Below the pieces are notes generated by a model. The model saw only the letters and a list, made by a program, of their open reading frames with translations. It had not been told where the DNA came from and searched no databases. The translations under genes and the position numbers were made by a program. Source: Zoogloea sp. 1C4 (GTDB taxonomy: Bacteria; Pseudomonadota; Gammaproteobacteria; Burkholderiales; Rhodocyclaceae). From it: a stretch of 64,000 bases of DNA. The stretch lies in the NCBI RefSeq assembly GCF_009469605.1, contig NZ_SSXU01000008.1, positions 62,001 through 126,000 of the forward strand. Reading direction: 5' to 3'. Numbering within the stretch: the first letter of the stretch is position 1; each line of letters opens with the position of its first letter. Of this stretch, positions 1 through 64,000 are shown piece after piece.

Positions 1-858
1 CAGCAGCGCACCGAATCCGCCCTTGATCGCGCCCTCCCCGGCGCCGACATCGCCCCGACCCGCCTCCACGACGCCATGCGCTACGCCGTCCTTGGCGGCG
101 GCAAGCGGGTCCGTCCGCTGCTCGTGCACGCCGGCGGCCAGCTCACCGGCGCCGCGCCCGAACGCCTCGACCGCGTCGCCTGTGCGATCGAGATGATCCA
201 CGCCTACTCCCTCGTCCACGACGACATGCCGTGCATGGACGACGACGTGCTGCGCCGCGGCAAGCCCACGGTTCACGTCGAATACGACGAAGCCACCGCA
301 CTCCTCGTGGGCGACGCGCTGCAGACCCAGGCCTTCCTGCATCTGGCCGACGGCACCGTCTGCGACGACCCGCAACGCCAGATCGCCATGATCCGTCAGC
401 TCGCCCAGGCCAGCGGCTCCCGCGGCATGTGCGGCGGCCAGGCCATTGATCTGGGCTCGGTCGGCCAGCAGCTCACGCTGCCCGAACTCGAGTTCATGCA
501 CATCCACAAGACGGGCGCCCTGATCCGGGCCTCGATCAACCTTGGCGTACAATGCGGCCGCAGCCTCGACGAAGCGCAGATGGCCTCCCTCGACCACGTG
601 GGCAAGGTGATCGGCCTGCTGTTCCAGGTGGTGGACGACATCCTCGACGCCGAGGCCGACACCGCCACGCTGGGCAAAACTGCCGGCAAGGACGCCGCCA
701 ACGACAAGCCGACCTACGTGAGCCTGCTGGGCGTCACCCGCGCCCGCGAACTCGCCGAAGAGATGTGCCAGGAGGCCCTGGATCGCCTCGCGCCCTTCGG
801 CGACAGCAGCCAGCGCCTGGCCGAACTGACGCGCTTCATCATCCGCCGCCAGTTCTGA
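1..858 (+). CDS. ispA: Farnesyl/geranyl diphosphate synthase, 5' end outside window
   Basis: Class I trans-prenyltransferase that condenses IPP with DMAPP/GPP to make farnesyl diphosphate in the cytoplasm. The reading frame is open from base 1, so only about the last 285 residues are present and the start codon lies upstream. The first aspartate-rich motif (DDMPCMDDD, about nt 220-246) has the DDxxxxD spacing of the bacterial FPP synthases. The second (DDILD, about nt 634-648) is followed by the usual GKxxGKD...KPTY stretch. It is followed 46 bp later by dxs on the same strand, the common proteobacterial ispA-dxs order, which couples precursor supply with chain elongation. Family assignment is firm; exact chain length specificity (C15) is inferred from the context and motif type. 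Confidence 0.95.
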   Translation, partial: QQRTESALDRALPGADIAPTRLHDAMRYAVLGGGKRVRPLLVHAGGQLTGAAPERLDRVACAIEMIHAYSLVHDDMPCMDDDVLRRGKPTVHVEYDEATALLVGDALQTQAFLHLADGTVCDDPQRQIAMIRQLAQASGSRGMCGGQAIDLGSVGQQLTLPELEFMHIHKTGALIRASINLGVQCGRSLDEAQMASLDHVGKVIGLLFQVVDDILDAEADTATLGKTAGKDAANDKPTYVSLLGVTRARELAEEMCQEALDRLAPFGDSSQRLAELTRFIIRRQF

Positions 859-904
859 GCCACCGCCAACCGAATTTCGCCCATTAACGACCCGGTAACC
901 CGGA

Positions 905-2803
905 ATGCCTCACGCAACGCAGCCCGCCTCTCCCCGCGCCAGCCTGCTGGACCGGATCGCCTCACCCGCGGATCTTCGCAAGCTCGAAGCCAGCGAACTC
1001 CCCGTCCTGGCCGACGAACTGCGCAATTTCCTGATCGATTCCGTCTCCCGTACCGGCGGCCACCTGTCGTCCAACCTCGGCACCGTCGAACTCACCATCG
1101 CCCTGCACTACGTCTTCAACACGCCCGAAGACCGCATCGTGTGGGACGTGGGCCATCAGACCTACGCCCACAAGGTGCTCACCGGCCGCCGTGAGGCCAT
1201 GGCGGGCCTGCGCCAGTACCAGGGCATCTCCGGCTTCCCGCGGCGCTGTGAGAGCGACTACGACACCTTTGGCACCGCCCACTCGTCCACCTCGATCTCG
1301 GCCGCCCTCGGCATGGCCGAAGCGGCCCGCCTGCGCGGTGAAGACCGCCGCGCCATTGCGGTGATCGGCGACGGCGCCATGTCGGCCGGCATGGCCTTCG
1401 AGGCCCTCAACAACGCCGGCGACATCCACGACACCAACCTGCTGGTCATCCTCAACGACAACGAGATGTCCATCTCGCCGCCGGTGGGCGCCCTCAACAA
1501 GCACCTGTCGCGCCTGCTCTCCGGCCGCATCTACAACGGCGCCCGCAAGATCGGCAAGCGCTTCCTCGAAAACCTGCCGCCGCCGGTCTTCGAGCTGGCC
1601 CGCCGCACCGAGGAGCACGTCAAAGGCATGGTCATGCCCGGCACGATGTTCGAGGAGTTCGGCTTCAACTACATCGGCCCCATCGACGGCCACGACCTAG
1701 AATCCCTGCTCCCCACCCTGCAGAACCTGCGCACCCTCAAGGGCCCGCAATTCCTGCACGTGATCACCCGCAAGGGCCAGGGCTACAAGCTCGCCGAGGC
1801 CGACCCGATCCTCTACCACGGCGTCTCCAAGTTCGACCACACCGCAGGCATCGCCACCGGCAAGGATTCCAAGGGCGGCGGCAAGCTCACCTACACCCAG
1901 ATCTTCGGCGACTGGCTGTGCGACATGGCCGCCATCGACAAGCGCCTGGTGGCCATCACCCCGGCGATGCGCGAAGGCTCCGGCATGGTCCGCTTCGCCC
2001 ACGAATACCCCGACCGCTACTACGACGTGGGGATCGCCGAGCAGCACGCCCTCACCTTCGGCGCAGGCCTCGCCTGCGAAGGCTTCAAGCCGGTGGTGGC
2101 GATTTACTCCACCTTCCTGCAGCGCGCCTACGACCAGTTCATCCACGACGTGGCGCTGCAGAACCTGCCGGTGATGATGGCCATCGACCGCGCCGGCCTC
2201 GTCGGCGCCGACGGTGCCACCCACCACGGTGCGTTCGATCTCTCGTACCTGGCCTGCATGCCCAATCTCACCATCTTCTGTCCGGCTGACGAGAACGAAT
2301 GCCGGCAGATGCTCTACACCGCCTACATGCACGACGGCCCCACGGCCGTGCGCTACCCGCGCGGCAGCGGCCTGGGCGTCACGCCGATGGCCGACATGAG
2401 CCTGATGCCCATAGGCAAGGGCGAGATCCGCCGCCAGGGCAAACGCACCGCCCTCCTGGCCTTCGGCAGCATGCTCGGCAATGCCCTCAAGGCCGCCGAC
2501 CAGATCGACGCCACCGTCGCCAACATGCGCTTCGTGAAGCCCATCGACCGCGAGCTCATCCTCCAGCTTGCCGCCGGGCACGAACTGCTGGTCACCCTCG
2601 AAGAAAACGCCACCATCGGCGGCGCTGGCTCCGAGGTGACCCGTGTCCTCCACGAAGCCGGCGTTCAAGTCCGCGTGCTGCAGATCGGCCTGCCCGACCG
2701 CTTCATCGACCACGGCGACCACGCCCAGCTCTTCACCGAGATCGGCCTGGATGTGCCGGGCATCCTCAAACGCATCGAAGAAGCCTATCAGCCGAATAGT
2801 TGA
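905..2803 (+). CDS. dxs: 1-deoxy-D-xylulose-5-phosphate synthase
   Basis: Thiamine-diphosphate enzyme joining pyruvate and glyceraldehyde-3-phosphate to DXP, the first step of the MEP isoprenoid pathway (DXP also feeds thiamine and pyridoxal synthesis). The 632 residues match the usual length of about 620-640. Seen in order: an N-terminal transketolase-like domain with the TPP motif GDGAMSAGM (about residue 154) ending in the LNDN segment; the central pyrimidine-binding domain with [15 protein letters not shown] (about residue 374), whose Glu activates the cofactor; and a C-terminal transketolase domain. The ATG at 905 has only a weak upstream purine run (CCGGA), but the next in-frame starts would remove conserved N-terminal sequence. 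It sits directly behind ispA. Confidence 0.97.
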
Positions 2804-2828
2804 GTGCTTTTGTCGGGAATGATAGGAT
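2800..2828 (+). promoter_or_regulatory. Putative sigma-70 promoter for folE2
   Basis: TTGAGT (2800-2805) and TAGGAT (2823-2828) are separated by exactly 17 bp. The -35 box overlaps the dxs stop codon, so folE2 could be transcribed on its own as well as by read-through. The inferred start of transcription is about 40 nt before the folE2 ATG. Sequence match only. Confidence 0.45.
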
Positions 2829-2874
2829 CAAATCGTTGGGAACACAGATTCCCGCGAGACCATAGAGAACAGCC

Positions 2875-3681
2875 ATGACGACCCAGACCCCAACCGCCAT
2901 CCCGGACGTCCAGAACTCCGCGGATTCCCGCCAGCTCGCCATCAACAAGGTGGGCATCAAGTCCATCCTTCACCCCATCAAGGTGATGGACAAGAACGGC
3001 GGCGTGCAGCACACCATCGCGATGTTCAACATGTACGTCGGCCTGCCCCACAACTTCAAGGGCACCCACATGTCCCGCTTCGTGGAGATCCTCAACAGCC
3101 ACGAACGGGAGATTTCGGTCGAATCCTTCGAGCCCATGCTGCGCGAGATGGTCCACAAGCTCGAGGCCGAGACCGGCCACGTGGAGATGACCTTCCCTTA
3201 CTTCATCAACAAGGCCGCCCCGGTTTCCGGCGTGCAGAGTCTGATGGACTACGAAGTCACCTTCATCGGCGAGATCCGCGAAGGCGGCGTCTATGAGTTC
3301 ACGATGAAGATCGTCGTGCCGGTGACCAGCCTGTGCCCCTGCTCGAAGAAGATCTCCGAGTACGGCGCCCACAACCAGCGCTCCCACGTCACCGTCACCA
3401 CCACCACCAACGATCACCTGTGGATCGAGGAACTCGTCCAGCTGGTCGAAGGCCAGGCCTCCTGCGAGCTTTACGGCCTGCTCAAGCGCCCCGACGAGAA
3501 GTACGTCACCGAGCGCGCCTACGACAACCCCAAGTTCGTTGAGGACATGGTGCGCGATGTGGCCGGCTGCCTCAACCGCGAGCCCCGCATCGATGCTTAC
3601 GTGGTCGAATCCGAGAACTTCGAATCCATCCACAATCACTCGGCCTACGCGCTCATCGAGCACGACAAGCGCGCACAGTAA
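2875..3681 (+). CDS. folE2: GTP cyclohydrolase FolE2 (type IB)
   Basis: Converts GTP to 7,8-dihydroneopterin triphosphate, the entry step of folate (and queuosine) synthesis. The 268-residue protein is the FolE2/COG1469 type, unrelated in sequence to zinc-dependent FolE. The family hallmark segment [20 protein letters not shown] around residues 150-170 carries the conserved active-site cysteine and the histidines near the metal. FolE2 enzymes accept metals other than zinc and in many bacteria are induced under zinc limitation; I looked for a Zur-like palindrome upstream and saw none. No folE is in the window, so FolE2 may be the housekeeping enzyme here. It ends just before a bidirectional terminator. 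Confidence 0.95.
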
Positions 3682-3717
3682 CGCCCCCTCCTCTGCCGGC
3701 AACGGCGGAGCAGGACG

Positions 3718-3750
3718 AAAAAAAACGGCACCCGAAGGTGCCGTTTTTTG
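3718..3750. terminator. Bidirectional rho-independent terminator between folE2 and rplS
   Basis: The perfect stem AAAACGGCACC / GGTGCCGTTTT (3722-3732 and 3737-3747) closes a CGAA loop. A run of A precedes it and a run of T follows, so it works on both strands. It lies between the convergent folE2 (plus) and rplS (minus) genes. Confidence 0.93.
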
Positions 3751-3762
3751 TCCCGCTGAAGA

Positions 3763-4167
3763 TCAGGCAGAAGCCTTGGCAGCAGCAGCCTTCGCAGCGA
3801 AGGACTTGTGATCGAGCTTTTCCTTGATCCGCGCGGACTTGCCGGAGCGGCTGCGGAGGTAGTACAGCTTGGCACGACGCACGTCACCACGACGCTTCAC
3901 TTCGATGCTGGCGACCAGCGGGGAGTAGGTCTGGAACGTACGCTCCACGCCTTCACCGGAGGAAATCTTGCGTACGATGAAAGCGGAATTGAGGCCGCGG
4001 TTACGCTTGGCGATGACGACGCCTTCGTAAGCCTGCAGACGCTCACGGTTACCTTCCTTGACCTTCACCTGAACGATCACGGTGTCGCCGGGGGCGAAAT
4101 CGGGAACGGTCTTGCTCTGGGTCAGGCGGGTGATTTCTTCTTGTTCCAGTTGCTGAATGAGGTTCAT
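3763..4167 (-). CDS. rplS: 50S ribosomal protein L19
   Basis: Component of the large subunit at the 30S-50S interface. The start at 4167 gives [11 protein letters not shown], the normal L19 N-terminus, with a GGAG sequence 6 nt upstream; a TTG four codons earlier is not needed. The core KIPRPGD-type region ([13 protein letters not shown]), [14 protein letters not shown] and [16 protein letters not shown] are typical of the family. The 134-residue length includes an Ala/Lys-rich tail of about 15 residues (ending AAAAKASA) that extends beyond E. coli L19 (115 residues), a common feature in betaproteobacteria. It is the last gene of rpsP-rimM-trmD-rplS. Confidence 0.97.
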
Positions 4168-4255
4168 GCGTAACTCCAATCAATGATGAGGCCTTTGGCC
4201 CTTCGTGCAGAGCAGGTCGCCACCTGGTACACGCCTTTTTTATGAAACCGGAAGA

Positions 4256-5035
4256 CTAATCCGCCGGTTTCGCTTCTGCCCGCCGGAAAGCTTCCAGCAG
4301 ACGGAATTCTTCCTTGCTCAACGCACGACCTTCCAGCAGATCCGGCCGCCGCTGTTCGGTGCGGCCGAGGGACTGCTGGAGCCGCCAGCGCCGGATCTCG
4401 GCGTGATTACCAGACAGCAGCACGTCCGGCACCGCCATGTCCTCGTAGAGCACCGGGCGGGTGTAGTGCGGGCAATCCAGCAGACCATCGACGAAGGAAT
4501 CCTCCACCGCCGAATCCTCGTCGTTCAATGCGCCCGGCAATTGCCGGATCATCGAGTCGAGCAATACCATTGCCGGCAACTCCCCGCCCGAAAGCACGAA
4601 GTCACCCAGCGAAATCTCTTCGTCGACGCAGCGTTCAATCAAACGCTGATCAACACCTTCATAGCGGCCGCACAACAGCACCACGGCCGGCTCGGCCACA
4701 AGCTCGAGCACACGCGCGTGATCCAGACGGCGCCCTTGGGGCGACAGGTAGATCACCCGACCTGCACTGCCGACCGAAGCCTGCTGACGCGCCTTGGCGG
4801 CGACGATCGCCTTCTCGAGCGGACCGGGCAGCATCACCATTCCGGGGCCACCGCCATAAGGGCGATCATCCACAGTACGGTAACGGTCTTCGGCAAAATC
4901 CCGGGGATTCCAGCAGTTGAGCTCGTAGAGCCCACGCTCCCGGGCACGCCCGGTGATCCCGAATCCGGACAGCGCCGAAAACATTTCAGGAAACAGCGTG
5001 ATGACGTCAAAGGCCCTGCGACCAGAAGCCGGCAT
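4256..5035 (-). CDS. trmD: tRNA (guanine37-N1)-methyltransferase
   Basis: SPOUT-family methyltransferase that makes m1G37 in tRNAs reading CNN codons, which prevents +1 frameshifting. [11 protein letters not shown] at the N-terminus, [13 protein letters not shown], the knot segment [12 protein letters not shown] and [16 protein letters not shown] are the classical TrmD signatures. The ATG at 5035 is preferred over an upstream codon at 5053 because it overlaps the rimM stop (TGATG-type junction), which implies translational coupling. It gives 259 residues, close to the usual 245-260. It is third in the conserved four-gene operon. Confidence 0.97.
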
Positions 5036-5538
5036 CACCAATCCGCTTCCCACTCCACCGAAATCACGCCAGCAGCAACATCCACCTTGCCGACATAGCT
5101 CGCGACGAAGGGAATCAGGCGCTCGGTATCGCCATCCTGAATCTGCAGCACATCGTGCGCGCCCGTGGACAGCAAGCCAGTCACCTTGCCAAGAACGACG
5201 CCAGCGGCGTTGCGCACTTCCAGGCCGATCAGATCGCCCCAGTAGAATTCGTCCTCGTCGGGCTTTGGCATCGCCTCCCGCGGGGCTGCGATGTAGTAAC
5301 CCGCGACGGCTTCCGAAGCGTTGCGGTCGGGCACTTCGGCAAAGGCGGCCACAAGATCGCCCTTGCCATGCTCCTTACAGCCCGTCAACGTGTACGGCAC
5401 CCAGTCCGAACCATCAGGATCGGTACCGAGCCACCATTGGGGCATTTTCTTCCATGACAGCGGATCATCCCCGAAAGGATGAACCCGCACCCAACCCTTG
5501 ACACCGAAGGGAGCGACAATTCGCCCCAATACAATCAT
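5035..5538 (-). CDS. rimM: Ribosome maturation factor RimM
   Basis: Assembly factor that binds S19 and the 30S head and is needed for late 16S rRNA processing. The start at 5538 gives [19 protein letters not shown], the conserved N-terminal PRC/RimM opening; a longer upstream extension would run back into rpsP and is rejected. The 167 residues include the C-terminal PRC-barrel segment with [12 protein letters not shown] and the ending [25 protein letters not shown]. It lies between rpsP and trmD, as in most proteobacteria, and shares its stop with the trmD start. Confidence 0.96.
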
Positions 5539-5575
5539 TGATCGACGCTCAGAAGGCTGGGTTTGATACCGACGC

Positions 5576-5827
5576 TCAGGCAGCAGCCTTGGCGGACTGC
5601 TTGACGAGACGGGCGACGGTGTCGGAAAGCTGAGCACCGTTGCCTTGCCAGTAGGCCAGGCGCTCGGTGTTCACGACGAGGCCCTTTTCAGCGCCCGAGG
5701 CAACCGGGTTGTAGAAACCAACGCGCTCGATGAAACGGCCATCGCGGCGATTGCGGGAATCAGCGGCGACGATGTTGTAGAAAGGACGCTTCTTGGAACC
5801 GCTGCGGGCAAGACGAATGACAACCAT
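5576..5827 (-). CDS. rpsP: 30S ribosomal protein S16
   Basis: Small-subunit assembly protein. The start at 5827 gives [20 protein letters not shown], which matches the S16 N-terminus; longer in-frame extensions carry no S16 sequence. The 83 residues include [15 protein letters not shown], the most conserved block. A promoter with near-consensus spacing lies just upstream, so this is the first gene of the rpsP-rimM-trmD-rplS transcript. Confidence 0.97.
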
Positions 5828-5865
5828 GACTATCCCTGATCCGATGGAAATTGGAAAAACGTTGG

Positions 5866-5894
5866 ATATTAAGGCACCTAGCGAAAAACCGCAA
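5866..5894 (-). promoter_or_regulatory. Sigma-70 promoter of the rpsP operon
   Basis: Read on the minus strand, TTGCGG (5894-5889) and TAATAT (5871-5866) are separated by exactly 17 bp. The predicted transcription start is about 30 nt before the rpsP ATG. The 215-bp region between rpsP and the divergent gene at 6042 is relatively AT-rich. I saw no clear leader structure for ribosomal-protein feedback. Confidence 0.65.
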
Positions 5895-6041
5895 GACAAG
5901 CTTGGCGCTCAACGCCAGCCCCGCTGAAACAGACAGCCGGATTCGCGGAATGCACCCAATGCAAGCAGACAGGCGGATTCCAGCCACATGTTTCTGGTAA
6001 CTTAATTACAATAGCAAGCTGGTTACGAGAAAACCTTGGCA

Positions 6042-7522
6042 ATGAGCGCCGCCGACTCCCCAAAATCCGACCGCACGGCCCCTATCCTCGATTGGCTGGC
6101 CACCGACCTCACTGCCGATGCAGACCTTGAGCTGGCGGCCCTCGTCCGTCACCTCGACGATCTCGGTCGCCCGGAGATCAGCCGCAACCAGTTCCATCGC
6201 TGTCTCGATCTGCTCCACACCCGTGCGCTGGCGATCAGCAAGATGCATCGCGAGCGCTTTGCCGTCGCCACCCTGCCCCTCTCGGTAAGTCTCCACCGCT
6301 CTGCCTCCCGGCTCGTGGCCGCCCTCGGAAAGGTCGCCTCAGGCTATGGCGAAGTGCTTGCCGAAGTGCAGCACCGGCTCGTCCGGACGATGCGCCGCAA
6401 TCCGGAAGTCATCAGCGCCAAAGCGCTGGAAATCCTCGGCGAGCAACTGACCATCGCCCACCTGGCCGGCAACAGTGCGCCTTTCGAGTTCTGGCAGCGG
6501 GCCCACGGCTTTTTCCAGGGCAGTCGTGCCGAATCACCCGCCGACGCCAAGGCAGGCGGCATTCCCGAGGCAACCCTCAAGGCCTACAAATACCTGCTGG
6601 CTTTCGTCGCAGCACAACCGGAAGGGCTGACCAGCGCCGAAATCAGCTGGCTTTCCGAATTCCTCTCGGCCAACGCCAAGTACGTGACGATCCGGCACTC
6701 GGTGCCGAGCGATCCAGGGCACGGCTGGCTGTGGATCGATCTCGATCAGGACGCCCCGCCGGTTTCAATCAACCGCCGCGACCCGCCGGCCGTCGACGGC
6801 CTCATCTATTTCACGGCCGAAGAACTCGCCCGTCGCACCACTTCGCTGATCGAGCAACTCGAAGGCGAAGGCCCCGAGCCCGCCAACCTTCCCGCCGGCC
6901 TGTCCCGTTCGGCAACGGCAACGCTGCTCCGGCGCGTTCGCGAATACTGGGCATCGCCTCCGCACCGCGAGCACGCACGGCGCCGCAATCAGTACGCCGT
7001 CAGCGTCTGCAGCGGCCTCGAGACCATCTGGAAGATGCTTCGCGAACCCGGGACGGCCCGCCAGAACCGCTACGCCTCCGAATGGATGGTCGTTAACGAA
7101 AGCCCGACCGGCTATGCCGTGATGCAGGTGACCGGGACGGCCAACAATCTGACTCCGGGCATCGCCATTGCCATCCGGCGAAGCGATGAGGAACCCTGGT
7201 CGCTGTGCATCGTGCGCTGGATTCGTGCCGAAACGCCGGAACAGATCGAGCTAGGCCTGCAGGTCATCGGCAACGCCGCCAAGCCGGTTTCGGTGGGCTT
7301 CCGTAACGCCGAGCAATTACGCCCCATGCGCCCCGCGCTGGTGCTTCCGCCCGTGGCGGCCTTGGGGCGCCAGCAGGCGATCCTGGCGCCAGCGGGCACC
7401 TATTCGGCACGGCGCTTCATGCTTGTTTCCGACGTCCAGCGACTCTATATCGCCCAGGGGCGGCTTCTCAGCCTCGACATCCAGACCCCGGCTGTCGAGC
7501 TGTTCCAGTACGAGATCGACCC

Positions 7523-7535
<13 letters not shown>
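6042..7535 (+). CDS. Unknown protein with a PilZ-like C-terminal domain
   Basis: A 497-residue soluble protein with no signal peptide or membrane span. The first 300 residues are mostly alpha-helical and I recognise no family. From about residue 335 the sequence turns beta-rich: ARQNRYASEWMVVNESPTGY followed by a strand-rich stretch with LCIVRWIRAE. NESPTG (about residues 351-356) fits the [D/N]xSxxG motif of PilZ domains, and an arginine pair (RxxR rather than RxxxR) precedes it by a few residues. A c-di-GMP-binding or degenerate PilZ role is therefore possible but unproven. The ATG at 6042 is chosen over a TTG at 6036. It diverges from rpsP and converges with the YihY gene, overlapping it by 13 bp. 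Confidence 0.7.
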
Positions 7536-9822
<2,287 letters not shown>

Positions 9823-9827
9823 AACCC

Positions 9828-9854
9828 GAACCCGCAGGTCAGACCTGCGGGTTC
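9828..9854. terminator. Inverted repeat across the leuA stop codon (possible terminator)
   Basis: A 13-bp perfect inverted repeat, GAACCCGCAGGTC at 9828-9840 and GACCTGCGGGTTC at 9842-9854, surrounds one central base. It embeds the last codons and stop of leuA (minus) just after the DUF2069 stop (plus). There is no T-run on either side, so it is either a weak bidirectional terminator or an mRNA 3'-end protecting hairpin. Confidence 0.5.
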
Positions 9855-11371
9855 ACCCGCTCGATGTTGCTCTGCAGCTTGTTGAGCGCGTTGAGATAGG
9901 CCTTGGCCGACGCGACGATGATATCGGTGTCGGCGCCCTGACCATTGACGACACGACCATCCTTCGACAGGCGCACGGTCACCTCGCCCTGGGCATCGGT
10001 GCCAGTGGTGATCGCGTTGACCGAATACAGCAGCAGCTGGGCGCCGCTCTTCGCGATCCCTTCGATCGCCTTGAAGGCCGCATCCACCGGGCCGGAACCC
10101 GAGGACTGGACGTTCTCCTCCTTGTTGCCCACCGACAGGGTCACGCGGGCGCTCGGCTCTTCGCCGGTTTCGGAATGGAAGGCCGCGGAGAGCAGACGGA
10201 AGTGCTCTTTCGGCTCGGAGCTTTCGTCGCTCATCAACGCCTGCAGATCCTCGTCGAAAATCTCGTGCTTCTTGTCGGCCAGGGCCTTGAAGCGGGCGAA
10301 GGCGTGGTTGAGCTGCTCTTCGGATTCGATCACCACGCCGAGCTCCTGCAGACGGGAGCGGAAGGCATTGCGGCCGGAGTGCTTGCCCATCACCAGCTTG
10401 TTGGCAGACCAGCCCACGTCCTCGGCCCGCATGATCTCGTAGGTTTCGCGATGCTTGAGCACGCCATCCTGATGGATGCCGGATTCGTGGGCAAAGGCGT
10501 TGGCGCCGACGATGGCCTTGTTCGGCTGCACCGGGAAGCCGGTGATCCCCGACACCAGCTTGGAGGCCGGCACGATGTGGGTGGTGTCGATGCGGGTGTC
10601 GCACTGATAGATGTCGCGACGGGTGCGCACGGCCATCACCACCTCTTCGAGAGAGGCATTGCCGGCACGCTCGCCGAGACCGTTGATGGTGCATTCCACC
10701 TGACGGGCACCGGCACGCACGGCGGCCAGCGAATTGGCCACCGCGAGACCCAGGTCATTGTGGCAATGCACCGACCACACCACCTTGTCGGAGTTCGGCA
10801 CGCGCTCGATCAGGGTACGGATGGTCGCCGCGAACTGTTCGGGGATGTTGTAGCCGACGGTATCAGGCACGTTGATCGTCTTGGCGCCAGCCTTGATGAC
10901 TTCCTCGAAGATGCGGCACAGGAAGTCGATCTCGGAGCGACCGGCGTCTTCGGCCGAGAACTCCACGTCGTCGGTGTATTCACGCGCCCAGCTGATCGCC
11001 TTGACTGCTGCCTCGACCACCTGGTCAGGCGCCATGCGCAGCTTCTTCTCCATGTGGATCGGGCTGGTGGCGATGAAGGTGTGGATGCGGCTCTGGGCGG
11101 CCGGGCGGATGGCCTCGCCGGCGCGGCGGATGTCGTTCTCGTTGGCCCGGGCCAGCGAACAGATCCGCGATTCCTTGATCGCCTCGGCCACCGCGCGGAC
11201 GGCTTCGAAGTCGCCATTGGACGCAGCGGCAAAACCGGCCTCGATCACGTCGACCTTCATGCGCTCGAGCTGGCGGGCGATCCGCAGCTTTTCATCCCGA
11301 GTCATCGACGCGCCAGGGCTCTGCTCGCCGTCGCGGAGGGTCGTATCGAAAATGATCAACTGGTCGTTCAT
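9839..11371 (-). CDS. leuA: 2-isopropylmalate synthase
   Basis: First committed enzyme of leucine synthesis: condenses acetyl-CoA with 2-ketoisovalerate. The 510 residues start [20 protein letters not shown], the catalytic DTTLRDGEQ motif with metal-binding Asp; an upstream extension of 13 codons is dispensable. [13 protein letters not shown] and [18 protein letters not shown] follow in the TIM barrel. The C-terminal regulatory domain, where leucine binds, carries [24 protein letters not shown] and ends NPQV. It is the last gene of the ilvI-ilvH-ilvC-pssA-leuA group, 132 bp after pssA, so it may also have its own promoter in that gap. Confidence 0.97.
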
Positions 11372-11503
11372 GATGGGCTCCTGCCGAGTCTCTGTAATTT
11401 GATTGGGCAATGGCCCGGCCGTTCAATGGGCCGGACGGAATTCGGATTGGAATGAAAACGGTCGGGCGAGCAGCACGCATGCCGCGCACCGCATCCCGAC
11501 GGA

Positions 11504-12292
11504 TCAGGGCTGGGGGTCGGCCTTGTCGGCCACCGCGGCGCTGCGCTTGCGCCCCTTCAGGAGGTTCCAGGCACCGAGCACGTAGCCTGAGGCTGCGTAG
11601 CAGAGGAACAGGCCGAACAGCACCCCTGGCGGATAGCTGGAAACCAGCAGCAGACCGATCACGAAGGCGATGATGACGATGAAGGGCACGCTCTTGCGCA
11701 GGTTGATCTCCTTGCCGCTGTAGAAGAGCACGTTGCTCACCATCGAGATGCCGGCAAAGATCGTCAGCGCGCAGGCGTACCAGCGGATGTCGGGGCCGGC
11801 GATGCCGTTGTCGATCATCACCCACACCAGGCCCGCCACCAGGGCCGCCGCCGCCGGGCTGGGCAGACCTTGAAAGTAGCGCTTGTCCACCACGTCGATG
11901 TTGGTGTTGAAGCGGGCTAGCCGCAGGGCCGCGCCGACGCAGTAGATGAAGGCCGCCATCCAGCCCAGCTTGCCCATGCCCTTGAGCGCCCATTCGTAGA
12001 CGATCAGGGCTGGCGCCGCGCCGAAGGAAACCATGTCGGAAAGGGAGTCGTACTCGGCGCCGAAGGCGCTCTGGGTTCGGGTGAGGCGCGCCACACGGCC
12101 ATCGAGGCCGTCCAGGACCATGGCAATGAAGATCGCCACCGCCGCCTGCTCGAAGAGCCCGTTCATCGCCTGCACGATGGCATAGAAGCCGGCGAACAGC
12201 GCAGCGGTCGTGAACAGGTTGGGAAGGATGTAGATGCCCCGGCGACGCCGCTCGGGGTTGAGCAAGGGCTTACGGGATTGCAGATCGGCCAT
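11504..12292 (-). CDS. pssA: CDP-diacylglycerol-serine O-phosphatidyltransferase
   Basis: Membrane enzyme making phosphatidylserine, the precursor of phosphatidylethanolamine. The CDP-alcohol phosphatidyltransferase motif DGxxGR(V)AR...G...D...D is visible as DGLDGRVARLTRTQSAFG followed by EYDSLSDMVSFG. The start at 12292 (MADLQSRKPLLNPERRRRG) gives 262 residues and the usual basic N-terminus; longer extensions read through intergenic sequence. About six to eight hydrophobic segments follow. It is the integral-membrane type II form, unlike E. coli PssA. Its location between ilvC and leuA is a conserved betaproteobacterial arrangement without an obvious metabolic link. Confidence 0.95.
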   Translation of the reverse strand: MADLQSRKPLLNPERRRRGIYILPNLFTTAALFAGFYAIVQAMNGLFEQAAVAIFIAMVLDGLDGRVARLTRTQSAFGAEYDSLSDMVSFGAAPALIVYEWALKGMGKLGWMAAFIYCVGAALRLARFNTNIDVVDKRYFQGLPSPAAAALVAGLVWVMIDNGIAGPDIRWYACALTIFAGISMVSNVLFYSGKEINLRKSVPFIVIIAFVIGLLLVSSYPPGVLFGLFLCYAASGYVLGAWNLLKGRKRSAAVADKADPQP

Positions 12293-12411
12293 GGATTCGG
12301 GCGATGAATGGAACCGGACGGAATTGTAACGCAGGAGAATCCGCCGAACCTGAAATGGCACCCAAAAGGGTTTCAATCCAGGGAGGACTCCGGAAACGAC
12401 ACGGGGGACTT

Positions 12412-12431
12412 TCGTCCCCCGCGCGTCAATC
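12412..12431 (-). other. Stable hairpin between ilvC and pssA
   Basis: An 8-bp perfect GC stem, CGGGGGAC / GTCCCCCG (12412-12419 and 12424-12431), with a TTTC tetraloop lies in the 152-bp ilvC-pssA gap. No T-run follows on the minus strand, so it is more likely an attenuating or RNA-stabilising hairpin than a full terminator. Confidence 0.45.
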
Positions 12432-12444
12432 AAGACAGCTCAGA

Positions 12445-13491
<1,047 letters not shown>

Positions 13492-13535
13492 TCAAGGGGC
13501 GACGCGAGATGCGAGGATTCGCTGCGCCCCGAACA

Positions 13536-14027
13536 TTAAACCTTCAATACCCGCTCGCCACGACCGACGCCGCAGATCCCGGAACGCACGGTTTCGAGGA
13601 TCAGGGCCGGTTCGATCGCACTGACGAAGGAGTCGAGCTTGGCCTGGGTGCCGGTCAGCTCGATGACGTAGCTGGCGTCCGTCACGTCGATGATGCGCCC
13701 GCGGAAGATGTCCGCCAGCCGCTTCATTTCCTCCCGGTCCTTGCCAGTCGCCCGCACCTTGATGAGCATCAGCTCACGTTCGATGTGGGCGGACTCGGAA
13801 AGGTCCACCACCTTGACGATTTCAACCAGCTTGTTGAGCTGCTTGGTGATCTGCTCGACGATGTCGTCCGAACCGGAGGTGACGATCGTCATGCGGGAGA
13901 GGGAAGCATCCTCGGTGGGGGCCACCGTGAGGGATTCGATATTGTAACCCCGAGCGGAAAACAGGCCGGAAACGCGGGAAAGCGCACCGGATTCATTCTC
14001 GATGACAAGGGAGATGACGTGTCGCAT
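13536..14027 (-). CDS. ilvH: Acetolactate synthase regulatory (small) subunit
   Basis: Regulatory partner of IlvI that gives the holoenzyme valine feedback inhibition. The 163 residues start MRHVISLVIENESGALSRV, the ACT domain that binds valine between subunits; upstream in-frame codons are ignored because ACT-domain homology begins here. GLFSARGYNIESL and the C-terminal ALSS-type domain (GRIIDVTDASYVIELTG) are present. It lies 109 bp after ilvI. Confidence 0.96.
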   Translation of the reverse strand: MRHVISLVIENESGALSRVSGLFSARGYNIESLTVAPTEDASLSRMTIVTSGSDDIVEQITKQLNKLVEIVKVVDLSESAHIERELMLIKVRATGKDREEMKRLADIFRGRIIDVTDASYVIELTGTQAKLDSFVSAIEPALILETVRSGICGVGRGERVLKV

Positions 14028-14136
14028 AGTCTTGGTGTTAGGCAGTTGCATCAGCCCGCGCAGCCACTGGGCGTCGAGCGGAGTCGATGGATCGGGCCGG
14101 TGGCGTGAAGTCTTCACCACGGCCGGCCCGCCGTTA

Positions 14137-15846
14137 TCAGAGATCCTCGGCCGACAGGATCATGTCGGTCAGGCCCTTGCCGCCCTGGACCATCGGATAC
14201 ACGTTTTCGGTCTGATCCACCTGGATGTCGAGGAAGACGAGGTCGGTCTTGCGCTGGAAAGCCTCGCGCAGCGCGCCTTCCACGTCACCCGGCTTGTCCA
14301 CGCGGATGCCCACGTGCCCATAGGCTTCGGCCAGTCGGGCGAAGTCAGGCAGCGCGTTCATGTAGGACTCGGAGTAGCGGTTGCCGTGGAAGATCTCCTG
14401 CCACTGGCGGACCATCCCGAGATACCGGTTGTTCAGCATCACCACCTTGATCGGCAGACGGAACTGCTTGCAGGTCGAGAGTTCCTGAATGTTCATCTGG
14501 ATCGACGCCTCGCCGGTCACACAGGCGACGGGCGAGCCCGGATGGGCAAGCTGCACGCCCATCGCGGCCGGCAGGCCGAAGCCCATGGTGCCGAGGCCGC
14601 CGGAGTTGATCCAGCGACGCGGCTTGTCGAACTTGTAGTACTGGGCAGCCCACATCTGGTGCTGACCCACGTCGGACGTCACGAAGGCGTCGCCGCCGGT
14701 GACTTCCCACAGTTTCTGGATGACGAACTGCGGCTTGATGAGTTCTTCACCCTGATTGAACTTCAGGCAGTCGCGACGACGCCACTCCTCGATCTGCTTC
14801 CACCACACGCCCAGGGACTCCTGATCGTTGGTCTCGGCACCAGCGTCGAGCATGGCGAGCATTTCGCCCAGCACCTCGCCCACGTCGCCGACGATGGGCA
14901 CATCCACCTTCACGCGCTTGGAGATGGACGACGGATCGATGTCGATGTGGATGATCCTGCGGGGCTCTGACGCGAAGTGCGCCGGGCTGCCGATCACGCG
15001 GTCGTCGAAGCGGGCACCCACGGCGAGCAGCACGTCGCAGTAGTGCATGCCCATGTTGGCTTCGTAGTTGCCGTGCATCCCGAGCATGCCCACATACTGG
15101 CGGTCGGTGGCCGGATAGCCGCCGAGGCCCATCAGGGTGTTGGTGCAGGGAAGGCCAAGCTTGCGCACCAGCGCGGTGAGCTTGTCCGCCGCGTTGCCGA
15201 GCACCACGCCACCACCGGCATAGACCATCGGGCGCTTGGCTTCGAGCAGCAGCTGCAGGGCCTTCTTGATCTGCCCCTGGTGCCCCTTGACGACGGGGTT
15301 GTAGGAGCGCATCGAGACCGTCTGCGGGTATTCGAATTCGCACTTCTGGGCGGTGATGTCCTTGGGGATATCGACCAGCACCGGGCCGGGGCGACCGGTC
15401 TTGGCGAGGTAGAACGCCTTCTTGATGGTGTCGGCGATCTCGCGCACGTCACGCACCAGGAAGTTGTGCTTCACGCACGGACGGGTGATCCCGACCGTAT
15501 CCACTTCCTGGAAGGCATCCTGGCCGATGGCGCCCACGGGCACCTGACCGGAGATGATCACCAGCGGGATCGAGTCGCAGTAGGCGGTGGCAATGCCGGT
15601 CACGGCATTGGTGGCACCAGGCCCCGACGTCACCAGCGCAACACCGACCTTCTCGGTGGAGCGGGCATAGCCGTCGGCAGCGTGGATCGCGGCCTGCTCG
15701 TGACGCACGAGCACATGGCGAACCTTGTCCTGCTTGAACAACTCGTCGTAGATGTAGAGAACGGCTCCACCGGGATAACCGAAAAGATAATCAACCTTTT
15801 CTTCCTGGAGACACCTGATTACAATTTCCGCACCGGTCAATACCAT
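14137..15846 (-). CDS. ilvI: Acetolactate synthase catalytic (large) subunit
   Basis: Thiamine-diphosphate and FAD enzyme that condenses two pyruvates, or pyruvate with 2-ketobutyrate. The 569 residues start MVLTGAEIVIRCLQEE. FGYPGGAVLYIYDEL and RHEQAAIHAADGYAR carry the catalytic Glu that activates TPP. SGPGATNAVTGIA and the C-terminal TPP motif (GEASIQMNIQEL...LNN) complete the set. The first gene of the operon, it is preceded by a strong promoter with a leader of only about 33 nt, too short for a classical leader-peptide attenuator. Confidence 0.97.
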   Translation of the reverse strand: MVLTGAEIVIRCLQEEKVDYLFGYPGGAVLYIYDELFKQDKVRHVLVRHEQAAIHAADGYARSTEKVGVALVTSGPGATNAVTGIATAYCDSIPLVIISGQVPVGAIGQDAFQEVDTVGITRPCVKHNFLVRDVREIADTIKKAFYLAKTGRPGPVLVDIPKDITAQKCEFEYPQTVSMRSYNPVVKGHQGQIKKALQLLLEAKRPMVYAGGGVVLGNAADKLTALVRKLGLPCTNTLMGLGGYPATDRQYVGMLGMHGNYEANMGMHYCDVLLAVGARFDDRVIGSPAHFASEPRRIIHIDIDPSSISKRVKVDVPIVGDVGEVLGEMLAMLDAGAETNDQESLGVWWKQIEEWRRRDCLKFNQGEELIKPQFVIQKLWEVTGGDAFVTSDVGQHQMWAAQYYKFDKPRRWINSGGLGTMGFGLPAAMGVQLAHPGSPVACVTGEASIQMNIQELSTCKQFRLPIKVVMLNNRYLGMVRQWQEIFHGNRYSESYMNALPDFARLAEAYGHVGIRVDKPGDVEGALREAFQRKTDLVFLDIQVDQTENVYPMVQGGKGLTDMILSAEDL

Positions 15847-15885
15847 CTATGCACCCGAAGCTGTCTCGGCAATGTAAAACGTCGA

Positions 15886-15914
15886 ACCATACCGCCGAGG
15901 CAGCAATTGGTCAA
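15886..15914 (-). promoter_or_regulatory. Sigma-70 promoter of the ilvI-ilvH-ilvC-pssA-leuA operon
   Basis: On the minus strand, TTGACC (15914-15909, five of six consensus bases) and TATGGT (15891-15886) are separated by exactly 17 bp. The predicted start near 15879 leaves a leader of roughly 33 nt before ilvI. Confidence 0.7.
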
Positions 15915-16021
15915 GGCACGCCATCGTGCTCCACGAATGAACACAGCGTCCGCACCCTCGGTGCACACTACCGGTTGCTGCGCCCCGGCGGCGCGCTTTC
16001 CCGACTCCAGAGGATTTTCTC

Positions 16022-16585
16022 CTGCCCTCCCGCCTCGAACTATCGGATTTTCTCGCGAGCGTCGAAAAACGGGCTTTCAAGCAGGCCCTGTTTGCCGTGC
16101 GCAACGAAGAATCGGCCCTCGACATCGTCCAGGACGCGATGATGAAGCTCGCCGAAAAATACGGCGACAAGCCCCTCGAAGAGCTGCCGATGCTCTTCCA
16201 GCGCATCCTCCAGAACGTCATCCGCGACTACTACCGCCGCCAGAAGGTGCGCAGCCTGTGGACAACTCTCCTGTCCGCCTTCTCGGGACCAGAGGATGAC
16301 GAGCACGATCCGCTCGAAACCATCGAGTCCGCCGACAGCGAGCACAAGAGCGAATCGCCCCAGGCGCAACTCGAACAACGCCAGACCCTGGGTGTCATAG
16401 AAAAAGAAATCGAAAAGCTTCCGCCACGTCAACGCGAAGCCTTCCTCATGCGTTACTGGGAGGAAATGGATATCGCCGAGACCGCAGCGGCAATGGGGTG
16501 CTCCGAGGGCAGCGTGAAAACGCACTGCTCCCGGGCAACGCACACCCTTGCAGCGGCGCTTGCAGCAAAGGGCATCACGTTATGA
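16022..16585 (+). CDS. ECF-type RNA polymerase sigma factor
   Basis: A 187-residue sigma-70-family protein. Region 2 is visible as SVEKRAFKQALFAVRNEESALDIVQDAM...FQRILQNVIRDYYRRQKVRS. Region 4 carries the helix-turn-helix ERLPPRQREAFLMRYWEEMDIAETA-type sequence (EKLPPRQREAFLMRYWEE) and GCSEGSVKTHCSRAT. The frame is open from 15941 with no ATG or GTG before 16097, and a GTG start there would delete part of region 2. The best start is the CTG at 16022, preceded 7 nt upstream by AGAGGA (LPSRLELSDFL...). The next gene overlaps it by four bases and encodes a one-span membrane protein that could be its regulator. Confidence 0.85.
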   Translation: MPSRLELSDFLASVEKRAFKQALFAVRNEESALDIVQDAMMKLAEKYGDKPLEELPMLFQRILQNVIRDYYRRQKVRSLWTTLLSAFSGPEDDEHDPLETIESADSEHKSESPQAQLEQRQTLGVIEKEIEKLPPRQREAFLMRYWEEMDIAETAAAMGCSEGSVKTHCSRATHTLAAALAAKGITL

Positions 16586-16956
16586 ATCAACACGACCTTC
16601 AGTTCCGGATCCGGCAACACCTGAACGCATCCACGCGTGAACTCTCGCCGGACATCACCAGCCGTCTTCACAAGGCCCGCCAGAAAGCGCTCGACCGGCA
16701 GAAGGTCGCCGTTGGCGGCTTGAGCCTCGCCGGCATCGGCAACCTGTTCTCGAACTACATCGCGCCGAAAGGCCGGTCTGCCCTTGCGATGCTGCTGATC
16801 ATTCTGGCTGTCGTGGGTAGCGGCTTCCTTGGCGAGCTGCAGCGCACTGCCGAGATGGAGGAACTGGACAGTGCCCTCCTCGCAGACGATCTTCCCATTG
16901 ACGCCTACCTGGATCGCGGATTCGACGCATGGGTTCAAAACGACTCGCCCGAGTAA
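16582..16956 (+). CDS. DUF3619 protein, single-span, possible anti-sigma factor
   Basis: A 124-residue protein with a hydrophilic N-terminal part of about 65 residues (MNQHDLQFRIRQHLNASTRE...), one membrane helix (about 68-85, ALAMLLIILAVVGSGFL), and a short acidic C-terminus. This matches the DUF3619 family. The overlap with the sigma-factor gene (ATGA) and the cytoplasmic-helix/one-span architecture are those of many anti-sigma factors. That function is an inference from context; no zinc-binding ZAS motif is visible. Confidence 0.8.
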   Translation: MNQHDLQFRIRQHLNASTRELSPDITSRLHKARQKALDRQKVAVGGLSLAGIGNLFSNYIAPKGRSALAMLLIILAVVGSGFLGELQRTAEMEELDSALLADDLPIDAYLDRGFDAWVQNDSPE

Positions 16957-17588
16957 CCGCAATCCTCGCGATTGCGTGCTCCACATCTGCCCTTGCATCC
17001 CCGCCCCTGAAGGCGCCGTCCTGGAATGAGCTGAGCCCGGACCAGCAACGCACGCTGGCACCGCTCGCCAAGGAATGGAACGCACTCTCTGACGAGCGCA
17101 AGCGCAAGTGGGCGGGTATTTCCGAGCGTTTCCCCGGCTACACGCCGGAGGAGCAGTCACGCCTTCAGGGCCGGATGGAAACCTGGTTCTCGCTGACGCC
17201 GGAACAGCGGGCGGTTGCCCGCGACCAATACCGCAACCTGCAACGGATCCCGCCGGAGCAGCGCGAAGCCCTGCGCCAGAAGTGGAACACCTACAAGGAT
17301 CTGCCCAGCGAAGAGAAGCAGCGCTTTGAGGAAGCCGCCAAGACGCCGCCAGCCAAGGTAGCCATTCCAAAGATAGGCGCGCCTCCCATCAAGCCGCTGA
17401 CCGCTCCGCCGCCGCCACGCCCGGCCGTGCCCAGGATCGTCATCAAGAAACCGGTCGTCGAAGCGCCGACCGCAGCAACCGCCGCACCGGCGGCTGCAGA
17501 GACACCCACCTCCTCCGTGCCTGCGGCCATCGAGACCCCCGTCACCGCATCCGCCGCACCGGCCGTCGGCCCGTCGGCAAAACCCTGA
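16929..17588 (+). CDS. DUF3106 secreted proline/alanine-rich protein
   Basis: A 219-residue exported protein. A signal peptide (MGSKRLARVTAILAIACSTSALA|SPP, cleavage near 24) is followed by a helical Trp/Arg/Glu-rich domain with repeated LSPDQQ, LSDERKRKW, YTPEEQSRL, LTPEQRAV and IPPEQREAL units (about 35-135), the DUF3106 pattern. A disordered Pro/Ala/Thr tail runs to the end. Its start overlaps the preceding gene by 28 bp. The repeated L/I-[ST]-P-E-Q-[QR] units resemble periplasmic helical stress proteins; the role is unknown. Confidence 0.82.
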   Translation: MGSKRLARVTAILAIACSTSALASPPLKAPSWNELSPDQQRTLAPLAKEWNALSDERKRKWAGISERFPGYTPEEQSRLQGRMETWFSLTPEQRAVARDQYRNLQRIPPEQREALRQKWNTYKDLPSEEKQRFEEAAKTPPAKVAIPKIGAPPIKPLTAPPPPRPAVPRIVIKKPVVEAPTAATAAPAAAETPTSSVPAAIETPVTASAAPAVGPSAKP

Positions 17589-17596
17589 TCCAACCA

Positions 17597-18067
17597 ATGC
17601 CCCCAATGCAAACAAAGCCTACGGCCAGGCCGTCTGCGCGGCAATCTGCCGAACTGGCCGGCATTCGCCGCCGACTAGCCAGCATGCTTTATGAAAGCCT
17701 GCTCCTCCTCGGCGTGCTGGCGCTCACCTTCATGGTACCGCTGCTCATCCTGGGGGTTGGGACCAACTACACCCCGGAAGGCGGCTTCCTGTGGGCGTAC
17801 GTCTTCGTGGTACTGGGTGGGTATTACCTGTGGTACTGGCGCAGGGGCGGCCAGACGCTGGCGATGCAGACGTGGAAACTGAGGATCGTCGACCTGGATG
17901 GCAAGCCCGTCACCACGGGCCAGGCTGCACTGCGCTATGTGCTGGCGTGGCCATCGGTGTGTTTTCTTGGCGTAGGCCTGATCTGGGCGCTGCTCGACCG
18001 GGACCGCCAGTTCCTGCACGATCGCCTTGCCGGCACCCGGATCGTCCTGCTGACAACCCCGCAATAA
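17597..18067 (+). CDS. RDD-family membrane protein
   Basis: A 156-residue inner-membrane protein with the RDD signature: an Arg in the first helix region (GIRRRLASMLYESLLLLGVLA), a pair of helices, then QTLAMQTWKLRIVDLDG and the DRDRQFLHDRLAGTRIV segment near the C-terminus. RDD proteins have been proposed to move small solutes or ions, but no substrate is known for this group. It is the last gene of the sigma factor-DUF3619-DUF3106-RDD run (8 bp gap), so it is probably co-transcribed. An alternative ATG three codons downstream cannot be excluded. Confidence 0.85.
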   Translation: MPPMQTKPTARPSARQSAELAGIRRRLASMLYESLLLLGVLALTFMVPLLILGVGTNYTPEGGFLWAYVFVVLGGYYLWYWRRGGQTLAMQTWKLRIVDLDGKPVTTGQAALRYVLAWPSVCFLGVGLIWALLDRDRQFLHDRLAGTRIVLLTTPQ

Positions 18068-18085
18068 TTCGGATAAACGGAGCGC

Positions 18086-19162
18086 TCAGCGGCGCTCCAC
18101 CCACCACATCATCACCGCTGCAGCGAGCAGAAAAGTGATGCTGGGCGTCAGCGCCGCGACGGCCGGCACCCATCCGTTGATCACGCCCAGGTTCGAGAAC
18201 AGGCCGTTCAGCAGATGAAAACCGACCCCGATCATGATCCCCGAGAACACCCGCAGGCTCACCCCGCCCATGCGCGTCTGCATGTAGCCGAAGGGTAGCG
18301 CCAACCCCATCATCACCAGCGCTGCAAACGGGTAGGCGAGTTTCTTCCAGAGGGCGATCTCGTAGCGCGTGGTGCGCTGATTGTTCTCTTCCAGGTGACG
18401 GATATAGGAATACAAGGTCTCGACCGACATCCGCTCCGGCACCACCATCAGCACCGACAGCACATCCGGGGTCAGTTCGGATTTCCAGAGCAGACTGTCG
18501 AGCTTTCCGGTTTCGGTCCGATCAGGGAGGAAGCGGGTCTGCGCCACGTTGGTGAGACTCCAGCCGGTACTTTCGTCGTAGACACCCTTCTCGGCCTCGC
18601 TGATCGAAAGCAGCACCGCCCGGTCGTCGAATTCATACAGACGCACACCCTGCAGCGTGGTGTCCGGCAGCACGTTGCGCACGTTGACGAAGCGTCGGCC
18701 GTCGCGAACCCACAGGCCGGTGCGCAGCTCCTGCGAGACCATCGAGCGGGTTGCCGCCAGTCGCCACTGCTGGGCCGCGCGCTCGGCCGGCGGAGCGAGG
18801 TACTCGCCAAAAATGAAGGTGATCACCACGAACACACTGCCAATCGACAGCAGGCCAAGCAGGAAGCGCCGAGTGGACAGGCCAGAGGCCCGCAACACGG
18901 TGATCTCGGAATGCCGGGCGAGGGTCGTCAGCGCGTAGAGCGTACCGATCAGCACCGCGATGGGCATCAGCTCATAGACCCGACCGGGCATGATCATCGC
19001 GACGTAAATCGCCGCGTGATGAAGCATGTAGCCGCCCTTGCCGATCTCGTCGAGCTCGTTGACGAGATCGAAGAACGCAAACAGCCCGAGGAACGCCAGC
19101 AGGACAAGGAACACCGCCGCGTAGATCTCGCGGCTCAGATAGCGGATATAAACAGGAATCAT
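18086..19162 (-). CDS. lptG: LPS export ABC transporter permease LptG
   Basis: One of the two permease subunits of the LptB2FG complex, which extracts LPS from the inner membrane and passes it to the LptC/LptA bridge. The 358 residues show the family layout: N-terminal helices (YIRYLSREIYAAVFLVLLAFLGLFAFFDLVNELDEIGKG), MIPGR(V)YELMPIAVLIG, the periplasmic beta-jellyroll (about 130-260), then three C-terminal helices. The start MIPVYIRYLSREIY overlaps the lptF stop (TGATG). It converges on the RDD gene with an 18-bp gap. Confidence 0.96.
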   Translation of the reverse strand: MIPVYIRYLSREIYAAVFLVLLAFLGLFAFFDLVNELDEIGKGGYMLHHAAIYVAMIMPGRVYELMPIAVLIGTLYALTTLARHSEITVLRASGLSTRRFLLGLLSIGSVFVVITFIFGEYLAPPAERAAQQWRLAATRSMVSQELRTGLWVRDGRRFVNVRNVLPDTTLQGVRLYEFDDRAVLLSISEAEKGVYDESTGWSLTNVAQTRFLPDRTETGKLDSLLWKSELTPDVLSVLMVVPERMSVETLYSYIRHLEENNQRTTRYEIALWKKLAYPFAALVMMGLALPFGYMQTRMGGVSLRVFSGIMIGVGFHLLNGLFSNLGVINGWVPAVAALTPSITFLLAAAVMMWWVERR

Positions 19163-20238
19163 CAGCGCCTCCGCCAGCGCGCAAATACGCTGATCCGCCG
19201 GTAGAACAGGATGGCCAGCACACCCAGCATCGCCAGGTGGGGAATCCAAAGCCCCACATCGAAGCGCAGGCGCCCCTGCCCCACCCAGGCCTGGCAGACG
19301 CTCACCGCGTTGCTGTAGATCAGATAGACGAGCACCGCGAGGATCAGGTTGTTGGTCCGCCCGGCACGGGGATTGACGAAGGAAAGGGGGATCGCCAGCA
19401 GCGACAGCATGATCGCCAGTACCGGCGTGCTGATCCGAGCCAGCAGTTCACCGCGGCTGCGGTCATCTGCGCTCTTGATGAGCGCCGGCAAGGCGAGGGT
19501 CTTGGGCTGACGGGGCGCCGACTGCGCCTCCCTGGATTCCATCAGGATCTGATACCGCTCGAACTCCATCACCCGATAACTCGGCGTGCCGGGCGTGCCT
19601 TCGTAGCGCCGGCCACGCTCGAGCACCACATAGCGGTTGCCGGTCGCATCCACTTCGGTGTGGCCTTCCGACGCGACCATCACGCCGAGCCGGCCGTTCT
19701 GCATGCTGCTGGCGAACACGTTGCGGGCACGGCCTTCCTCGCCCGACAGCGCCTCGACGAAAAACACCCGCTCACCGCCAGAGGATTCGCGGAACAGACC
19801 TGGCGCAACCCGCGAGACATCGTCGCGGTTGCTGAGCTGCTCTTTATATTCCACGCTCTTCTTCTGGGCCCAGGGCGCCACGAAGAGCGACAGCGCGGCG
19901 ATCAGCACGACCACCGGCAGCGCAAAGCGCAGCACCGGCCGCACCCACGCGGTGAGCGGCAGACCGCTGGAGAACCACACGACCATTTCGGAATCCCGAT
20001 ACCAGCGGGAAAGCGTCATCAGCACGGCGATGAAGATCGTGAGCGACAGCACCACCGGCATCTGCGCAACCGCGCCGAAACCGATCAGCGCCAGCACGGC
20101 GTCGGCCGGCACGCGACCACCCGCGGCCTGACCAAGCAGGCGGATGAGCACGGTGGAAATCAGGATGGCGAACAGCGCCACGAAAACCGCGACGGCGTTC
20201 TGGGTGAATTCGCGCTGGGCGGCTCGGAGAAAGATCAT
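19162..20238 (-). CDS. lptF: LPS export ABC transporter permease LptF
   Basis: Partner permease of LptG. The 358 residues begin MIFLRAAQREFTQNAVAVFVALFAI and contain six predicted spans around a periplasmic jellyroll domain (about 125-255), with the conserved GRIPADAVL-type segment (GGRVPADAVLALIGF). The ATG at 20238 is the normal N-terminus, although its upstream sequence has no good ribosome-binding site. Upstream the frame stays open for over 2 kb opposite pepA, holC and the neighbouring gene, but that sequence is a shadow. Divergent from pepA. Confidence 0.95.
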   Translation of the reverse strand: MIFLRAAQREFTQNAVAVFVALFAILISTVLIRLLGQAAGGRVPADAVLALIGFGAVAQMPVVLSLTIFIAVLMTLSRWYRDSEMVVWFSSGLPLTAWVRPVLRFALPVVVLIAALSLFVAPWAQKKSVEYKEQLSNRDDVSRVAPGLFRESSGGERVFFVEALSGEEGRARNVFASSMQNGRLGVMVASEGHTEVDATGNRYVVLERGRRYEGTPGTPSYRVMEFERYQILMESREAQSAPRQPKTLALPALIKSADDRSRGELLARISTPVLAIMLSLLAIPLSFVNPRAGRTNNLILAVLVYLIYSNAVSVCQAWVGQGRLRFDVGLWIPHLAMLGVLAILFYRRISVFARWRRR

Positions 20239-20273
20239 GCGGAGAAGGGGTCTTGCGTTGCCGGACAGCCGTT

Positions 20274-20302
20274 TTGACGTCCGCCAGGGTGCCGGCCATA
20301 AT
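20274..20302 (+). promoter_or_regulatory. Sigma-70 promoter of pepA
   Basis: TTGACG (20274-20279) and CATAAT (20297-20302) have exactly 17 bp between them, in the 105-bp gap between divergent lptF and pepA. The predicted start is roughly 35 nt before the GTG start codon of pepA. Confidence 0.7.
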
Positions 20303-20343
20303 GGCGCGATGTCCCAATGACGCGTGTTTCCAAGGAGAAGCGG

Positions 20344-21831
20344 GTGGAATTTACCATAAAGGCCGGATCGCCGGAAAAACTCAAGAGCGACTGCGTCGTT
20401 GTCGGCGTGTACGCCGGCAGCGATCTGACCGCATCCGCCAAGGCCCTCGACAAGGCTGCCGACGGCGCCATCACCGCCCTGCTCGCCCGCGGCGAACTCG
20501 ACGACAAGGCCGGCGCCACGCTGATGCTCCACGACCTGCCCGGCGTGGCCGCACCCCGCGTGCTGCTGGTAAGCCTTGGCAAGGCCGACGAGCTCACCGA
20601 CAAATCCTACCGCGATGCCGTCGGCGCGGCTGCCAAGCAGCTCGCCGGCTCGGTGGCCGCCGACGCCGCGTTCGCCCTCACCGAAGCAGAACTGCCCCAC
20701 CGCGATCTCGCCTGGCGTCTCGCCCAGGCCGCGCAGATTCTCAAGGACAGCACCTACCGCTGCGACGAGCTCAAGTCCAAGCGCGAGGAATCGAAGAAAG
20801 GTGTGAAGAAGATCGTCTTCATCGCCAAGGCCAAGGACACCGCCCCGCTGGAAGCCGCCCTGCACCGCGGCTCCGCCATCGCCGAAGGCATGGCCCTCGC
20901 CAAGACCCTCGGCAACCTGCCCGGCAACGTGTGCACGCCCACCTACCTTGCCACCACCGCCCGCAAGCTCGCCAAGGATCACAAGATCAAGGTCGAGGTG
21001 CTCGAAAAAGGCGACATGGAAAAGCTCGGCATGGGATCGCTGCTGTCGGTGGCCCGTGGTTCTCACGAACCGCCCAAGTTCATCGTCCTCAACTACAAGG
21101 GCGGCAAGGCCAAGGACAAGCCGGTCGTGCTCGTCGGCAAGGGCGTCACCTTCGACACCGGCGGCATCTCCCTCAAGCCGGGCGAAGGCATGGACGAGAT
21201 GAAGTACGACATGTGCGGCGCCGCCAGCGTGCTGGGCACCTTCAAGGCCATCGCTCAGATGGAGCTGCCGATCAACGTCGTCGGCCTCATCCCGACCACC
21301 GAAAACATGCCCGGCGGCTCGGCCACCAAGCCCGGCGACATCGTCACGTCCATGTCGGGCCAGACCATCGAGGTGCTCAACACTGACGCCGAAGGCCGGC
21401 TGATCCTGTGCGACGCCCTCACCTACGCCGAGCGCTTCGATCCGGTCGCGGTGATCGACGTCGCCACCCTCACCGGCGCCTGCATCATCGCCCTGGGCAA
21501 CCTCACCTCGGGCCTGCTCGCCAACGACGACGATCTGGCCGCCGAGCTGCTGGCCAGCGGTCAGGCCGCCGGCGACAAGGCCTGGCAGCTGCCCCTGTGG
21601 GACGAATACCAGGACATGCTGAAGAGCAATTTCGCCGACATCCCCAACATCGGCAGCAAGGGCGCCGGCACGATCACCGCCGCGTGCTTCCTGGCCCGCT
21701 TCACCAAGGCCTACAAGTGGGCGCACCTGGACATCGCCGGCACCGCCTGGAAATCCGGCGCCGACAAGGGCGCCACCGGCCGTCCGGTTCCGCTGCTCAC
21801 CCAGTTCCTGATCGGCCGGGCCGGCCAGTAA
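20344..21831 (+). CDS. pepA: Leucyl aminopeptidase (cytosol aminopeptidase, M17)
   Basis: Dinuclear-metal exopeptidase that removes N-terminal residues; in E. coli PepA also binds DNA in Xer recombination and transcription. The signature NTDAEGRL and metal/active-site block [17 protein letters not shown] are present, together with [14 protein letters not shown]. The GTG at 20344 is the preferred start: AAGGAG lies 6 nt upstream and the protein then opens [16 protein letters not shown] like its homologues, giving 495 residues (E. coli 503). An ATG-like extension upstream adds nine unrelated residues. It is followed 6 bp later by holC, a common order because both meet in DNA metabolism. Confidence 0.95.
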
Positions 21832-21837
21832 GCCCCC

Positions 21838-22269
21838 ATGACCGACGTCCGCTTCTACCACAACGCCCCCGACCGCCTGCGCGTGGCCTGCGTGCTCACG
21901 GCCAAGGCGAGCGGCGGCGGGCGGCGGGTGTCGGTCTTCGCGCCGGATGGCAACATCACCCGGCATTTCGATCAGATGCTGTGGAGCTTCCAGCCCCTCG
22001 CCTTCGTGCCGCACGTGCCGGCCGGTTCGCCGCTGGCAGCGGAAACCCCGGTGGTCATCGGCAGCCGCCTCGACGCCCTGCCCGACGACGACGTGCTCAT
22101 CAACCTCGGCGACGATCTGCCCGACGGCTTCGAGCGCTTCTCGCTGGTCATCGAGGTTGTCGGCCCCAGCGACCCCGAACGCCAGGCGGCGCGCGGGCGC
22201 TTCCGGCGCTACAAGGAACAGGGCCACACCCTCAGCGCCCACGATCTGAACCAACGGAGCGGCGAATGA
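21838..22269 (+). CDS. holC: DNA polymerase III chi subunit
   Basis: Clamp-loader accessory protein that links the replisome to SSB. The 143 residues fit HolC: an N-terminal TDVRFYHN-type strand, a Lys/Arg-rich GRRVSVFAPD segment, LWSFQPLAFVPH (conserved Trp and Phe for SSB-tail binding) and PVVIGS. The pepA-holC-valS order is conserved through the gamma- and betaproteobacteria. The last four bases overlap the next gene (ATGA). Confidence 0.93.
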   Translation: MTDVRFYHNAPDRLRVACVLTAKASGGGRRVSVFAPDGNITRHFDQMLWSFQPLAFVPHVPAGSPLAAETPVVIGSRLDALPDDDVLINLGDDLPDGFERFSLVIEVVGPSDPERQAARGRFRRYKEQGHTLSAHDLNQRSGE

Positions 22270-22760
22270 CCCCTCATCCCAAGACCGAACTCGAAATCCC
22301 CCTCGACGACGAGGACGGCGAAGTCCTGATCGAGAAGGCCGCCCTGATGCACCGCCCCGACAGCTTCGTCGCTCCCGAGGACGACGACCTGCCGGTGCTC
22401 ACCGACGTGGTGGACGAGCGCGTCGAGCCCTTCATCGGCGACGCCGCCCCGATCATCCTTGAACCCACCAGCGATGAGCCCGCCATCGGCGAGCCGGAGA
22501 TGCTCGACGAGACGCCGGTCATTGCCGCCGAAACGGCACTCCCGGACGACCTCGCCGAACGCCTGGTCGCCCTCGACACCGCCATCGCCCGCCACATCGA
22601 GAACTGGGTCGCCACCGAGCTGCCCCAGCTCATTTCGCGCGAACTCGACGAGCTCGCCGCGCGCATCAGCGACAAGGCCGCCGCCCACCTGCGCGCCACC
22701 CTGCTCCCCGTCGTCTCTGCCGAGATCGCCGACACCCTCGATAACGATTCCGGGTTGTAA
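22266..22760 (+). CDS. Unknown acidic protein between holC and valS
   Basis: A 164-residue acidic protein. The first 90 residues are rich in Asp, Glu, Pro and Val (LDDEDGEVLIEK, EDDDLPVLTDVV) and look disordered. The last 70 form an amphipathic helical region (LAERLVALDTAIARHIENWVATELPQL). The repeated DLPVLTDVV-type phrase is typical of small accessory proteins found beside holC in betaproteobacteria, but I do not recognise a characterised family. The ATG overlaps the holC stop, implying translational coupling. A replication role is only inferred from position. Confidence 0.75.
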   Translation: MTPHPKTELEIPLDDEDGEVLIEKAALMHRPDSFVAPEDDDLPVLTDVVDERVEPFIGDAAPIILEPTSDEPAIGEPEMLDETPVIAAETALPDDLAERLVALDTAIARHIENWVATELPQLISRELDELAARISDKAAAHLRATLLPVVSAEIADTLDNDSGL

Positions 22761-22810
22761 TCCCTCTCCGCACGCCAAGTCGTGCCGCCGGGCGAGCGGC
22801 CCGCATCCGC

Positions 22811-22816
22811 TATAAT
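22811..22816 (+). promoter_or_regulatory. Possible -10 element for valS
   Basis: A perfect TATAAT lies 28 bp before the valS ATG. The -35 position (around 22788-22794) has no good match, so the site is uncertain; valS may instead be transcribed with holC. Confidence 0.35.
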
Positions 22817-22844
22817 CCGCGTTTTGCCTTCAAAGACAGCCCCC

Positions 22845-25691
22845 ATGGAACTGGCCAAGAGTTTCGAGCCGGCGGAGATCGAACGCCGCTGGTATGAGCA
22901 CTGGGAGTCGAGCGGCTACTTCGCCGCCGGCCTCGACCGTAGCAAGCCCGCCGACCAATCCTTCTGCATCCTGCTGCCGCCGCCCAACGTCACCGGCACC
23001 CTGCACATGGGTCACGGTTTCAACCAGACGATCATGGACGCGCTCACCCGCTACCATCGCATGCGCGGCTGGAACACCCTGTGGCAGCCGGGCACCGACC
23101 ACGCCGGCATCGCCACCCAGATCGTCGTCGAACGCCAGCTGGACGCCCAGGGCATCTCCCGCCACGACCTCGGCCGCGAGAAGTTCCTCGAGAAGGTGTG
23201 GGAGTGGAAGGAATACTCCGGCGGCACCATCACCCGCCAGATGCGCCGCATGGGCACCAGCCCCGACTGGTCGCGCGAGCGCTTCACGATGGATGCCGGC
23301 CTCAACAAGGTCGTCACCGAAACCTTCGTCCGCCTGTACAACGAAGGCCTGATCTACCGCGGCAAGCGGCTGGTCAACTGGGATCCGAAGCTGCACACCG
23401 CCGTCTCCGACCTGGAAGTCGTCCAGGAAGAAGAAGATGGCTTCATGTGGCACATCAACTATCCGTTCGCGGATGGCCCGATCGGTGATCTGACCGGCCT
23501 CACCGTCGCCACCACCCGTCCCGAAACCATGCTCGGCGACGTGGCCGTGATGGTGCACCCGGAAGACGAGCGCTACGCCCACCTGATCGGCAAGAGCGTC
23601 CGCCTGCCCCTGTGCGACCGCAACATCCCGATCATCGCCGACGACTACGTGGATCGCGAGTTTGGCACCGGCGTCGTCAAGGTCACCCCGGCCCACGACT
23701 TCAACGACTACGCCGTCGGCCAGCGCCACAATCTTCCGCAGATCAGCATCCTCACGCTCGATGCGAAGATCAACGAGCACGCCCCCGCCAAATACCAGGG
23801 CCTCGACCGCTTCGACGCCCGCAAGGCGATCGTGGCCGACCTCGAAGCCGCCGGCGTGCTGGTGGACACCAAGCCCCACAAGCTGCAGGTGCCCCGCGGC
23901 GACCGTACCGGCGTCGTCATCGAGCCGATGCTCACCGACCAGTGGTTCGTCGCCATGAGCAAACCCGGCGCCGACGGCAAGTCGATCACCGAGAAGGCGC
24001 TCGAAGTCGTCTCCTCCGGCGAGATCGAGTTCGTCCCCGGCAACTGGGTCAACACCTACAACCAGTGGCTCAACAACATCCAGGACTGGTGCATCTCGCG
24101 TCAACTGTGGTGGGGCCACCAGATTCCGGCGTGGTACGGCATCGACGGCGAGTGCTTCGTCGCCCATTCCGAAGAAGAAGCCCGTGCCCTGGCCGACAAG
24201 GCCGGCTACCCCGGCCCGCTGACCCGCGATCCGGACGTGCTCGACACCTGGTATTCGTCCGCCCTGTGGCCGTTCTCGACCCTCGACTGGACCTCCGAAT
24301 ACCCGGCCAAGTCCAACGACGCGCTGGATCTCTACCTGCCGTCCACGGTGCTCGTCACCGGCTTCGACATCATCTTCTTCTGGGTGGCGCGCATGGTCAT
24401 GATGACCAAGCACATCACCGGCAAGATCCCGTTCAAGCACGTCTACGTACACGGCCTGATCCGCGACGCCGAAGGCGCCAAGATGTCCAAGTCGAAGGGC
24501 AACGTCCTCGACCCCATCGACCTGATCGACGGCATTGGCGTGGATGCGCTGGTGGCCAAGCGCACCACCGGCCTGATGAACCCCAAGCAGGCCGCCAGCA
24601 TCGAGAAGAAGACCCGCAAGGAGTTCCCCGACGGCATCCCCGCCTTCGGCACCGACGCCCTGCGCTTCACCTTCGCCAGCCTCGCCAGCCCCGGCCGCGA
24701 CATCAAGTTCGACATGAGCCGTTGCGAGGGCTACCGCAATTTCTGCAACAAGCTGTGGAACGCCACCCGCTTCGTGCTGATGAACGTCCAGGGCCACGAC
24801 CTGGGCCTCGAGCACAAGCAGGACGGCCCCAGCTGCGGTGGCAACGGCCCGCTCGACTTCTCCTTCGCCGACCGCTGGATCGTCAGCCGCCTGCAGCGCG
24901 TCGAGAAGGAGATCGAGGAACTCTTCGCCGACTACCGCTTCGACCTCGTCTCCAAGACCATCTATGAATTCGTCTGGGACGAGTACTGTGACTGGTATCT
25001 CGAGCTTGCCAAGGTCCAGATCAACACCGGCAACGAAGCCCAGCAGCGTGGCACCCGCCGCACGCTGATCCGCGTGCTCGAGACGATCCTGCGCCTCGCC
25101 CACCCGCTGATTCCCTTCGTCACCGAAGAGCTGTGGCAGACCGTCGCCCCCCTCGCCGGCCGCAAGGACGTGGACAGCCTGTGTCTCGCCCGCTACCCGC
25201 AGGCCGACCTGGGCCGATGCGACGAGAAGAGCGAAGCCGACGTGGCCGAGCTCAAGGGCCTCATCTACGCCTGCCGCAACCTGCGTGGCGAGATGAACAT
25301 CTCCCCGGCCCAGCGCATGCCGCTGGTGGCGAGCGGCAACGGTGATCGCCTGCGCAAGTTCGCGCCCTACATCGCCGGCCTCGCCAAGCTCTCCGAAGTG
25401 CAGGTGGTCGACGAGATCAGCGGTGACGAACTCGCCCCGGTGGCCATCGTTGGCGAGCAGCGTCTGATGCTGAAGGTGGAGATCGACATCGCCGCCGAGC
25501 GCGAGCGCCTGTCGAAGGAGATCGCCCGCATCGAAGGCGAGATCGTCAAGGCCAACGCCAAGCTGGCCAACGAGAGCTTCGTCGCCCGCGCACCGGCGGC
25601 CGTCGTCGCCCAGGAGAAGGAACGCCTGGCCGGCTTCACCGCGACGCTCGAGAAACTGCGCCCGCAGTTGGCCAAACTACCGCAAGCCTGA
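22845..25691 (+). CDS. valS: Valine-tRNA ligase
   Basis: Class I aminoacyl-tRNA synthetase. The 948-residue length is standard (E. coli 951). The HIGH-type signature [15 protein letters not shown] (about residues 45-60), the KMSKS motif in [14 protein letters not shown] (about 545-558), and the CP1 editing domain between them are seen. A C-terminal coiled coil (about 885-945, [20 protein letters not shown]) clamps the tRNA. The start [21 protein letters not shown] is the family N-terminus; an upstream extension at 22782 is not needed. It ends just before a strong terminator. Confidence 0.98.
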
Positions 25692-25708
25692 CGAAGGCTT
25701 CGGCAAGC

Positions 25709-25742
25709 AAAATGGCCACGCAACTGCGTGGCCATTTTTTTG
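25709..25742. terminator. Bidirectional rho-independent terminator after valS
   Basis: The stem AAAATGGCCACGC / GCGTGGCCATTTT (25709-25721 and 25726-25738) closes an AACT loop and is followed by more T residues. It separates the convergent valS and TusA-family genes. Confidence 0.93.
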
Positions 25743-25771
25743 TGTTACCGCGAGATCCGCGTCAGCCTTAC

Positions 25772-26002
25772 TTACTTGCGGCGCAGGAAAAACTCGTAGG
25801 CGTTATCCGGCAACTCACTCTGGCCGATCAGCTCGTTACCGGTCTGCTTGGCAAATGCCGCGAAGTCCTTCACCGAACCGGGATCGGTTGCCACAACCCG
25901 CAGAACCTGTGCCGCCTGCATTTCTGCGAGCGCTTTCTTGGCGCGCAAAATGGGTAAGGGGCAGTTCAGGCCGCGTGCATCCAGTTCCTTGTCAAAATCC
26001 AT
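25772..26002 (-). CDS. TusA-family sulfur carrier
   Basis: A 76-residue sulfurtransferase-like protein with the defining CPxP motif in ARGLNCPLPILRAKKAL (Cys at about residue 14). TusA-family proteins carry persulfide sulfur to tRNA thiolation, molybdenum cofactor maturation or sulfur oxidation enzymes. The paralogue cannot be assigned by sequence alone. The window also carries moaC and soxYZ about 6 kb away, but no physical link joins them. It is a monocistronic gene between the valS terminator and the divergent Roadblock/GTPase operon. Confidence 0.9.
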   Translation of the reverse strand: MDFDKELDARGLNCPLPILRAKKALAEMQAAQVLRVVATDPGSVKDFAAFAKQTGNELIGQSELPDNAYEFFLRRK

Positions 26003-26248
26003 CTTACGACTCCAGCTTCCTAGGACAATCCAGGCCGGATTTTAACCTGCTATGCACCCCGACCCGATAACAACGTCACAACCCGTCTCACTCCCGCCCG
26101 GAGAATCACCGGCGAATTGTGAAATAATGACAACTCAAAATAACGTCTTAAACGAGGCGATACCCTGCATTGCGGTACCATGCGCCCAGGCATGCCGGGT
26201 TCGCTCTTCCCGACAACATTAACGCTTTTTTCTTGAAGGTATACCACG

Positions 26249-26614
26249 ATGCGCTCAAACATGCTCCAAACGGTTCTCAATGACCTGAACGGCACCTCCG
26301 CGGACATCGAGGCCTCCGCCATCATCTCCTCCGACGGTCTGATGATGGCCGCCCTGCTCCCCAACACCGTTGACGAAGACCGGGTCGGCGCGATGAGTGC
26401 CGCGATGCTCTCCCTCGGCGACCGTACCGCCCGCGAACTCGCCCGCGGCACCCTCGACCAGGTGCTCATCAAGGGTGAAAAGGGTTATGTCCTGATGGTT
26501 CAGGCCGGTGCCGATGCCGTGCTCACCGTGATGGCCAAGCCGAACGCCAAGCTGGGCCTGGTCTTCCTGGACGTCCGCCGCGCCGCCGACGCGATCGGCC
26601 GGATCCTCGGATAA
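26249..26614 (+). CDS. Roadblock/LC7-domain protein (CvnB/MglB-like)
   Basis: A 121-residue protein that is entirely one Roadblock/LC7 domain: helix 1 (MLQTVLNDLNGTS), strand pair IEASAIISSDGLMMAALLP, the long central helix (DRVGAMSAAMLSLGDRTARELARG), then VLIKGEKGYVLMVQAGADAVLTVMA and a C-terminal helix. Roadblock proteins dimerise and act as GAPs, GEFs or scaffolds for small Ras-like GTPases. CvnB in actinobacterial conservons and MglB in Myxococcus are the closest functional models. Here it heads a seven-gene run that encodes a CvnD-like GTPase at 29690. The ATG is preceded by AAGG at 26235-26238. Confidence 0.92.
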   Translation: MRSNMLQTVLNDLNGTSADIEASAIISSDGLMMAALLPNTVDEDRVGAMSAAMLSLGDRTARELARGTLDQVLIKGEKGYVLMVQAGADAVLTVMAKPNAKLGLVFLDVRRAADAIGRILG

Positions 26615-26629
26615 TCGGGAGGGCTGGTA

Positions 26630-27103
26630 GTGAAGGATATGGATCGCGCCCAGGTTCCGGGCGAAGCAGTCGAACATACGCTGACGTTTGCCGATGGCAC
26701 CTGTCGGCGGGTATTTGTCACGTCAGTCGAAACGCCCTATCCCCATGGCAAGCTGATCGTCTCCCGGACGGACACGTCGGGCGTCATCACCCAGTGCAAT
26801 AAATCCTTCGTTGACATGTCCGGCTACACCGAAGCCGAACTGATCGGCCAGCCCCATTGCATCCTACGGCATCCTGACATGCCCGCGGCCGCCTTCGCTG
26901 ACCTGTGGAAGACAGTCCAGGCCGGGCGCCAGTGGCACGGCTACGTCAAGAATCTGCGTAAGGACGGCGGCCACTACTGGGTGTACGCCACGGTGGTTCC
27001 CAATGTGCGCAACGGCGAAATCGTCGGTTTCACCTCGGTCCGGCGGGAGGCCTCGCAAGAAAAGATTCTCGCCGCAGAAGCCCAGTACCGGAGCATGAAC
27101 TGA
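26630..27103 (+). CDS. Free-standing Aer-like PAS protein
   Basis: A 157-residue cytoplasmic protein made of a short N-terminal tail and a PAS domain (about residues 35-145). It closely follows the PAS of the aerotaxis receptor Aer: a NKSFVDMSGYTEAELIGQPH helix, the RHPDMPAAAFADLW segment and the KNLRKDGGHYWVYA strands. Even the end (SQEKILAAEAQYRSMN) mirrors the post-PAS part of Aer. In Aer this fold holds FAD and reports redox state; here no HAMP or methyl-accepting domain follows. The GTG at 26630 is favoured by GGGAGGG 6 nt upstream; an ATG lies three codons later. It sits 15 bp after the Roadblock gene. Confidence 0.88.
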   Translation: MKDMDRAQVPGEAVEHTLTFADGTCRRVFVTSVETPYPHGKLIVSRTDTSGVITQCNKSFVDMSGYTEAELIGQPHCILRHPDMPAAAFADLWKTVQAGRQWHGYVKNLRKDGGHYWVYATVVPNVRNGEIVGFTSVRREASQEKILAAEAQYRSMN

Positions 27104-27105
27104 TC

Positions 27106-27852
27106 ATGACCTTCAATTTCTCGGTTAGCCCCAGCTTCCCCAACGAGCGCATTTCCGACTGGTACATCTTCAACACCTGGCTGCAACGCGCGCTGTCCCT
27201 GCCGATCCATCTCGAGCTCTACGACAGCTTCGGCACCCAGCGCGCCGCGATCGCCGAGGGCAAGGTGGACATCATCTACGCCAACCCCTTCGACGCCTCC
27301 CTGCTGGTGCGCGAGAAAGGCTTCCGTGCAATCGCCCGGCCCGAAGGGCAGCCTGACGAGATGGTCGTCATCACCGCCGCCGAGAGCCCTTTCAAGGAGA
27401 TCCCCGATCTCAAGCCCGGAGCCCGCGTCGCGTGCAGCGATGACCCGAGCGTCAACACCGTCGGCCGGATCCTCCTCGAACCCGCCGATCTGAACGCAGC
27501 CAACACCGTCGAGCACCGCCGCGAAACCTACATCCAGGTCGCCCGCGAGATCCTCCGCGGCGAAGCCGATGTCGGCTTCCTGCCGGTCGAAGCCTTCGAG
27601 GCCCTGTCGTCCATCGTGCGCCGCGACCTGCGCGTGCTCGTCACCAGCCAGGTGCACGTAATCCATCACGTCTTCCTGATCGGCCCCGCTTTGTCTCCCC
27701 ATGCCGAACAGATCACGCAACTGCTTCTTTCCATGCACGACACCGACAAGGGCCGCGGTATCCTCGAAGCCCTCGGAGCCCGTAGCTGGCAAGCTGTTCA
27801 GCACGAGGACGTGGAATTCATGATCGACATCATCTCGACGCTGACCCAGTGA
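27106..27852 (+). CDS. PhnD-like substrate-binding protein without signal peptide
   Basis: A 248-residue periplasmic-binding-protein fold of the phosphate/phosphite/phosphonate (PhnD-like) type: NFSVSPSFPNERISDWYIF start, DIIYANPFDASLLVRE, ARVACSDDPSVNTVGRILL, and REILRGEADVGFLPVEAFEAL hinge-region sequences. The N-terminus begins directly with the first strand; there is no hydrophobic leader or lipobox, so the protein should stay in the cytoplasm. No transporter genes flank it. It starts 2 bp after the PAS gene and overlaps the next gene by four bases, which suggests it supplies a ligand signal to the GTPase module rather than importing anything. Confidence 0.85.
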   Translation: MTFNFSVSPSFPNERISDWYIFNTWLQRALSLPIHLELYDSFGTQRAAIAEGKVDIIYANPFDASLLVREKGFRAIARPEGQPDEMVVITAAESPFKEIPDLKPGARVACSDDPSVNTVGRILLEPADLNAANTVEHRRETYIQVAREILRGEADVGFLPVEAFEALSSIVRRDLRVLVTSQVHVIHHVFLIGPALSPHAEQITQLLLSMHDTDKGRGILEALGARSWQAVQHEDVEFMIDIISTLTQ

Positions 27853-28325
27853 AGCTGTTTGTCACCGATCCGTCCAACCCGGAACGCATCCGCCGTCCAG
27901 CACCGCCGGCCGTCTTCGGCCTGCCCGTCCGGACGCTGCGGATCGCGTCCCGCTGGCGCTCGCCGGCCACAGGCGCACTGCTGGCCGGCGAGATCGGGCG
28001 CAAGCCAGCCAACCTGCACCTGCACGTCCAGCGTATTTCCCTGTGGAGCAACCTGGAAGACACCGCGGCAACGGTCGCGGCCATTGTCGACCTATGGATC
28101 GTCCTTGGCAGGTACGGCGCCGAACTTCGGATGCGCATGCTGCGCGAGCACTACGACGCCCTCGAAGAGCACGATCTGGGGCTTTACCTCAGCGCCCGCA
28201 TCGAAGACGGCCTCGACCGCCACGACCCGCGGCTCGCCCTGCCCGGTGTCGTACTCGCCCGCCCAGTGGAAGGCAATCGCATATTTTTACAGGATTCCGC
28301 GACGCTGTCGGGAGTAACCTCCTGA
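27849..28325 (+). CDS. Unknown protein of the Roadblock/GTPase operon
   Basis: A 158-residue soluble protein, GTG start (GTGA overlaps the stop of the preceding gene). I recognise no family. Residues 20-70 look like beta strands (VRTLRIASRWRSPATGALLAGEIG, HLHVQRISLWSNLE), followed by one long helix (about 72-110, TAATVAAIVDLWIVLGRYGAE...LREHYDAL) and a short mixed C-terminus. There is no signal peptide or membrane span. The tight coupling on both sides argues that it is part of the same pathway as the GTPase. Confidence 0.75.
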   Translation: MKLFVTDPSNPERIRRPAPPAVFGLPVRTLRIASRWRSPATGALLAGEIGRKPANLHLHVQRISLWSNLEDTAATVAAIVDLWIVLGRYGAELRMRMLREHYDALEEHDLGLYLSARIEDGLDRHDPRLALPGVVLARPVEGNRIFLQDSATLSGVTS

Positions 28326-28353
28326 TCCCGACCTCCATCCGCTTTACATCCCA

Positions 28354-29700
28354 ATGAGCCGCCATTCCATCCTACCGGGCCAGCCCGTCACCGCCCTCTT
28401 CCTGCTCCACGTGGGCAGCATGGACGCCCGGCTGATCGGACTTTCCGTAGAACGTCACTGGAAGCACTCGGTACGTCTGGCGAGCGAGCTGGAAAGCGCC
28501 CGGGTCGTCCTGGTCGATTGCGATCGGCCAGGCGTCGAAGCCGCATTCGAAAGGCTCTCGCCCCACCCGAGGATCGGCGTGGTCTGCTACGCATTCCACC
28601 CCAAGGATCACTCCCAGCGTTTTCCCAACCGGGTGATCCTCGGCAAGCCCCTCAATCTCGAGGCGCTGCCCAGCATCCTCGCCAAGGCGGCTCACGACAG
28701 CGCCCGGACCATCGCCGCGCCATCCCTGCGCCGTGCCGCGCCGCTGACCCAGCCCGCACCGCCGACCATCCAGCCCGGATCCGAGGAACCGCCGCGGGTA
28801 CCCATCGTCACGCCGGCCTCCCCGGTTCCCGCGGTGGTCGTGGCCGCCGCGCCCATCGTCCAGGCCGAGCTGCAGCCCCAGTCCGGCACGACTGCCGCAC
28901 CACCCGTCAGCGCCCCCCAGGCCGACCCACCGGGTTCCCTCGGGCACGGCGTGCAGACCGACGACGAACGCGATCTCTGCGGAGCCCTTGAAGATCTCCC
29001 GGCGCACCCGGTCCATCCCCTGCCCGACAAGATCTTCTTCAACCCGGACAACTACCTGATCGGCCACCTGCAGCGCGCCTTCGATCAGGCCTCGAGCACC
29101 GGCCGCCCTCACCTGATCGCCGGCCTGCCCCGGCTCATCGGCGTGCGGCTCCAGCCGGCCTCGATCTGCGTCACCGATTTCCGGGACAACCAGCTGCGCC
29201 CCCTGTCGATGGCCCAGCTGCCCCAGACCACCGCGCGCATCGTCAGCGCGTCGACGCTGTCCCACATCTCCAACCACGGCACCACCTGGACGACCGAGGA
29301 CTTCTTCTGGAACGTCGCCGCCTGGGCGGCCCGGGGCCGGCTGCCGGAAGGCACCGACCCCTACCAGCCGGTGCGGCTGCGGGCGTGGCCCAACTTCACC
29401 AAGGTCTTCATGTCGCCCCACGCCCTGCGCATCGTCGCCCTGTGGGTGCGCACCTGGGCCAGCCCCATCGACGTCGCCGCACGCCTCGGGATTCCCCAGC
29501 GCTACGTCTTCTCGGTCTATGCCTCGGCCCGCTTTGCCGGGCTGATCGACGCAAGGAAGCCGCGGGCCGCCACGGTGGAGGCGCGCACCGCCACACCAAC
29601 ACAACCCACGACGAACGCGGCGCCCCCTGCACAGCAACAACAACAACAACGCCCTTCGATTTTGTCCCGAATTCTCAGGAAACTCCTCAATGCGGTCTGA
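28354..29700 (+). CDS. Pseudo-receiver plus winged-helix protein
   Basis: A 448-residue soluble protein with three parts. Residues 12-112 look like a receiver fold that lost its signature: the strand ARVVLVDCDRP stands where the phospho-Asp should be and ILGKPLNLEALPSILAKA looks like the KP loop and last helix. Residues 118-205 form a Pro/Ala/Val linker. Residues 220-400 are helical and end in a winged helix, MSPHALRIVALWVRTWASPIDVAARLGIPQRYV followed by FAGLID; a Gln/Pro/Thr-rich tail with six consecutive Gln ends in a basic helix. The wHTH resembles the DUF742/CvnC design that partners Cvn GTPases. It overlaps the GTPase gene by 11 bp. Confidence 0.8.
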   Translation: MSRHSILPGQPVTALFLLHVGSMDARLIGLSVERHWKHSVRLASELESARVVLVDCDRPGVEAAFERLSPHPRIGVVCYAFHPKDHSQRFPNRVILGKPLNLEALPSILAKAAHDSARTIAAPSLRRAAPLTQPAPPTIQPGSEEPPRVPIVTPASPVPAVVVAAAPIVQAELQPQSGTTAAPPVSAPQADPPGSLGHGVQTDDERDLCGALEDLPAHPVHPLPDKIFFNPDNYLIGHLQRAFDQASSTGRPHLIAGLPRLIGVRLQPASICVTDFRDNQLRPLSMAQLPQTTARIVSASTLSHISNHGTTWTTEDFFWNVAAWAARGRLPEGTDPYQPVRLRAWPNFTKVFMSPHALRIVALWVRTWASPIDVAARLGIPQRYVFSVYASARFAGLIDARKPRAATVEARTATPTQPTTNAAPPAQQQQQQRPSILSRILRKLLNAV

Positions 29701-30250
29701 ACGCGCCCGCCACAACAAGATCATCTTCTCGGGCACCGTCGGCGCCGGCAAGAGCACGGCCATTGCGGCCCTCAGTGACATCCCGCCGGTCAGCACCGAA
29801 GCGGTCGCCAGCGACGAAACCGCCAAGCTCAAGCGGACCACCACGGTCGCGATGGACTACGGCGTCCTCAACCTGCCGGACGGCGAGAAGGTCATGCTCT
29901 ACGGCACGCCGGGGCAGGAACGCTTCAGCTTCATGTGGGACATCCTCTCCGAAGGCGGCATCGGCCTGGTGCTGCTCATCAACAACGCCAACCCCGATCC
30001 GCTCGCCGATCTTCAAGGCTACCTCAGCGCCTTCAAGGACTTCATCTCGAGCACCGCCGTCGCGATCGGCGTCACCCACATGGACAGTTCCGAGACCCCG
30101 AATCTCGAAAACTACCGGGCCAAGCTCGCCGAGCTCGGCCATCACCCCATCCCGGCCATCTTCCGGGTCGATGCGCGAAGCCGCGACGACGTGGCGATGC
30201 TCGTCAAGGCCCTTCTCTACACCCTTAATCCCGGATTGATCGATGCTTGA
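29690..30250 (+). CDS. Ras-like small GTPase (CvnD/COG2229 type)
   Basis: A 186-residue single-domain GTPase. The P-loop is GTVGAGKST (15-23), the switch I region KRTTTVAMDYG (48-58), and switch II is YGTPGQERFSFMW (71-83). In switch II the usual DxxG aspartate is replaced by Gly, as in the COG2229 family. The NKxD position reads THMD (129-132) and the SAK-like loop is DARSR (161-165). These features, including the IPPVSTEA segment, match CvnD proteins of actinobacterial conservons more than MglA. Partner Roadblock domains are encoded at 26249 and 30243. The start overlaps the upstream gene by 11 bp and its end overlaps the next by 8. Confidence 0.92.
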   Translation: MRSERARHNKIIFSGTVGAGKSTAIAALSDIPPVSTEAVASDETAKLKRTTTVAMDYGVLNLPDGEKVMLYGTPGQERFSFMWDILSEGGIGLVLLINNANPDPLADLQGYLSAFKDFISSTAVAIGVTHMDSSETPNLENYRAKLAELGHHPIPAIFRVDARSRDDVAMLVKALLYTLNPGLIDA

Positions 30251-30875
30251 GATAATCCCCGGCTCCTACCTCACCGTAACGCCTTACGGTGCCTGGCGGG
30301 CCGTTGCCCGCGCCGACGACAGCATCGAGCGGCGCATCCTGCTGGCCATCCTTCGCGAAGCCACGAGCCCGGCCCTCAGCGCCGAACTGGCCCGCACCTG
30401 GACCGGCGAGACCAGCACCGAACGCGCCCTGACTCCGCTGCTCAAACTCCAGGAAACGGCCTGCCTCGAGGCGTGGTCCGCACCGCGCATGGCGCCGGTC
30501 GGCACCCTCGAATCGACCCTGCCGCATCTGCTCGAAACCCTCAGCGATACCGGCCAGGCCGTGCTCGCCGACAACATGGGCTTTTGCCTCGCGATGGCCG
30601 GCTACCCCGGCGAGACCGGCGAAGCGCTGGCTGCCGTGGGCGCCGACATCCTGTCCGTCGCCGAACGCCAGTCGGCCGCGCTCTCGAAGCTCGGCGACCA
30701 CCTGCTCGATGGCTGGGGCAACGTGGACGCCGCCGGCATCAGCGGCCTCAGCTTCTGGCCGATGCACATCGGCCGGACCCGCCTCGCCCTCACCGTCAGC
30801 GGGCGCCCGCGCTTCAACCAGAACACCTTTGCCGACCTGGTCTGGGCGCTCTACGTGCGCTACGGCACCATCTAG
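30243..30875 (+). CDS. Winged-helix plus divergent Roadblock-like protein
   Basis: A 210-residue soluble protein. Residues 25-80 (IERRILLAILREATSPALSAEL...ALTPLLKLQ) have a winged-helix pattern. Residues 88-208 parallel the Roadblock protein at 26249: a first helix (LESTLPHLLETLSD), strand pair AVLADNMGFCLAMAGYP, then GEALAAVGADILSVAERQSAAL, the counterpart of the central helix, and a C-terminal helix (NTFADLVWALYVRYG). This would give the operon two Roadblock-type subunits, allowing a heteromeric GTPase regulator. The similarity is by eye and needs profile searches. It overlaps the GTPase gene by 8 bp and ends 3 bp before the convergent M48 gene. Confidence 0.75.
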   Translation: MLEIIPGSYLTVTPYGAWRAVARADDSIERRILLAILREATSPALSAELARTWTGETSTERALTPLLKLQETACLEAWSAPRMAPVGTLESTLPHLLETLSDTGQAVLADNMGFCLAMAGYPGETGEALAAVGADILSVAERQSAALSKLGDHLLDGWGNVDAAGISGLSFWPMHIGRTRLALTVSGRPRFNQNTFADLVWALYVRYGTI

Positions 30876-30878
30876 CGC

Positions 30879-32327
30879 TCAACGCTGGCCGCGCGATTCA
30901 CGCATCTCGCGCATCTGCTCGGCCAGCAGCGCCCGCACCTCCCGCAGGCGCGAGTCCACCGCCGACTGCTCGAAAAAATCCCCGTCGCCGGCCGTCTGCG
31001 CCAGCGCAAACTGCTCGGCCGACGCCGCGTAGTTGCCCTGGATCGCGTACACCTCACCCAACGCGCGGTGCTGCCCCAGACGCTTGCCCAGCGCTGCCTC
31101 GGCCCGGGCGCGGAATTCCCACAGGGTGGCGTCACCCGCGGTGGTCTGCAGCTCGGCCTTCACCGCCGTCAGCGCGTCGGCCGCCTTACCGGAGTCGATC
31201 AGGGCCTCGATCTCCCCGTACATCAGCCGGTGCGACTGGGGAAAACGCGCCCGCGCCTCGCGGAACAGCCGCGCCGCCCCCGCCGGATCGCCATGAGCAA
31301 TGCGAAGATCGCCCTCCAGTCCGTCGATCATCGCCGACAAGGCGTGACGCTTGCGCAGCTCGACCATCTCCCGGTCGGCATCCGCCAGCCGTCGGGTCTG
31401 GAGGTAAGCCCGCACGAGGCCGTACTGGGCCGCCACCGACGGGCTGCTGCCCCGGGCGGCCGCCTCGAACTCGGCAATCACCTCCCGCGACGGCTGCCGG
31501 CCCACCTTGAGCTTGGCCCGCACCAGCTGAAAATCCAGCGAATCCGGCACCTGCCGGTAGGGCATCTGGGCGACCCGGTTCTCCATCTCGGTGATCCGGT
31601 CGCTGGTCAGCGGGTGGGTGCGCATGTAGGCCGGCGCGTTGTTCTCATACAGCCGGGCGTTCTTCTGCAGACGCTCGAAAAAGCCCACCATCCCCCGCAC
31701 GTCAAAGCCCGCCGCGGCCAGGTTCTGAACCCCGAGCCGGTCCGCCTCGTTCTCGAAATCCCGCGAATAGGAAAGCTGGGTACTCATCCCCGCCGCCATC
31801 CCCGCCGAAATCGCCGCCTGACTCACCTGGGCGCTGGACTTGGCCGCCAGCACCGCCACCAGCAGCGACGCCAGCATCAGCATCCCGGTCTGACTCTGCT
31901 TGCCGAGCATCCGCGCAATGTGGCGCTGGGTGACGTGGGACACCTCGTGGCCGAGCACGCCAGCCAGCTCCGATTCGCTCTGGGCCGCGAGAATCAGCCC
32001 GGTGTGCACACCGATGTTGCCGCCGGGCATCGCGAACGCGTTGAGTGTCGGGTCATTCACGCCGAAAAACTGGAACGGCATCCCCGCACCGGGGCCCGCC
32101 GCCACCAGCCGGTCGCCCAGCCAGTTGAGGTAGTCCTCGACCTCGGGATCACGCAGATAGGCTGCATCCTTCCAGCGGATGTCGCGCATGATCTGCGCCC
32201 CCAGTCGCTGCTCGGCCAGTGGCGAGAGTTCGCTGGACGCAGCATCACCCAGATCGGGCAGATCGTGGGCGATTCCCTGGGGGATCATCACCACACACAA
32301 AAGGGCGGCAATCAGACGTTTTTTCAC
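30879..32327 (-). CDS. BepA-like M48 metalloprotease with TPR repeats
   Basis: Periplasmic zinc protease/chaperone of outer-membrane biogenesis (BepA family), which helps LptD and Bam assembly and degrades stalled outer-membrane proteins. The 482 residues begin with a signal peptide ([20 protein letters not shown]). The zinc motif [11 protein letters not shown] lies at 126-136, and the third ligand Glu in ENEADRLG near 195. TPR-like helical pairs fill about 270-460 ([33 protein letters not shown]). It reads towards the Roadblock/GTPase operon and diverges from moaC with only 41 bp between the starts. Confidence 0.93.
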
Positions 32328-32368
32328 GATGCTATGATAACCGACCCCCTATTTTGGTTTCCCGCCTG

Positions 32369-32851
32369 ATGAGCGACACCTTCACCCATTTCGACGCCCA
32401 GGGCCAGGCCCACATGGTGGATGTCTCTGCCAAATCCGAAACCCGCCGGGTCGCCCGTGCCGAGGGCCGGATCGTGATGCAGCCGTCCACCCTCGCCCGC
32501 ATCCTCGCCGGTGACAACAAGAAAGGCGACGTGATCGGCATCGCCCGGATCGCCGCGATCCAGGGCGCCAAGCGCACCGCCGACCTGATCCCCCTGTGCC
32601 ACCCGATCCCCCTCACCCGCGTCGCCGCCGATTTCGTGGTCGAAGGCGATGACACCATCCGCTGCACCGTCACCGCCGAAACCGTCGGCCGCACCGGCGT
32701 CGAGATGGAAGCCCTGACCGCCGTCCAGGTGGGCCTGCTCACCATTTACGACATGTGCAAGGCCGTGGATCGCGGCATGACCATGGAAGGCATCCGCCTG
32801 CTCGAAAAGGAAGGCGGCAAGTCCGGGCACTGGAGGGCAGACGCAGCATGA
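32369..32851 (+). CDS. moaC: Cyclic pyranopterin monophosphate synthase MoaC
   Basis: Converts the MoaA product (3',8-cyclo-GTP) to cyclic pyranopterin monophosphate in molybdenum-cofactor synthesis. The 160 residues contain the MoaC signatures LTHFD-type start ([18 protein letters not shown]), GNKKGDV-type [20 protein letters not shown] and [12 protein letters not shown] with the catalytic Lys/His environment, plus [22 protein letters not shown]. No other mo genes are nearby. Its last four bases overlap soxY, so moaC and soxYZ are translationally coupled, a curious junction of Mo-cofactor and sulfur-oxidation genes. Confidence 0.96.
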
Positions 32852-33318
32852 ACACCGGCCGTCGCAGCTTTCTTCAGGGTTTCGGCAACGCCGCGCTACT
32901 CGCCGGGCTGGTAGGCGCCGGGGTGCTGAGGCCAACCCGCGCCCTCGCCGTGGACTTCAACCGCAGCGCCTTCGACAGCAAAAACCTCGCCGACGCCCTG
33001 CGGCTGATCGGCGCCACCGCTGCCGAGGCCAGCCGCGACATCGTCCTCAAGGCACCGGAGATCGCCGAGAACGGCTCGGCGGTACCGATCGAGGTCATCA
33101 GCCAGATCCCGGGCACCACACGCCTGTCGGTGCTGGTGGACAAGAACCCCTTTCCGCTGGCGCTGCAGTTCAACTTCGCGCCCGGCGCCGCCGCGCGCTT
33201 CCAGGCCAAGCTGAAGATGGCCGAGAGCTCGCGCCTGCGCATCGTCGCCCTTGCCGGCGGCAAGCATTACACCGTGTTCCGCGAGGTGAAGGTCACCGTC
33301 GGCGGCTGCGGCGAATAG
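32848..33318 (+). CDS. soxY: Sulfur-oxidation carrier protein SoxY
   Basis: Periplasmic protein that carries thiosulfate-derived sulfur on a C-terminal cysteine. The 156 residues begin with a Tat signal (RRSFLQGFG, cleavage near 34 after ALA). They end VTVGGCGE, whose Cys is the swinging-arm sulfur attachment site. In canonical SoxY the tail is GGCGG; here the last Gly is replaced by Glu. It partners the adjacent SoxZ. No soxXAB or soxCD lie in the window, so this is a soxYZ pair without the rest of the complex locally. The ATG overlaps the moaC stop. Confidence 0.9.
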
Positions 33319-33329
33319 GAGTCAATGCA

Positions 33330-33647
33330 ATGCCCGATCCGATCAAGATCCGCGCCACCGTCAAGGGCGACGAAGGCGAAGTCCGGGTGCTGCTGCCGCA
33401 TCCCATGGAATCCGGCCAGCGCCGCGACGCCGCCGGCCAGCTCATCCCTGCCCACTACATCACCTCGGTCATCCTCAGCCTGAACGGCAAGCCGGTGATC
33501 GAAGGCGCCCTCGGCACCGCCGTGTCGGCCAATCCGCTGTTCGCCTTCCAGCTTGCCGGCGTCAAGGCGGGTGATCGGCTCGGCGTGGCGTGGGTCGACA
33601 ACAAAGGCCAGCGGGGAAGCGCCGAAGGCAGTTTCACAGCGGGCTGA
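33330..33647 (+). CDS. soxZ: Sulfur-oxidation protein SoxZ
   Basis: A 105-residue cytoplasmic-looking partner of SoxY; SoxYZ heterodimers are exported by the SoxY Tat signal. Typical SoxZ sequences are seen: KIRATVKGDEGEVRVLLPHPMESGQRRDAAGQLIPAHYI, and NPLFAFQLAGVKAGDRLGVAWVDNKGQ. The start is 11 bp after soxY. A GGCGCGC/GCGCGCC hairpin follows at 33659-33678. Confidence 0.93.
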   Translation: MPDPIKIRATVKGDEGEVRVLLPHPMESGQRRDAAGQLIPAHYITSVILSLNGKPVIEGALGTAVSANPLFAFQLAGVKAGDRLGVAWVDNKGQRGSAEGSFTAG

Positions 33648-33658
33648 GTTGTAACCCT

Positions 33659-33678
33659 GGCGCGCAAGACAGCGCGCC
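33659..33678 (+). other. GC hairpin after soxZ
   Basis: The stem GGCGCGC / GCGCGCC (33659-33665 and 33672-33678) is a 7-bp perfect stem with a 6-nt loop 12 bp after the soxZ stop. There is no T-run, so termination would be weak; it may mark the 3' end of the moaC-soxY-soxZ transcript. Confidence 0.35.
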
Positions 33679-33742
33679 GCCATCGGACTAGAATGGCCCG
33701 CGCCTTGAAACAGGCTGCCCCCTGACTACCGATGGCACGACC

Positions 33743-35251
33743 ATGAGCCACGAAATCGAACTCAAGCTGACGCTCCCCCAGAAGGCCCTTCCCGCCCTTC
33801 GCCGCCATCCGCTGATCGCCGACGCCCCCCGCGACGGCCGCAGCGTCACCCTCGAAAACACCTACTTCGACACGCCCGAGCTCGAACTGCGCGAGCGCCG
33901 GATGGCCGTGCGCACCCGCAAGGCCGGCACCCGCTGGCTGCAGACGGTGAAATGCGCAGCCGAATCCATCGGCGGCCTCTCGTCTCGCCCCGAATGGGAG
34001 CAGCCCTACGTGGGTGGCGTGTTCGACTTCTCCGCCATCGACAACGCCGACGTACGCAACCGGCTCGAGGATTACCACCCCCGGCTGGTGCCGGTGTTCA
34101 GCACCCGCTTCAAGCGCGAAACCTGCATCCTCACGCCCCGTGACGGCGTCAAGGTACTGGCGATGATCGACAACGGCGCCATCGAGGTGGGCGAGCACAG
34201 CCGGCCCTTGTGTGAGCTGGAGCTCGAACTGGTCGAGGGCGATCCCCAGGCCCTCTACGCCATCGCGCTGGAGCTCGCCGAATCCCTGCCGCTCACCCCC
34301 GAGAACGTCAGCAAGGCCGAGCGCGGCTACCGCCTGTTCTCCAACCACGCCCTGCGCCCCGCCAAGGCCCGCCCGTCGCGTCTCGCCGCCGAGCAATCGC
34401 CGGTGGACGCCTTCCGCATCATCGCCTTCGACTGCCTCGCCCTGTGGCAGACCAACGAATCCGGCGCCCGCGAGAGCGACGACCCCGAGTTCATCCACCA
34501 GCTGCGCGTGGCCCTGCGCCGCCTGCGCTCTGCGCTGCGGCTGTTCGGCCCGGCCCTGCCCCAGGCGTTTGTCGAGCGCTGGTCCCAGGGCCTCAAGGAC
34601 GCCGCGGACGGGCTCGGTGCTGCCCGTGATCTCGACGTGATGCTGGCCGAAGTGCTTGGCCCGGTGGCCGAATCCGGGCTCGCCGACGAAGCCACCCAGC
34701 GCCTCATCGCAATGGCCGTGGATCGACGCGATCGCGAGAAGGCCGCCGCCCGCGAACAGCTCCTCGCCGCCAGCCACGGCCGCCAGATGCTGGCCCTGGC
34801 CGCCGATCTGATGGCCCTGCAGAGCGACTCGCTGGTCAAGTCCGCCAACCTCACTACCTTCGCTCGCCTGCAGCTCACCCAGCTGCGCAAGCGCGCCCGC
34901 AAGCGCTACGCCGCCGCCGCGACCGACCTGCACGCCGACAAGCTCCACGAGCTGCGCGTCTCTCTCAAGCGCCTGCGCTACGCCATCGAGTTCCTGCTGC
35001 CGCTGCTGCCCGAAAAAGCCACCGTCCGCTTCGCCAACGATCTGGCCGAAGCCCAGGAAATCCTCGGTTATCTCAACGACGAGACCGTCGCCCGCAACCG
35101 TCTGAAGGGCTGGGCTGGCAAGGACCCGGAGCTGCGCAGCGGCGCGGCCTTCGTCGCGGGCTGGCACGCCCCGCGCATCGCCCGGCTGCGCAAGAGCGTG
35201 CTCCCTTCCCTCGAAGACATCCTGTGGGGCAAGGCCCCGTGGCGGCGATGA
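33743..35251 (+). CDS. CYTH and CHAD domain protein
   Basis: A 502-residue cytoplasmic protein. The N-terminal CYTH (triphosphate tunnel metalloenzyme) domain opens MSHEIELKLTL with the ExExK motif and continues with FDTPELELRERRMAVRTRKAG and ERGYRLF. The C-terminal CHAD domain (about 215-490) has the conserved histidine-rich helices FIHQLRVALRRLRSALRLF and LHELRVSLKRLRYAIEF that bind polyphosphate. CYTH-CHAD proteins probably act on inorganic polyphosphate. SixA follows 71 bp later, a recurrent neighbour; the two could share a phosphate-related pathway. Confidence 0.93.
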   Translation: MSHEIELKLTLPQKALPALRRHPLIADAPRDGRSVTLENTYFDTPELELRERRMAVRTRKAGTRWLQTVKCAAESIGGLSSRPEWEQPYVGGVFDFSAIDNADVRNRLEDYHPRLVPVFSTRFKRETCILTPRDGVKVLAMIDNGAIEVGEHSRPLCELELELVEGDPQALYAIALELAESLPLTPENVSKAERGYRLFSNHALRPAKARPSRLAAEQSPVDAFRIIAFDCLALWQTNESGARESDDPEFIHQLRVALRRLRSALRLFGPALPQAFVERWSQGLKDAADGLGAARDLDVMLAEVLGPVAESGLADEATQRLIAMAVDRRDREKAAAREQLLAASHGRQMLALAADLMALQSDSLVKSANLTTFARLQLTQLRKRARKRYAAAATDLHADKLHELRVSLKRLRYAIEFLLPLLPEKATVRFANDLAEAQEILGYLNDETVARNRLKGWAGKDPELRSGAAFVAGWHAPRIARLRKSVLPSLEDILWGKAPWRR

Positions 35252-35322
35252 TGGTTTCATCAGGACGTAACCTGGACATCGCAGACTTGTCGGCTAATTC
35301 AAAGAACGAGGAGACGACAAGA

Positions 35323-35775
35323 ATGGATCTGCTGCTGTGGCGTCACGCAGAAGCCGTGGACGGCGTGCCCGACAGCACCCGCGAACTCACCGAGCGGGGC
35401 ATCCGCCAGGCCCACAAGGTGGCCGAATGGTTGGAGAGCCGCCGCCCCAAGAAGCTGCGTGTGCTGGTGAGCCCGACCACCCGCACGCGCCAGACGGCCA
35501 GCGCCTTCACCAACAACTTCGAGATCGTGCCGGCCCTCGGCCCGGGCAACGACATCTCGGCGATCCTCGCCGCCTGCGGCTGGCCCGACGCCGGCGGCTC
35601 GGTGCTGGTCGTCGGTCATCAGCCCGAACTCGGCCGCCTGGCCGCCCTGCTGCTATCCGGCCAGGAGGCCGACTGGACGATCAAGAAAGGCGCCCTGTGG
35701 TGGTTCACCAACCGGGTCCGTGAAGGCGAGACCCAGACCGTGCTGCGCACCGTGATGCCCGCCGATCTGGTCTGA
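35323..35775 (+). CDS. sixA: Phosphohistidine phosphatase SixA
   Basis: Histidine-phosphatase-superfamily enzyme (150 residues) that in E. coli removes phosphate from PtsP/NPr-type histidines. The catalytic RHxE start (MDLLLWRHAEAVDG) with nucleophilic His, SPTTRTRQTASAF and the second catalytic His in VVGHQPELGRLAALLL are all present. The ATG at 35323 is preceded by ACGAGGAGA, and an upstream in-frame extension from 35224 lacks homology. It ends before a strong bidirectional terminator. Confidence 0.93.
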   Translation: MDLLLWRHAEAVDGVPDSTRELTERGIRQAHKVAEWLESRRPKKLRVLVSPTTRTRQTASAFTNNFEIVPALGPGNDISAILAACGWPDAGGSVLVVGHQPELGRLAALLLSGQEADWTIKKGALWWFTNRVREGETQTVLRTVMPADLV

Positions 35776-35790
35776 TCCGGCTACCCCAAT

Positions 35791-35824
35791 AACGAAAAAA
35801 CCACCCGAGGGTGGCTTTTTCGTT
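35791..35824. terminator. Bidirectional rho-independent terminator between sixA and pntB
   Basis: AACGAAAAAACCACCC (35791-35806) pairs with GGTGGCTTTTTCGTT (35810-35824) around a GAG loop; A- and T-runs on both sides serve both strands. Confidence 0.9.
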
Positions 35825-35841
35825 GCCGAGAAGGCTGCCGG

Positions 35842-37215
35842 TCAGACCGACATTGCCTTCACATGCTGGATCACCTCGCCGATGGCCTGCTGGGCAGAGC
35901 CATACAGCAGCCGGGTGTTGTCCTTGTAGAACAGGGCGTTCTCGATACCCGAGTAGCCCGTGCCCTTGCCGCGCTTCACGACGATCACGTTCTGGGCGAG
36001 ATCGGCGTTGAGGATCGGCATGCCGTAGATCGGGCTGGACTTGTCGGTACGCGCCGAGGGGTTCACCACGTCGTTCGCACCGATCACCAGGGCCACATCG
36101 GCCTGGGCGAAGTCACCGTTGATCTCTTCGAGGTCGAAGATCTTCTCGTAGGGCACGCCGGCCTCGGCCAGCAGCACGTTCATGTGACCAGGCATCCGCC
36201 CCGCCACCGGGTGGATCGCGAACACCACCTCAACGCCGGCCTCCTCCAGCAACTCGGACATCTCCCACACCTTGTGCTGGGCGCCGGCGACCGCCATGCC
36301 GTAGCCAGGAACGATGATGACCTTGGAGGCATAGCGCATCATCGCCGCCGCATCCATCGCGCCGACTTCCTTCTGCTCGCCTTCCACCGCCTCGCCGGCA
36401 CCGGCCGCAGCCATCGGCACGAAGAGGATGTTGGAGATCGGGCGGTTCATCGCCTTGGCCATCAGTTGGGTGAGCAGCGTACCGGCCGCACCAACGACGA
36501 TACCGGCGATGATCAACGCCGGAATGCCCATCACGAAACCTTCAAAGCCCACGGCCAGGCCGGTGAAGGCGTTGAAGAGCGAGATCACCACCGGCATGTC
36601 GGCGCCGCCGATCGGCAGCGTGATGATCACGCCGAGCACCAGCGCCAGGATGAAGAACGCGCCCACCAGCATCGGGTCGATGGCCGGGGCGATCACGATC
36701 GCCGCGCCAAGACCCAGGGTTGCCAGGGCCAGCACGACGTTCACCGCGTTCTGGGCCGGCAGCCGGAAGGCCTTCTTCATCACGCCCTGGAGCTTCGCCC
36801 AAGCGATCACGGAGCCGGAGAACGAAACCGCGCCGATCAGCGCACCCAGCGTGGCCAGCAGCGTGACCACGGTGCCGTGCATCTCGCCGCGGGCGAACTC
36901 GACCGCCGCGATGGCCGCCGCAGCGCCGCCGCCCATGCCGTTGTAGATCGCCACCATCTGCGGCATGTCGGTCATGGCGACCTTCTTGCCGGAGATCCAG
37001 GCCAGCGCACCGCCGATGGCGATGGCGATGACCATCAGGGCAAAGTTGTTCATGCCCGGCGTGAGGAACGTGACCACCGTGGCGAGCACCATGCCGACGC
37101 CCGCCCAGATGATCCCCTTGCGCGCCGAAACCGGCGAACTCATGCCCTTCAAACCGAGGATGAAGAGCACCGCGGCCACAAAGTAGCTCGCGTCAATCAG
37201 CCACTTGATCGCCAT
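35842..37215 (-). CDS. pntB: NAD(P) transhydrogenase subunit beta
   Basis: Proton-translocating transhydrogenase subunit that carries the NADP(H)-binding domain III and most of the membrane domain. The 457 residues show about nine membrane spans in the first 250, then the dIII fold with VIIVPGYGMAVAGAQHKVWEM and GANDVVNPSARTDKSSPIYGMP (NADP-binding). The start overlaps the pntAB stop (TGATG). It reduces NADP+ with NADH driven by the proton gradient, supplying NADPH for biosynthesis. Confidence 0.97.
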   Translation of the reverse strand: MAIKWLIDASYFVAAVLFILGLKGMSSPVSARKGIIWAGVGMVLATVVTFLTPGMNNFALMVIAIAIGGALAWISGKKVAMTDMPQMVAIYNGMGGGAAAAIAAVEFARGEMHGTVVTLLATLGALIGAVSFSGSVIAWAKLQGVMKKAFRLPAQNAVNVVLALATLGLGAAIVIAPAIDPMLVGAFFILALVLGVIITLPIGGADMPVVISLFNAFTGLAVGFEGFVMGIPALIIAGIVVGAAGTLLTQLMAKAMNRPISNILFVPMAAAGAGEAVEGEQKEVGAMDAAAMMRYASKVIIVPGYGMAVAGAQHKVWEMSELLEEAGVEVVFAIHPVAGRMPGHMNVLLAEAGVPYEKIFDLEEINGDFAQADVALVIGANDVVNPSARTDKSSPIYGMPILNADLAQNVIVVKRGKGTGYSGIENALFYKDNTRLLYGSAQQAIGEVIQHVKAMSV

Positions 37216-37499
37216 CAGTTCTTCTCCTTCGACTTGAACATGGCGAGCATGCGTTCGGTCACCACGTAACCGCCGGCCGCGTTGGCAGCGCCCAGCAGCA
37301 CGGCAACGAAACCGATGGCCTGTTCGAGCGGCGTCTCGGCCTGGCCGAGGGCGATCATGCCGCCCACCAGCACCACGCCGTGCACGAAGTTGGAACCCGA
37401 CATCAGCGGGGTGTGCAGGATCACCGGCACACGGGAGATGACCTCGTAACCCGTGAAGGCGGCGAGCATGAAGATATAGAGTGCGACAAATCCGTCCAT
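37215..37499 (-). CDS. pntAB: NAD(P) transhydrogenase subunit alpha part 2
   Basis: A 94-residue membrane subunit carrying the C-terminal three helices of the alpha subunit (MDGFVALYIFMLAAFTGYEVISRVP...LMSGSNFVHGVVLVGG). In E. coli this is fused to domain I; here it is separate, the Rhodospirillum-type three-gene arrangement pntAA-pntAB-pntB. The start at 37499 lies 13 bp after pntAA; a longer N-terminus at 37523 is unlikely. Confidence 0.96.
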   Translation of the reverse strand: MDGFVALYIFMLAAFTGYEVISRVPVILHTPLMSGSNFVHGVVLVGGMIALGQAETPLEQAIGFVAVLLGAANAAGGYVVTERMLAMFKSKEKN

Positions 37500-37512
37500 G
37501 ATCGTCTCCCGG

Positions 37513-38637
37513 TTACAGGCCAAGGGCCTGCTTGACGCCGGCGTGGCGCACTTCGCCCGCGTGGGTCAGGCACGCGCCCGCCAGCACCTCGTCTTCCCAG
37601 TCCAGGGCCAGAGCCCCGTCCTTGATGAAGGGCGAGATGAAGTTGAAGAGGTTTTTGGCGTACATCTCGGAGGCATGCACCGGCATGCGGCTCGGGATGT
37701 TGGTCGGGCCGATGATCAGGGTTTCGCCAACCCAGGTCTTCTCGCCCGCCATGGTGCCGGCCACGTTGCCGCCGGTCTCGGCCGCCATGTCGACGACCAC
37801 CGAACCCGGCTTCATGCGCGCCACCATCTCGGCGGAGACGATCACCGGCGCCTTCTTGCCCGGGATGGCCGCGGTGGTGATCAGCGCGTCGCAATCGGCG
37901 ATCGCCTTGCCGAGCTTCTCGGCCTGCTGACGCTTTTCGTCATCGGTGAGCTCACGGGCGTAGCCGCCGGTGCCCGCAGCGGACACGCCGGTGTCAACAA
38001 ACTTTGCACCCAGCGACTCGATCTGCTCTTTGGTTTCCGGCCGCACGTCGTAGCCCGAGACCATCGCGCCCAGCCGCTTGGCGGTGGCGATCGCCTGCAG
38101 GCCCGCCACACCGGCGCCGATCACCAGCACCTTGGCCGGACGGATCGTGCCGGCCGCGTAGGTGAGCATCGGGAAGAACTTGGGGGAATGATCGGCAGCG
38201 ATCAGGGCGCACTCGTAACCGGCAACGGCAGCCTGGCTGGAGAGCACGTCCATGCTTTGCGCACGGCTGATACGGGGCAACAGTTCCAAAGCGAAACAGG
38301 TGATCCCTTTTTGGCGCAACAGTTCGATGCGCTCCTTGCTCGACCACGGCTGCTGCAGCCCGACCAGCACCGAACCCGGCTTGAGCTCGTTCAGGTCATC
38401 CATGCTGAGCGGCTGGACCTGCAGCAAGACGTCGGCCTTCTTGAGCACCGCCGAGGCATCCGCCACCAGCTCGGCCGCGCCGTAATCCTCGTCGCGGTAG
38501 TACGCCGATGCGCCGGCACCCGCCTGGAGCAGCAATGCCGCCCCAAGCCCCTGATACTTTTTGGCCACGTCCGGAACCAGCGCGACACGGCGCTCGCCCG
38601 GCGTAAACTCTTTGGTCACACCGATGACCAGAGGCAT
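37513..38637 (-). CDS. pntAA: NAD(P) transhydrogenase subunit alpha part 1
   Basis: Soluble NAD(H)-binding domain I of the transhydrogenase, 374 residues, peripheral on the cytoplasmic side. It starts MPLVIGVTKEFTPGERRVAL behind a strong AAGGAGG ribosome-binding site. The nucleotide-binding Gly-rich loop VLVIGAGVAGLQAIATAKRLGA and the RPETKEQIESLGAKF mobile-loop region follow. First gene of pntAA-pntAB-pntB, it diverges from corA over 169 bp. Confidence 0.97.
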   Translation of the reverse strand: MPLVIGVTKEFTPGERRVALVPDVAKKYQGLGAALLLQAGAGASAYYRDEDYGAAELVADASAVLKKADVLLQVQPLSMDDLNELKPGSVLVGLQQPWSSKERIELLRQKGITCFALELLPRISRAQSMDVLSSQAAVAGYECALIAADHSPKFFPMLTYAAGTIRPAKVLVIGAGVAGLQAIATAKRLGAMVSGYDVRPETKEQIESLGAKFVDTGVSAAGTGGYARELTDDEKRQQAEKLGKAIADCDALITTAAIPGKKAPVIVSAEMVARMKPGSVVVDMAAETGGNVAGTMAGEKTWVGETLIIGPTNIPSRMPVHASEMYAKNLFNFISPFIKDGALALDWEDEVLAGACLTHAGEVRHAGVKQALGL

Positions 38638-38806
38638 GGAACCTCCTTATAAGAATTGTTAGGTTTCTGCTATCGTCGTGAGAGGGTATCGACAACGATA
38701 ACGTGCTGTTCATCCATGAAACACCCCGGCCAGCCCTGAAAAATCGGGAAAATCACAGAATTCTCGTAAAAGAACTCGCCATTTTCGGCCATTGAGCAAG
38801 ATCACG

Positions 38807-39889
38807 ATGAGAAAGTCTAACAAGAAACGTGCCCGCCCAACCCGTAAGTTAGGGTTACCCCCAGGGTCTCTTGTCCATATTGGCGAAATCAAGACCGAAA
38901 AACCCAGCATTACGCTCATCGAATACGATTCCCACGGCATCACCGAGACCCGTTTTGAGGACATCGAGCTATCCCGAGCCCATCACGCCACCCGCGAAAA
39001 GATGTGGCTGAACGTGTATGGCCTGCACGACCCCGCCGTGATGGCCGAGATCGGCCGCCGCTTCAAGCTGCACCCGCTCGTCCAGGAAGACATCCTCAAC
39101 ACCCAGCAGCGCCCCAAGAGCGACGAGTACGCCGATTACCTCTTCATCGTCGGCCGCTGCTTCGACTTCGACGCCGAAACCCGCAGCCTGAATTCCGACC
39201 AGGTGAGCATCGTGCTCGGGCGCAACTTCGTGCTCACCTTCCAGGAGCGGGCCACCGGCGCCTTCGAGGCCGTGCGGGAGCGCCTGCGCGCAGAGCACGG
39301 CGCCATGCGCGCCCACGGCACCGACTACCTCGCCTACGCCATCCTCGACACGCTGGTGGACCGCTATTTCGTGATGCTCGACAACCTGAGCGACATGGCC
39401 GAAGACCTCGAGGACGCCGCGCTCACGCGCCCCACCCCGACGCTGCTGGCCGAGATCAACCGGGTCAAGCACGAGGCGCTGATCCTGCGCCGGGCCGTCT
39501 GGCCGCTGCGCGAGATCCTCAACACCCTGGCCCGTGCCGACAACGGTTTCTTCAGCGCCGACACCCGGCTCTACCTGCGCGACATCTACGACCACACGGT
39601 GCACGTGCTCGAATCGCTCGAATCCGTCCGGGATCTCCTCGCCGACCTGCTGGACATCTATCTCTCCAGCGTCAGCAACCGGCTCAACACCGAGGTGCGG
39701 ATCCTCACCGTGCTCACAACGCTCTTCATGCCCGCCACGCTGATCGCCGGCATCTTCGGGATGAACTTCCACGAGATGCCGCTACTCGACAAGCCCGATG
39801 GCTTCTGGGTCGCGCTCAGCATGATGGTGGGCGCCGCGGCGCTGATGGCCGCGTCGTTCTGGCGTCGCAACTGGCTGAGAACCCGCTGA
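38807..39889 (+). CDS. corA: CorA-family magnesium/cobalt transporter
   Basis: Pentameric inner-membrane Mg2+/Co2+ channel. The 360 residues have a large cytoplasmic funnel domain followed by two C-terminal helices, with the signature GMN in AGIFGMNFHEMPLLDKP at the end of TM1. TM2 (FWVALSMMVGAAALMAASFW) and a basic tail follow. The ATG at 38807 is preferred over a TTG at 38792; the opening Arg/Lys run is typical of related proteins. It ends before a terminator shared with the convergent PP2C gene. Confidence 0.95.
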   Translation: MRKSNKKRARPTRKLGLPPGSLVHIGEIKTEKPSITLIEYDSHGITETRFEDIELSRAHHATREKMWLNVYGLHDPAVMAEIGRRFKLHPLVQEDILNTQQRPKSDEYADYLFIVGRCFDFDAETRSLNSDQVSIVLGRNFVLTFQERATGAFEAVRERLRAEHGAMRAHGTDYLAYAILDTLVDRYFVMLDNLSDMAEDLEDAALTRPTPTLLAEINRVKHEALILRRAVWPLREILNTLARADNGFFSADTRLYLRDIYDHTVHVLESLESVRDLLADLLDIYLSSVSNRLNTEVRILTVLTTLFMPATLIAGIFGMNFHEMPLLDKPDGFWVALSMMVGAAALMAASFWRRNWLRTR

Positions 39890-39918
39890 CGCCCGGCACG
39901 CATCCGCCGCCACAAAAA

Positions 39919-39942
39919 GAAAAGGGGCCAACGGCCCCTTTC
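39919..39942. terminator. Terminator between corA and the PP2C gene
   Basis: GAAAGGGGCC... / GGCCCCTTTC with an AAC loop forms a 10-bp stem (about 39920-39929 and 39933-39942), with A-rich sequence on the left. It lies between convergent corA and the PP2C phosphatase. Confidence 0.85.
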
Positions 39943-39943
39943 G

Positions 39944-40789
39944 TCATCCACCCAGCCGGGGGAAATCACCCCGCGCCGGTGGCTTCTGGACAACCTCTAC
40001 GAGCTTGACGATGGCCAGCGAGATGTTGTCGCCGCCACCCTTTGCCCGCTGGCGGGCCAGTTCGATCAGTGTCGAAGCCGCGTCCCGCGGGGATTGGGAG
40101 TCGAGAATCTGACCCATCTCGTCTTCGGGGATGTAGGCCCACAGACCATCCGAGCACAGCAGGAAAGCATCGCCGCCCACCAGCGGCGACGCATGGCCGA
40201 TGTCGACCCGAGGCTCCCGCTCGGACCCCAGGCACGACAGCAGCACGTTGCGGTTGGGGTGGCGCAGCGCGCCGTCGGCGTCGAGCCGGCCTTTGCGGAC
40301 AAGCTCTTCGACCAGGGAATGGTCGACACTGCGCGTCACCAGCTCACCGCGACGGAAATGATAGAAACGGGAATCCCCGCAATGGGCCCAGTCCGCCCGA
40401 TCGGGCTGCATCATGAAGACCACCGCAGTGCTGTGGGGGTCCTGCTCGCTGGTGAAGCGGGTCAGCTTGATGACGATATGTGCTTCGTCGATGACGCTGC
40501 GCAGCAGATCGGGGGCGCTTTCCGATGCCGGCGCGTAGGCTTCGAAGTTCTGCTTGGCCTTCAGCACGACCTGCTCGGCCGCCATGGCACCGCCAGAGTG
40601 CCCGCCCATGCCGTCGGCCAGCACGGCCATCAGCGTGCCCTTACGGGTCGGATGCGCGAAGACGGCCGCCCGATCCTGCTGTTCGGTACGGTCGCCCGTA
40701 TGCTTCGCCACGCAGGCCTCGGCCTGATAGCGCTTCTTGGAGCTCACCGAATCGGGAGCGGAAAGGGACGATAACGTTGGATTCAGCAT
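39944..40789 (-). CDS. PP2C-family protein serine/threonine phosphatase
   Basis: A 281-residue metal-dependent phosphatase. The PP2C motifs are seen in order: ...AKHTGDRTEQQDR (metal-binding Asp), VLADGMGGHSGGAMAAEQ, WAHCGDSRFYHFR, LCSDGLWAYI and GGGDNISLAIVKL. No transmembrane span is present, so it acts in the cytoplasm. The start at 40789 (MLNPTLSSLSA) is a compromise: an ATG at 40822 would add 11 residues and neither has a good ribosome-binding site. No partner Ser/Thr kinase is nearby. In bacteria such PP2C phosphatases regulate envelope or type VI secretion functions. Confidence 0.9.
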   Translation of the reverse strand: MLNPTLSSLSAPDSVSSKKRYQAEACVAKHTGDRTEQQDRAAVFAHPTRKGTLMAVLADGMGGHSGGAMAAEQVVLKAKQNFEAYAPASESAPDLLRSVIDEAHIVIKLTRFTSEQDPHSTAVVFMMQPDRADWAHCGDSRFYHFRRGELVTRSVDHSLVEELVRKGRLDADGALRHPNRNVLLSCLGSEREPRVDIGHASPLVGGDAFLLCSDGLWAYIPEDEMGQILDSQSPRDAASTLIELARQRAKGGGDNISLAIVKLVEVVQKPPARGDFPRLGG

Positions 40790-40997
40790 GTAACTCGAAC
40801 GATCAGCACGAGACGAACTCATCGAAAACACGCCACGCGCCTGCACATCGGCACGGCTCGGGCGAACACCGACGACGAAAACCGGGCAAACAAGACTCCG
40901 CACTGACTCACAAGATCACTCAGCCCAACAGGCAGACAACTGACATTCACGAAGTTTAACCGTTTATCTCTTTAGTAATAAAGACGACGTTTCGCTT

Positions 40998-42245
40998 TCA
41001 GACTACCGGTGTGACTTTTTCATCGATCAATTCAATCCAATGTCGTATGGGCAGCGAGACCGCTGTTGCCAGGTGCTCGATGCAGCCGACATTGGCTGAA
41101 ACTATGCAGTCGGCACCGTATTCTTGCAAGGCTGACACCTTCCCGTCACGCAGTTCACTGGCCAATTTGGGTTGCAGCAGCGAATACGTGCCCGCCGAAC
41201 CGCAGCACAAATGAGAATCCCGCACCGGGACGAGCTCAAAGCCTGCTGCGGAAAGCAGGCTTTCGACCACCCCGCGGACCTTCAAACCGTGTTGCAAACT
41301 GCATGGCGCATGAAAAGCCAGCCGGCCGGCCTTGCCCTGCGTCCGGGATGACTCGAGCAAGGATGTCAGCGTCTTCATCTCGGCGGCGAGCACCTCGGCG
41401 ACGTCACGGCTCATCGCGGCCACCTTCTCGGCCCTGGCGGCATAGGCCGGATCGTGCCGGAGCAGGTGGCCGTACTCCTTCACCTGCACGCCGCAGCCCG
41501 ACGCCGTGACGACGATCGCCTCGACCTGGCCGGACTCGATAGCCGGCCACCAGGCGTCGATGTTTCGCCGCGCCTCGTCGCGCCCGCCGGCCTGATCGTG
41601 GAGGTGATAGCGGACGGCGCCGCAACATCCCGCGCTCTTTGCCTCGACCAGCGAAATCCCCAGCCGGTCGAGCACCCGGGCGGTGGCTGCGTTGATCACC
41701 GGGCGCATGGACGGCTGGACGCAACCCGCCAGCGCAATCATCCGCCGGACGTGACGCGGCGCCGGCCACGGCCCGGCAGCTTCGGCCGCCGGCACCTTCT
41801 CGGCGATCACCCGCGGCAGCAGCGGCTTGAACATCCGCCCAAGCCCCAGCGCCGAGCCGAACAGGCCGGTGTTTGGCACAAACTCCCGCAGCGCGGCGCG
41901 CTTCAGCTTGTCGGCACCGGTCCGCGGCACCTGCTGTTCGACGATGTGGCGGCCGATGTCGGCCAGCCGGCCGTACTGCACGCCAGAGGGGCAGGTCGTC
42001 TCGCAGGAGCGGCAGGTAAGGCAGCGATCCAGATGCAGGCGGGTCTTCTCGGTGGCGCGCTCGCCTTCGAGCACCTGCTTGATGAGGTAGATGCGCCCCC
42101 GCGGGCCATCCAGTTCGTCGCCCAGCAGTTGGTAAGTCGGGCAGGTGGCGGTGCAGAACCCGCAATGCACGCACTTGCGCAGAATCTCCTCGGCCTCGCG
42201 GCCTTCGGGCGTGTCGCGGATGAAATCGGCGAGATGGGTCTGCAT
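40998..42245 (-). CDS. glcF: Glycolate oxidase iron-sulfur subunit
   Basis: Iron-sulfur subunit of GlcDEF, passing electrons from glycolate oxidation to the quinone pool. The 415 residues have two 4Fe-4S motifs, CVHCGFCTATC (Cys 25, 28, 31, 35) and CLTCRSCETTC (Cys 75, 78, 81, 85), and two CCG motifs (AGCCGAVRYH, LCCGSAGTYS) of the heterodisulfide reductase-like domain. It lies 3 bp after the glcE stop on the same strand. The 170-bp gap to the PP2C gene is strikingly AT-rich. Confidence 0.96.
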   Translation of the reverse strand: MQTHLADFIRDTPEGREAEEILRKCVHCGFCTATCPTYQLLGDELDGPRGRIYLIKQVLEGERATEKTRLHLDRCLTCRSCETTCPSGVQYGRLADIGRHIVEQQVPRTGADKLKRAALREFVPNTGLFGSALGLGRMFKPLLPRVIAEKVPAAEAAGPWPAPRHVRRMIALAGCVQPSMRPVINAATARVLDRLGISLVEAKSAGCCGAVRYHLHDQAGGRDEARRNIDAWWPAIESGQVEAIVVTASGCGVQVKEYGHLLRHDPAYAARAEKVAAMSRDVAEVLAAEMKTLTSLLESSRTQGKAGRLAFHAPCSLQHGLKVRGVVESLLSAAGFELVPVRDSHLCCGSAGTYSLLQPKLASELRDGKVSALQEYGADCIVSANVGCIEHLATAVSLPIRHWIELIDEKVTPVV

Positions 42246-42248
42246 CGC

Positions 42249-43313
42249 TCAGAACTCCGGATAAAGGCGACCGGGGTTGAAGATCCCTGCCGGGTCGAAG
42301 GCCTGCTTGAGATTGCGCTGCAGGGCCTGCATCGGCGCGGGCAGCGGATGGAAGACATCGCTGCGTCCCGCGCCGCCGCGAAACAGCGTGGCGTGGCCGC
42401 CGAGGGCTGCCGCGCGGACGCGGATTTCCACCACCGGCGCATCGGAGCGCAGCCAGCGCTGGGCGCCGCCCCACTCCACCAGCTGCTCGCCGGGCAAGGC
42501 CACGGCCAGCGCGTCGCTGGGCACCGAGAGCCGCCACAGGGGCAGTGTGCCGGCAAAAAAGTCATCCCGATGATCCCGCAGGCCGCGCCAAAGCACCGCC
42601 GCAGCGGCGTCCGCCAGCCGCTCGCCGCCAAGGCGTGCGATCGCCGCATCCACCGCTGCACCGGCGCCGGAGAGCCGCAGATGGAGCACACCACCCCGCC
42701 AGACGCTGGCCGACACCGGCAGCGGCTGGCCGGCCCACACGTTGAGCTGGTGCAACGCCGCCGCTTCGTCCATCTCGAAGCGCAAGGTCGCCTCGGCCAC
42801 CGGCCTCGGCAGCACCTTCAGCGACACCTCGGCGATCAACCCAAGGGTGCCAAGGCTGCCCGCCAGGAAGCGCGAGACGTCGTAGCCTGCCACGTTCTTC
42901 ATCACCTCACCACCAAAGCGCAGCACGTCACCGCGCCCGTCGATGAGGGTGGCGCCGAGCACGAAATCCCGCACGCCCCCCACCGCCGCCCGCCGCGGCC
43001 CGGCAAGGCCCGCCGCGACGCAGCCGCCCACGGTGCCGCCGTCGGCAAAATGCGGCGGCTCGAAGGCCAGCATCTGGTTCTCGGCCGCCAGTGCGGCTTC
43101 CAGATCGGCCAGCGGCGTGCCGGCGCGGACGGTCACCACCAGCTCGCTCGGCGCGTAATTGACGATGCCCCGGTATGCATCGGTGAGAATGGGCTCGCCC
43201 ACCTCCGGCCCGCCGTAAAACGCCTTGGTGCCGCCGCCGCGGATGCACAGGGGCTGGCGGTTCGCCGCCGCCGCGCGGATGCGCTCACTCCACGCCTGAA
43301 TCAGCTCGCTCAC
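42249..43313 (-). CDS. glcE: Glycolate oxidase FAD-binding subunit
   Basis: FAD-linked partner of GlcD in glycolate oxidation, 354 residues. The FAD/PCMH fold is recognisable: LCIRGGGTKAFYGGP, ELVVTVRAGTPLADLEAALAAENQMLAFEPP, GGTVGGCVAAGLAGPRR, and FNPGRLYPEF at the end. Translation begins at a GTG (43313) with AAGGAGG 9 nt upstream; that site lies inside the small gene before it. The first 29 bp overlap the preceding small membrane-protein gene. Confidence 0.96.
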   Translation of the reverse strand: MSELIQAWSERIRAAAANRQPLCIRGGGTKAFYGGPEVGEPILTDAYRGIVNYAPSELVVTVRAGTPLADLEAALAAENQMLAFEPPHFADGGTVGGCVAAGLAGPRRAAVGGVRDFVLGATLIDGRGDVLRFGGEVMKNVAGYDVSRFLAGSLGTLGLIAEVSLKVLPRPVAEATLRFEMDEAAALHQLNVWAGQPLPVSASVWRGGVLHLRLSGAGAAVDAAIARLGGERLADAAAAVLWRGLRDHRDDFFAGTLPLWRLSVPSDALAVALPGEQLVEWGGAQRWLRSDAPVVEIRVRAAALGGHATLFRGGAGRSDVFHPLPAPMQALQRNLKQAFDPAGIFNPGRLYPEF

Positions 43314-43446
43314 GCTTGCCTTCCTCCTTGTTGCGCCGCTCGGCCAGCCGGCCCGCGGTGCGCAGCCCCATCCAGGTGCCGATCAGCGACAGCACCGGAA
43401 CGGCGACGAACAGAAACTGCAGCCATCCTTCGGAAATCGTTTCCAT
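43285..43446 (-). CDS. Small membrane protein of the glycolate operon (53 residues)
   Basis: A 53-residue protein between glcD and glcE. One membrane helix (about residues 8-27, WLQFLFVAVPVLSLIGTWMG) is followed by a basic, charged cytoplasmic tail (RLAERRNKEEGKRERAD). Its ATG overlaps the glcD stop (TGATG), and its stop lies inside glcE, so it is translationally coupled on both sides. I recognise no family. It is too short for most gene finders. A membrane anchor for the peripheral GlcDEF oxidase is a natural guess. Confidence 0.7.
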   Translation of the reverse strand: METISEGWLQFLFVAVPVLSLIGTWMGLRTAGRLAERRNKEEGKRERADSGVE

Positions 43447-44960
43447 CAGAAGCGCGGCAGATCCGGATGAGCCTGGACCACGTTCGCCCCCATCCGCTCG
43501 CGGCCGTATTCGGCGCAGCGGTTGAGGGTCGGGATGGCCTTGCCCGGGTTGAGCAGCCCCTGCGGATCGAACGCCGCCTTCACGCGGTGGAAGGCGTTGA
43601 GCGTCGGGGTGGCGAACTGGCTGCACATCTGGTTGATCTTCTCGATGCCCACGCCGTGCTCGCCGGTGATCGTGCCGCCCAGCGCCACCGAGAGTTCCAG
43701 GATCTCCGCCCCGAAGGCTTCGGCCGTGTGCTGGTCGCCGGGTTTGTTGGCGTCGAAGAGGATCAGGGGGTGCAGGTTGCCGTCGCCCGCATGAAACACA
43801 TTGATGCAGCGCATCGAATACTTCTTTTCCATCTGCTGGATGGCCTTCAGCATCTCGCCCAGGCGCTTGCGGGGGATCGTGCCGTCCATGCAGTAATAAT
43901 CCGGCGAGATCCGCCCCGCCGCCGGAAACGCCGCCTTGCGACCGGCCCAGAAGCGCAGCCGCTCGCCCTCGTCACGGGACACACGCACCTCCGTCGCGCC
44001 GCTGGCTTCGAGGATGGCGCGAACGCGGGCGATCTCTTCGGCGACTTCCTCCGGCGTGCCGTCGGATTCGCACAGCAGGATCGCCTCGGCATCCAGCGGA
44101 TAGCCCGCATGCACGAACTCCTCGACCGCCGCCGTGGCGGGCTGGTCCATCATCTCCAGCCCGGCCGGGATGATGCCCGCAGCGATCACCGCCGCCACCG
44201 CTTCGCCGGCCTTCACCACATCGTCGAAGGCGGCCAGCACGCACTGGGCGAGCTGCGGCTTGGGGGTGAGCTTGACGGTCACCTCCGTCACCACCGCCAG
44301 CATGCCCTCCGAGCCCGTGACCAGCGGCAGCAGGTCGTAGCCCGGCGTATCCAGCGCGAGGCTGCCAAACTCGACGATCTCGCCGGCGATGGTCACGCCG
44401 CGCACCTTGAGCAGGTTGTGGATCGTCAGCCCGTACTTGAGGCAATGCACGCCGCCCGAGTTCTCGGCCACGTTGCCGCCGATTGTGCAGGCGATCTGCG
44501 ACGACGGATCGGGCGCGTAATAAAGGCCGAAGGGCGCCGCGGCTTCCGAAATCGCCAGGTTGCGCACGCCCGGCTGCACCACCGCGCGGCGGGCGTGAGC
44601 GTCGATCCGGATGATCTTCTTGAAGCGCGCCAGCGACAGCACCAACCCGAACTTGTGCGGCTGCGCCCCACCCGAAAGCCCGGTGCCCGCGCCCCGCGCC
44701 ACCACTGGCACGCCCAGGGCGGCGCAGATCTTCAGGATCTCCACCACCTGCGCCTCGGTTTCAGGCAGCGCCACCACCATTGGCACCTGACGCAGCGCCG
44801 ACATGCCGTCGCATTCGTAGGGCCGCAGGTCTTCCAGATCGTGGAGCAGGCTGGCTGCGGGCAGCACGCGCGACAGCGATGAGACCAGCCGCGCCTTGTC
44901 CACCGTTGAAAAGTCGCGCTCGGCGACGCTGAAATCGGGTAGATCGGCCGGCTCGCCCAT
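43446..44960 (-). CDS. glcD: Glycolate oxidase FAD-linked catalytic subunit
   Basis: Oxidises glycolate to glyoxylate. The 504 residues are a VAO-type FAD protein: PMVVALPETEAQVVEILKIC, VPVVARGAGTGLSGGA (FAD pyrophosphate loop), NSGGVHCLKYGLT, YCMDGTIPRK and the C-terminal HAGDGNLHPLILFD and GEHGVGIEK. The ATG at 44960 has AGGAGGAG at the right distance (from 44962 upward on the reverse strand). Homology does not extend into the long open frame upstream of it. The operon is regulator-glcD-small protein-glcE-glcF. Confidence 0.96.
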   Translation of the reverse strand: MGEPADLPDFSVAERDFSTVDKARLVSSLSRVLPAASLLHDLEDLRPYECDGMSALRQVPMVVALPETEAQVVEILKICAALGVPVVARGAGTGLSGGAQPHKFGLVLSLARFKKIIRIDAHARRAVVQPGVRNLAISEAAAPFGLYYAPDPSSQIACTIGGNVAENSGGVHCLKYGLTIHNLLKVRGVTIAGEIVEFGSLALDTPGYDLLPLVTGSEGMLAVVTEVTVKLTPKPQLAQCVLAAFDDVVKAGEAVAAVIAAGIIPAGLEMMDQPATAAVEEFVHAGYPLDAEAILLCESDGTPEEVAEEIARVRAILEASGATEVRVSRDEGERLRFWAGRKAAFPAAGRISPDYYCMDGTIPRKRLGEMLKAIQQMEKKYSMRCINVFHAGDGNLHPLILFDANKPGDQHTAEAFGAEILELSVALGGTITGEHGVGIEKINQMCSQFATPTLNAFHRVKAAFDPQGLLNPGKAIPTLNRCAEYGRERMGANVVQAHPDLPRF

Positions 44961-45721
44961 CAGGTCTCCTCCTCGTTGTTCGGTCCGCTCATGCGGGGCG
45001 ACAGCATCACGCCCAGGCGCCCCGCGGCGCTCACGATGTGCCTTTCGGCCGCCGCCCGGGCCGCAGCGGGATCGCCCGCCGCGATGGCCTCGAACAGCGC
45101 CCGGTGTTCGTTCTGGGATGCCTGCGCCAGCCCGCCATCCCGGCCGTCGCGGCTCCAGGTGGGCTGGCGGGAGCCGGAGAACTCCTGGCTCACGAATTCG
45201 ATGAAACGATGGATCAGCGGGTTGCCGCTTGCCGCCGCCACGGCGCAGTGAAAGGCGTCGTCGGCGCCGGCCCCGTCGCCCGAGTCCGCCACGCTCTCCA
45301 TGGCCGCGTCCATCGCGGCCAGCGCCTCGCCAATCTGCGTGAGGCTTTGCGGGGTATGCCGCACGGCGGCCCGCTCGGCCGCGGCCGCTTCGACGATCAG
45401 GCGCAGCTCGAACACATCCCGCGCGTCGTGGGCGCTCGCCGGCAAACCAGCGTTCATCCGGAAGGCCGCCGCACCAGGGCGCGTGGCAACAAACACCCCC
45501 GAACCCTGACGGCTCTCCACCAGTCCCTCGGCCTTCAGCCGCGCCACCGCCTCGCGCACCACGGCCCGGCTCACCGCAAACTGGGCGCCCAACTGGGCTT
45601 CCGTCGGCAACCGTTCGCCTGGCGTCAGCGCCCCGCTGCGGATGCGCTTTTCCAGCGCCAATCCGACGGCATCGGAAAGGCGCTGGGGGCGGTTGATCTG
45701 ATGGAAGCGGGTCGCGGCCAT
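44960..45721 (-). CDS. GntR-family (FadR/FCD) regulator of the glycolate operon
   Basis: A 253-residue regulator with an N-terminal winged helix (about 12-80; RLPTEAQLGAQFAVSRAVVREAVARLKAEGLVES) and a C-terminal FCD ligand-binding domain (FELRLIVEAAAAERAA...DDAFHCAVAAASGN). The FCD family binds organic acids; next to glcDEF this is probably a GlcC/LldR-like glycolate sensor. Its last base overlaps the glcD start (TGATG). A palindromic operator candidate sits 7 bp before its start codon, so it is likely autoregulated, together with the operon. Confidence 0.9.
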   Translation of the reverse strand: MAATRFHQINRPQRLSDAVGLALEKRIRSGALTPGERLPTEAQLGAQFAVSRAVVREAVARLKAEGLVESRQGSGVFVATRPGAAAFRMNAGLPASAHDARDVFELRLIVEAAAAERAAVRHTPQSLTQIGEALAAMDAAMESVADSGDGAGADDAFHCAVAAASGNPLIHRFIEFVSQEFSGSRQPTWSRDGRDGGLAQASQNEHRALFEAIAAGDPAAARAAAERHIVSAAGRLGVMLSPRMSGPNNEEET

Positions 45722-45728
45722 TGGTCAG

Positions 45729-45741
45729 CTTGTCTGACAAG
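45729..45741. promoter_or_regulatory. Palindromic operator candidate for the GntR-type regulator
   Basis: CTTGTCTGACAAG is a perfect 13-bp palindrome with the TnGTnnnACnA core of FadR/GlcC/LldR-type operators. It lies 7 bp upstream of the regulator's ATG, so binding would block transcription or translation initiation of regulator-glcD-glcE-glcF. Confidence 0.7.
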
Positions 45742-45767
45742 TTCGACGCAGTCTAAGAGAGCCGGGA

Positions 45768-45785
45768 CGCCCCTGTAAAGGGGCG
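45768..45785 (-). terminator. Hairpin between amidase and the glycolate regulator
   Basis: CGCCCCT / AGGGGCG (45768-45774 and 45779-45785) closes a GTAA (GNRA-type) tetraloop 13 bp after the amidase stop on the minus strand. No T-run follows, so termination strength is uncertain. Confidence 0.45.
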
Positions 45786-45798
45786 CGGGCCGTGTCGA

Positions 45799-47277
45799 TC
45801 AACGCAGGGCTGGCGGCATCAGAAAACCACCCAGCGCGGGCTCGAGCCGTGCCGCCGCAGCCAGCAACGCGTCATCACCCCAGCGCCGGCCGACCAGCTG
45901 CACACCCACCGGAAGCCCATCCTCGACACCCGCCGGAAGCGCCACCACCGGGCTGCCGCTGAGGGAGAACGGCACCGTCAGCCCGATGGTCGCCTCCAGG
46001 TAGGGCAGCCGCTGGCCCGCCACAGTAAGCCGGGGCGGCCGGTCGAAAGGCCCGAGGGGCTGGCCGGGATAGGCAACGGTGCTCGCCACCGGGCACAGCA
46101 GCGCATCCACATCGGCCAGTTCGGCCTCCAGTTGCTGGATCCACTGCTCCCGTCGATCGAGCGCCCGGTTGTACGCCCGCATGTCGAAACGCAAGCCGCG
46201 GGAGATCGCGCGCATCAACTGTTCCGAAGGGGGCAGCAGGTGCCGCAGCACCAGAAACGCGTGCCGCTGCCAGCCCGGCATGCCCAGCCCGATCTCCACG
46301 CCAGCGATGAGCCCGAAGACCTCCCTCAGTTCCGCCGGGTCGACTCCCGCCCCGGAGCCGCGACGAAGCACATGGCCGGCGGCAGACAGCTTCTCCGGCA
46401 GCCGCGCGAACACCGCCCGGGTCCGCTCGCACAGGGGCAGCCCCCAGTCGTCCCACAGCAACAGACGCAGCGGACGGCCATCATCGCGGCGCGACGCCCC
46501 GGCCACCGGAAGCGCCGGCACTTCGCTGTCGATCCCATCGGGCCCGGCCATCACCGCAAGGCCAAGCTGAAGATCGGCCACCGAGCGCCCCAGCGCGCCA
46601 AACGACAACATCCGCCGCACGCTGCGCACGCCGCCCAGATGTTCCGGCAGGTGCGGGATGTGGCCGGTGCGTGGAATGCGGTTCTCGGTGGCCTTGAAAC
46701 CGCTCACCCCGCAGTACGCCGCCGGAATCCGGATCGACCCGGCCAGATCGCTGCCGGCCTCCAGCAACGAGAAGCCCGCGGCCACGGCGACTGCTGCGCC
46801 GCCCGAGCTGCCGCCCGGCGTCAGGGCCGGGTTCCAGGGATTGCGCGTCAGCCCGAAGAGCGGGCTCCAGCAATGGGGCGCACCGGCCAGCTCCGGCAGG
46901 TTGCTCTTGCCGACGATCACCGCCCCGGCCGCCCGCAGGCGAGCCACCACGGTCGCGTCCCGGTCCGGCACGTAATCCGTCAGCGGCTTGAAGCTCGCCG
47001 TCGTCCGCAGGCCCCGCGTTTCGAACGCGTCCTTGATGGACACTGGCACACCCAGCAGCGGCGGCAAATCCCCGCCTGAGGCGCGCTTCCGGTCGGCGGC
47101 CTTCGCGGCGGCCCGCGCGCCAGCCTCATCGAGGGTCACCAAAGCATTTAGGCCCGGATTGAAGCGGGCAACCCGCGCCAGACACGCATCCAGCAAGGCT
47201 TCGGCAGACAGGCGCCCTTCACGGATGTCTTGCGCGGCTGCCGAGGCGGTGAGCGTATTCAGCTGGCTGTCGTTCAT
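45799..47277 (-). CDS. Amidase-signature family hydrolase
   Basis: A 492-residue amidase of the Ser-cisSer-Lys family. The catalytic Lys lies in LGVPVSIKDAFET, the Gly/Ser-rich block is LTPGGSSGGAAVAVAAG, and the cis-Ser/nucleophilic Ser pair is in AGSDLAGSIRIPA. The usual GSDxGGSIR has here Leu-Ala in place of x-Gly, a variant seen in some broad-specificity amidases. The start at 47277 (MNDSQLNTLTASAAA) has GGGAGGG upstream. Substrate unknown; position beside the glycolate genes does not settle it. The 194 bp between it and the AraC gene hold nothing recognisable. Confidence 0.9.
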   Translation of the reverse strand: MNDSQLNTLTASAAAQDIREGRLSAEALLDACLARVARFNPGLNALVTLDEAGARAAAKAADRKRASGGDLPPLLGVPVSIKDAFETRGLRTTASFKPLTDYVPDRDATVVARLRAAGAVIVGKSNLPELAGAPHCWSPLFGLTRNPWNPALTPGGSSGGAAVAVAAGFSLLEAGSDLAGSIRIPAAYCGVSGFKATENRIPRTGHIPHLPEHLGGVRSVRRMLSFGALGRSVADLQLGLAVMAGPDGIDSEVPALPVAGASRRDDGRPLRLLLWDDWGLPLCERTRAVFARLPEKLSAAGHVLRRGSGAGVDPAELREVFGLIAGVEIGLGMPGWQRHAFLVLRHLLPPSEQLMRAISRGLRFDMRAYNRALDRREQWIQQLEAELADVDALLCPVASTVAYPGQPLGPFDRPPRLTVAGQRLPYLEATIGLTVPFSLSGSPVVALPAGVEDGLPVGVQLVGRRWGDDALLAAAARLEPALGGFLMPPALR

Positions 47278-47471
47278 CACGCGCCCTCCCTGGCTGACGA
47301 GTCCACGAAATGTCCGCGCCGACCTGGGTCGAGCGACGCGGCGGGAAAATCTCGGGAAGACGGCAAGCGTGGTCGGGTCATGGCGTGGGCAGGCTGAGTG
47401 GATGGAAGACGTCAGCCTGCCCGCGTGCCGCCCGGCAGTATTGAACCCAGACGACATGCCAGCCCGAGGAA

Positions 47472-48344
47472 TCAGAAACCGGAGGGTCCGAAATGCCGTG
47501 CCCGCATCAGCGGGTCGATGCGATAGGGCCAGAACGCCGGATCGTCGCCCGCCACGCCCGCCAGCAGGCCGGCGGGCGAATGCCCGGTGAAACGCCGCAC
47601 GTCCCGGCACAGGTGGGCCTGATCCGCATATCCCGCGGCCACCGCAATTTCCGCCCAGCCGTCGGCCGGACTCGTCGCCGCACCCAGCGCCTGCAGCAGG
47701 CGGCTGCAGCGCAATTGCTGGCGATAACTCCGCAGCGGCTGGCCGTAGCTATCCCGAAAGCGCCGTTCGAACTGCCGCTGACCAAGGCCGAACTGCGCCG
47801 CCAGCGCAGCGCCGGGAAGGGACAGCAGCGCCGGGGGCACCCACAGGTCGGGCTGCCCAGCGGTATCGCGTCGCAGCGCTTCCAGCAGCCTCCACAGCCG
47901 GAGAAGATCGCCCTGCGTCGCATCCGCGGGCGCCAGTCCGTCGACAAAACGCGCCAGCACTCCTCGGCCAGCGCCATCCAGCACCTCCGCCAGGTCGACC
48001 GCCTCTTCCATCAGCGCTCCCGCCGGCACGCCGAACAGCGCCCCCACCCCGCCGGGCAGGAGCGACAGGGTGACGATCCGGGTGCCCACCTCGGCCCGGG
48101 CATCGCGGGGGCCGCGTGTCCCGCCACACAACGCCAGCCGGGGAAGCGGCACCTCCACGCCATCGCGCAGCACCACGATGCCGCCCTGCACGATCACCAG
48201 CAGCACCGGATGCAGCGCCGCCGGCAGGATGTAACGACCGCCGGGCAGATGCGTGACCAACGCGCTGCGCACGCAGTCGGCAAGCCCCGGGGACGGCGGA
48301 TGGATTCCGTCCGGAAGCATCCTTCCGCCGCTCAGACCATCCAC
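47472..48344 (-). CDS. AraC-family transcriptional regulator
   Basis: A 290-residue regulator with a cupin-like N-terminal sensing half and a C-terminal double helix-turn-helix (about 175-280; LAAQFGLGQRQFERRFRDSYGQPLRSYRQQLR, and EIAVAAGYADQAHLCRDVRRFTGHSPAGLLA). The GTG at 48344 overlaps the hyi stop by 13 bp and has GAGGA 9 nt upstream; an ATG at 48320 is the alternative start. It follows hyi on the same strand and could control hyi, the amidase or both. Confidence 0.88.
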   Translation of the reverse strand: MDGLSGGRMLPDGIHPPSPGLADCVRSALVTHLPGGRYILPAALHPVLLVIVQGGIVVLRDGVEVPLPRLALCGGTRGPRDARAEVGTRIVTLSLLPGGVGALFGVPAGALMEEAVDLAEVLDGAGRGVLARFVDGLAPADATQGDLLRLWRLLEALRRDTAGQPDLWVPPALLSLPGAALAAQFGLGQRQFERRFRDSYGQPLRSYRQQLRCSRLLQALGAATSPADGWAEIAVAAGYADQAHLCRDVRRFTGHSPAGLLAGVAGDDPAFWPYRIDPLMRARHFGPSGF

Positions 48345-49099
48345 TCGAAGGAATCCTCGGTCGGCCCGGTGGGCACGTATTCGCAGCCGATCCAGCCTCC
48401 GTATCCGATGGCCTTGAGGTGCCGGAACAGGAAGGGAAAGTTGATCTCGCCGGTGCCCGGCTGATGACGGCCGGGGTTGTCGGCCAGCTGGATGTGGCCG
48501 ATGCGCGGCAGCGCCGATTCGAGCGTGCGCGCCAGGTCACCCTCCATCACCTGGGCGTGGTAGATGTCGAACTGCAGGCCCAGGTTCGGCCGGTCGGCCG
48601 CGTCGAGCACGGCCAGCGCCGGCGCGGTACGGTCGATCAGGAAGCCCGGCGTGTCGCGGGTGTTGAGGGGTTCCATCAGCACCTGCCGCTCGGCGGGAGC
48701 GAAGGCGTCGGCGGCAAGGCGCAGGTTATCCACCAGCGTGGCGGTGAGCACCGCCTCGTCCACACCATCGGGGCGCCGCCCGGCGAGGCAATTGACGCGC
48801 GGGCAGGCCAGCGCCTCGGCGTAGCGAGCCGCCAGCTCGACGCCGTCGCGAAACTCGCCGACCCGATCCGGCAGGCAGGCGATTCCCCGCTCGCCGGCAG
48901 CCCAGTCGCCAGCCGGAAAGTTGAACAGCACCACCTCGACCGCCGCCCGGTGCGCCGCATCGACGACCTCATCCACGGGGAAGGCGTAGGGAAAGTGAAA
49001 CTCGACCGCCTTGAAACCATTGGCCGCCGCCGCGGCAAAACGATCAAGAAAAGGCCGCTCGAGGAACAGGAAAGACAGGTTGGCAGAGAAGCGCAGCAT
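48332..49099 (-). CDS. hyi: Hydroxypyruvate isomerase
   Basis: TIM-barrel (xylose-isomerase-like) enzyme that interconverts hydroxypyruvate and tartronate semialdehyde in glyoxylate metabolism. The 255 residues begin MLRFSANLSFLFLERPFLDRF with GGAGG upstream, and include EFHFPYAFP, CLAGRRPDG, LMEPLNTRDTPGFLI and GLQFDIYHAQVMEGDL, which hold the metal- and substrate-binding Glu/Asp/His. It lies 3-4 kb from the glycolate oxidase genes, consistent with a glycolate-glyoxylate-glycerate route, although gcl and glxR are not in the window. Divergent from pcnB. Confidence 0.92.
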   Translation of the reverse strand: MLRFSANLSFLFLERPFLDRFAAAAANGFKAVEFHFPYAFPVDEVVDAAHRAAVEVVLFNFPAGDWAAGERGIACLPDRVGEFRDGVELAARYAEALACPRVNCLAGRRPDGVDEAVLTATLVDNLRLAADAFAPAERQVLMEPLNTRDTPGFLIDRTAPALAVLDAADRPNLGLQFDIYHAQVMEGDLARTLESALPRIGHIQLADNPGRHQPGTGEINFPFLFRHLKAIGYGGWIGCEYVPTGPTEDSFEWMV

Positions 49100-49234
49100 C
49101 GGAAAACCTCCTGGATCAGCGTCCAAACAGGGGAAACACCAGCCCGGAGCGGCCCAAAACGACCACATCACGAAAAGCCGGCCATTCGTTGGGTTATCAT
49201 GCGCGACTTGAACCCGATAATCCAAGCCCCACCA

Positions 49235-50581
49235 ATGATCCGCAAACTGCTGCGCCGGGTTTTCCGCCGCGCCGCACCCGCCAACGCCCTTCCCGATCCT
49301 GCCGTGATTCCCGTCAGCCGCCATGGCGTCCGCCGGGAGCAGATTTCCCCCGCCGCCAACAAGGTCTGCACGGTGCTGCAGGAAGCCGGCCACAAGGCCT
49401 ACGTCGTCGGCGGCGCGGTGCGCGACATCATCGTCGGCCAGACCCCGAAGGATTTCGACGTGGCCACCAGCGCCACGCCCGAAGAAGTCCGCGCCCTGTT
49501 CCGCCGCTCGCGGATCATCGGCCGCCGCTTCAAGATCGTGCATGTGATGAGCGGCCCGGAGACCATCGAAGTCTCCACCTTCCGCGCCATGCAGGACGCC
49601 GAATCCACCGAAACCGACGAGCACGGCCGGGTGCTGCGCGACAACGTCTTTGGCAGCATGGCCGAAGATGCCACCCGCCGCGATTTCACCGTCAACGCGC
49701 TGTACTACAACCCGTCCGACGAAACCGTCATCGACTACCACCACGGCGTGGCCGATCTCCAGCAAAAAACGCTGCGCATGATCGGCGACCCGCGCGTGCG
49801 CTACCGTGAAGACCCGGTGCGCATGCTCCGCGCCGCCCGCCTGGGCGCCAAGCTCGGCCTGACCATCGACCCCGCCGCCCGCGCCCCGATCCGCGAGATG
49901 GCCGAGCTCCTCGAAAACGTGCCGCCGGCGCGCCTCTTCGACGAGATGCTCAAGCTGCTGATGTCCGGCCACGCGGTCAAGTGCCTGCGTCAGCTGCGCG
50001 AGGAAGGCCTGCACCACGGCCTGCTGCCGCTGCTCGATGTGATCCTCGAACAGCCGCTGGGCGAACGCTTCGTGTGGCTGTCACTCGAAAACACCGACGA
50101 TCGCGTCCGCCAAGGCAAGCCGGTATCGCCCGGCTTCCTGTTCGCCACCCTGCTGTGGCACGAGGTGCTGGCCGACTGGGAAGCCCGCAAGGCCGACGGC
50201 GCCCATTCGCAGCCCGCGCTCTTCGATGCGATGGACGCGGTGCTCGACAAGCAGTCGGGCAAGCTTGCCATCACCCGCCGCATCGCCGGCGACATCAAGG
50301 AGATCTGGGCGCTCCAGCCGCGCTTCGAAAAACGCGCCGGCAAGACGCCCTACCGCCTGCTCGAGCAACCGCGTTATCGCGCTGGCTGGGATTTCCTGCG
50401 CCTGCGCGCCCAATCCGGCGAGATTCCGATGGAGCTTCCCGACTGGTGGGACGCCTTCGCCGACGCCAACCCGGATTCCCGCGAGTCCATGCTCGTCCCC
50501 GACAAGGCCGGCACCGCCAAGAAACGCCGTCGTCGTCGCAAGCCCTCGGGCGCAGGCAGCAATCCGCCGGCCGACGCATGA
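49235..50581 (+). CDS. pcnB: Poly(A) polymerase I
   Basis: Nucleotidyltransferase that polyadenylates RNA 3' ends for decay and plasmid-copy control. The signature KAYVVGGAVRDIIVGQTPKDFDVAT holds the GGAVRD and DxD catalytic motifs (about residues 57-82), followed by RRDFTVNALYY. The 448-residue protein ends in a basic, Arg/Lys-rich tail (KKRRRRRKPSG) that binds RNA, as in other PcnBs. The ATG at 49235 (MIRKLLRRVFRRA) precedes an Arg-rich leader. Its final four bases overlap folK, a widespread pcnB-folK pair. Confidence 0.95.
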   Translation: MIRKLLRRVFRRAAPANALPDPAVIPVSRHGVRREQISPAANKVCTVLQEAGHKAYVVGGAVRDIIVGQTPKDFDVATSATPEEVRALFRRSRIIGRRFKIVHVMSGPETIEVSTFRAMQDAESTETDEHGRVLRDNVFGSMAEDATRRDFTVNALYYNPSDETVIDYHHGVADLQQKTLRMIGDPRVRYREDPVRMLRAARLGAKLGLTIDPAARAPIREMAELLENVPPARLFDEMLKLLMSGHAVKCLRQLREEGLHHGLLPLLDVILEQPLGERFVWLSLENTDDRVRQGKPVSPGFLFATLLWHEVLADWEARKADGAHSQPALFDAMDAVLDKQSGKLAITRRIAGDIKEIWALQPRFEKRAGKTPYRLLEQPRYRAGWDFLRLRAQSGEIPMELPDWWDAFADANPDSRESMLVPDKAGTAKKRRRRRKPSGAGSNPPADA

Positions 50582-51084
50582 GCAGCGCAGTGCCCGCGCG
50601 CACCCGCGCCTACGTGGCGCTGGGCGCCAACATCGGCGAGCCGGTCCGCCATCTGCGGGCCGCCGTCGTCGACCTCGACACCCTGCCGGGCACCACCGTG
50701 GTCGCCCGCTCGTCCCTGTATCGCAGCGCGCCGGTCGGGCTGCTGGATCAGCCTGATTTCATCAACGCGGTGGTGTCGGTCGACACCACCCTGGCGCCGC
50801 TCGAACTGCTCCACGCCCTCCTCGCCATCGAAGCCCGTCACGGCCGCGTGCGCAGCGTGCCCAATGCCCCGCGCACGCTGGACCTCGATCTGCTGCTCCA
50901 CGGCGATACGACGATGACCAGCCCGGAGCTCACCCTGCCCCACCCGCGCATGCACGAACGCGCCTTCGTGCTGCTGCCCCTCGTCGAGATCGCCCCGGAC
51001 GTCGTTCTTCCCGGCCTCGGCCCGGCGCACGGTTTCCTCCCCGCGGTGGCCAGCCAGGAAATCTCCCGCAGCGAGCCGATGTAA
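50578..51084 (+). CDS. folK: 2-amino-4-hydroxy-6-hydroxymethyldihydropteridine pyrophosphokinase
   Basis: Folate-pathway kinase, 168 residues. The hallmarks are RAYVALGANIGEPVRHLRAAV, SLYRSAPVGLLDQPDFINAVV, RTLDLDLLLHGD (metal-binding DxD) and LTLPHPRMHERAFVLLPL. It overlaps the pcnB stop (ATGA) and its own stop overlaps the next gene (TAATG), so pcnB-folK-DUF486 are translationally coupled. Confidence 0.96.
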   Translation: MSSAVPARTRAYVALGANIGEPVRHLRAAVVDLDTLPGTTVVARSSLYRSAPVGLLDQPDFINAVVSVDTTLAPLELLHALLAIEARHGRVRSVPNAPRTLDLDLLLHGDTTMTSPELTLPHPRMHERAFVLLPLVEIAPDVVLPGLGPAHGFLPAVASQEISRSEPM

Positions 51085-51425
51085 TGCCGATCTGGGCCCA
51101 GACCAGCCTGCTGCTGGCCGCCTCGAATGTCTTCATGACCTTCGCGTGGTACGGCCACCTGAAGAACCTCGCCACCTATCCGTGGTACATCGCGGCTTTC
51201 GTGAGCTGGGGTATCGCGCTGTTCGAGTACCTCCTGCAGGTGCCGGCCAACCGCATCGGCGCCCAGGAGCTCAACCTCGCTCAGCTGAAGATCATGCAGG
51301 AGGTGATCACCCTCACGGTGTTCGTCCCCTTCGCCGTTTTCTACATGCAGCAACCCCTCAAGCTTGACTATCTGTGGGCGGCCCTGTGTATCCTAGGCGC
51401 CGTGTACTTCATCTTCCGCGCCTGA
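51084..51425 (+). CDS. DUF486 membrane protein (DMT superfamily-like)
   Basis: A 113-residue integral membrane protein with four predicted helices (about 5-22, 32-49, 68-87 and 93-112). It matches the DUF486/small DMT-type family: WYGHLKNLATYPWYIAAFVSWGIALFEYLLQVPANRIG and QLKIMQEVITLTVFVPFAVFYM. The role is unknown; small multidrug-like transport has been proposed for such proteins. It lies between folK and the deoxynucleoside kinase in a tightly packed run. Confidence 0.88.
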   Translation: MPIWAQTSLLLAASNVFMTFAWYGHLKNLATYPWYIAAFVSWGIALFEYLLQVPANRIGAQELNLAQLKIMQEVITLTVFVPFAVFYMQQPLKLDYLWAALCILGAVYFIFRA

Positions 51426-51441
51426 AAGGCGGAGACACCCC

Positions 51442-52080
51442 ATGCTCGAAAAAGCGCGCTACATCGTCGTCGAAGGCCCCATCGGTGCTGGCAAGACGAC
51501 TCTCGCGAAGCGCCTCGCCGCGCGCATCAACGCCGATCTGCTGCTCGAAAACCCGGCCGCCAATCCGTTTCTGGGGCGTTTCTACCAGAACATGGAGCGC
51601 TGGGGCCTGCCTACCCAGATCGCCTTCCTGTTCCAGCGCAGCGAACAGCTCGCCGCCTTCGATCACGCCCACGATCCCTTCCGGCGCATCGTCTCCGACT
51701 TCCTGATCGACAAGGACCCGCTCTTCGCCGAGCTCAACCTTGCCGAAGACGAACTCCAGCTCTATCGCCAGCTCTACGACCGCCTGAAGCCCAGCGTGCG
51801 CAAGCCCGACCTGGTGATCTACCTGCAGGCCCAGCCCGACATCCTGATCGACCGGGTGCGCCGCCGCGGCGTCGAATCCGAGCGCAAGATCAGCGAGGCC
51901 TACCTGCAGCGCGTAGCCGAGCGCTACGCCACCTTCTTCCACCACTACGATGCAGCGCCGCTGTTCATCGTGAATGCCGAATCCCTCAATCCCGTCGACA
52001 AGGACGAGGATTTCGAGCTGCTGTATTCCCGCCTGCTGGCCATGCGCAGCTACCGGGAATTCTTCGGCTACGCCGGCTGA
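51442..52080 (+). CDS. Deoxynucleoside kinase
   Basis: A 212-residue kinase of the dNK/dGK family, salvaging deoxynucleosides. The P-loop is VEGPIGAGKTTLAKRL (about 10-25), followed by NMERWGLPTQIAFLFQR, VSDFLIDKDPLFAELNL (E/D substrate binding) and the lid segment DILIDRVRRRGVESERKISEAYLQRV, in which arginines close over ATP. Bacterial members of this family beside panBC and folK are common in betaproteobacteria; substrate preference cannot be read from the sequence. Confidence 0.9.
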   Translation: MLEKARYIVVEGPIGAGKTTLAKRLAARINADLLLENPAANPFLGRFYQNMERWGLPTQIAFLFQRSEQLAAFDHAHDPFRRIVSDFLIDKDPLFAELNLAEDELQLYRQLYDRLKPSVRKPDLVIYLQAQPDILIDRVRRRGVESERKISEAYLQRVAERYATFFHHYDAAPLFIVNAESLNPVDKDEDFELLYSRLLAMRSYREFFGYAG

Positions 52081-52131
52081 CGCCCCAACGCCACCACCCG
52101 CCATCTCCCGACCTTTCGCACCCGACGCCCG

Positions 52132-52148
52132 CTTGTGCCCTGCACAAG
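52132..52148. promoter_or_regulatory. 17-bp palindrome upstream of panB (operator candidate)
   Basis: CTTGTGCCCTGCACAAG is perfectly palindromic (7-bp arms around CCT) and lies 35 bp before the panB ATG. It overlaps a weak promoter-like pair (TTGTGC at 52133, TTAACT at 52156, 17 bp apart). A regulator of pantothenate genes may bind here; which one is unknown. Confidence 0.5.
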
Positions 52149-52183
52149 TTTGGGGTTAACTGCCGCCGCGAGGAGGAACCGTC

Positions 52184-53846
<1,663 letters not shown>

Positions 53847-53920
53847 TCCCCGCGCCGGCGGCACGCACCGCCGGCCGCCCGACCATGCACATCCCGGGAC
53901 ACGCCGACTTTGGAGCCCGC

Positions 53921-55403
53921 ATGCCAGACGGGCTGACCCGCACTGCACGCGTGCTGTTCTGGCTGGCGCTGGTGGCGATCGTCGGGCTCAACCTGTTCAA
54001 CGTCGGTCAGCCGATCCTCGAGCAGCACGGCTTCCGCCAGACCCAGACCGCCCTCACCGCCCATTACCTGCAGCTCGACGGCTTCTCGCTGCGCTACCCC
54101 ACGCCGGTGGTCGGCGAGCCCTGGTCGATCCCCTTCGAGCTCCCGATCTACCAGCAGCTCGTCGCCACCGCCGCCAGCACCCTCGGCACGCCGCTCACCA
54201 CCACCGGCCGGGTCATCAACCTGATCTTCGTGCTGCTGTGCTGCATCCCGCTGCGCTGCGGCCTGCGCAGGCTGAAAGTCGATCCGGCCGCCATCGACTT
54301 CTCCCTCGCGCTCTTCCTCACCTCACCCATCTACCTCTTCTGGGCCGGCACCTTCATGATCGAAGGCGCGGCCCTGTGCTTCACGCTGGCCTTCCTGTAC
54401 TACGCGCTCAAGGTTTTCCAGCGGGACATGAGCAACCGGGATTTCGTCTTCCTCATCCTCTTTCTTGGCCTCGCGCTGCTCCAGAAGATCACCACCCCCG
54501 CGCCCGTGCTGGCCCTCTTCGGCCTCGCCGCCGGCTATCTCGTGCTGATCCGCCGGCAGGCCGCGCCGATCCCCGGCTTCGTGGTCAAGCTGGCGGTGAC
54601 ATGGGTAAAGTTCTCGGATGCAGTGAAGCTCGACAACCCCATCGGCGCGCTGCTCACTTCGGCCAAGCTCTCCGCCTGGAACTACGGCACCCTTGAACAA
54701 CGCCTGTCCGGCGACTTCTGGGGGCAAGGTGGTGTTCAACCGCAACATCAAGAAGGCCACCTTCAACGTCATCGGCCTGCTGTTCGTGATCGCCGCGTTC
54801 TTCGTGGTCCGCGACCGTATCGCCCGGCGGATCATCGCCGCCAGCCTGGCGCTGTTCGTGCTGCCCTTCCTGCTGTTCACCAACCTGCACGCCATCCACA
54901 ACTACTACCAGACGGCGAACTCGGTGTTTCTGTCGGTGGCGGTCGGCGTGGCGGTCATCCACGTCCTGCGCGAGCGCCGACTCGGCCGTGGGGCGGTGGG
55001 CGTCGGCGTGCTTGTCGCCTTCGTCGTCTCCAACGCCGTGTTCTTCCACAACAACTATTTCGATCTCAAGGCCATGCGCTTCACCGGCGCCGAGCGCACC
55101 CTCGCGGTGGCCAGCTACGTCAAGGCCAACACGCCCGCCGACCAGCCGGTGATCTGGTACGGCTTCGACTGGTCCAGCGAGGCCGCCTTTTATTCCGGGC
55201 GACGCTCCCTCACGGTGCCCGACTGGGATCGGCTGGAACTCGACGTGCTCGAAAACCCCGGCCGCTTCCTGCGCAGCGCGCCATCGGCCATCGTGCTCTG
55301 CCCCACGCCGCGGCACGACGCAGAGCTCGCCCGGGGCATCGCCGAGCGCTACCCGCAGGCCCGGACGGCCGTGGTTGCCGACTGCCGCATCCACCTGCTC
55401 TGA
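53921..55403 (+). pseudogene. GT39-like membrane glycosyltransferase, frameshifted
   Basis: Polytopic membrane protein resembling GT-C/PMT (glycosyltransferase family 39) enzymes: a first helix, a luminal loop with EQHGFRQTQTALTAHYL, eight or more further hydrophobic segments, and LHAIHNYYQTANSVF. The start at 53921 follows GGAG 5 nt upstream; an ATG at 53885 is the alternative. The frame from the start runs as far as GDFWGQGG (about 54721) and then reads nonsense. The normal continuation GKVVFNRNIKKATFNVIGLLFVIAAFF resumes in the +1 frame at a run of five G (54720-54724); removing one G restores one protein of about 494 residues. It may be a sequencing error, a true inactivation or slippage. 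Confidence 0.65.
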
Positions 55404-55421
55404 CCCGGCGCCCAAAATGAA

Positions 55422-55454
55422 TCGGGGCCGATCCGCCCAGCGGACCGGCCCCGA
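55422..55454. terminator. Stem-loop between the GT39-like gene and the 55473 gene
   Basis: A 14-bp stem with one mismatch pairs TCGGGGCCG.TCCG (55422-55435) with CGGA.CGGCCCCGA (55441-55454) around a five-base loop. It lies between two convergent genes. On the minus strand TTCATTTT follows it, which could serve weak termination. Confidence 0.5.
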
Positions 55455-55472
55455 CTGCTATCCACCGACGCC

Positions 55473-55952
55473 TCAGGCTGCGTGATGGAATCGCGCGATC
55501 AGCAGCGCCTCGGCGCCGGTTTCCCGCCGCCGGATCTGCCCGAAATTCTCGGCCAGCTCTTCGCACTGGCGAATATCCTCGATCAGGAAGTGCCGCAGGC
55601 GCACGCACAGCGCCAGCTCGCTCACCGCCGGCTCGACGACGCAGGCCGTGCGGATCGCATGGACGACTTCGGGATAGACCGGATCCTTCGCCAAGAGCCC
55701 GGCCAGCCGGATGCGCACATGGTGCGCGACAGGCGAGCCCGCAGGCGACCGTTTGAGGGCATGGATGACCTGCAGCGCGCCGCGACGGGCATCCCGGTGA
55801 TGACCGAGCGCCTGGTCGTTGGCGATGCGGCCGATCGAGACCATCCACTCGGTTGGAATCGATTTGTCTGCCCCCGAACGGGAGCGCACAAACTGCCAGG
55901 CGGCCAGCATCAGCACCAGCAGCCCGGTGCACGTGATCAGCGTGGTGTCCAT
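55473..55952 (-). CDS. Unknown membrane-anchored protein
   Basis: A 159-residue protein with one N-terminal membrane helix (about 4-20, TLITCTGLLVLMLAAWQFV) and a mostly helical soluble part rich in His and Arg (VAHHVRIRLAGLLAKD, ALCVRLRHFLIEDIRQCEELAENF). I recognise no family. The ATG is preceded by AGGAGG. It is monocistronic, convergent with the GT39-like gene and separated by 165 bp from the divergently placed ABC permease genes. Confidence 0.7.
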   Translation of the reverse strand: MDTTLITCTGLLVLMLAAWQFVRSRSGADKSIPTEWMVSIGRIANDQALGHHRDARRGALQVIHALKRSPAGSPVAHHVRIRLAGLLAKDPVYPEVVHAIRTACVVEPAVSELALCVRLRHFLIEDIRQCEELAENFGQIRRRETGAEALLIARFHHAA

Positions 55953-56117
55953 GATGAGCCTCCTACAAATGAGTTCTTACGCTCAAAGGTTAGAAGGCGT
56001 CCGAGGCCGCCGTTGCCGATTACTTCACGCTCCCCCGAGGACATCCCAACGGCAAGGGGTGAAGATCACGCGACTGAGAAATCGGTCACATTCTCATCTA
56101 CGCATCCGCAGCGCGGA

Positions 56118-57287
56118 TCAGGACTCCCGCAGCGCGCTGACGATGTTCATCCGGGCCGCCCGCGCCGCCGGCATGAAACCACCCACCAGCCCCATGCCAA
56201 GGGCGAAGAGCAGCGTCTTGACGGCGATGGGCAAGGTCAGCCGGAAGCTGAAGGCCAGCTCCGAAAACGACTGCCAGTTCATCGTCGAGATGGTGAACAC
56301 CTGCATCAGCGACGCCGCCGCCAGGCCCGCGAGCCCGCCCAGCAGCGACAACAGCAGGCTTTCGGCCATGAAGGCGAGCAGCACGCTCGATTTACGAAAG
56401 CCCAGCGCCCGCAGGGTGCCGATCTCGCCGGTGCGGCTGGCCACCGCCGCGTACATGGTGATCGCCGCGCCGATCACCGCCCCAATCGAGAAGATCACCG
56501 ACAGGGTGAGCCCCAGAATGTTGATGAAGTTCGCCAGCATCGCCGACTGGTCGGCGTAGAAGGTTCGCTCCAGCTTGGCTTCGAGGGTCAGCCGCGGGTC
56601 GTCCTCCAGCGTCCGCCGGGCATCGGCAAACGCCGACGCATCCACCAGCCGGAACACCACCGACGAGAACGCATTGCGGCGGAAGGTCTGCAGCAGCTGG
56701 TCGGCGTCGCCCCAGATCTCGGAATCGAAGCCGCTCTTTCCCGCATCGAAGACGCCCACCACCCGCCAGTCGCGCCCACCAAAACGCACCGGGTCGCCCA
56801 GGCCCATGCCCCGGAAGCGCGCCGCGATGCTGCTGCCCACGATGATCTCGTTGGAGCCCGGCGCAAACATCCGACCCTCGACGATCTGCAGCTGCGGCCG
56901 CAGCATCACCCCTGCTTGCCCCACGCCGCGGATGATGACGTTGGCCGGCTTCTCCGAATCGCGCTTGGCCAGCGTGATGAGCACCACCGTCTCCTTCGAC
57001 ACCAGCGGCACGCCACCGCCGCCGCGGGCGATCTGCGGCAGGCTCTCGATCAGCGCCGCCTGGCCGCGCTCGATCACGCTCTGGACTTCAGTCTCCGACC
57101 CCTTGCGGATCACCACCACGTTGTCCGGCTGGCCGGTTTCCACCAGCGTTTCCTTGAGGCCCTGATCGAGCATCAGCACCGCGGCGAAGACGAACACCAC
57201 CAGCGCCATGCCGCCGGCCGTCAGCGCTGTGGTGAGCCGCCGCGCCCACAGGTTGCGCAGGCTGTAGGAGAACGGGATCACCTTCAT
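56118..57287 (-). CDS. FtsX-like ABC permease (MacB type), second of two
   Basis: A 389-residue inner-membrane permease. It begins MKVIPFSYSLRNLWARRLTTALTAGGMALVVFVFAAVLML, a first helix with the FtsX-like arginine-rich lead. A large periplasmic domain (about 45-260) and three C-terminal helices (LTLSVIFSIGAVIGAAITMYAAV, LLAFMAESLLLSLLGGLAGL, LLFALGMGLVGGFMPA) follow. GEIGTLRALGFRKSSVL is the conserved FtsX-type cytoplasmic loop. It overlaps the first permease (ATGA). Together with the ATPase at 59117 and adaptor at 59821 it forms a MacAB-like exporter. Confidence 0.9.
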   Translation of the reverse strand: MKVIPFSYSLRNLWARRLTTALTAGGMALVVFVFAAVLMLDQGLKETLVETGQPDNVVVIRKGSETEVQSVIERGQAALIESLPQIARGGGGVPLVSKETVVLITLAKRDSEKPANVIIRGVGQAGVMLRPQLQIVEGRMFAPGSNEIIVGSSIAARFRGMGLGDPVRFGGRDWRVVGVFDAGKSGFDSEIWGDADQLLQTFRRNAFSSVVFRLVDASAFADARRTLEDDPRLTLEAKLERTFYADQSAMLANFINILGLTLSVIFSIGAVIGAAITMYAAVASRTGEIGTLRALGFRKSSVLLAFMAESLLLSLLGGLAGLAAASLMQVFTISTMNWQSFSELAFSFRLTLPIAVKTLLFALGMGLVGGFMPAARAARMNIVSALRES

Positions 57288-58447
57288 GCCACCGCCCTCA
57301 AGCCGTCCACGATCGCCAGTCGGGCGACCCGGCGCATGGGCAGCAGCGCAGCCACCACGCCCACCGTGAGCGCACAGCCGGCCTGGAGCAGCACGGTGGC
57401 CTCGGAGACGTTGAAGACGGGAAACAGCGTGCCCATCTTTGCCGCAAAGGCCGTGGCCACCGGGAAGGTCAGCCCGATCCCGATCAGCCCGCCGGCGCCC
57501 GCCAGCATCAGGCTCTCGCCGCAGATCATCGCCGCCACAAAGCCCGGCGAGAACCCCAGCGCCTTCAGGGTGGCGTACTCGGCGGTGCGCTCCCGGGCGG
57601 TCATCGCCATGGTGTTGGCCATCACCGCCATGATGATGAAGATCACCAGATACGACACGATGCGGATCGCCACCACGATGGCCTCGGTCATCGCCACAAA
57701 ACCCAGCTGAAAGGCCTTCTCGGTCTCGGTGAGCGTCTCGGCGCGGGAATTGACGAACTCCGCGTCGATGGCGCGGGACACCGCCGCCACCTGGTCGGCG
57801 CCGGTCACTTCGGCGATGAACACCCCCACGTTGTTGGCCCGGCCGGGCATCTTCGCCTTGACCACCTCGTTGAGGTAGGCCCAATGGAGGAACATCTGGG
57901 ATTGATCGGTGCCCTTCTTCGCGCCGTCGTAGATGCCGCGCACCACGAAATCCCAGTTGCCGGCGTAGATCGTACCCTTCAGCGTGAGCGTGTCGCCCAC
58001 CTTGAAACCGTAGGTGTCGGCCAGCTTGCGCCCGACGATGCAGCCCTTGCGATCGCGCAGAAAATCCCGCATCTGCGCCTCGGGCACCACGAACTCCGGG
58101 TACAGCCGGAAATAGCTCTCCCCATCCACCGCAAACTGGGCAAAGAAGTTCTTCGGCTCCTTGTAGATGCCGCCAAACCAGTTCGCCCAGCTCAGGTCGC
58201 GCACGCCGTCCACAGCGCGGATCTTGTCCTTGTAGGTGAGCGGCAGCGGAAACACCAACGAGATCGAGCTGCGGGTGATCAGCCGATTGGCGGCGGCCCC
58301 TTCCGCCCCCGCGTACCACGCGTCCACCACCGTGCCAAGCAGGCCGAAGGCGAGGATCGCCACCACCATGCCCAGCACCGTCAGCCCGGAGCGCAGCCGA
58401 TGCCGCCAGGCGTTGCGGAAGATCAGCCTGAAAAAGCTACCCGACAT
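57284..58447 (-). CDS. FtsX-like ABC permease (MacB type), first of two
   Basis: A 387-residue permease with the same four-helix architecture as its neighbour: helix 1 (RSGLTVLGMVVAILAFGLLGTVVDAW), a periplasmic core domain, then three helices (VVAIRIVSYLVIFIIMAVMAN, AAMICGESLMLAGAGGLIGIGLTFP, GCALTVGVVAALLP). The loop ERTAEYATLKALGFSPGFV is the FtsX signature. Its start is 145 bp from the inverted CBS gene that separates it from the ATPase gene. Having two different FtsX permeases implies a heterodimeric transmembrane pore. Confidence 0.9.
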   Translation of the reverse strand: MSGSFFRLIFRNAWRHRLRSGLTVLGMVVAILAFGLLGTVVDAWYAGAEGAAANRLITRSSISLVFPLPLTYKDKIRAVDGVRDLSWANWFGGIYKEPKNFFAQFAVDGESYFRLYPEFVVPEAQMRDFLRDRKGCIVGRKLADTYGFKVGDTLTLKGTIYAGNWDFVVRGIYDGAKKGTDQSQMFLHWAYLNEVVKAKMPGRANNVGVFIAEVTGADQVAAVSRAIDAEFVNSRAETLTETEKAFQLGFVAMTEAIVVAIRIVSYLVIFIIMAVMANTMAMTARERTAEYATLKALGFSPGFVAAMICGESLMLAGAGGLIGIGLTFPVATAFAAKMGTLFPVFNVSEATVLLQAGCALTVGVVAALLPMRRVARLAIVDGLRAVA

Positions 58448-58592
58448 GCCGGCGGCCTGACATCAGATTGCATGAAAACCCGGACGCCCTATTGCGCTCT
58501 TGCGATCCAGCCCCCAAGCTATACACTTTCAACGGGCGGCGACGCAGCGCCGTCCTGCGCCTGGAAACCAATAACGAGGAGGGACTCAGACA

Positions 58593-59036
58593 ATGGCTGC
58601 AACGGTTCAACAAATTCTCCAGACCAAAGGCAACGCGAGCTACGCCGTCACCCCTGACACCACCGTGCTGCAGGCCCTGCAACTGATGGCCGAGCGCAAC
58701 ATCAGCGCCGTGCTGGTCATGGAAGGCGAGCGCCTCGCCGGGATCTTCACCGAGCGCGATTACGCCCGCAAGGTGGTGCTCAAGGGCCTCGCCTCGAAGG
58801 ACACCCGGGTCGGCGATCTGATGACCGCGAACGTCCTCACCGTCTCGCCCTCCCACACCATCGACGACTGCATGGGCATCATGACCAAGAACCACGTCCG
58901 CCACCTGCCGGTGGTCGACCACGGCAAGCTCGTCGGCCTCATCAGCATCGGCGACGCGGTCAAGTCGGTGATGGAGCAGCAGCAGGCCACCATCGACCAG
59001 CTGGCTGGCTACATCTCCGGCGGCATGAGCACCTGA
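58593..59036 (+). CDS. CBS-domain protein
   Basis: A 147-residue protein consisting of two tandem CBS motifs: VTPDTTVLQALQLMAERNISAVLVMEGERLAGIFTERDYARKVV, and MTANVLTVSPSHTIDDCMGIMTKNHVRHLPVVDHGKLVGLISIGDAV. CBS pairs bind adenosyl compounds (AMP, ATP, SAM). No other domain is attached. It sits on the plus strand between the two halves of a minus-strand ABC export cluster, so it was inserted there or its orientation was later inverted. It has its own terminator. Confidence 0.92.
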   Translation: MAATVQQILQTKGNASYAVTPDTTVLQALQLMAERNISAVLVMEGERLAGIFTERDYARKVVLKGLASKDTRVGDLMTANVLTVSPSHTIDDCMGIMTKNHVRHLPVVDHGKLVGLISIGDAVKSVMEQQQATIDQLAGYISGGMST

Positions 59037-59062
59037 CACCTCCTGGCCCCGGCCAGCAAGAG

Positions 59063-59096
59063 CCCCGTCCTGCTCCGGCACGACGGGGTTTTTGTT
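59063..59096 (+). terminator. Rho-independent terminator after the CBS gene
   Basis: CCCCGTC / GACGGGG (59063-59069 and 59082-59088) with a 12-nt loop is followed by TTTTTGTTATTT. It ends the CBS transcript and faces the convergent ATPase gene. Confidence 0.85.
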
Positions 59097-59116
59097 ATTT
59101 ACGCCGGCGCAGCCAC

Positions 59117-59824
59117 TCATCGCGGACGGACGACCTCGCGTGCCGACAGCTCGCCTTTCTCCAGGTGCATGATCGCGTGGGCGGCCTCGGCCGCCCGCTG
59201 GTCGTGGGTCACCATCACGATGGTCTTGCCGACCTCGTCGTTGAGACGTTGCAGGAGCTTCAGCACGTCGTTGGCCGAATCGCGATCCAGATCCCCCGTG
59301 GGCTCGTCGGCGACGATCAAGGTCGGGTCCGATACGAGCGCCCGGGCAATCGCAACCCGCTGCTGCTGACCGCCTGAAAGCTCGTTGGGCGTGTGATCCA
59401 TCCGGTCGGCCAGGCCCACCATCTCCAGCGCAAATTCGGCCCGGGCACGCCGCTCGCGGCCGCTGAGGCCGGTCAGGAGCAGCGGCAGCTCCACGTTTTC
59501 GCGGGCATCGAGCACCGGCATCAGGTTGTAGAACTGGAAGATGAAGCCGATATTCTTCGCCCGCCAGTCGGCCAGATCGGCCTCGTCGAGGCGCGTGATG
59601 TCCTCGCCGGCCACGATCAGCTCGCCACCGTCCGCCCGGTCGATGCCGGCGATCAGGTTGAGCAGCGTGCTCTTGCCCGAGCCGGATGGCCCCATCAGGG
59701 CCAGGAACTCCCCCGCCGCGATGTCGAAGCTGATCCCGGCCAGCACAGGCACCAGCTGGTTGCCCCGGCGATAGCGCTTGTGCACGTCGCGCAGGCGCAC
59801 CAGCGGATCAGGTGAAACGCTCAT
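59117..59824 (-). CDS. ABC transporter ATP-binding protein (MacB/LolD type)
   Basis: A 235-residue ATPase. Walker A is GPSGSGKST (about 44-52), the signature is LSGGQQQR, and Walker B is LIVADEPTGDLD, with the H-loop VMVTHD. Sequence type matches LolD/MacB exporters that work with FtsX-like permeases rather than importers. Its start overlaps the adaptor gene stop (ATGA). It belongs with the adaptor (59821) and the two permeases on the other side of the CBS gene. Confidence 0.93.
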   Translation of the reverse strand: MSVSPDPLVRLRDVHKRYRRGNQLVPVLAGISFDIAAGEFLALMGPSGSGKSTLLNLIAGIDRADGGELIVAGEDITRLDEADLADWRAKNIGFIFQFYNLMPVLDARENVELPLLLTGLSGRERRARAEFALEMVGLADRMDHTPNELSGGQQQRVAIARALVSDPTLIVADEPTGDLDRDSANDVLKLLQRLNDEVGKTIVMVTHDQRAAEAAHAIMHLEKGELSAREVVRPR

Positions 59825-61026
59825 TTGCCGGCGCTCACCGCCGCGCCATCCCGCAGCGACGCCGGCGGGCGCAGCACCAGCCGCTCGCCCGGCTTCACCC
59901 CGCTCACCTCGACCAGATCGCCGATCTTCGCGCCGGTCTTCACGGCGACGCGGGTGGCCACGCCATCCGCCACCCGGAAAACCGCCGCAACGCCATCGGC
60001 CTGGACGACCGCCTCGCCGTGCACCGCGGTGCGTGCCTTGCGCTGCTCGGGCGACAGCGCCTCGGCCAGAAACGCCACCTTGGCGCTCATCTCCGGCAAC
60101 ACCCGCGGATCGGGGTCGAGGAAGCGGATCTTGGTCATCACGCTGGCCTTGGTCCGATCGACGGTGGGCACCAGCCGCGACACCTCGCCCCGGAAACGCA
60201 GCTCGGGAAAAGCGTCGAGCTGGATCTCGCAAGGCTGGCCAGGTTTGATGCGGGCGATGTTGGATTCCGACACGTCGGCCTCGACCTCCAGCGTGCTCAT
60301 GTCGGCCATGCTCACCACCGCGCCCTTACTGTCGGCGGCGGCCGAGAGATTGGTGATCAGATCGCCCACGTTGGCGTTCTTGACCAGCACCACCCCATCG
60401 AAAGGCGCACGGATCTCGGTCTGCCCCACCGCCACGCTGGCCGCCAGCCGGCCGGCTTCGGCCGCCCGCTCGGCCGCCTGGGCCGAACCCAGCGCCGCCC
60501 GGGCCTTGAGCGCCCGCGCCTCGGCCTGATCCACCTGGGCCTGGGCAATGAAGTTGCGCGCCTTGAGATCCCGCGCCCGCCCCAGGGCCAGCTCGGCATC
60601 GCCGAGTTCCGCCCGCGCCTGCCCGATGTTGGCCCGGGCCACCCCCACATTGGCGTCGGCCTGCTGCAGCTGGGCGGTCACGTCGCGCTGTTCAAGCCGG
60701 GCGATGAGTTCGCCGGCCTTCACCACCGAGCCTTCCCGCACCCCCAACCATTCGAGCCGACCGGTAGCCTTGGAACCCACCGCCGCCTTGCGCTGGGCCA
60801 CCACGTAGCCGGTGGCGTTGAGCAGCGTCACGCCCTGGTAGGGCCAGGCTTCACCCACAGTCACGGTCTCGACGGCAACCGGCGCGTTCATCCGCCCGAA
60901 CACCGCCAGCCCACCCGCCAGCACGATGGCGAGCCCGCCCAGCAGCCAGCGCTTGCTGAGGCGCCGCCGGGGCGGTCGAGAGGCCTGACGGTCGATGCGC
61001 AGACGGGAGAGATCGGTTTCGCTCAT
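59821..61026 (-). CDS. HlyD/RND-type periplasmic adaptor (MacA-like)
   Basis: A 401-residue membrane-fusion protein: a short cytoplasmic Arg-rich lead, one signal-anchor helix (about 27-44, WLLGGLAIVLAGGLAVFG), a lipoyl/biotinyl-like half (GRLEWLGVREGSVVKAGELIARL), and a long alpha-helical hairpin (about 115-205). The second lipoyl half (EIRAPFDGVVLVKNANVGDLI) and the beta-barrel and membrane-proximal domain (about 240-395) follow. Such adaptors bridge the ABC permeases to an outer-membrane channel. It sits 36 bp after the histidine kinase gene, so it may be controlled by that two-component system. Confidence 0.92.
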   Translation of the reverse strand: MSETDLSRLRIDRQASRPPRRRLSKRWLLGGLAIVLAGGLAVFGRMNAPVAVETVTVGEAWPYQGVTLLNATGYVVAQRKAAVGSKATGRLEWLGVREGSVVKAGELIARLEQRDVTAQLQQADANVGVARANIGQARAELGDAELALGRARDLKARNFIAQAQVDQAEARALKARAALGSAQAAERAAEAGRLAASVAVGQTEIRAPFDGVVLVKNANVGDLITNLSAAADSKGAVVSMADMSTLEVEADVSESNIARIKPGQPCEIQLDAFPELRFRGEVSRLVPTVDRTKASVMTKIRFLDPDPRVLPEMSAKVAFLAEALSPEQRKARTAVHGEAVVQADGVAAVFRVADGVATRVAVKTGAKIGDLVEVSGVKPGERLVLRPPASLRDGAAVSAGK

Positions 61027-61062
61027 GGCGAGGCAGTCGGCAGAAAGGATGACCCGCGCATT

Positions 61063-62436
61063 CTAACCCGTGGTCTCGGGCGCAAAGCGCACCACGACCG
61101 CGAGCCCCGCCCCGCCGTCGGCCCGGCTCAGACCATCTTCGAAGGCCAGCGTGGCGCCGGTGATCTCCGCAATCCGGCCGACGATGGACAGGCCCAGCCC
61201 GCAGCCTTCAGCCTCGACCGCCGGACCCCTGGCGAAACGGGTGAGCATCTGCGCCCGCTCGGCCGGCGGAATGCCCGGTCCGTCGTCGGCCACCTGCAGG
61301 CTGCGCGCGGTCGCGTCCAGCAACACCACCACCCTGCCACCTTCGGGCGAGTAACGCAGGGCGTTATCCACCAGATTGCGCAGCAGCACCTCCAGCCACC
61401 AGCGATTGCCACTGAGCGCGAAGGATGCCGGCGCCTCCAGCGCCAGGGTCTGGCCACGACGCAGGGCCTGGGGCGTGAGCACCGAGCACACGCCTTCGGC
61501 GAGTTCAGCCAGATCGAAGCGATCCATCGCCCCCCGCCCCGCGTCCGGATCGAGCCGGGCCAGCGTGAGCAGCTGCTCGACCAGATGGCTCATCCGGTCC
61601 ACGCCCGTGGCCACCTGTTCCAGCGCGTGCTTGCGGGTCGCCTCATCACCGGCCCGGGCGGCCACCTGGGCCTGGATCTTCAGCGCGGCCAGCGGCGTGC
61701 GCAGCTCGTGGGCGGCATCGGCGGTAAAGCGCCGCTCGTTGTCGAGCACCTCGCTGACCCGCCCCACCAGGGCGTCGATGGACGTGACCAGTGGCGCAAT
61801 CTCCGCCGGCAGCGGGCCCGGCACCTGCACCGGCGCCAGCCGCCGCGGGTCCAGCCCGCCCACGGCTTTGGCGGTGGCGCTCACCGGCCGCAGCGCCCGC
61901 CCGACCACCGCCCACATACCCAGCGCCATCAGCGGCAGGCCGATGCAGATCGACAGCAGCAGATGCAGCGCGAAGGTGCCCGCCAGCCGGTAACGGGCGC
62001 CGTGGTTCTGGCCGACGATCACCCGGTAACCGCTGTGGTCGTGATCGATGGTGAAGAAGCGCCACAGTTCGCCTTCCAGATCGTGCTCGTCGAAACCCGG
62101 CGCGGAGGCCACCGGCTCGAACGGCATCTCCGACGAGCGCACCAGCAGCTGCCAGGCGCCGCCGTCGTCCCGCTTCCAGGCCTGGAAAGCCACCGGCAGC
62201 TGGTAGGCGTGCTGGTGCTCGGCCATCTCGCCGGCCACCAGCGGGTTGCCTGTGGCGACGATGGCAAGCAGGGTTTCGGCCACCTGCACCATCTGGGCGT
62301 CGAACAACGAATCGGCCTCGGCATGGGCGGTGCGAAAGGCCAGCATCGCCGTCAGCCCCCAGAACAGCGCCAGCACGCCGATCAGCAGCGCCACCAGGCG
62401 CCGGCGCAGGGAATACACCGCCCGGGGCGCGCTCAC
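61063..62436 (-). CDS. Sensor histidine kinase (QseC/PmrB-like)
   Basis: A 457-residue two-span sensor kinase: TM1 at about 14-34, a periplasmic domain (about 40-150) and TM2 at about 153-178. A HAMP-like linker leads to the H-box ADAAHELRTPLAALK (His 243). The N-box is LLRNLVDNALRYSPEGG and the G-boxes are DDGPGIP and GCGLGLSIVGRI. Its start overlaps the response-regulator stop by four bases. The class resembles QseC/TctE, but the stimulus cannot be read. Confidence 0.93.
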   Translation of the reverse strand: MSAPRAVYSLRRRLVALLIGVLALFWGLTAMLAFRTAHAEADSLFDAQMVQVAETLLAIVATGNPLVAGEMAEHQHAYQLPVAFQAWKRDDGGAWQLLVRSSEMPFEPVASAPGFDEHDLEGELWRFFTIDHDHSGYRVIVGQNHGARYRLAGTFALHLLLSICIGLPLMALGMWAVVGRALRPVSATAKAVGGLDPRRLAPVQVPGPLPAEIAPLVTSIDALVGRVSEVLDNERRFTADAAHELRTPLAALKIQAQVAARAGDEATRKHALEQVATGVDRMSHLVEQLLTLARLDPDAGRGAMDRFDLAELAEGVCSVLTPQALRRGQTLALEAPASFALSGNRWWLEVLLRNLVDNALRYSPEGGRVVVLLDATARSLQVADDGPGIPPAERAQMLTRFARGPAVEAEGCGLGLSIVGRIAEITGATLAFEDGLSRADGGAGLAVVVRFAPETTG

Positions 62437-63098
62437 CGCGGCGCCTCATCCACCATGTAGCCCACCCCGCGCACGGTGCGGATCAGGTCGGCGCCGAGCT
62501 TCTTGCGCAGGTGATGGATGTGCACCTCCAGCGCGTTGCTGCCCACCGCCTCGCCCCAGGCGTAAAGCTGCTCGTCGAGCCCCCGGCGGGTGAGCACCCG
62601 GCCGGCGGCCTCGAGGAGCATCTGGAGGAGATCGAACTCCCGGCCGGTAAGCACCACCGGCTCGCCCCTCAGCGTGACGCTGCGCGCCGCCGGATCGAGC
62701 ACCACCTCGCCGTGGCGCAGGCTGGCCTCGGCCCGGCCCCGGGCGCGACGCGCCAGCGCCCGCAGGCGGGCGGCCAGCTCGTCCAGATCGAAGGGTTTGA
62801 CGACGTAATCATCGGCACCCAGATCGAGGCAACGCACCTTGTCGGCCACCTGATCCCGGGCGGTGAGCACCAGCACCGGCACCGCATTGCCCGCGCCACG
62901 CAGGGCCGACAGCACCGACAGGCCATCGCGCCGCGGCAGGCCCAGATCGAGCACGATGGCGGCGAAGCTCTCCGCGGCCACGGCTGCCAGCGCCGCCTCG
63001 CCGTCCCGCACCCAGTCGACGGCGAAGCCGGCCCCGCACAGGCCGGCCTTCACGCCGTCGCCCAGCAGACGGTCGTCCTCAACCAGCAGGATGCGCAT
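62433..63098 (-). CDS. OmpR-family response regulator (QseB-like)
   Basis: A 221-residue regulator with receiver domain (MRILLVEDDRLLGDG; phospho-acceptor Asp 51 in IVLDLGLPRRDGL; VVKPFDLDEL with conserved Lys near 101) and a C-terminal OmpR-type winged helix (VLTGREFDLLQMLLEAAGRVLTRRGL; SNALEVHIHHLRKKLG). It is paired with the kinase downstream. The YfiM-like gene lies 4 bp upstream on the same strand, so all three are likely one transcript. Confidence 0.95.
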   Translation of the reverse strand: MRILLVEDDRLLGDGVKAGLCGAGFAVDWVRDGEAALAAVAAESFAAIVLDLGLPRRDGLSVLSALRGAGNAVPVLVLTARDQVADKVRCLDLGADDYVVKPFDLDELAARLRALARRARGRAEASLRHGEVVLDPAARSVTLRGEPVVLTGREFDLLQMLLEAAGRVLTRRGLDEQLYAWGEAVGSNALEVHIHHLRKKLGADLIRTVRGVGYMVDEAPR

Positions 63099-63102
63099 CG
63101 GT

Positions 63103-63468
63103 TCAGAAGGCCTTGATGTAGCTCACACCGGTGGGCCCGAGCAGCCAGTTGCCGGTGCGCACGCCCACGTAGGCGCCCACGGCGTTCCAGCCCATGTCCT
63201 TCCACGAGAAGCGGTTGCAGTCCTGTCCGGCGTCGTAGAGCTCCTTGGCAAGGCCGGGGATCAAGGCGAGGCCGACGGCCGTCGCGGTGTCGTCGGTGAG
63301 CCGCGAGGCGCCCACGCCGAGGGCGGCCGACACGCCGAAATGGGCGGCCTTGTCGCTGCCGCTCCAGCTGTCGTGATAGGGGCCGCAGGCATGGGCCGGC
63401 GCGGCAAGGCTGGCAAGCAGGGCAAGGCAGGACAGGTTCTTCAAGGAGGTGCTCCGAAAGTTATGCAT
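63103..63468 (-). CDS. YfiM-like exported protein
   Basis: A 121-residue protein with a cleavable signal (LSCLALLASLAAPAHA|CGPYHD). A Cys follows the cleavage region, but the context does not give a clear lipobox. The mature part (SGSDKAAHFGVSAALGVGAS, AVGLALIPGLAKELYDA, FSWKDMGWNAVGAYVGVRTG) resembles the YfiM/DUF2279-type family: small envelope proteins of unknown function. First gene before the QseB-like regulator, 4 bp upstream, so it may be the sensed or controlled envelope component. Confidence 0.75.
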   Translation of the reverse strand: MHNFRSTSLKNLSCLALLASLAAPAHACGPYHDSWSGSDKAAHFGVSAALGVGASRLTDDTATAVGLALIPGLAKELYDAGQDCNRFSWKDMGWNAVGAYVGVRTGNWLLGPTGVSYIKAF

Positions 63469-63560
63469 CGCGCGAATGATACGTAAGCCGGCGCCGCCGT
63501 GGTCGCGCTTCGGGCGGCTCGTGTCAGAATTCGGAAAATTGATGGCTTGGAGAACACCTC

Positions 63561-64000
63561 ATGAAAAGCGTTCGCGTCTGGGATCTGCCGCTGCGGATCT
63601 TCCACTGGCTGCTGGCCGCGGCCGTTGCCGCCGCGGTGGTCAGCGGCCAGATCGGCGGCAACCTGATGACCTGGCACGGGCGGCTCGGCATCCTGATCGC
63701 CGGCCTCATCGGCTTTCGCCTCGCCTGGGGCCTGGTGGGCTCGACCCATTCGCGCTTCGCCAGCTTCGTGCGTGGCCCCGGCGCGATCCTCGCCTACCTG
63801 CGCGGCGACTGGCGCGGGCTGGGCCACAATCCCCTCGGCGCCCTGTCGGTGCTGGGGCTGATCGGCGCGGTCGGGCTGCAGACCGCCGGCGGCTTGTTCG
63901 GCAACGACGACATCGCCTTCCAGGGGCCGCTCTACAACCTCGTTTCCAAGGAAATCAGCGACTGGATCACCGGACTGCACCGCAAGGGCTTCTGGCTCGT
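63561..64000 (+). CDS. Cytochrome b561-type protein, 3' end outside window
   Basis: The first 146 residues of a diheme b-type cytochrome: MKSVRVWDLPLRIFHWLLAA, with a His in helix 1, NLMTWHGRLGILIAGLIGFRLAWGL (helix 2, His), a helix at PLGALSVLGLIGAVGLQTAGGLF, and DWITGLHRKGFWLV where the frame runs off the window. This type (COG3658) usually partners small c-type cytochromes in electron transfer. The ATG at 63561 follows AGAACACCTC weakly. It diverges from the YfiM-like gene over 92 bp. Confidence 0.85.
   Translation, partial: MKSVRVWDLPLRIFHWLLAAAVAAAVVSGQIGGNLMTWHGRLGILIAGLIGFRLAWGLVGSTHSRFASFVRGPGAILAYLRGDWRGLGHNPLGALSVLGLIGAVGLQTAGGLFGNDDIAFQGPLYNLVSKEISDWITGLHRKGFWL

Follow-up and report, generated by a model that had tools for sequence, protein, structure and literature searches.

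Zoogloea sp. 1C4 carries seven co-oriented genes in which a small GTPase system is joined to a gene pair for a PAS protein and a PhnD-like protein. Comparison of the sequences supports well the identification of g4-g5-g6-g7-g1 as the core of a Group 3 MglA-type system of beta- and gammaproteobacteria. We lean towards the view that g2 and g3 form an accessory two-protein sensor cassette that feeds the GTPase switch through the Roadblock protein g1. The switch core is already known but little studied, and in related operons different soluble sensors occupy the place of the cassette.

The seven-gene unit and its conservation in Zoogloea

The window, a stretch of 64,000 nucleotides of contig NZ_SSXU01000008.1, contains seven ORFs between positions 26249 and 30875, all on the forward strand and at the place indicated by the initial annotation. 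They are numbered g1 to g7 along that strand, with successive gaps or overlaps of +15, +2, -4, +28, -11 and -8 bp; the earlier description of seven tightly spaced genes holds, the ORFs being real and their spacing lying between -11 and +28 bp. A terminator-like hairpin after valS (25709..25738, forward strand; a 13-bp stem followed by a T run) is a possible 5' boundary of the unit. Terminator-like sites in the stretch are not above shuffles (3 vs a shuffle mean of 3.8), and the promoter scan of the stretch (0 sites vs a shuffle average of 0.6) is as uninformative as that count.

The seven-gene set is conserved, far beyond chance. Among 19 loci fetched from other genomes of the genus, 12 contain all seven genes in the same order, flanked by valS and an M48 peptidase gene, so the unit proposed by the initial annotation is indeed kept in relatives. 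The other seven are interrupted by contig ends, and their visible members of the set keep the order. g1 is 92-99% identical across Zoogloea loci, which is no lower than the identity of the valS fragment on the contig concerned, wherever the two could be compared. One genome (L051 and L100) has the genes, but without valS and the M48 gene beside them.

Core proteins and their relation to Group 3 MglA systems

g6 (29690..30250, 186 aa) belongs to the MglA family of small Ras-like GTPases. It is a P-loop NTPase with ATP_bind_1 as its best Pfam match (E=1.8e-11) and a match to the small-GTPase model TIGR00231 below the cut-off (E=6.6e-4); among solved structures its sequence has no strong counterpart (best E=0.018, a Rab). 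Its GTPase motifs are clear, starting with GTVGAGKS. Group 3 MglA systems of beta- and gammaproteobacteria were described in 2014 by Wuichet and Sogaard-Andersen (PMC4316618), and the part of that account used here gives their GTPase a Thr in G2, GTPGQ in G3, a G4 without the usual Lys and DAR in G5. The TTTVAMDYG, GTPGQ, THMD and DAR motifs of g6 agree with this description.

The other core proteins are more divergent, and neither g4 nor g5 has a Pfam match. g4 (27849..28325, 158 aa) is modelled by AlphaFold as a small helical protein (mean pLDDT 79), with TPR-like Foldseek matches that are non-significant (best E=1.0). Its assignment to the Group 3 core goes with relatives in 24 of the 42 g1-type loci fetched from the class sample. 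g5 (28354..29700, 448 aa) appears to combine a pseudo-receiver, a long linker, a winged-helix-like region and a C-terminal helix. The N-terminal receiver fold was recovered by Foldseek (best E=5.2e-4; the best 50 rows listed are all receiver-type), the model places helices at 357-394, and Pfam gives no winged helix for the protein. g7 (30243..30875, 210 aa) is a second Roadblock-like protein, divergent and extended at its N-terminus. Its own Robl_LC7 match is marginal (0.017, below the cut-off); in its family, 8 of 15 proteins reach E<=0.05 with this model (best 4.7e-5). In hhalign, g7 matches g1 weakly (probability 4%) and shows no match to CvnC.

The initial annotation had called the operon conservon-like. 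The combination of a Roadblock protein, a winged-helix-like protein and a GTPase was recognised correctly, and it is shared by a true conservon, that is, an actinobacterial G protein system, which could have moved into a betaproteobacterium; DAR is also common to conservon GTPases, and g5 residues 356-400 align weakly to the CvnC/DUF742 profile (hhalign E=0.0012, probability 19%). However, conservon identity did not survive closer comparison, and such a transfer is very improbable. None of 18 g5 relatives matched PF05331 (DUF742) at E<=0.05, nor did g5 itself by Pfam, and g5 has a receiver domain. No kinase was found among the seven genes in the ORF list or by Pfam, an absence already recorded in the initial annotation. 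In the GTPase tree, seven conservon rows (six distinct loci; L197 repeats L191) separate from the other 73 with a support of 0.99, and g6, in this tree built without the published Group 3 references, groups with proteobacterial sequences, apart from those of conservons. Conservon membership was rejected on gene content (no CvnA kinase, no DUF742) together with this tree.

The PAS-PhnD pair and other sensor genes beside g1

g2 (26630..27103, 157 aa; PAS_3, E=2e-16) is a single-domain Aer-type PAS protein and a probable FAD redox sensor. It matches the Aer PAS structure 8DIK at E=3.1e-39, and N57, R80, H81, W93, W102, K107 and N108 are invariant in 20 of 20 aligned rows. It keeps the RHPDMP, W and N positions conserved in Aer-type FAD PAS domains, which have a role in FAD binding.

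g3 (27106..27852, 248 aa) has a PhnD-like binding-protein fold and is predicted to be cytosolic, no signal peptide being seen by eye in it or in its aligned relatives. The initial annotation had correctly recognised both the Aer-like PAS protein and a PhnD-like protein lacking a signal peptide. The match of g3 to Phosphonate-bd (PF12974, E=1.3e-40) is what one would expect if it were the binding protein of a transporter and the operon a phosphonate uptake or regulation unit, but we regard this as highly unlikely. The g3 family aligns with PtxB/PhnD from the start of the mature binding domain, and the STSS/STSG stretch of these proteins is not kept in the g3 family, which mostly has DDPxV(H/N)xxG there instead. 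The S/T-rich STS(G) stretch is the oxyanion loop of PhnD-type phosphonate-binding proteins. Phosphonate uptake was rejected because no signal peptide was seen and Pfam found no transporter gene among the seven. At its C-terminus, g3 bears an EFMID tail, which recurs in 12 of 13 class loci whose detection did not depend on this motif (14 of 15 by whole-protein profile, from which the pattern-hit contigs L136 and L137 were excluded); its presence in 19 of 21 rows of the pattern scan is partly selected, as that scan was baited with EDVEFMI.

PAS and PhnD-like genes form a constant, conserved pair, found in Pseudomonadota, Chloroflexota and Actinomycetota. Outside Zoogloea, the PAS gene immediately precedes the PhnD-like one in 19 of 19 loci, and by our own gene calls the two overlap by 4 bp in L103, L113 and L114. 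In the class sample, 20 of 369 genomes have a PhnD-type match at E<=1e-25. The 16 strongest (15 at E<1e-80 and a truncated one at 1.9e-74) all have a PAS gene and a g1-type gene beside the PhnD-like gene; this count includes L134, with a PhnD-like gene split over two frames, and L135, with several broken genes. The matches of G085, G231, G299 and G339 (E from 1e-65 to 6e-26), left out as weaker relatives, are never on the contig of the genome's best Roadblock match, and second, weaker matches in G000 and G205 were uncounted.

All 15 class cassette loci outside the window keep the order g1-g2-g3, and 10 show the complete arrangement g4-g5-g6-g7-g1-g2-g3. L130 has this order, interrupted by a protoglobin gene that lies between g7 and g1; L129, L135 and L137 retain it only in part, cut or broken; and L136 has no GTPase. 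A Group 3 GTPase is found in 14 of the 16 cassette genomes vs 66 of 369 overall (Fisher p=9e-10, a test that ignores kinship).

The pair could also signal on its own, as a two-protein unit that in some bacteria is simply co-transcribed with the GTPase system. Stand-alone pairs occur in Chloroflexota, Acidimicrobiia and tubeworm endosymbionts, with an MglA-family GTPase elsewhere in the genome. Two counts weigh against the view that we lean towards: outside Zoogloea, 7 of the 19 loci have no g1 beside the pair (in one more the contig ends too early), and 5 of the 19 genomes, some of them incomplete, have no GTPase match anywhere. Against independence of the pair, a g1-type Roadblock gene lies in the same cluster in 11 of these 19 loci and in 16 of 16 class loci, and the cluster persists where the order of its genes is permuted, a pattern that is hard to explain by shared expression alone. 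We consider independence improbable.

g1 (26249..26614, 121 aa; Robl_LC7, E=1.8e-15) is an MglB-type Roadblock/LC7 protein, with relatives 64-74% identical in other Pseudomonadota and 40-60% in Actinomycetota. It is a constant neighbour of sensor genes, which recur beside the Roadblock gene. The 369 genomes contain 43 g1-type loci, of which 16 have the PAS-PhnD pair, 5 a lone protoglobin, 2 CZB and 2 FIST, the CZB and FIST counts being lower bounds from single-sequence profiles; in the other 18, no sensor gene was recognised by profiles, and two of these have less than 1 kb of sequence after g1. Among 41 genomes chosen for having g1, 14 of 23 stand-alone protoglobins lie at most 263 bp from a Roadblock gene, as against 0 of 14 multi-domain ones (4 of 41 places below the family cut-off left out; 360-aa frame limit chosen after the list was viewed). 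The initial annotation had seen two sensor-like folds taking the place of a lost kinase. Rather than kinase stand-ins, the two proteins are better described as one of several kinds of accessory soluble sensor, 27 of the 43 loci lacking the pair.

Proposed signalling model and relation to known systems

In the reading that we favour, g2 would bind FAD and, like Aer, follow the cytosolic redox or electron-transport state. g3, probably translationally coupled with g2, would bind a small ligand or be its obligate partner. The pair would dock on g1, which, alone or with g7, may shift the GTP/GDP state of g6 in a GAP/GEF-like manner, as MglB does on MglA; GTP-bound g6 would then act via g5 and the TPR-like g4, its targets being type IV pili and/or gene expression, with no kinase required. 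We infer the coupling of sensor to Roadblock protein, and pili and/or transcription are probably the output. The sensor-driven switch of the initial annotation is probably correct in outline. Since sister loci swap the sensor type at one place, carrying a protoglobin, CZB or FIST there, g1 may work as a socket for interchangeable soluble sensors. More tentatively, this could extend to a kinase-free class of G-protein systems, with the Roadblock protein as a universal socket on which soluble sensors bind directly and set the GTPase state.

Cassette loci without a GTPase count against a model in which signals pass only through this protein. The Halothiobacillus locus (L104/L136) has g1-g2-g3, g4, g5 and g7, and its genome has no GTPase match anywhere. 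L140 and L141 hold g4, g5, g7 and g1 but no GTPase gene, in genomes without a GTPase match at E<=1e-10. Such loci, in which g4-g5-g7-g1 accompany the pair or a protoglobin, suggest that the pair and g1 might act on g5, or another transcription complex, the GTPase being a second, optional input. This route is unlikely, though somewhat less so than independence of the pair: the GTPase is kept in 14 of the 16 cassette-bearing class genomes, and Luteimonas L116 and L117, with g1-g2-g3, g7 and a g4-like ORF, lack g5 as well as the GTPase.

Regarding the output, PilB exceeds its family cut-off in 59 of 66 GTPase-positive genomes vs 193 of 303 others, a comparison confounded by phylogeny and genome size and only suggestive (the former hand-counted from best E-values, with G094, G107, G237, G262, G295, G376 and G408 negative; the latter derived from a tally of 252 genomes over the cut-off). 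The protoglobin locus L150 lies directly upstream of pilB-pilC, the only one of 60 scanned loci with PilB/PilC adjoining.

The sections of the literature on Group 3 MglA systems considered here (PMC4316618, PMC11112851) name no input. If the sensor genes are inputs, small soluble proteins would offer a way to test which cues these bacterial Ras-like switches respond to; the signals would be oxygen or haem ligands (protoglobin), redox (PAS) and a ligand (PhnD-like protein). This would amount to signalling from sensor to small GTPase without a phosphorelay, a prokaryotic counterpart of sensor-controlled GAP/GEF regulation, in which a periplasmic transport fold is reused as a cytosolic signalling partner or co-sensor.

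The initial annotation had allowed that the system might already be characterised under another name. This is true of the core, which, as far as the sections used here describe Group 3 MglA (PMC4316618), shares with it the beta/gamma lineage, the GTPase motifs, a companion protein with a receiver-like N-terminus (followed there by a winged helix, for which g5 has a candidate region) and one or two Roadblock proteins encoded together (here g1 clear, g7 marginal). It is not true of the input side, for which no earlier description was found: those sections are silent on a g4-like protein, on the PAS-PhnD pair and on protoglobin, CZB or FIST neighbours, and the main text has 0 occurrences of 'phosphonate' and 'PAS domain'. 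Nor did the open-licence literature yield a PhnD protein joined with a Roadblock protein or bacterial small GTPase.

The mgl operon of Snodgrassella likewise has a Group 3 GTPase in a betaproteobacterium, and mutating it changes the spreading motility that is ascribed to type IV pili; the orphan MglB-3 equals g1 in length (121 aa), but, unlike g1, is encoded far from mglA (PMC11112851, in part). No Neisseriaceae relative of the pair was found among 40 loci of the pattern scan. Conservons share a Roadblock protein, a winged-helix protein and a small GTPase, and their accessory protein CvnF, proposed as a sensor, is a precedent for accessory sensors; however, in the sections consulted they act via the kinase CvnA, with which CvnF8 complexes, whereas the Zoogloea unit is kinase-free and its accessory genes adjoin the Roadblock gene (PMC13343842). 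The g2 PAS is closely related to that of E. coli Aer but free-standing (157 aa), and Pfam found no HAMP or methyl-accepting domain in it. For protoglobin and Roadblock as separate genes, no report was found in the open-licence literature, and the nearest is HGbRL of Methylacidiphilum (PMC4476040, in part), a globin-Roadblock fusion that serves as a further precedent for the favoured reading. Both arrangements join a haem sensor to a Roadblock/LC7 domain, but HGbRL is a fusion in one genus, whereas here separate genes encode protoglobins (PF11563) or the PAS-PhnD pair.

The operon and its Group 3 core

The seven co-oriented open reading frames proposed in the initial annotation were all found at 26249-30875, on the + strand, with spacings from g1 to g7 of +15, +2, -4, +28, -11 and -8 bp. 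The gene identities of the operon members are established: g1 is a Roadblock protein by Pfam, g2 a PAS protein, g3 a phosphonate-binding-protein fold and g6 a P-loop protein (best Pfam match ATP_bind_1, 1.8e-11) with clear small-GTPase motifs. The same search gave a marginal Roadblock match for g7 and no family match for g4 and g5. The product of g4 is small, helical and possibly TPR-like, and is present in 24 of the 42 fetched loci of the class that carry a relative of g1 (g1-type loci).

The set is conserved as a unit in relatives. The order valS-g1-g2-g3-g4-g5-g6-g7-M48 was observed in 12 of 19 fetched Zoogloea loci, and the visible members of the seven genes keep their order in the 7 loci cut by contig ends. 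The genes are present with neither valS nor M48 adjoining in one genome (L051, L100) and in an Accumulibacter-labelled locus (L121). Across the 14 fetched genus loci showing g1, its identity is 92-99%, at least that of the valyl-tRNA synthetase fragment on the same contig. A relative of the GTPase was found in 19 of 22 other Zoogloea genomes. Elsewhere in the family it is missing from all 13 genera searched, and beyond the family it turned up in 1 of 24 genomes of the order. The strain's own genome also holds a second Group 3 locus (L052 7054-9873, contig C56), with paralogues of g4-g5-g6-g7 but no g1, PAS or PhnD genes; its GTPase is 57% identical to g6, and it adjoins genes that resemble a TolC/efflux operon by eye.

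The core of the operon fits a Group 3 MglA system and is known in kind. In the sections consulted of Wuichet and Sogaard-Andersen (PMC4316618), the Group 3 GTPase is described as having GTPGQ and DAR motifs and a G4 motif often devoid of lysine, and its partners as one or two MglB proteins and a protein that begins like a receiver and ends in a winged helix. We found no mention in those sections of a g4-like protein, which the Zoogloea operon encodes. The structure model of g5 begins with a receiver fold (Foldseek E 5.2e-4). In a tree of 80 sequences, rooted on conservon rows, the proteobacterial clade that holds g6 counts 70 members (support 0.90) and is separate from 3 Chloroflexota sequences and the 7 conservon rows. 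This position speaks against the earlier description of the operon as conservon-like. Residues 356-400 of g5 show a weak profile match to the winged helix of CvnC (hhalign E 0.0012, probability 19%).

In the class sample of 369 genomes, the GTPase was detected in 66 (E<=1e-10), and the usual gene order around it is g4-g5-g6-g7-g1. The Zoogloea arrangement, in which g1-g2-g3 leads, is found in full in Alcanivoracaceae L110. In Polaromonas L119, g1-g2-g3 are followed in turn by the GTPase and g7 genes, and the positions of g4 and g5 hold diverged ORFs that were identified by eye.

A stable PAS-PhnD pair

The closest match of the g2 protein is the PAS domain of Aer, an aerotaxis receptor (E 3.1e-39), and g2 keeps the RHPDMP stretch and both tryptophans. 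By sequence, g3 has a PhnD/PtxB fold, with no visible signal peptide and, in the alignment with PtxB/PhnD, no STS(G) stretch. An EFMID tail ends the protein in 12 of the 13 class loci found without this motif as bait.

The two genes form a stable pair. Scanning a single genome for each species yielded 40 loci, and in all 19 outside Zoogloea-like organisms the PAS gene lies directly upstream of the PhnD-like gene; the genes overlap by 4 bp in L103, L113 and L114 (our gene calls). A g1-type Roadblock gene shares the cluster in 11 of these 19 loci and is missing from it in 7, and in the remaining one the contig ends too early. An MglA-family GTPase is encoded somewhere in 14 of the 19 genomes. 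In three Acidimicrobiia genomes it adjoins Roadblock and CvnC-like genes, as in conservons, with DUF742 confirmed in one of the three; a further neighbour has the size of a kinase, and in one genome the contig ends there. In Chloroflexota with the pair, the GTPase adjoins other proteins.

Strong PhnD matches occur in 16 of the 369 class genomes (15 at E<1e-80, and the truncated G133 at 1.9e-74). PAS and g1 genes lie beside the PhnD-like gene in all 16, and 14 have the GTPase (Fisher p 9e-10, which ignores kinship).

Other PhnD-like proteins were observed. One in the strain's own genome (L138 4390-5118, contig C60) lacks the EFMID tail and, judging by the gene call, seems to lack a signal peptide; by eye it resembles the additional PhnD-like protein that Halothiobacillus encodes (L104 8355-9071), and the two perhaps represent a broader family of binding-protein folds located in the cytosol. 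L139 (5464-6650) encodes a PhnD-like protein, likewise with no signal peptide to be seen, beside a small protein that is SCP2-like by eye, a possible further pairing.

Soluble sensors beside the Roadblock gene

Sensor and Roadblock genes are recurrent neighbours. We classified 43 g1-type loci of the class sample (42 at E<1e-45, plus the broken L135). The PAS-PhnD pair is present in 16, one of which (L130) also has a protoglobin; profile searches, with Pfam checks of examples, assigned a protoglobin only to 5, CZB to 2 and FIST to 2, and the profiles used recognised no sensor in 18. In 41 genomes selected because they carry g1, 37 protoglobin sites reached the family cut-off. Of the 23 in frames below 360 aa, 14 have a Roadblock gene within 263 bp (chance ~0.001 each), compared with 0 of the 14 in longer frames. 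Lone protoglobin genes lie directly beside Roadblock genes in L145, L149, L150, L140 and L141, among others. A fusion of a globin with a Roadblock domain has also been described (PMC4476040). The L155 locus has a gene for a methyl-accepting chemotaxis protein (2965-4200) ~280 bp downstream of g1.

Proposed mechanism and relation to known systems

We propose that g2 would bind FAD, that g3 would have a ligand or partner role and that both would dock on g1; the sensor and Roadblock proteins would then control g6, and g5 and g4 would carry the output. Direct gene regulation would also be possible through the putative winged helix. Regarding output, PilB exceeded the family cut-off in 59 of the 66 GTPase-positive genomes of the class sample versus 193 of the 303 others, and in 1 of 60 loci scanned (L150 6565-10685) a Group 3 locus with a protoglobin lies directly upstream of pilB-pilC. 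Spreading motility is altered in Snodgrassella, which has a Group 3 system, when an orphan MglB is mutated (PMC11112851).

Both the stand-alone PAS-PhnD pairs and the 18 g1-type loci without a recognised sensor count against this sensor-to-GTPase model. Moreover, Roadblock and sensor proteins might also work without a GTPase, because the loci of Halothiobacillus (L104/L136) and Luteimonas (L116, L117), as well as L140 and L141, lack it and keep other parts; for one of the two Luteimonas loci, a GTPase is encoded at another place in the genome. In L140 (4312-5655), g1 is followed by a gene for a GAF histidine kinase, which makes this GTPase-lacking locus a kinase-bearing variant of the cluster.

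We found no description of the PAS-PhnD cassette, or of the wider association of soluble sensors with Roadblock genes, in the literature searched. Together, they would provide a first proposed input set for Group 3 systems. The cassette is comparable to CvnF, an accessory protein of conservons that is likewise proposed as a sensor (PMC13343842); CvnF, however, acts on the kinase, and in this the present system differs.
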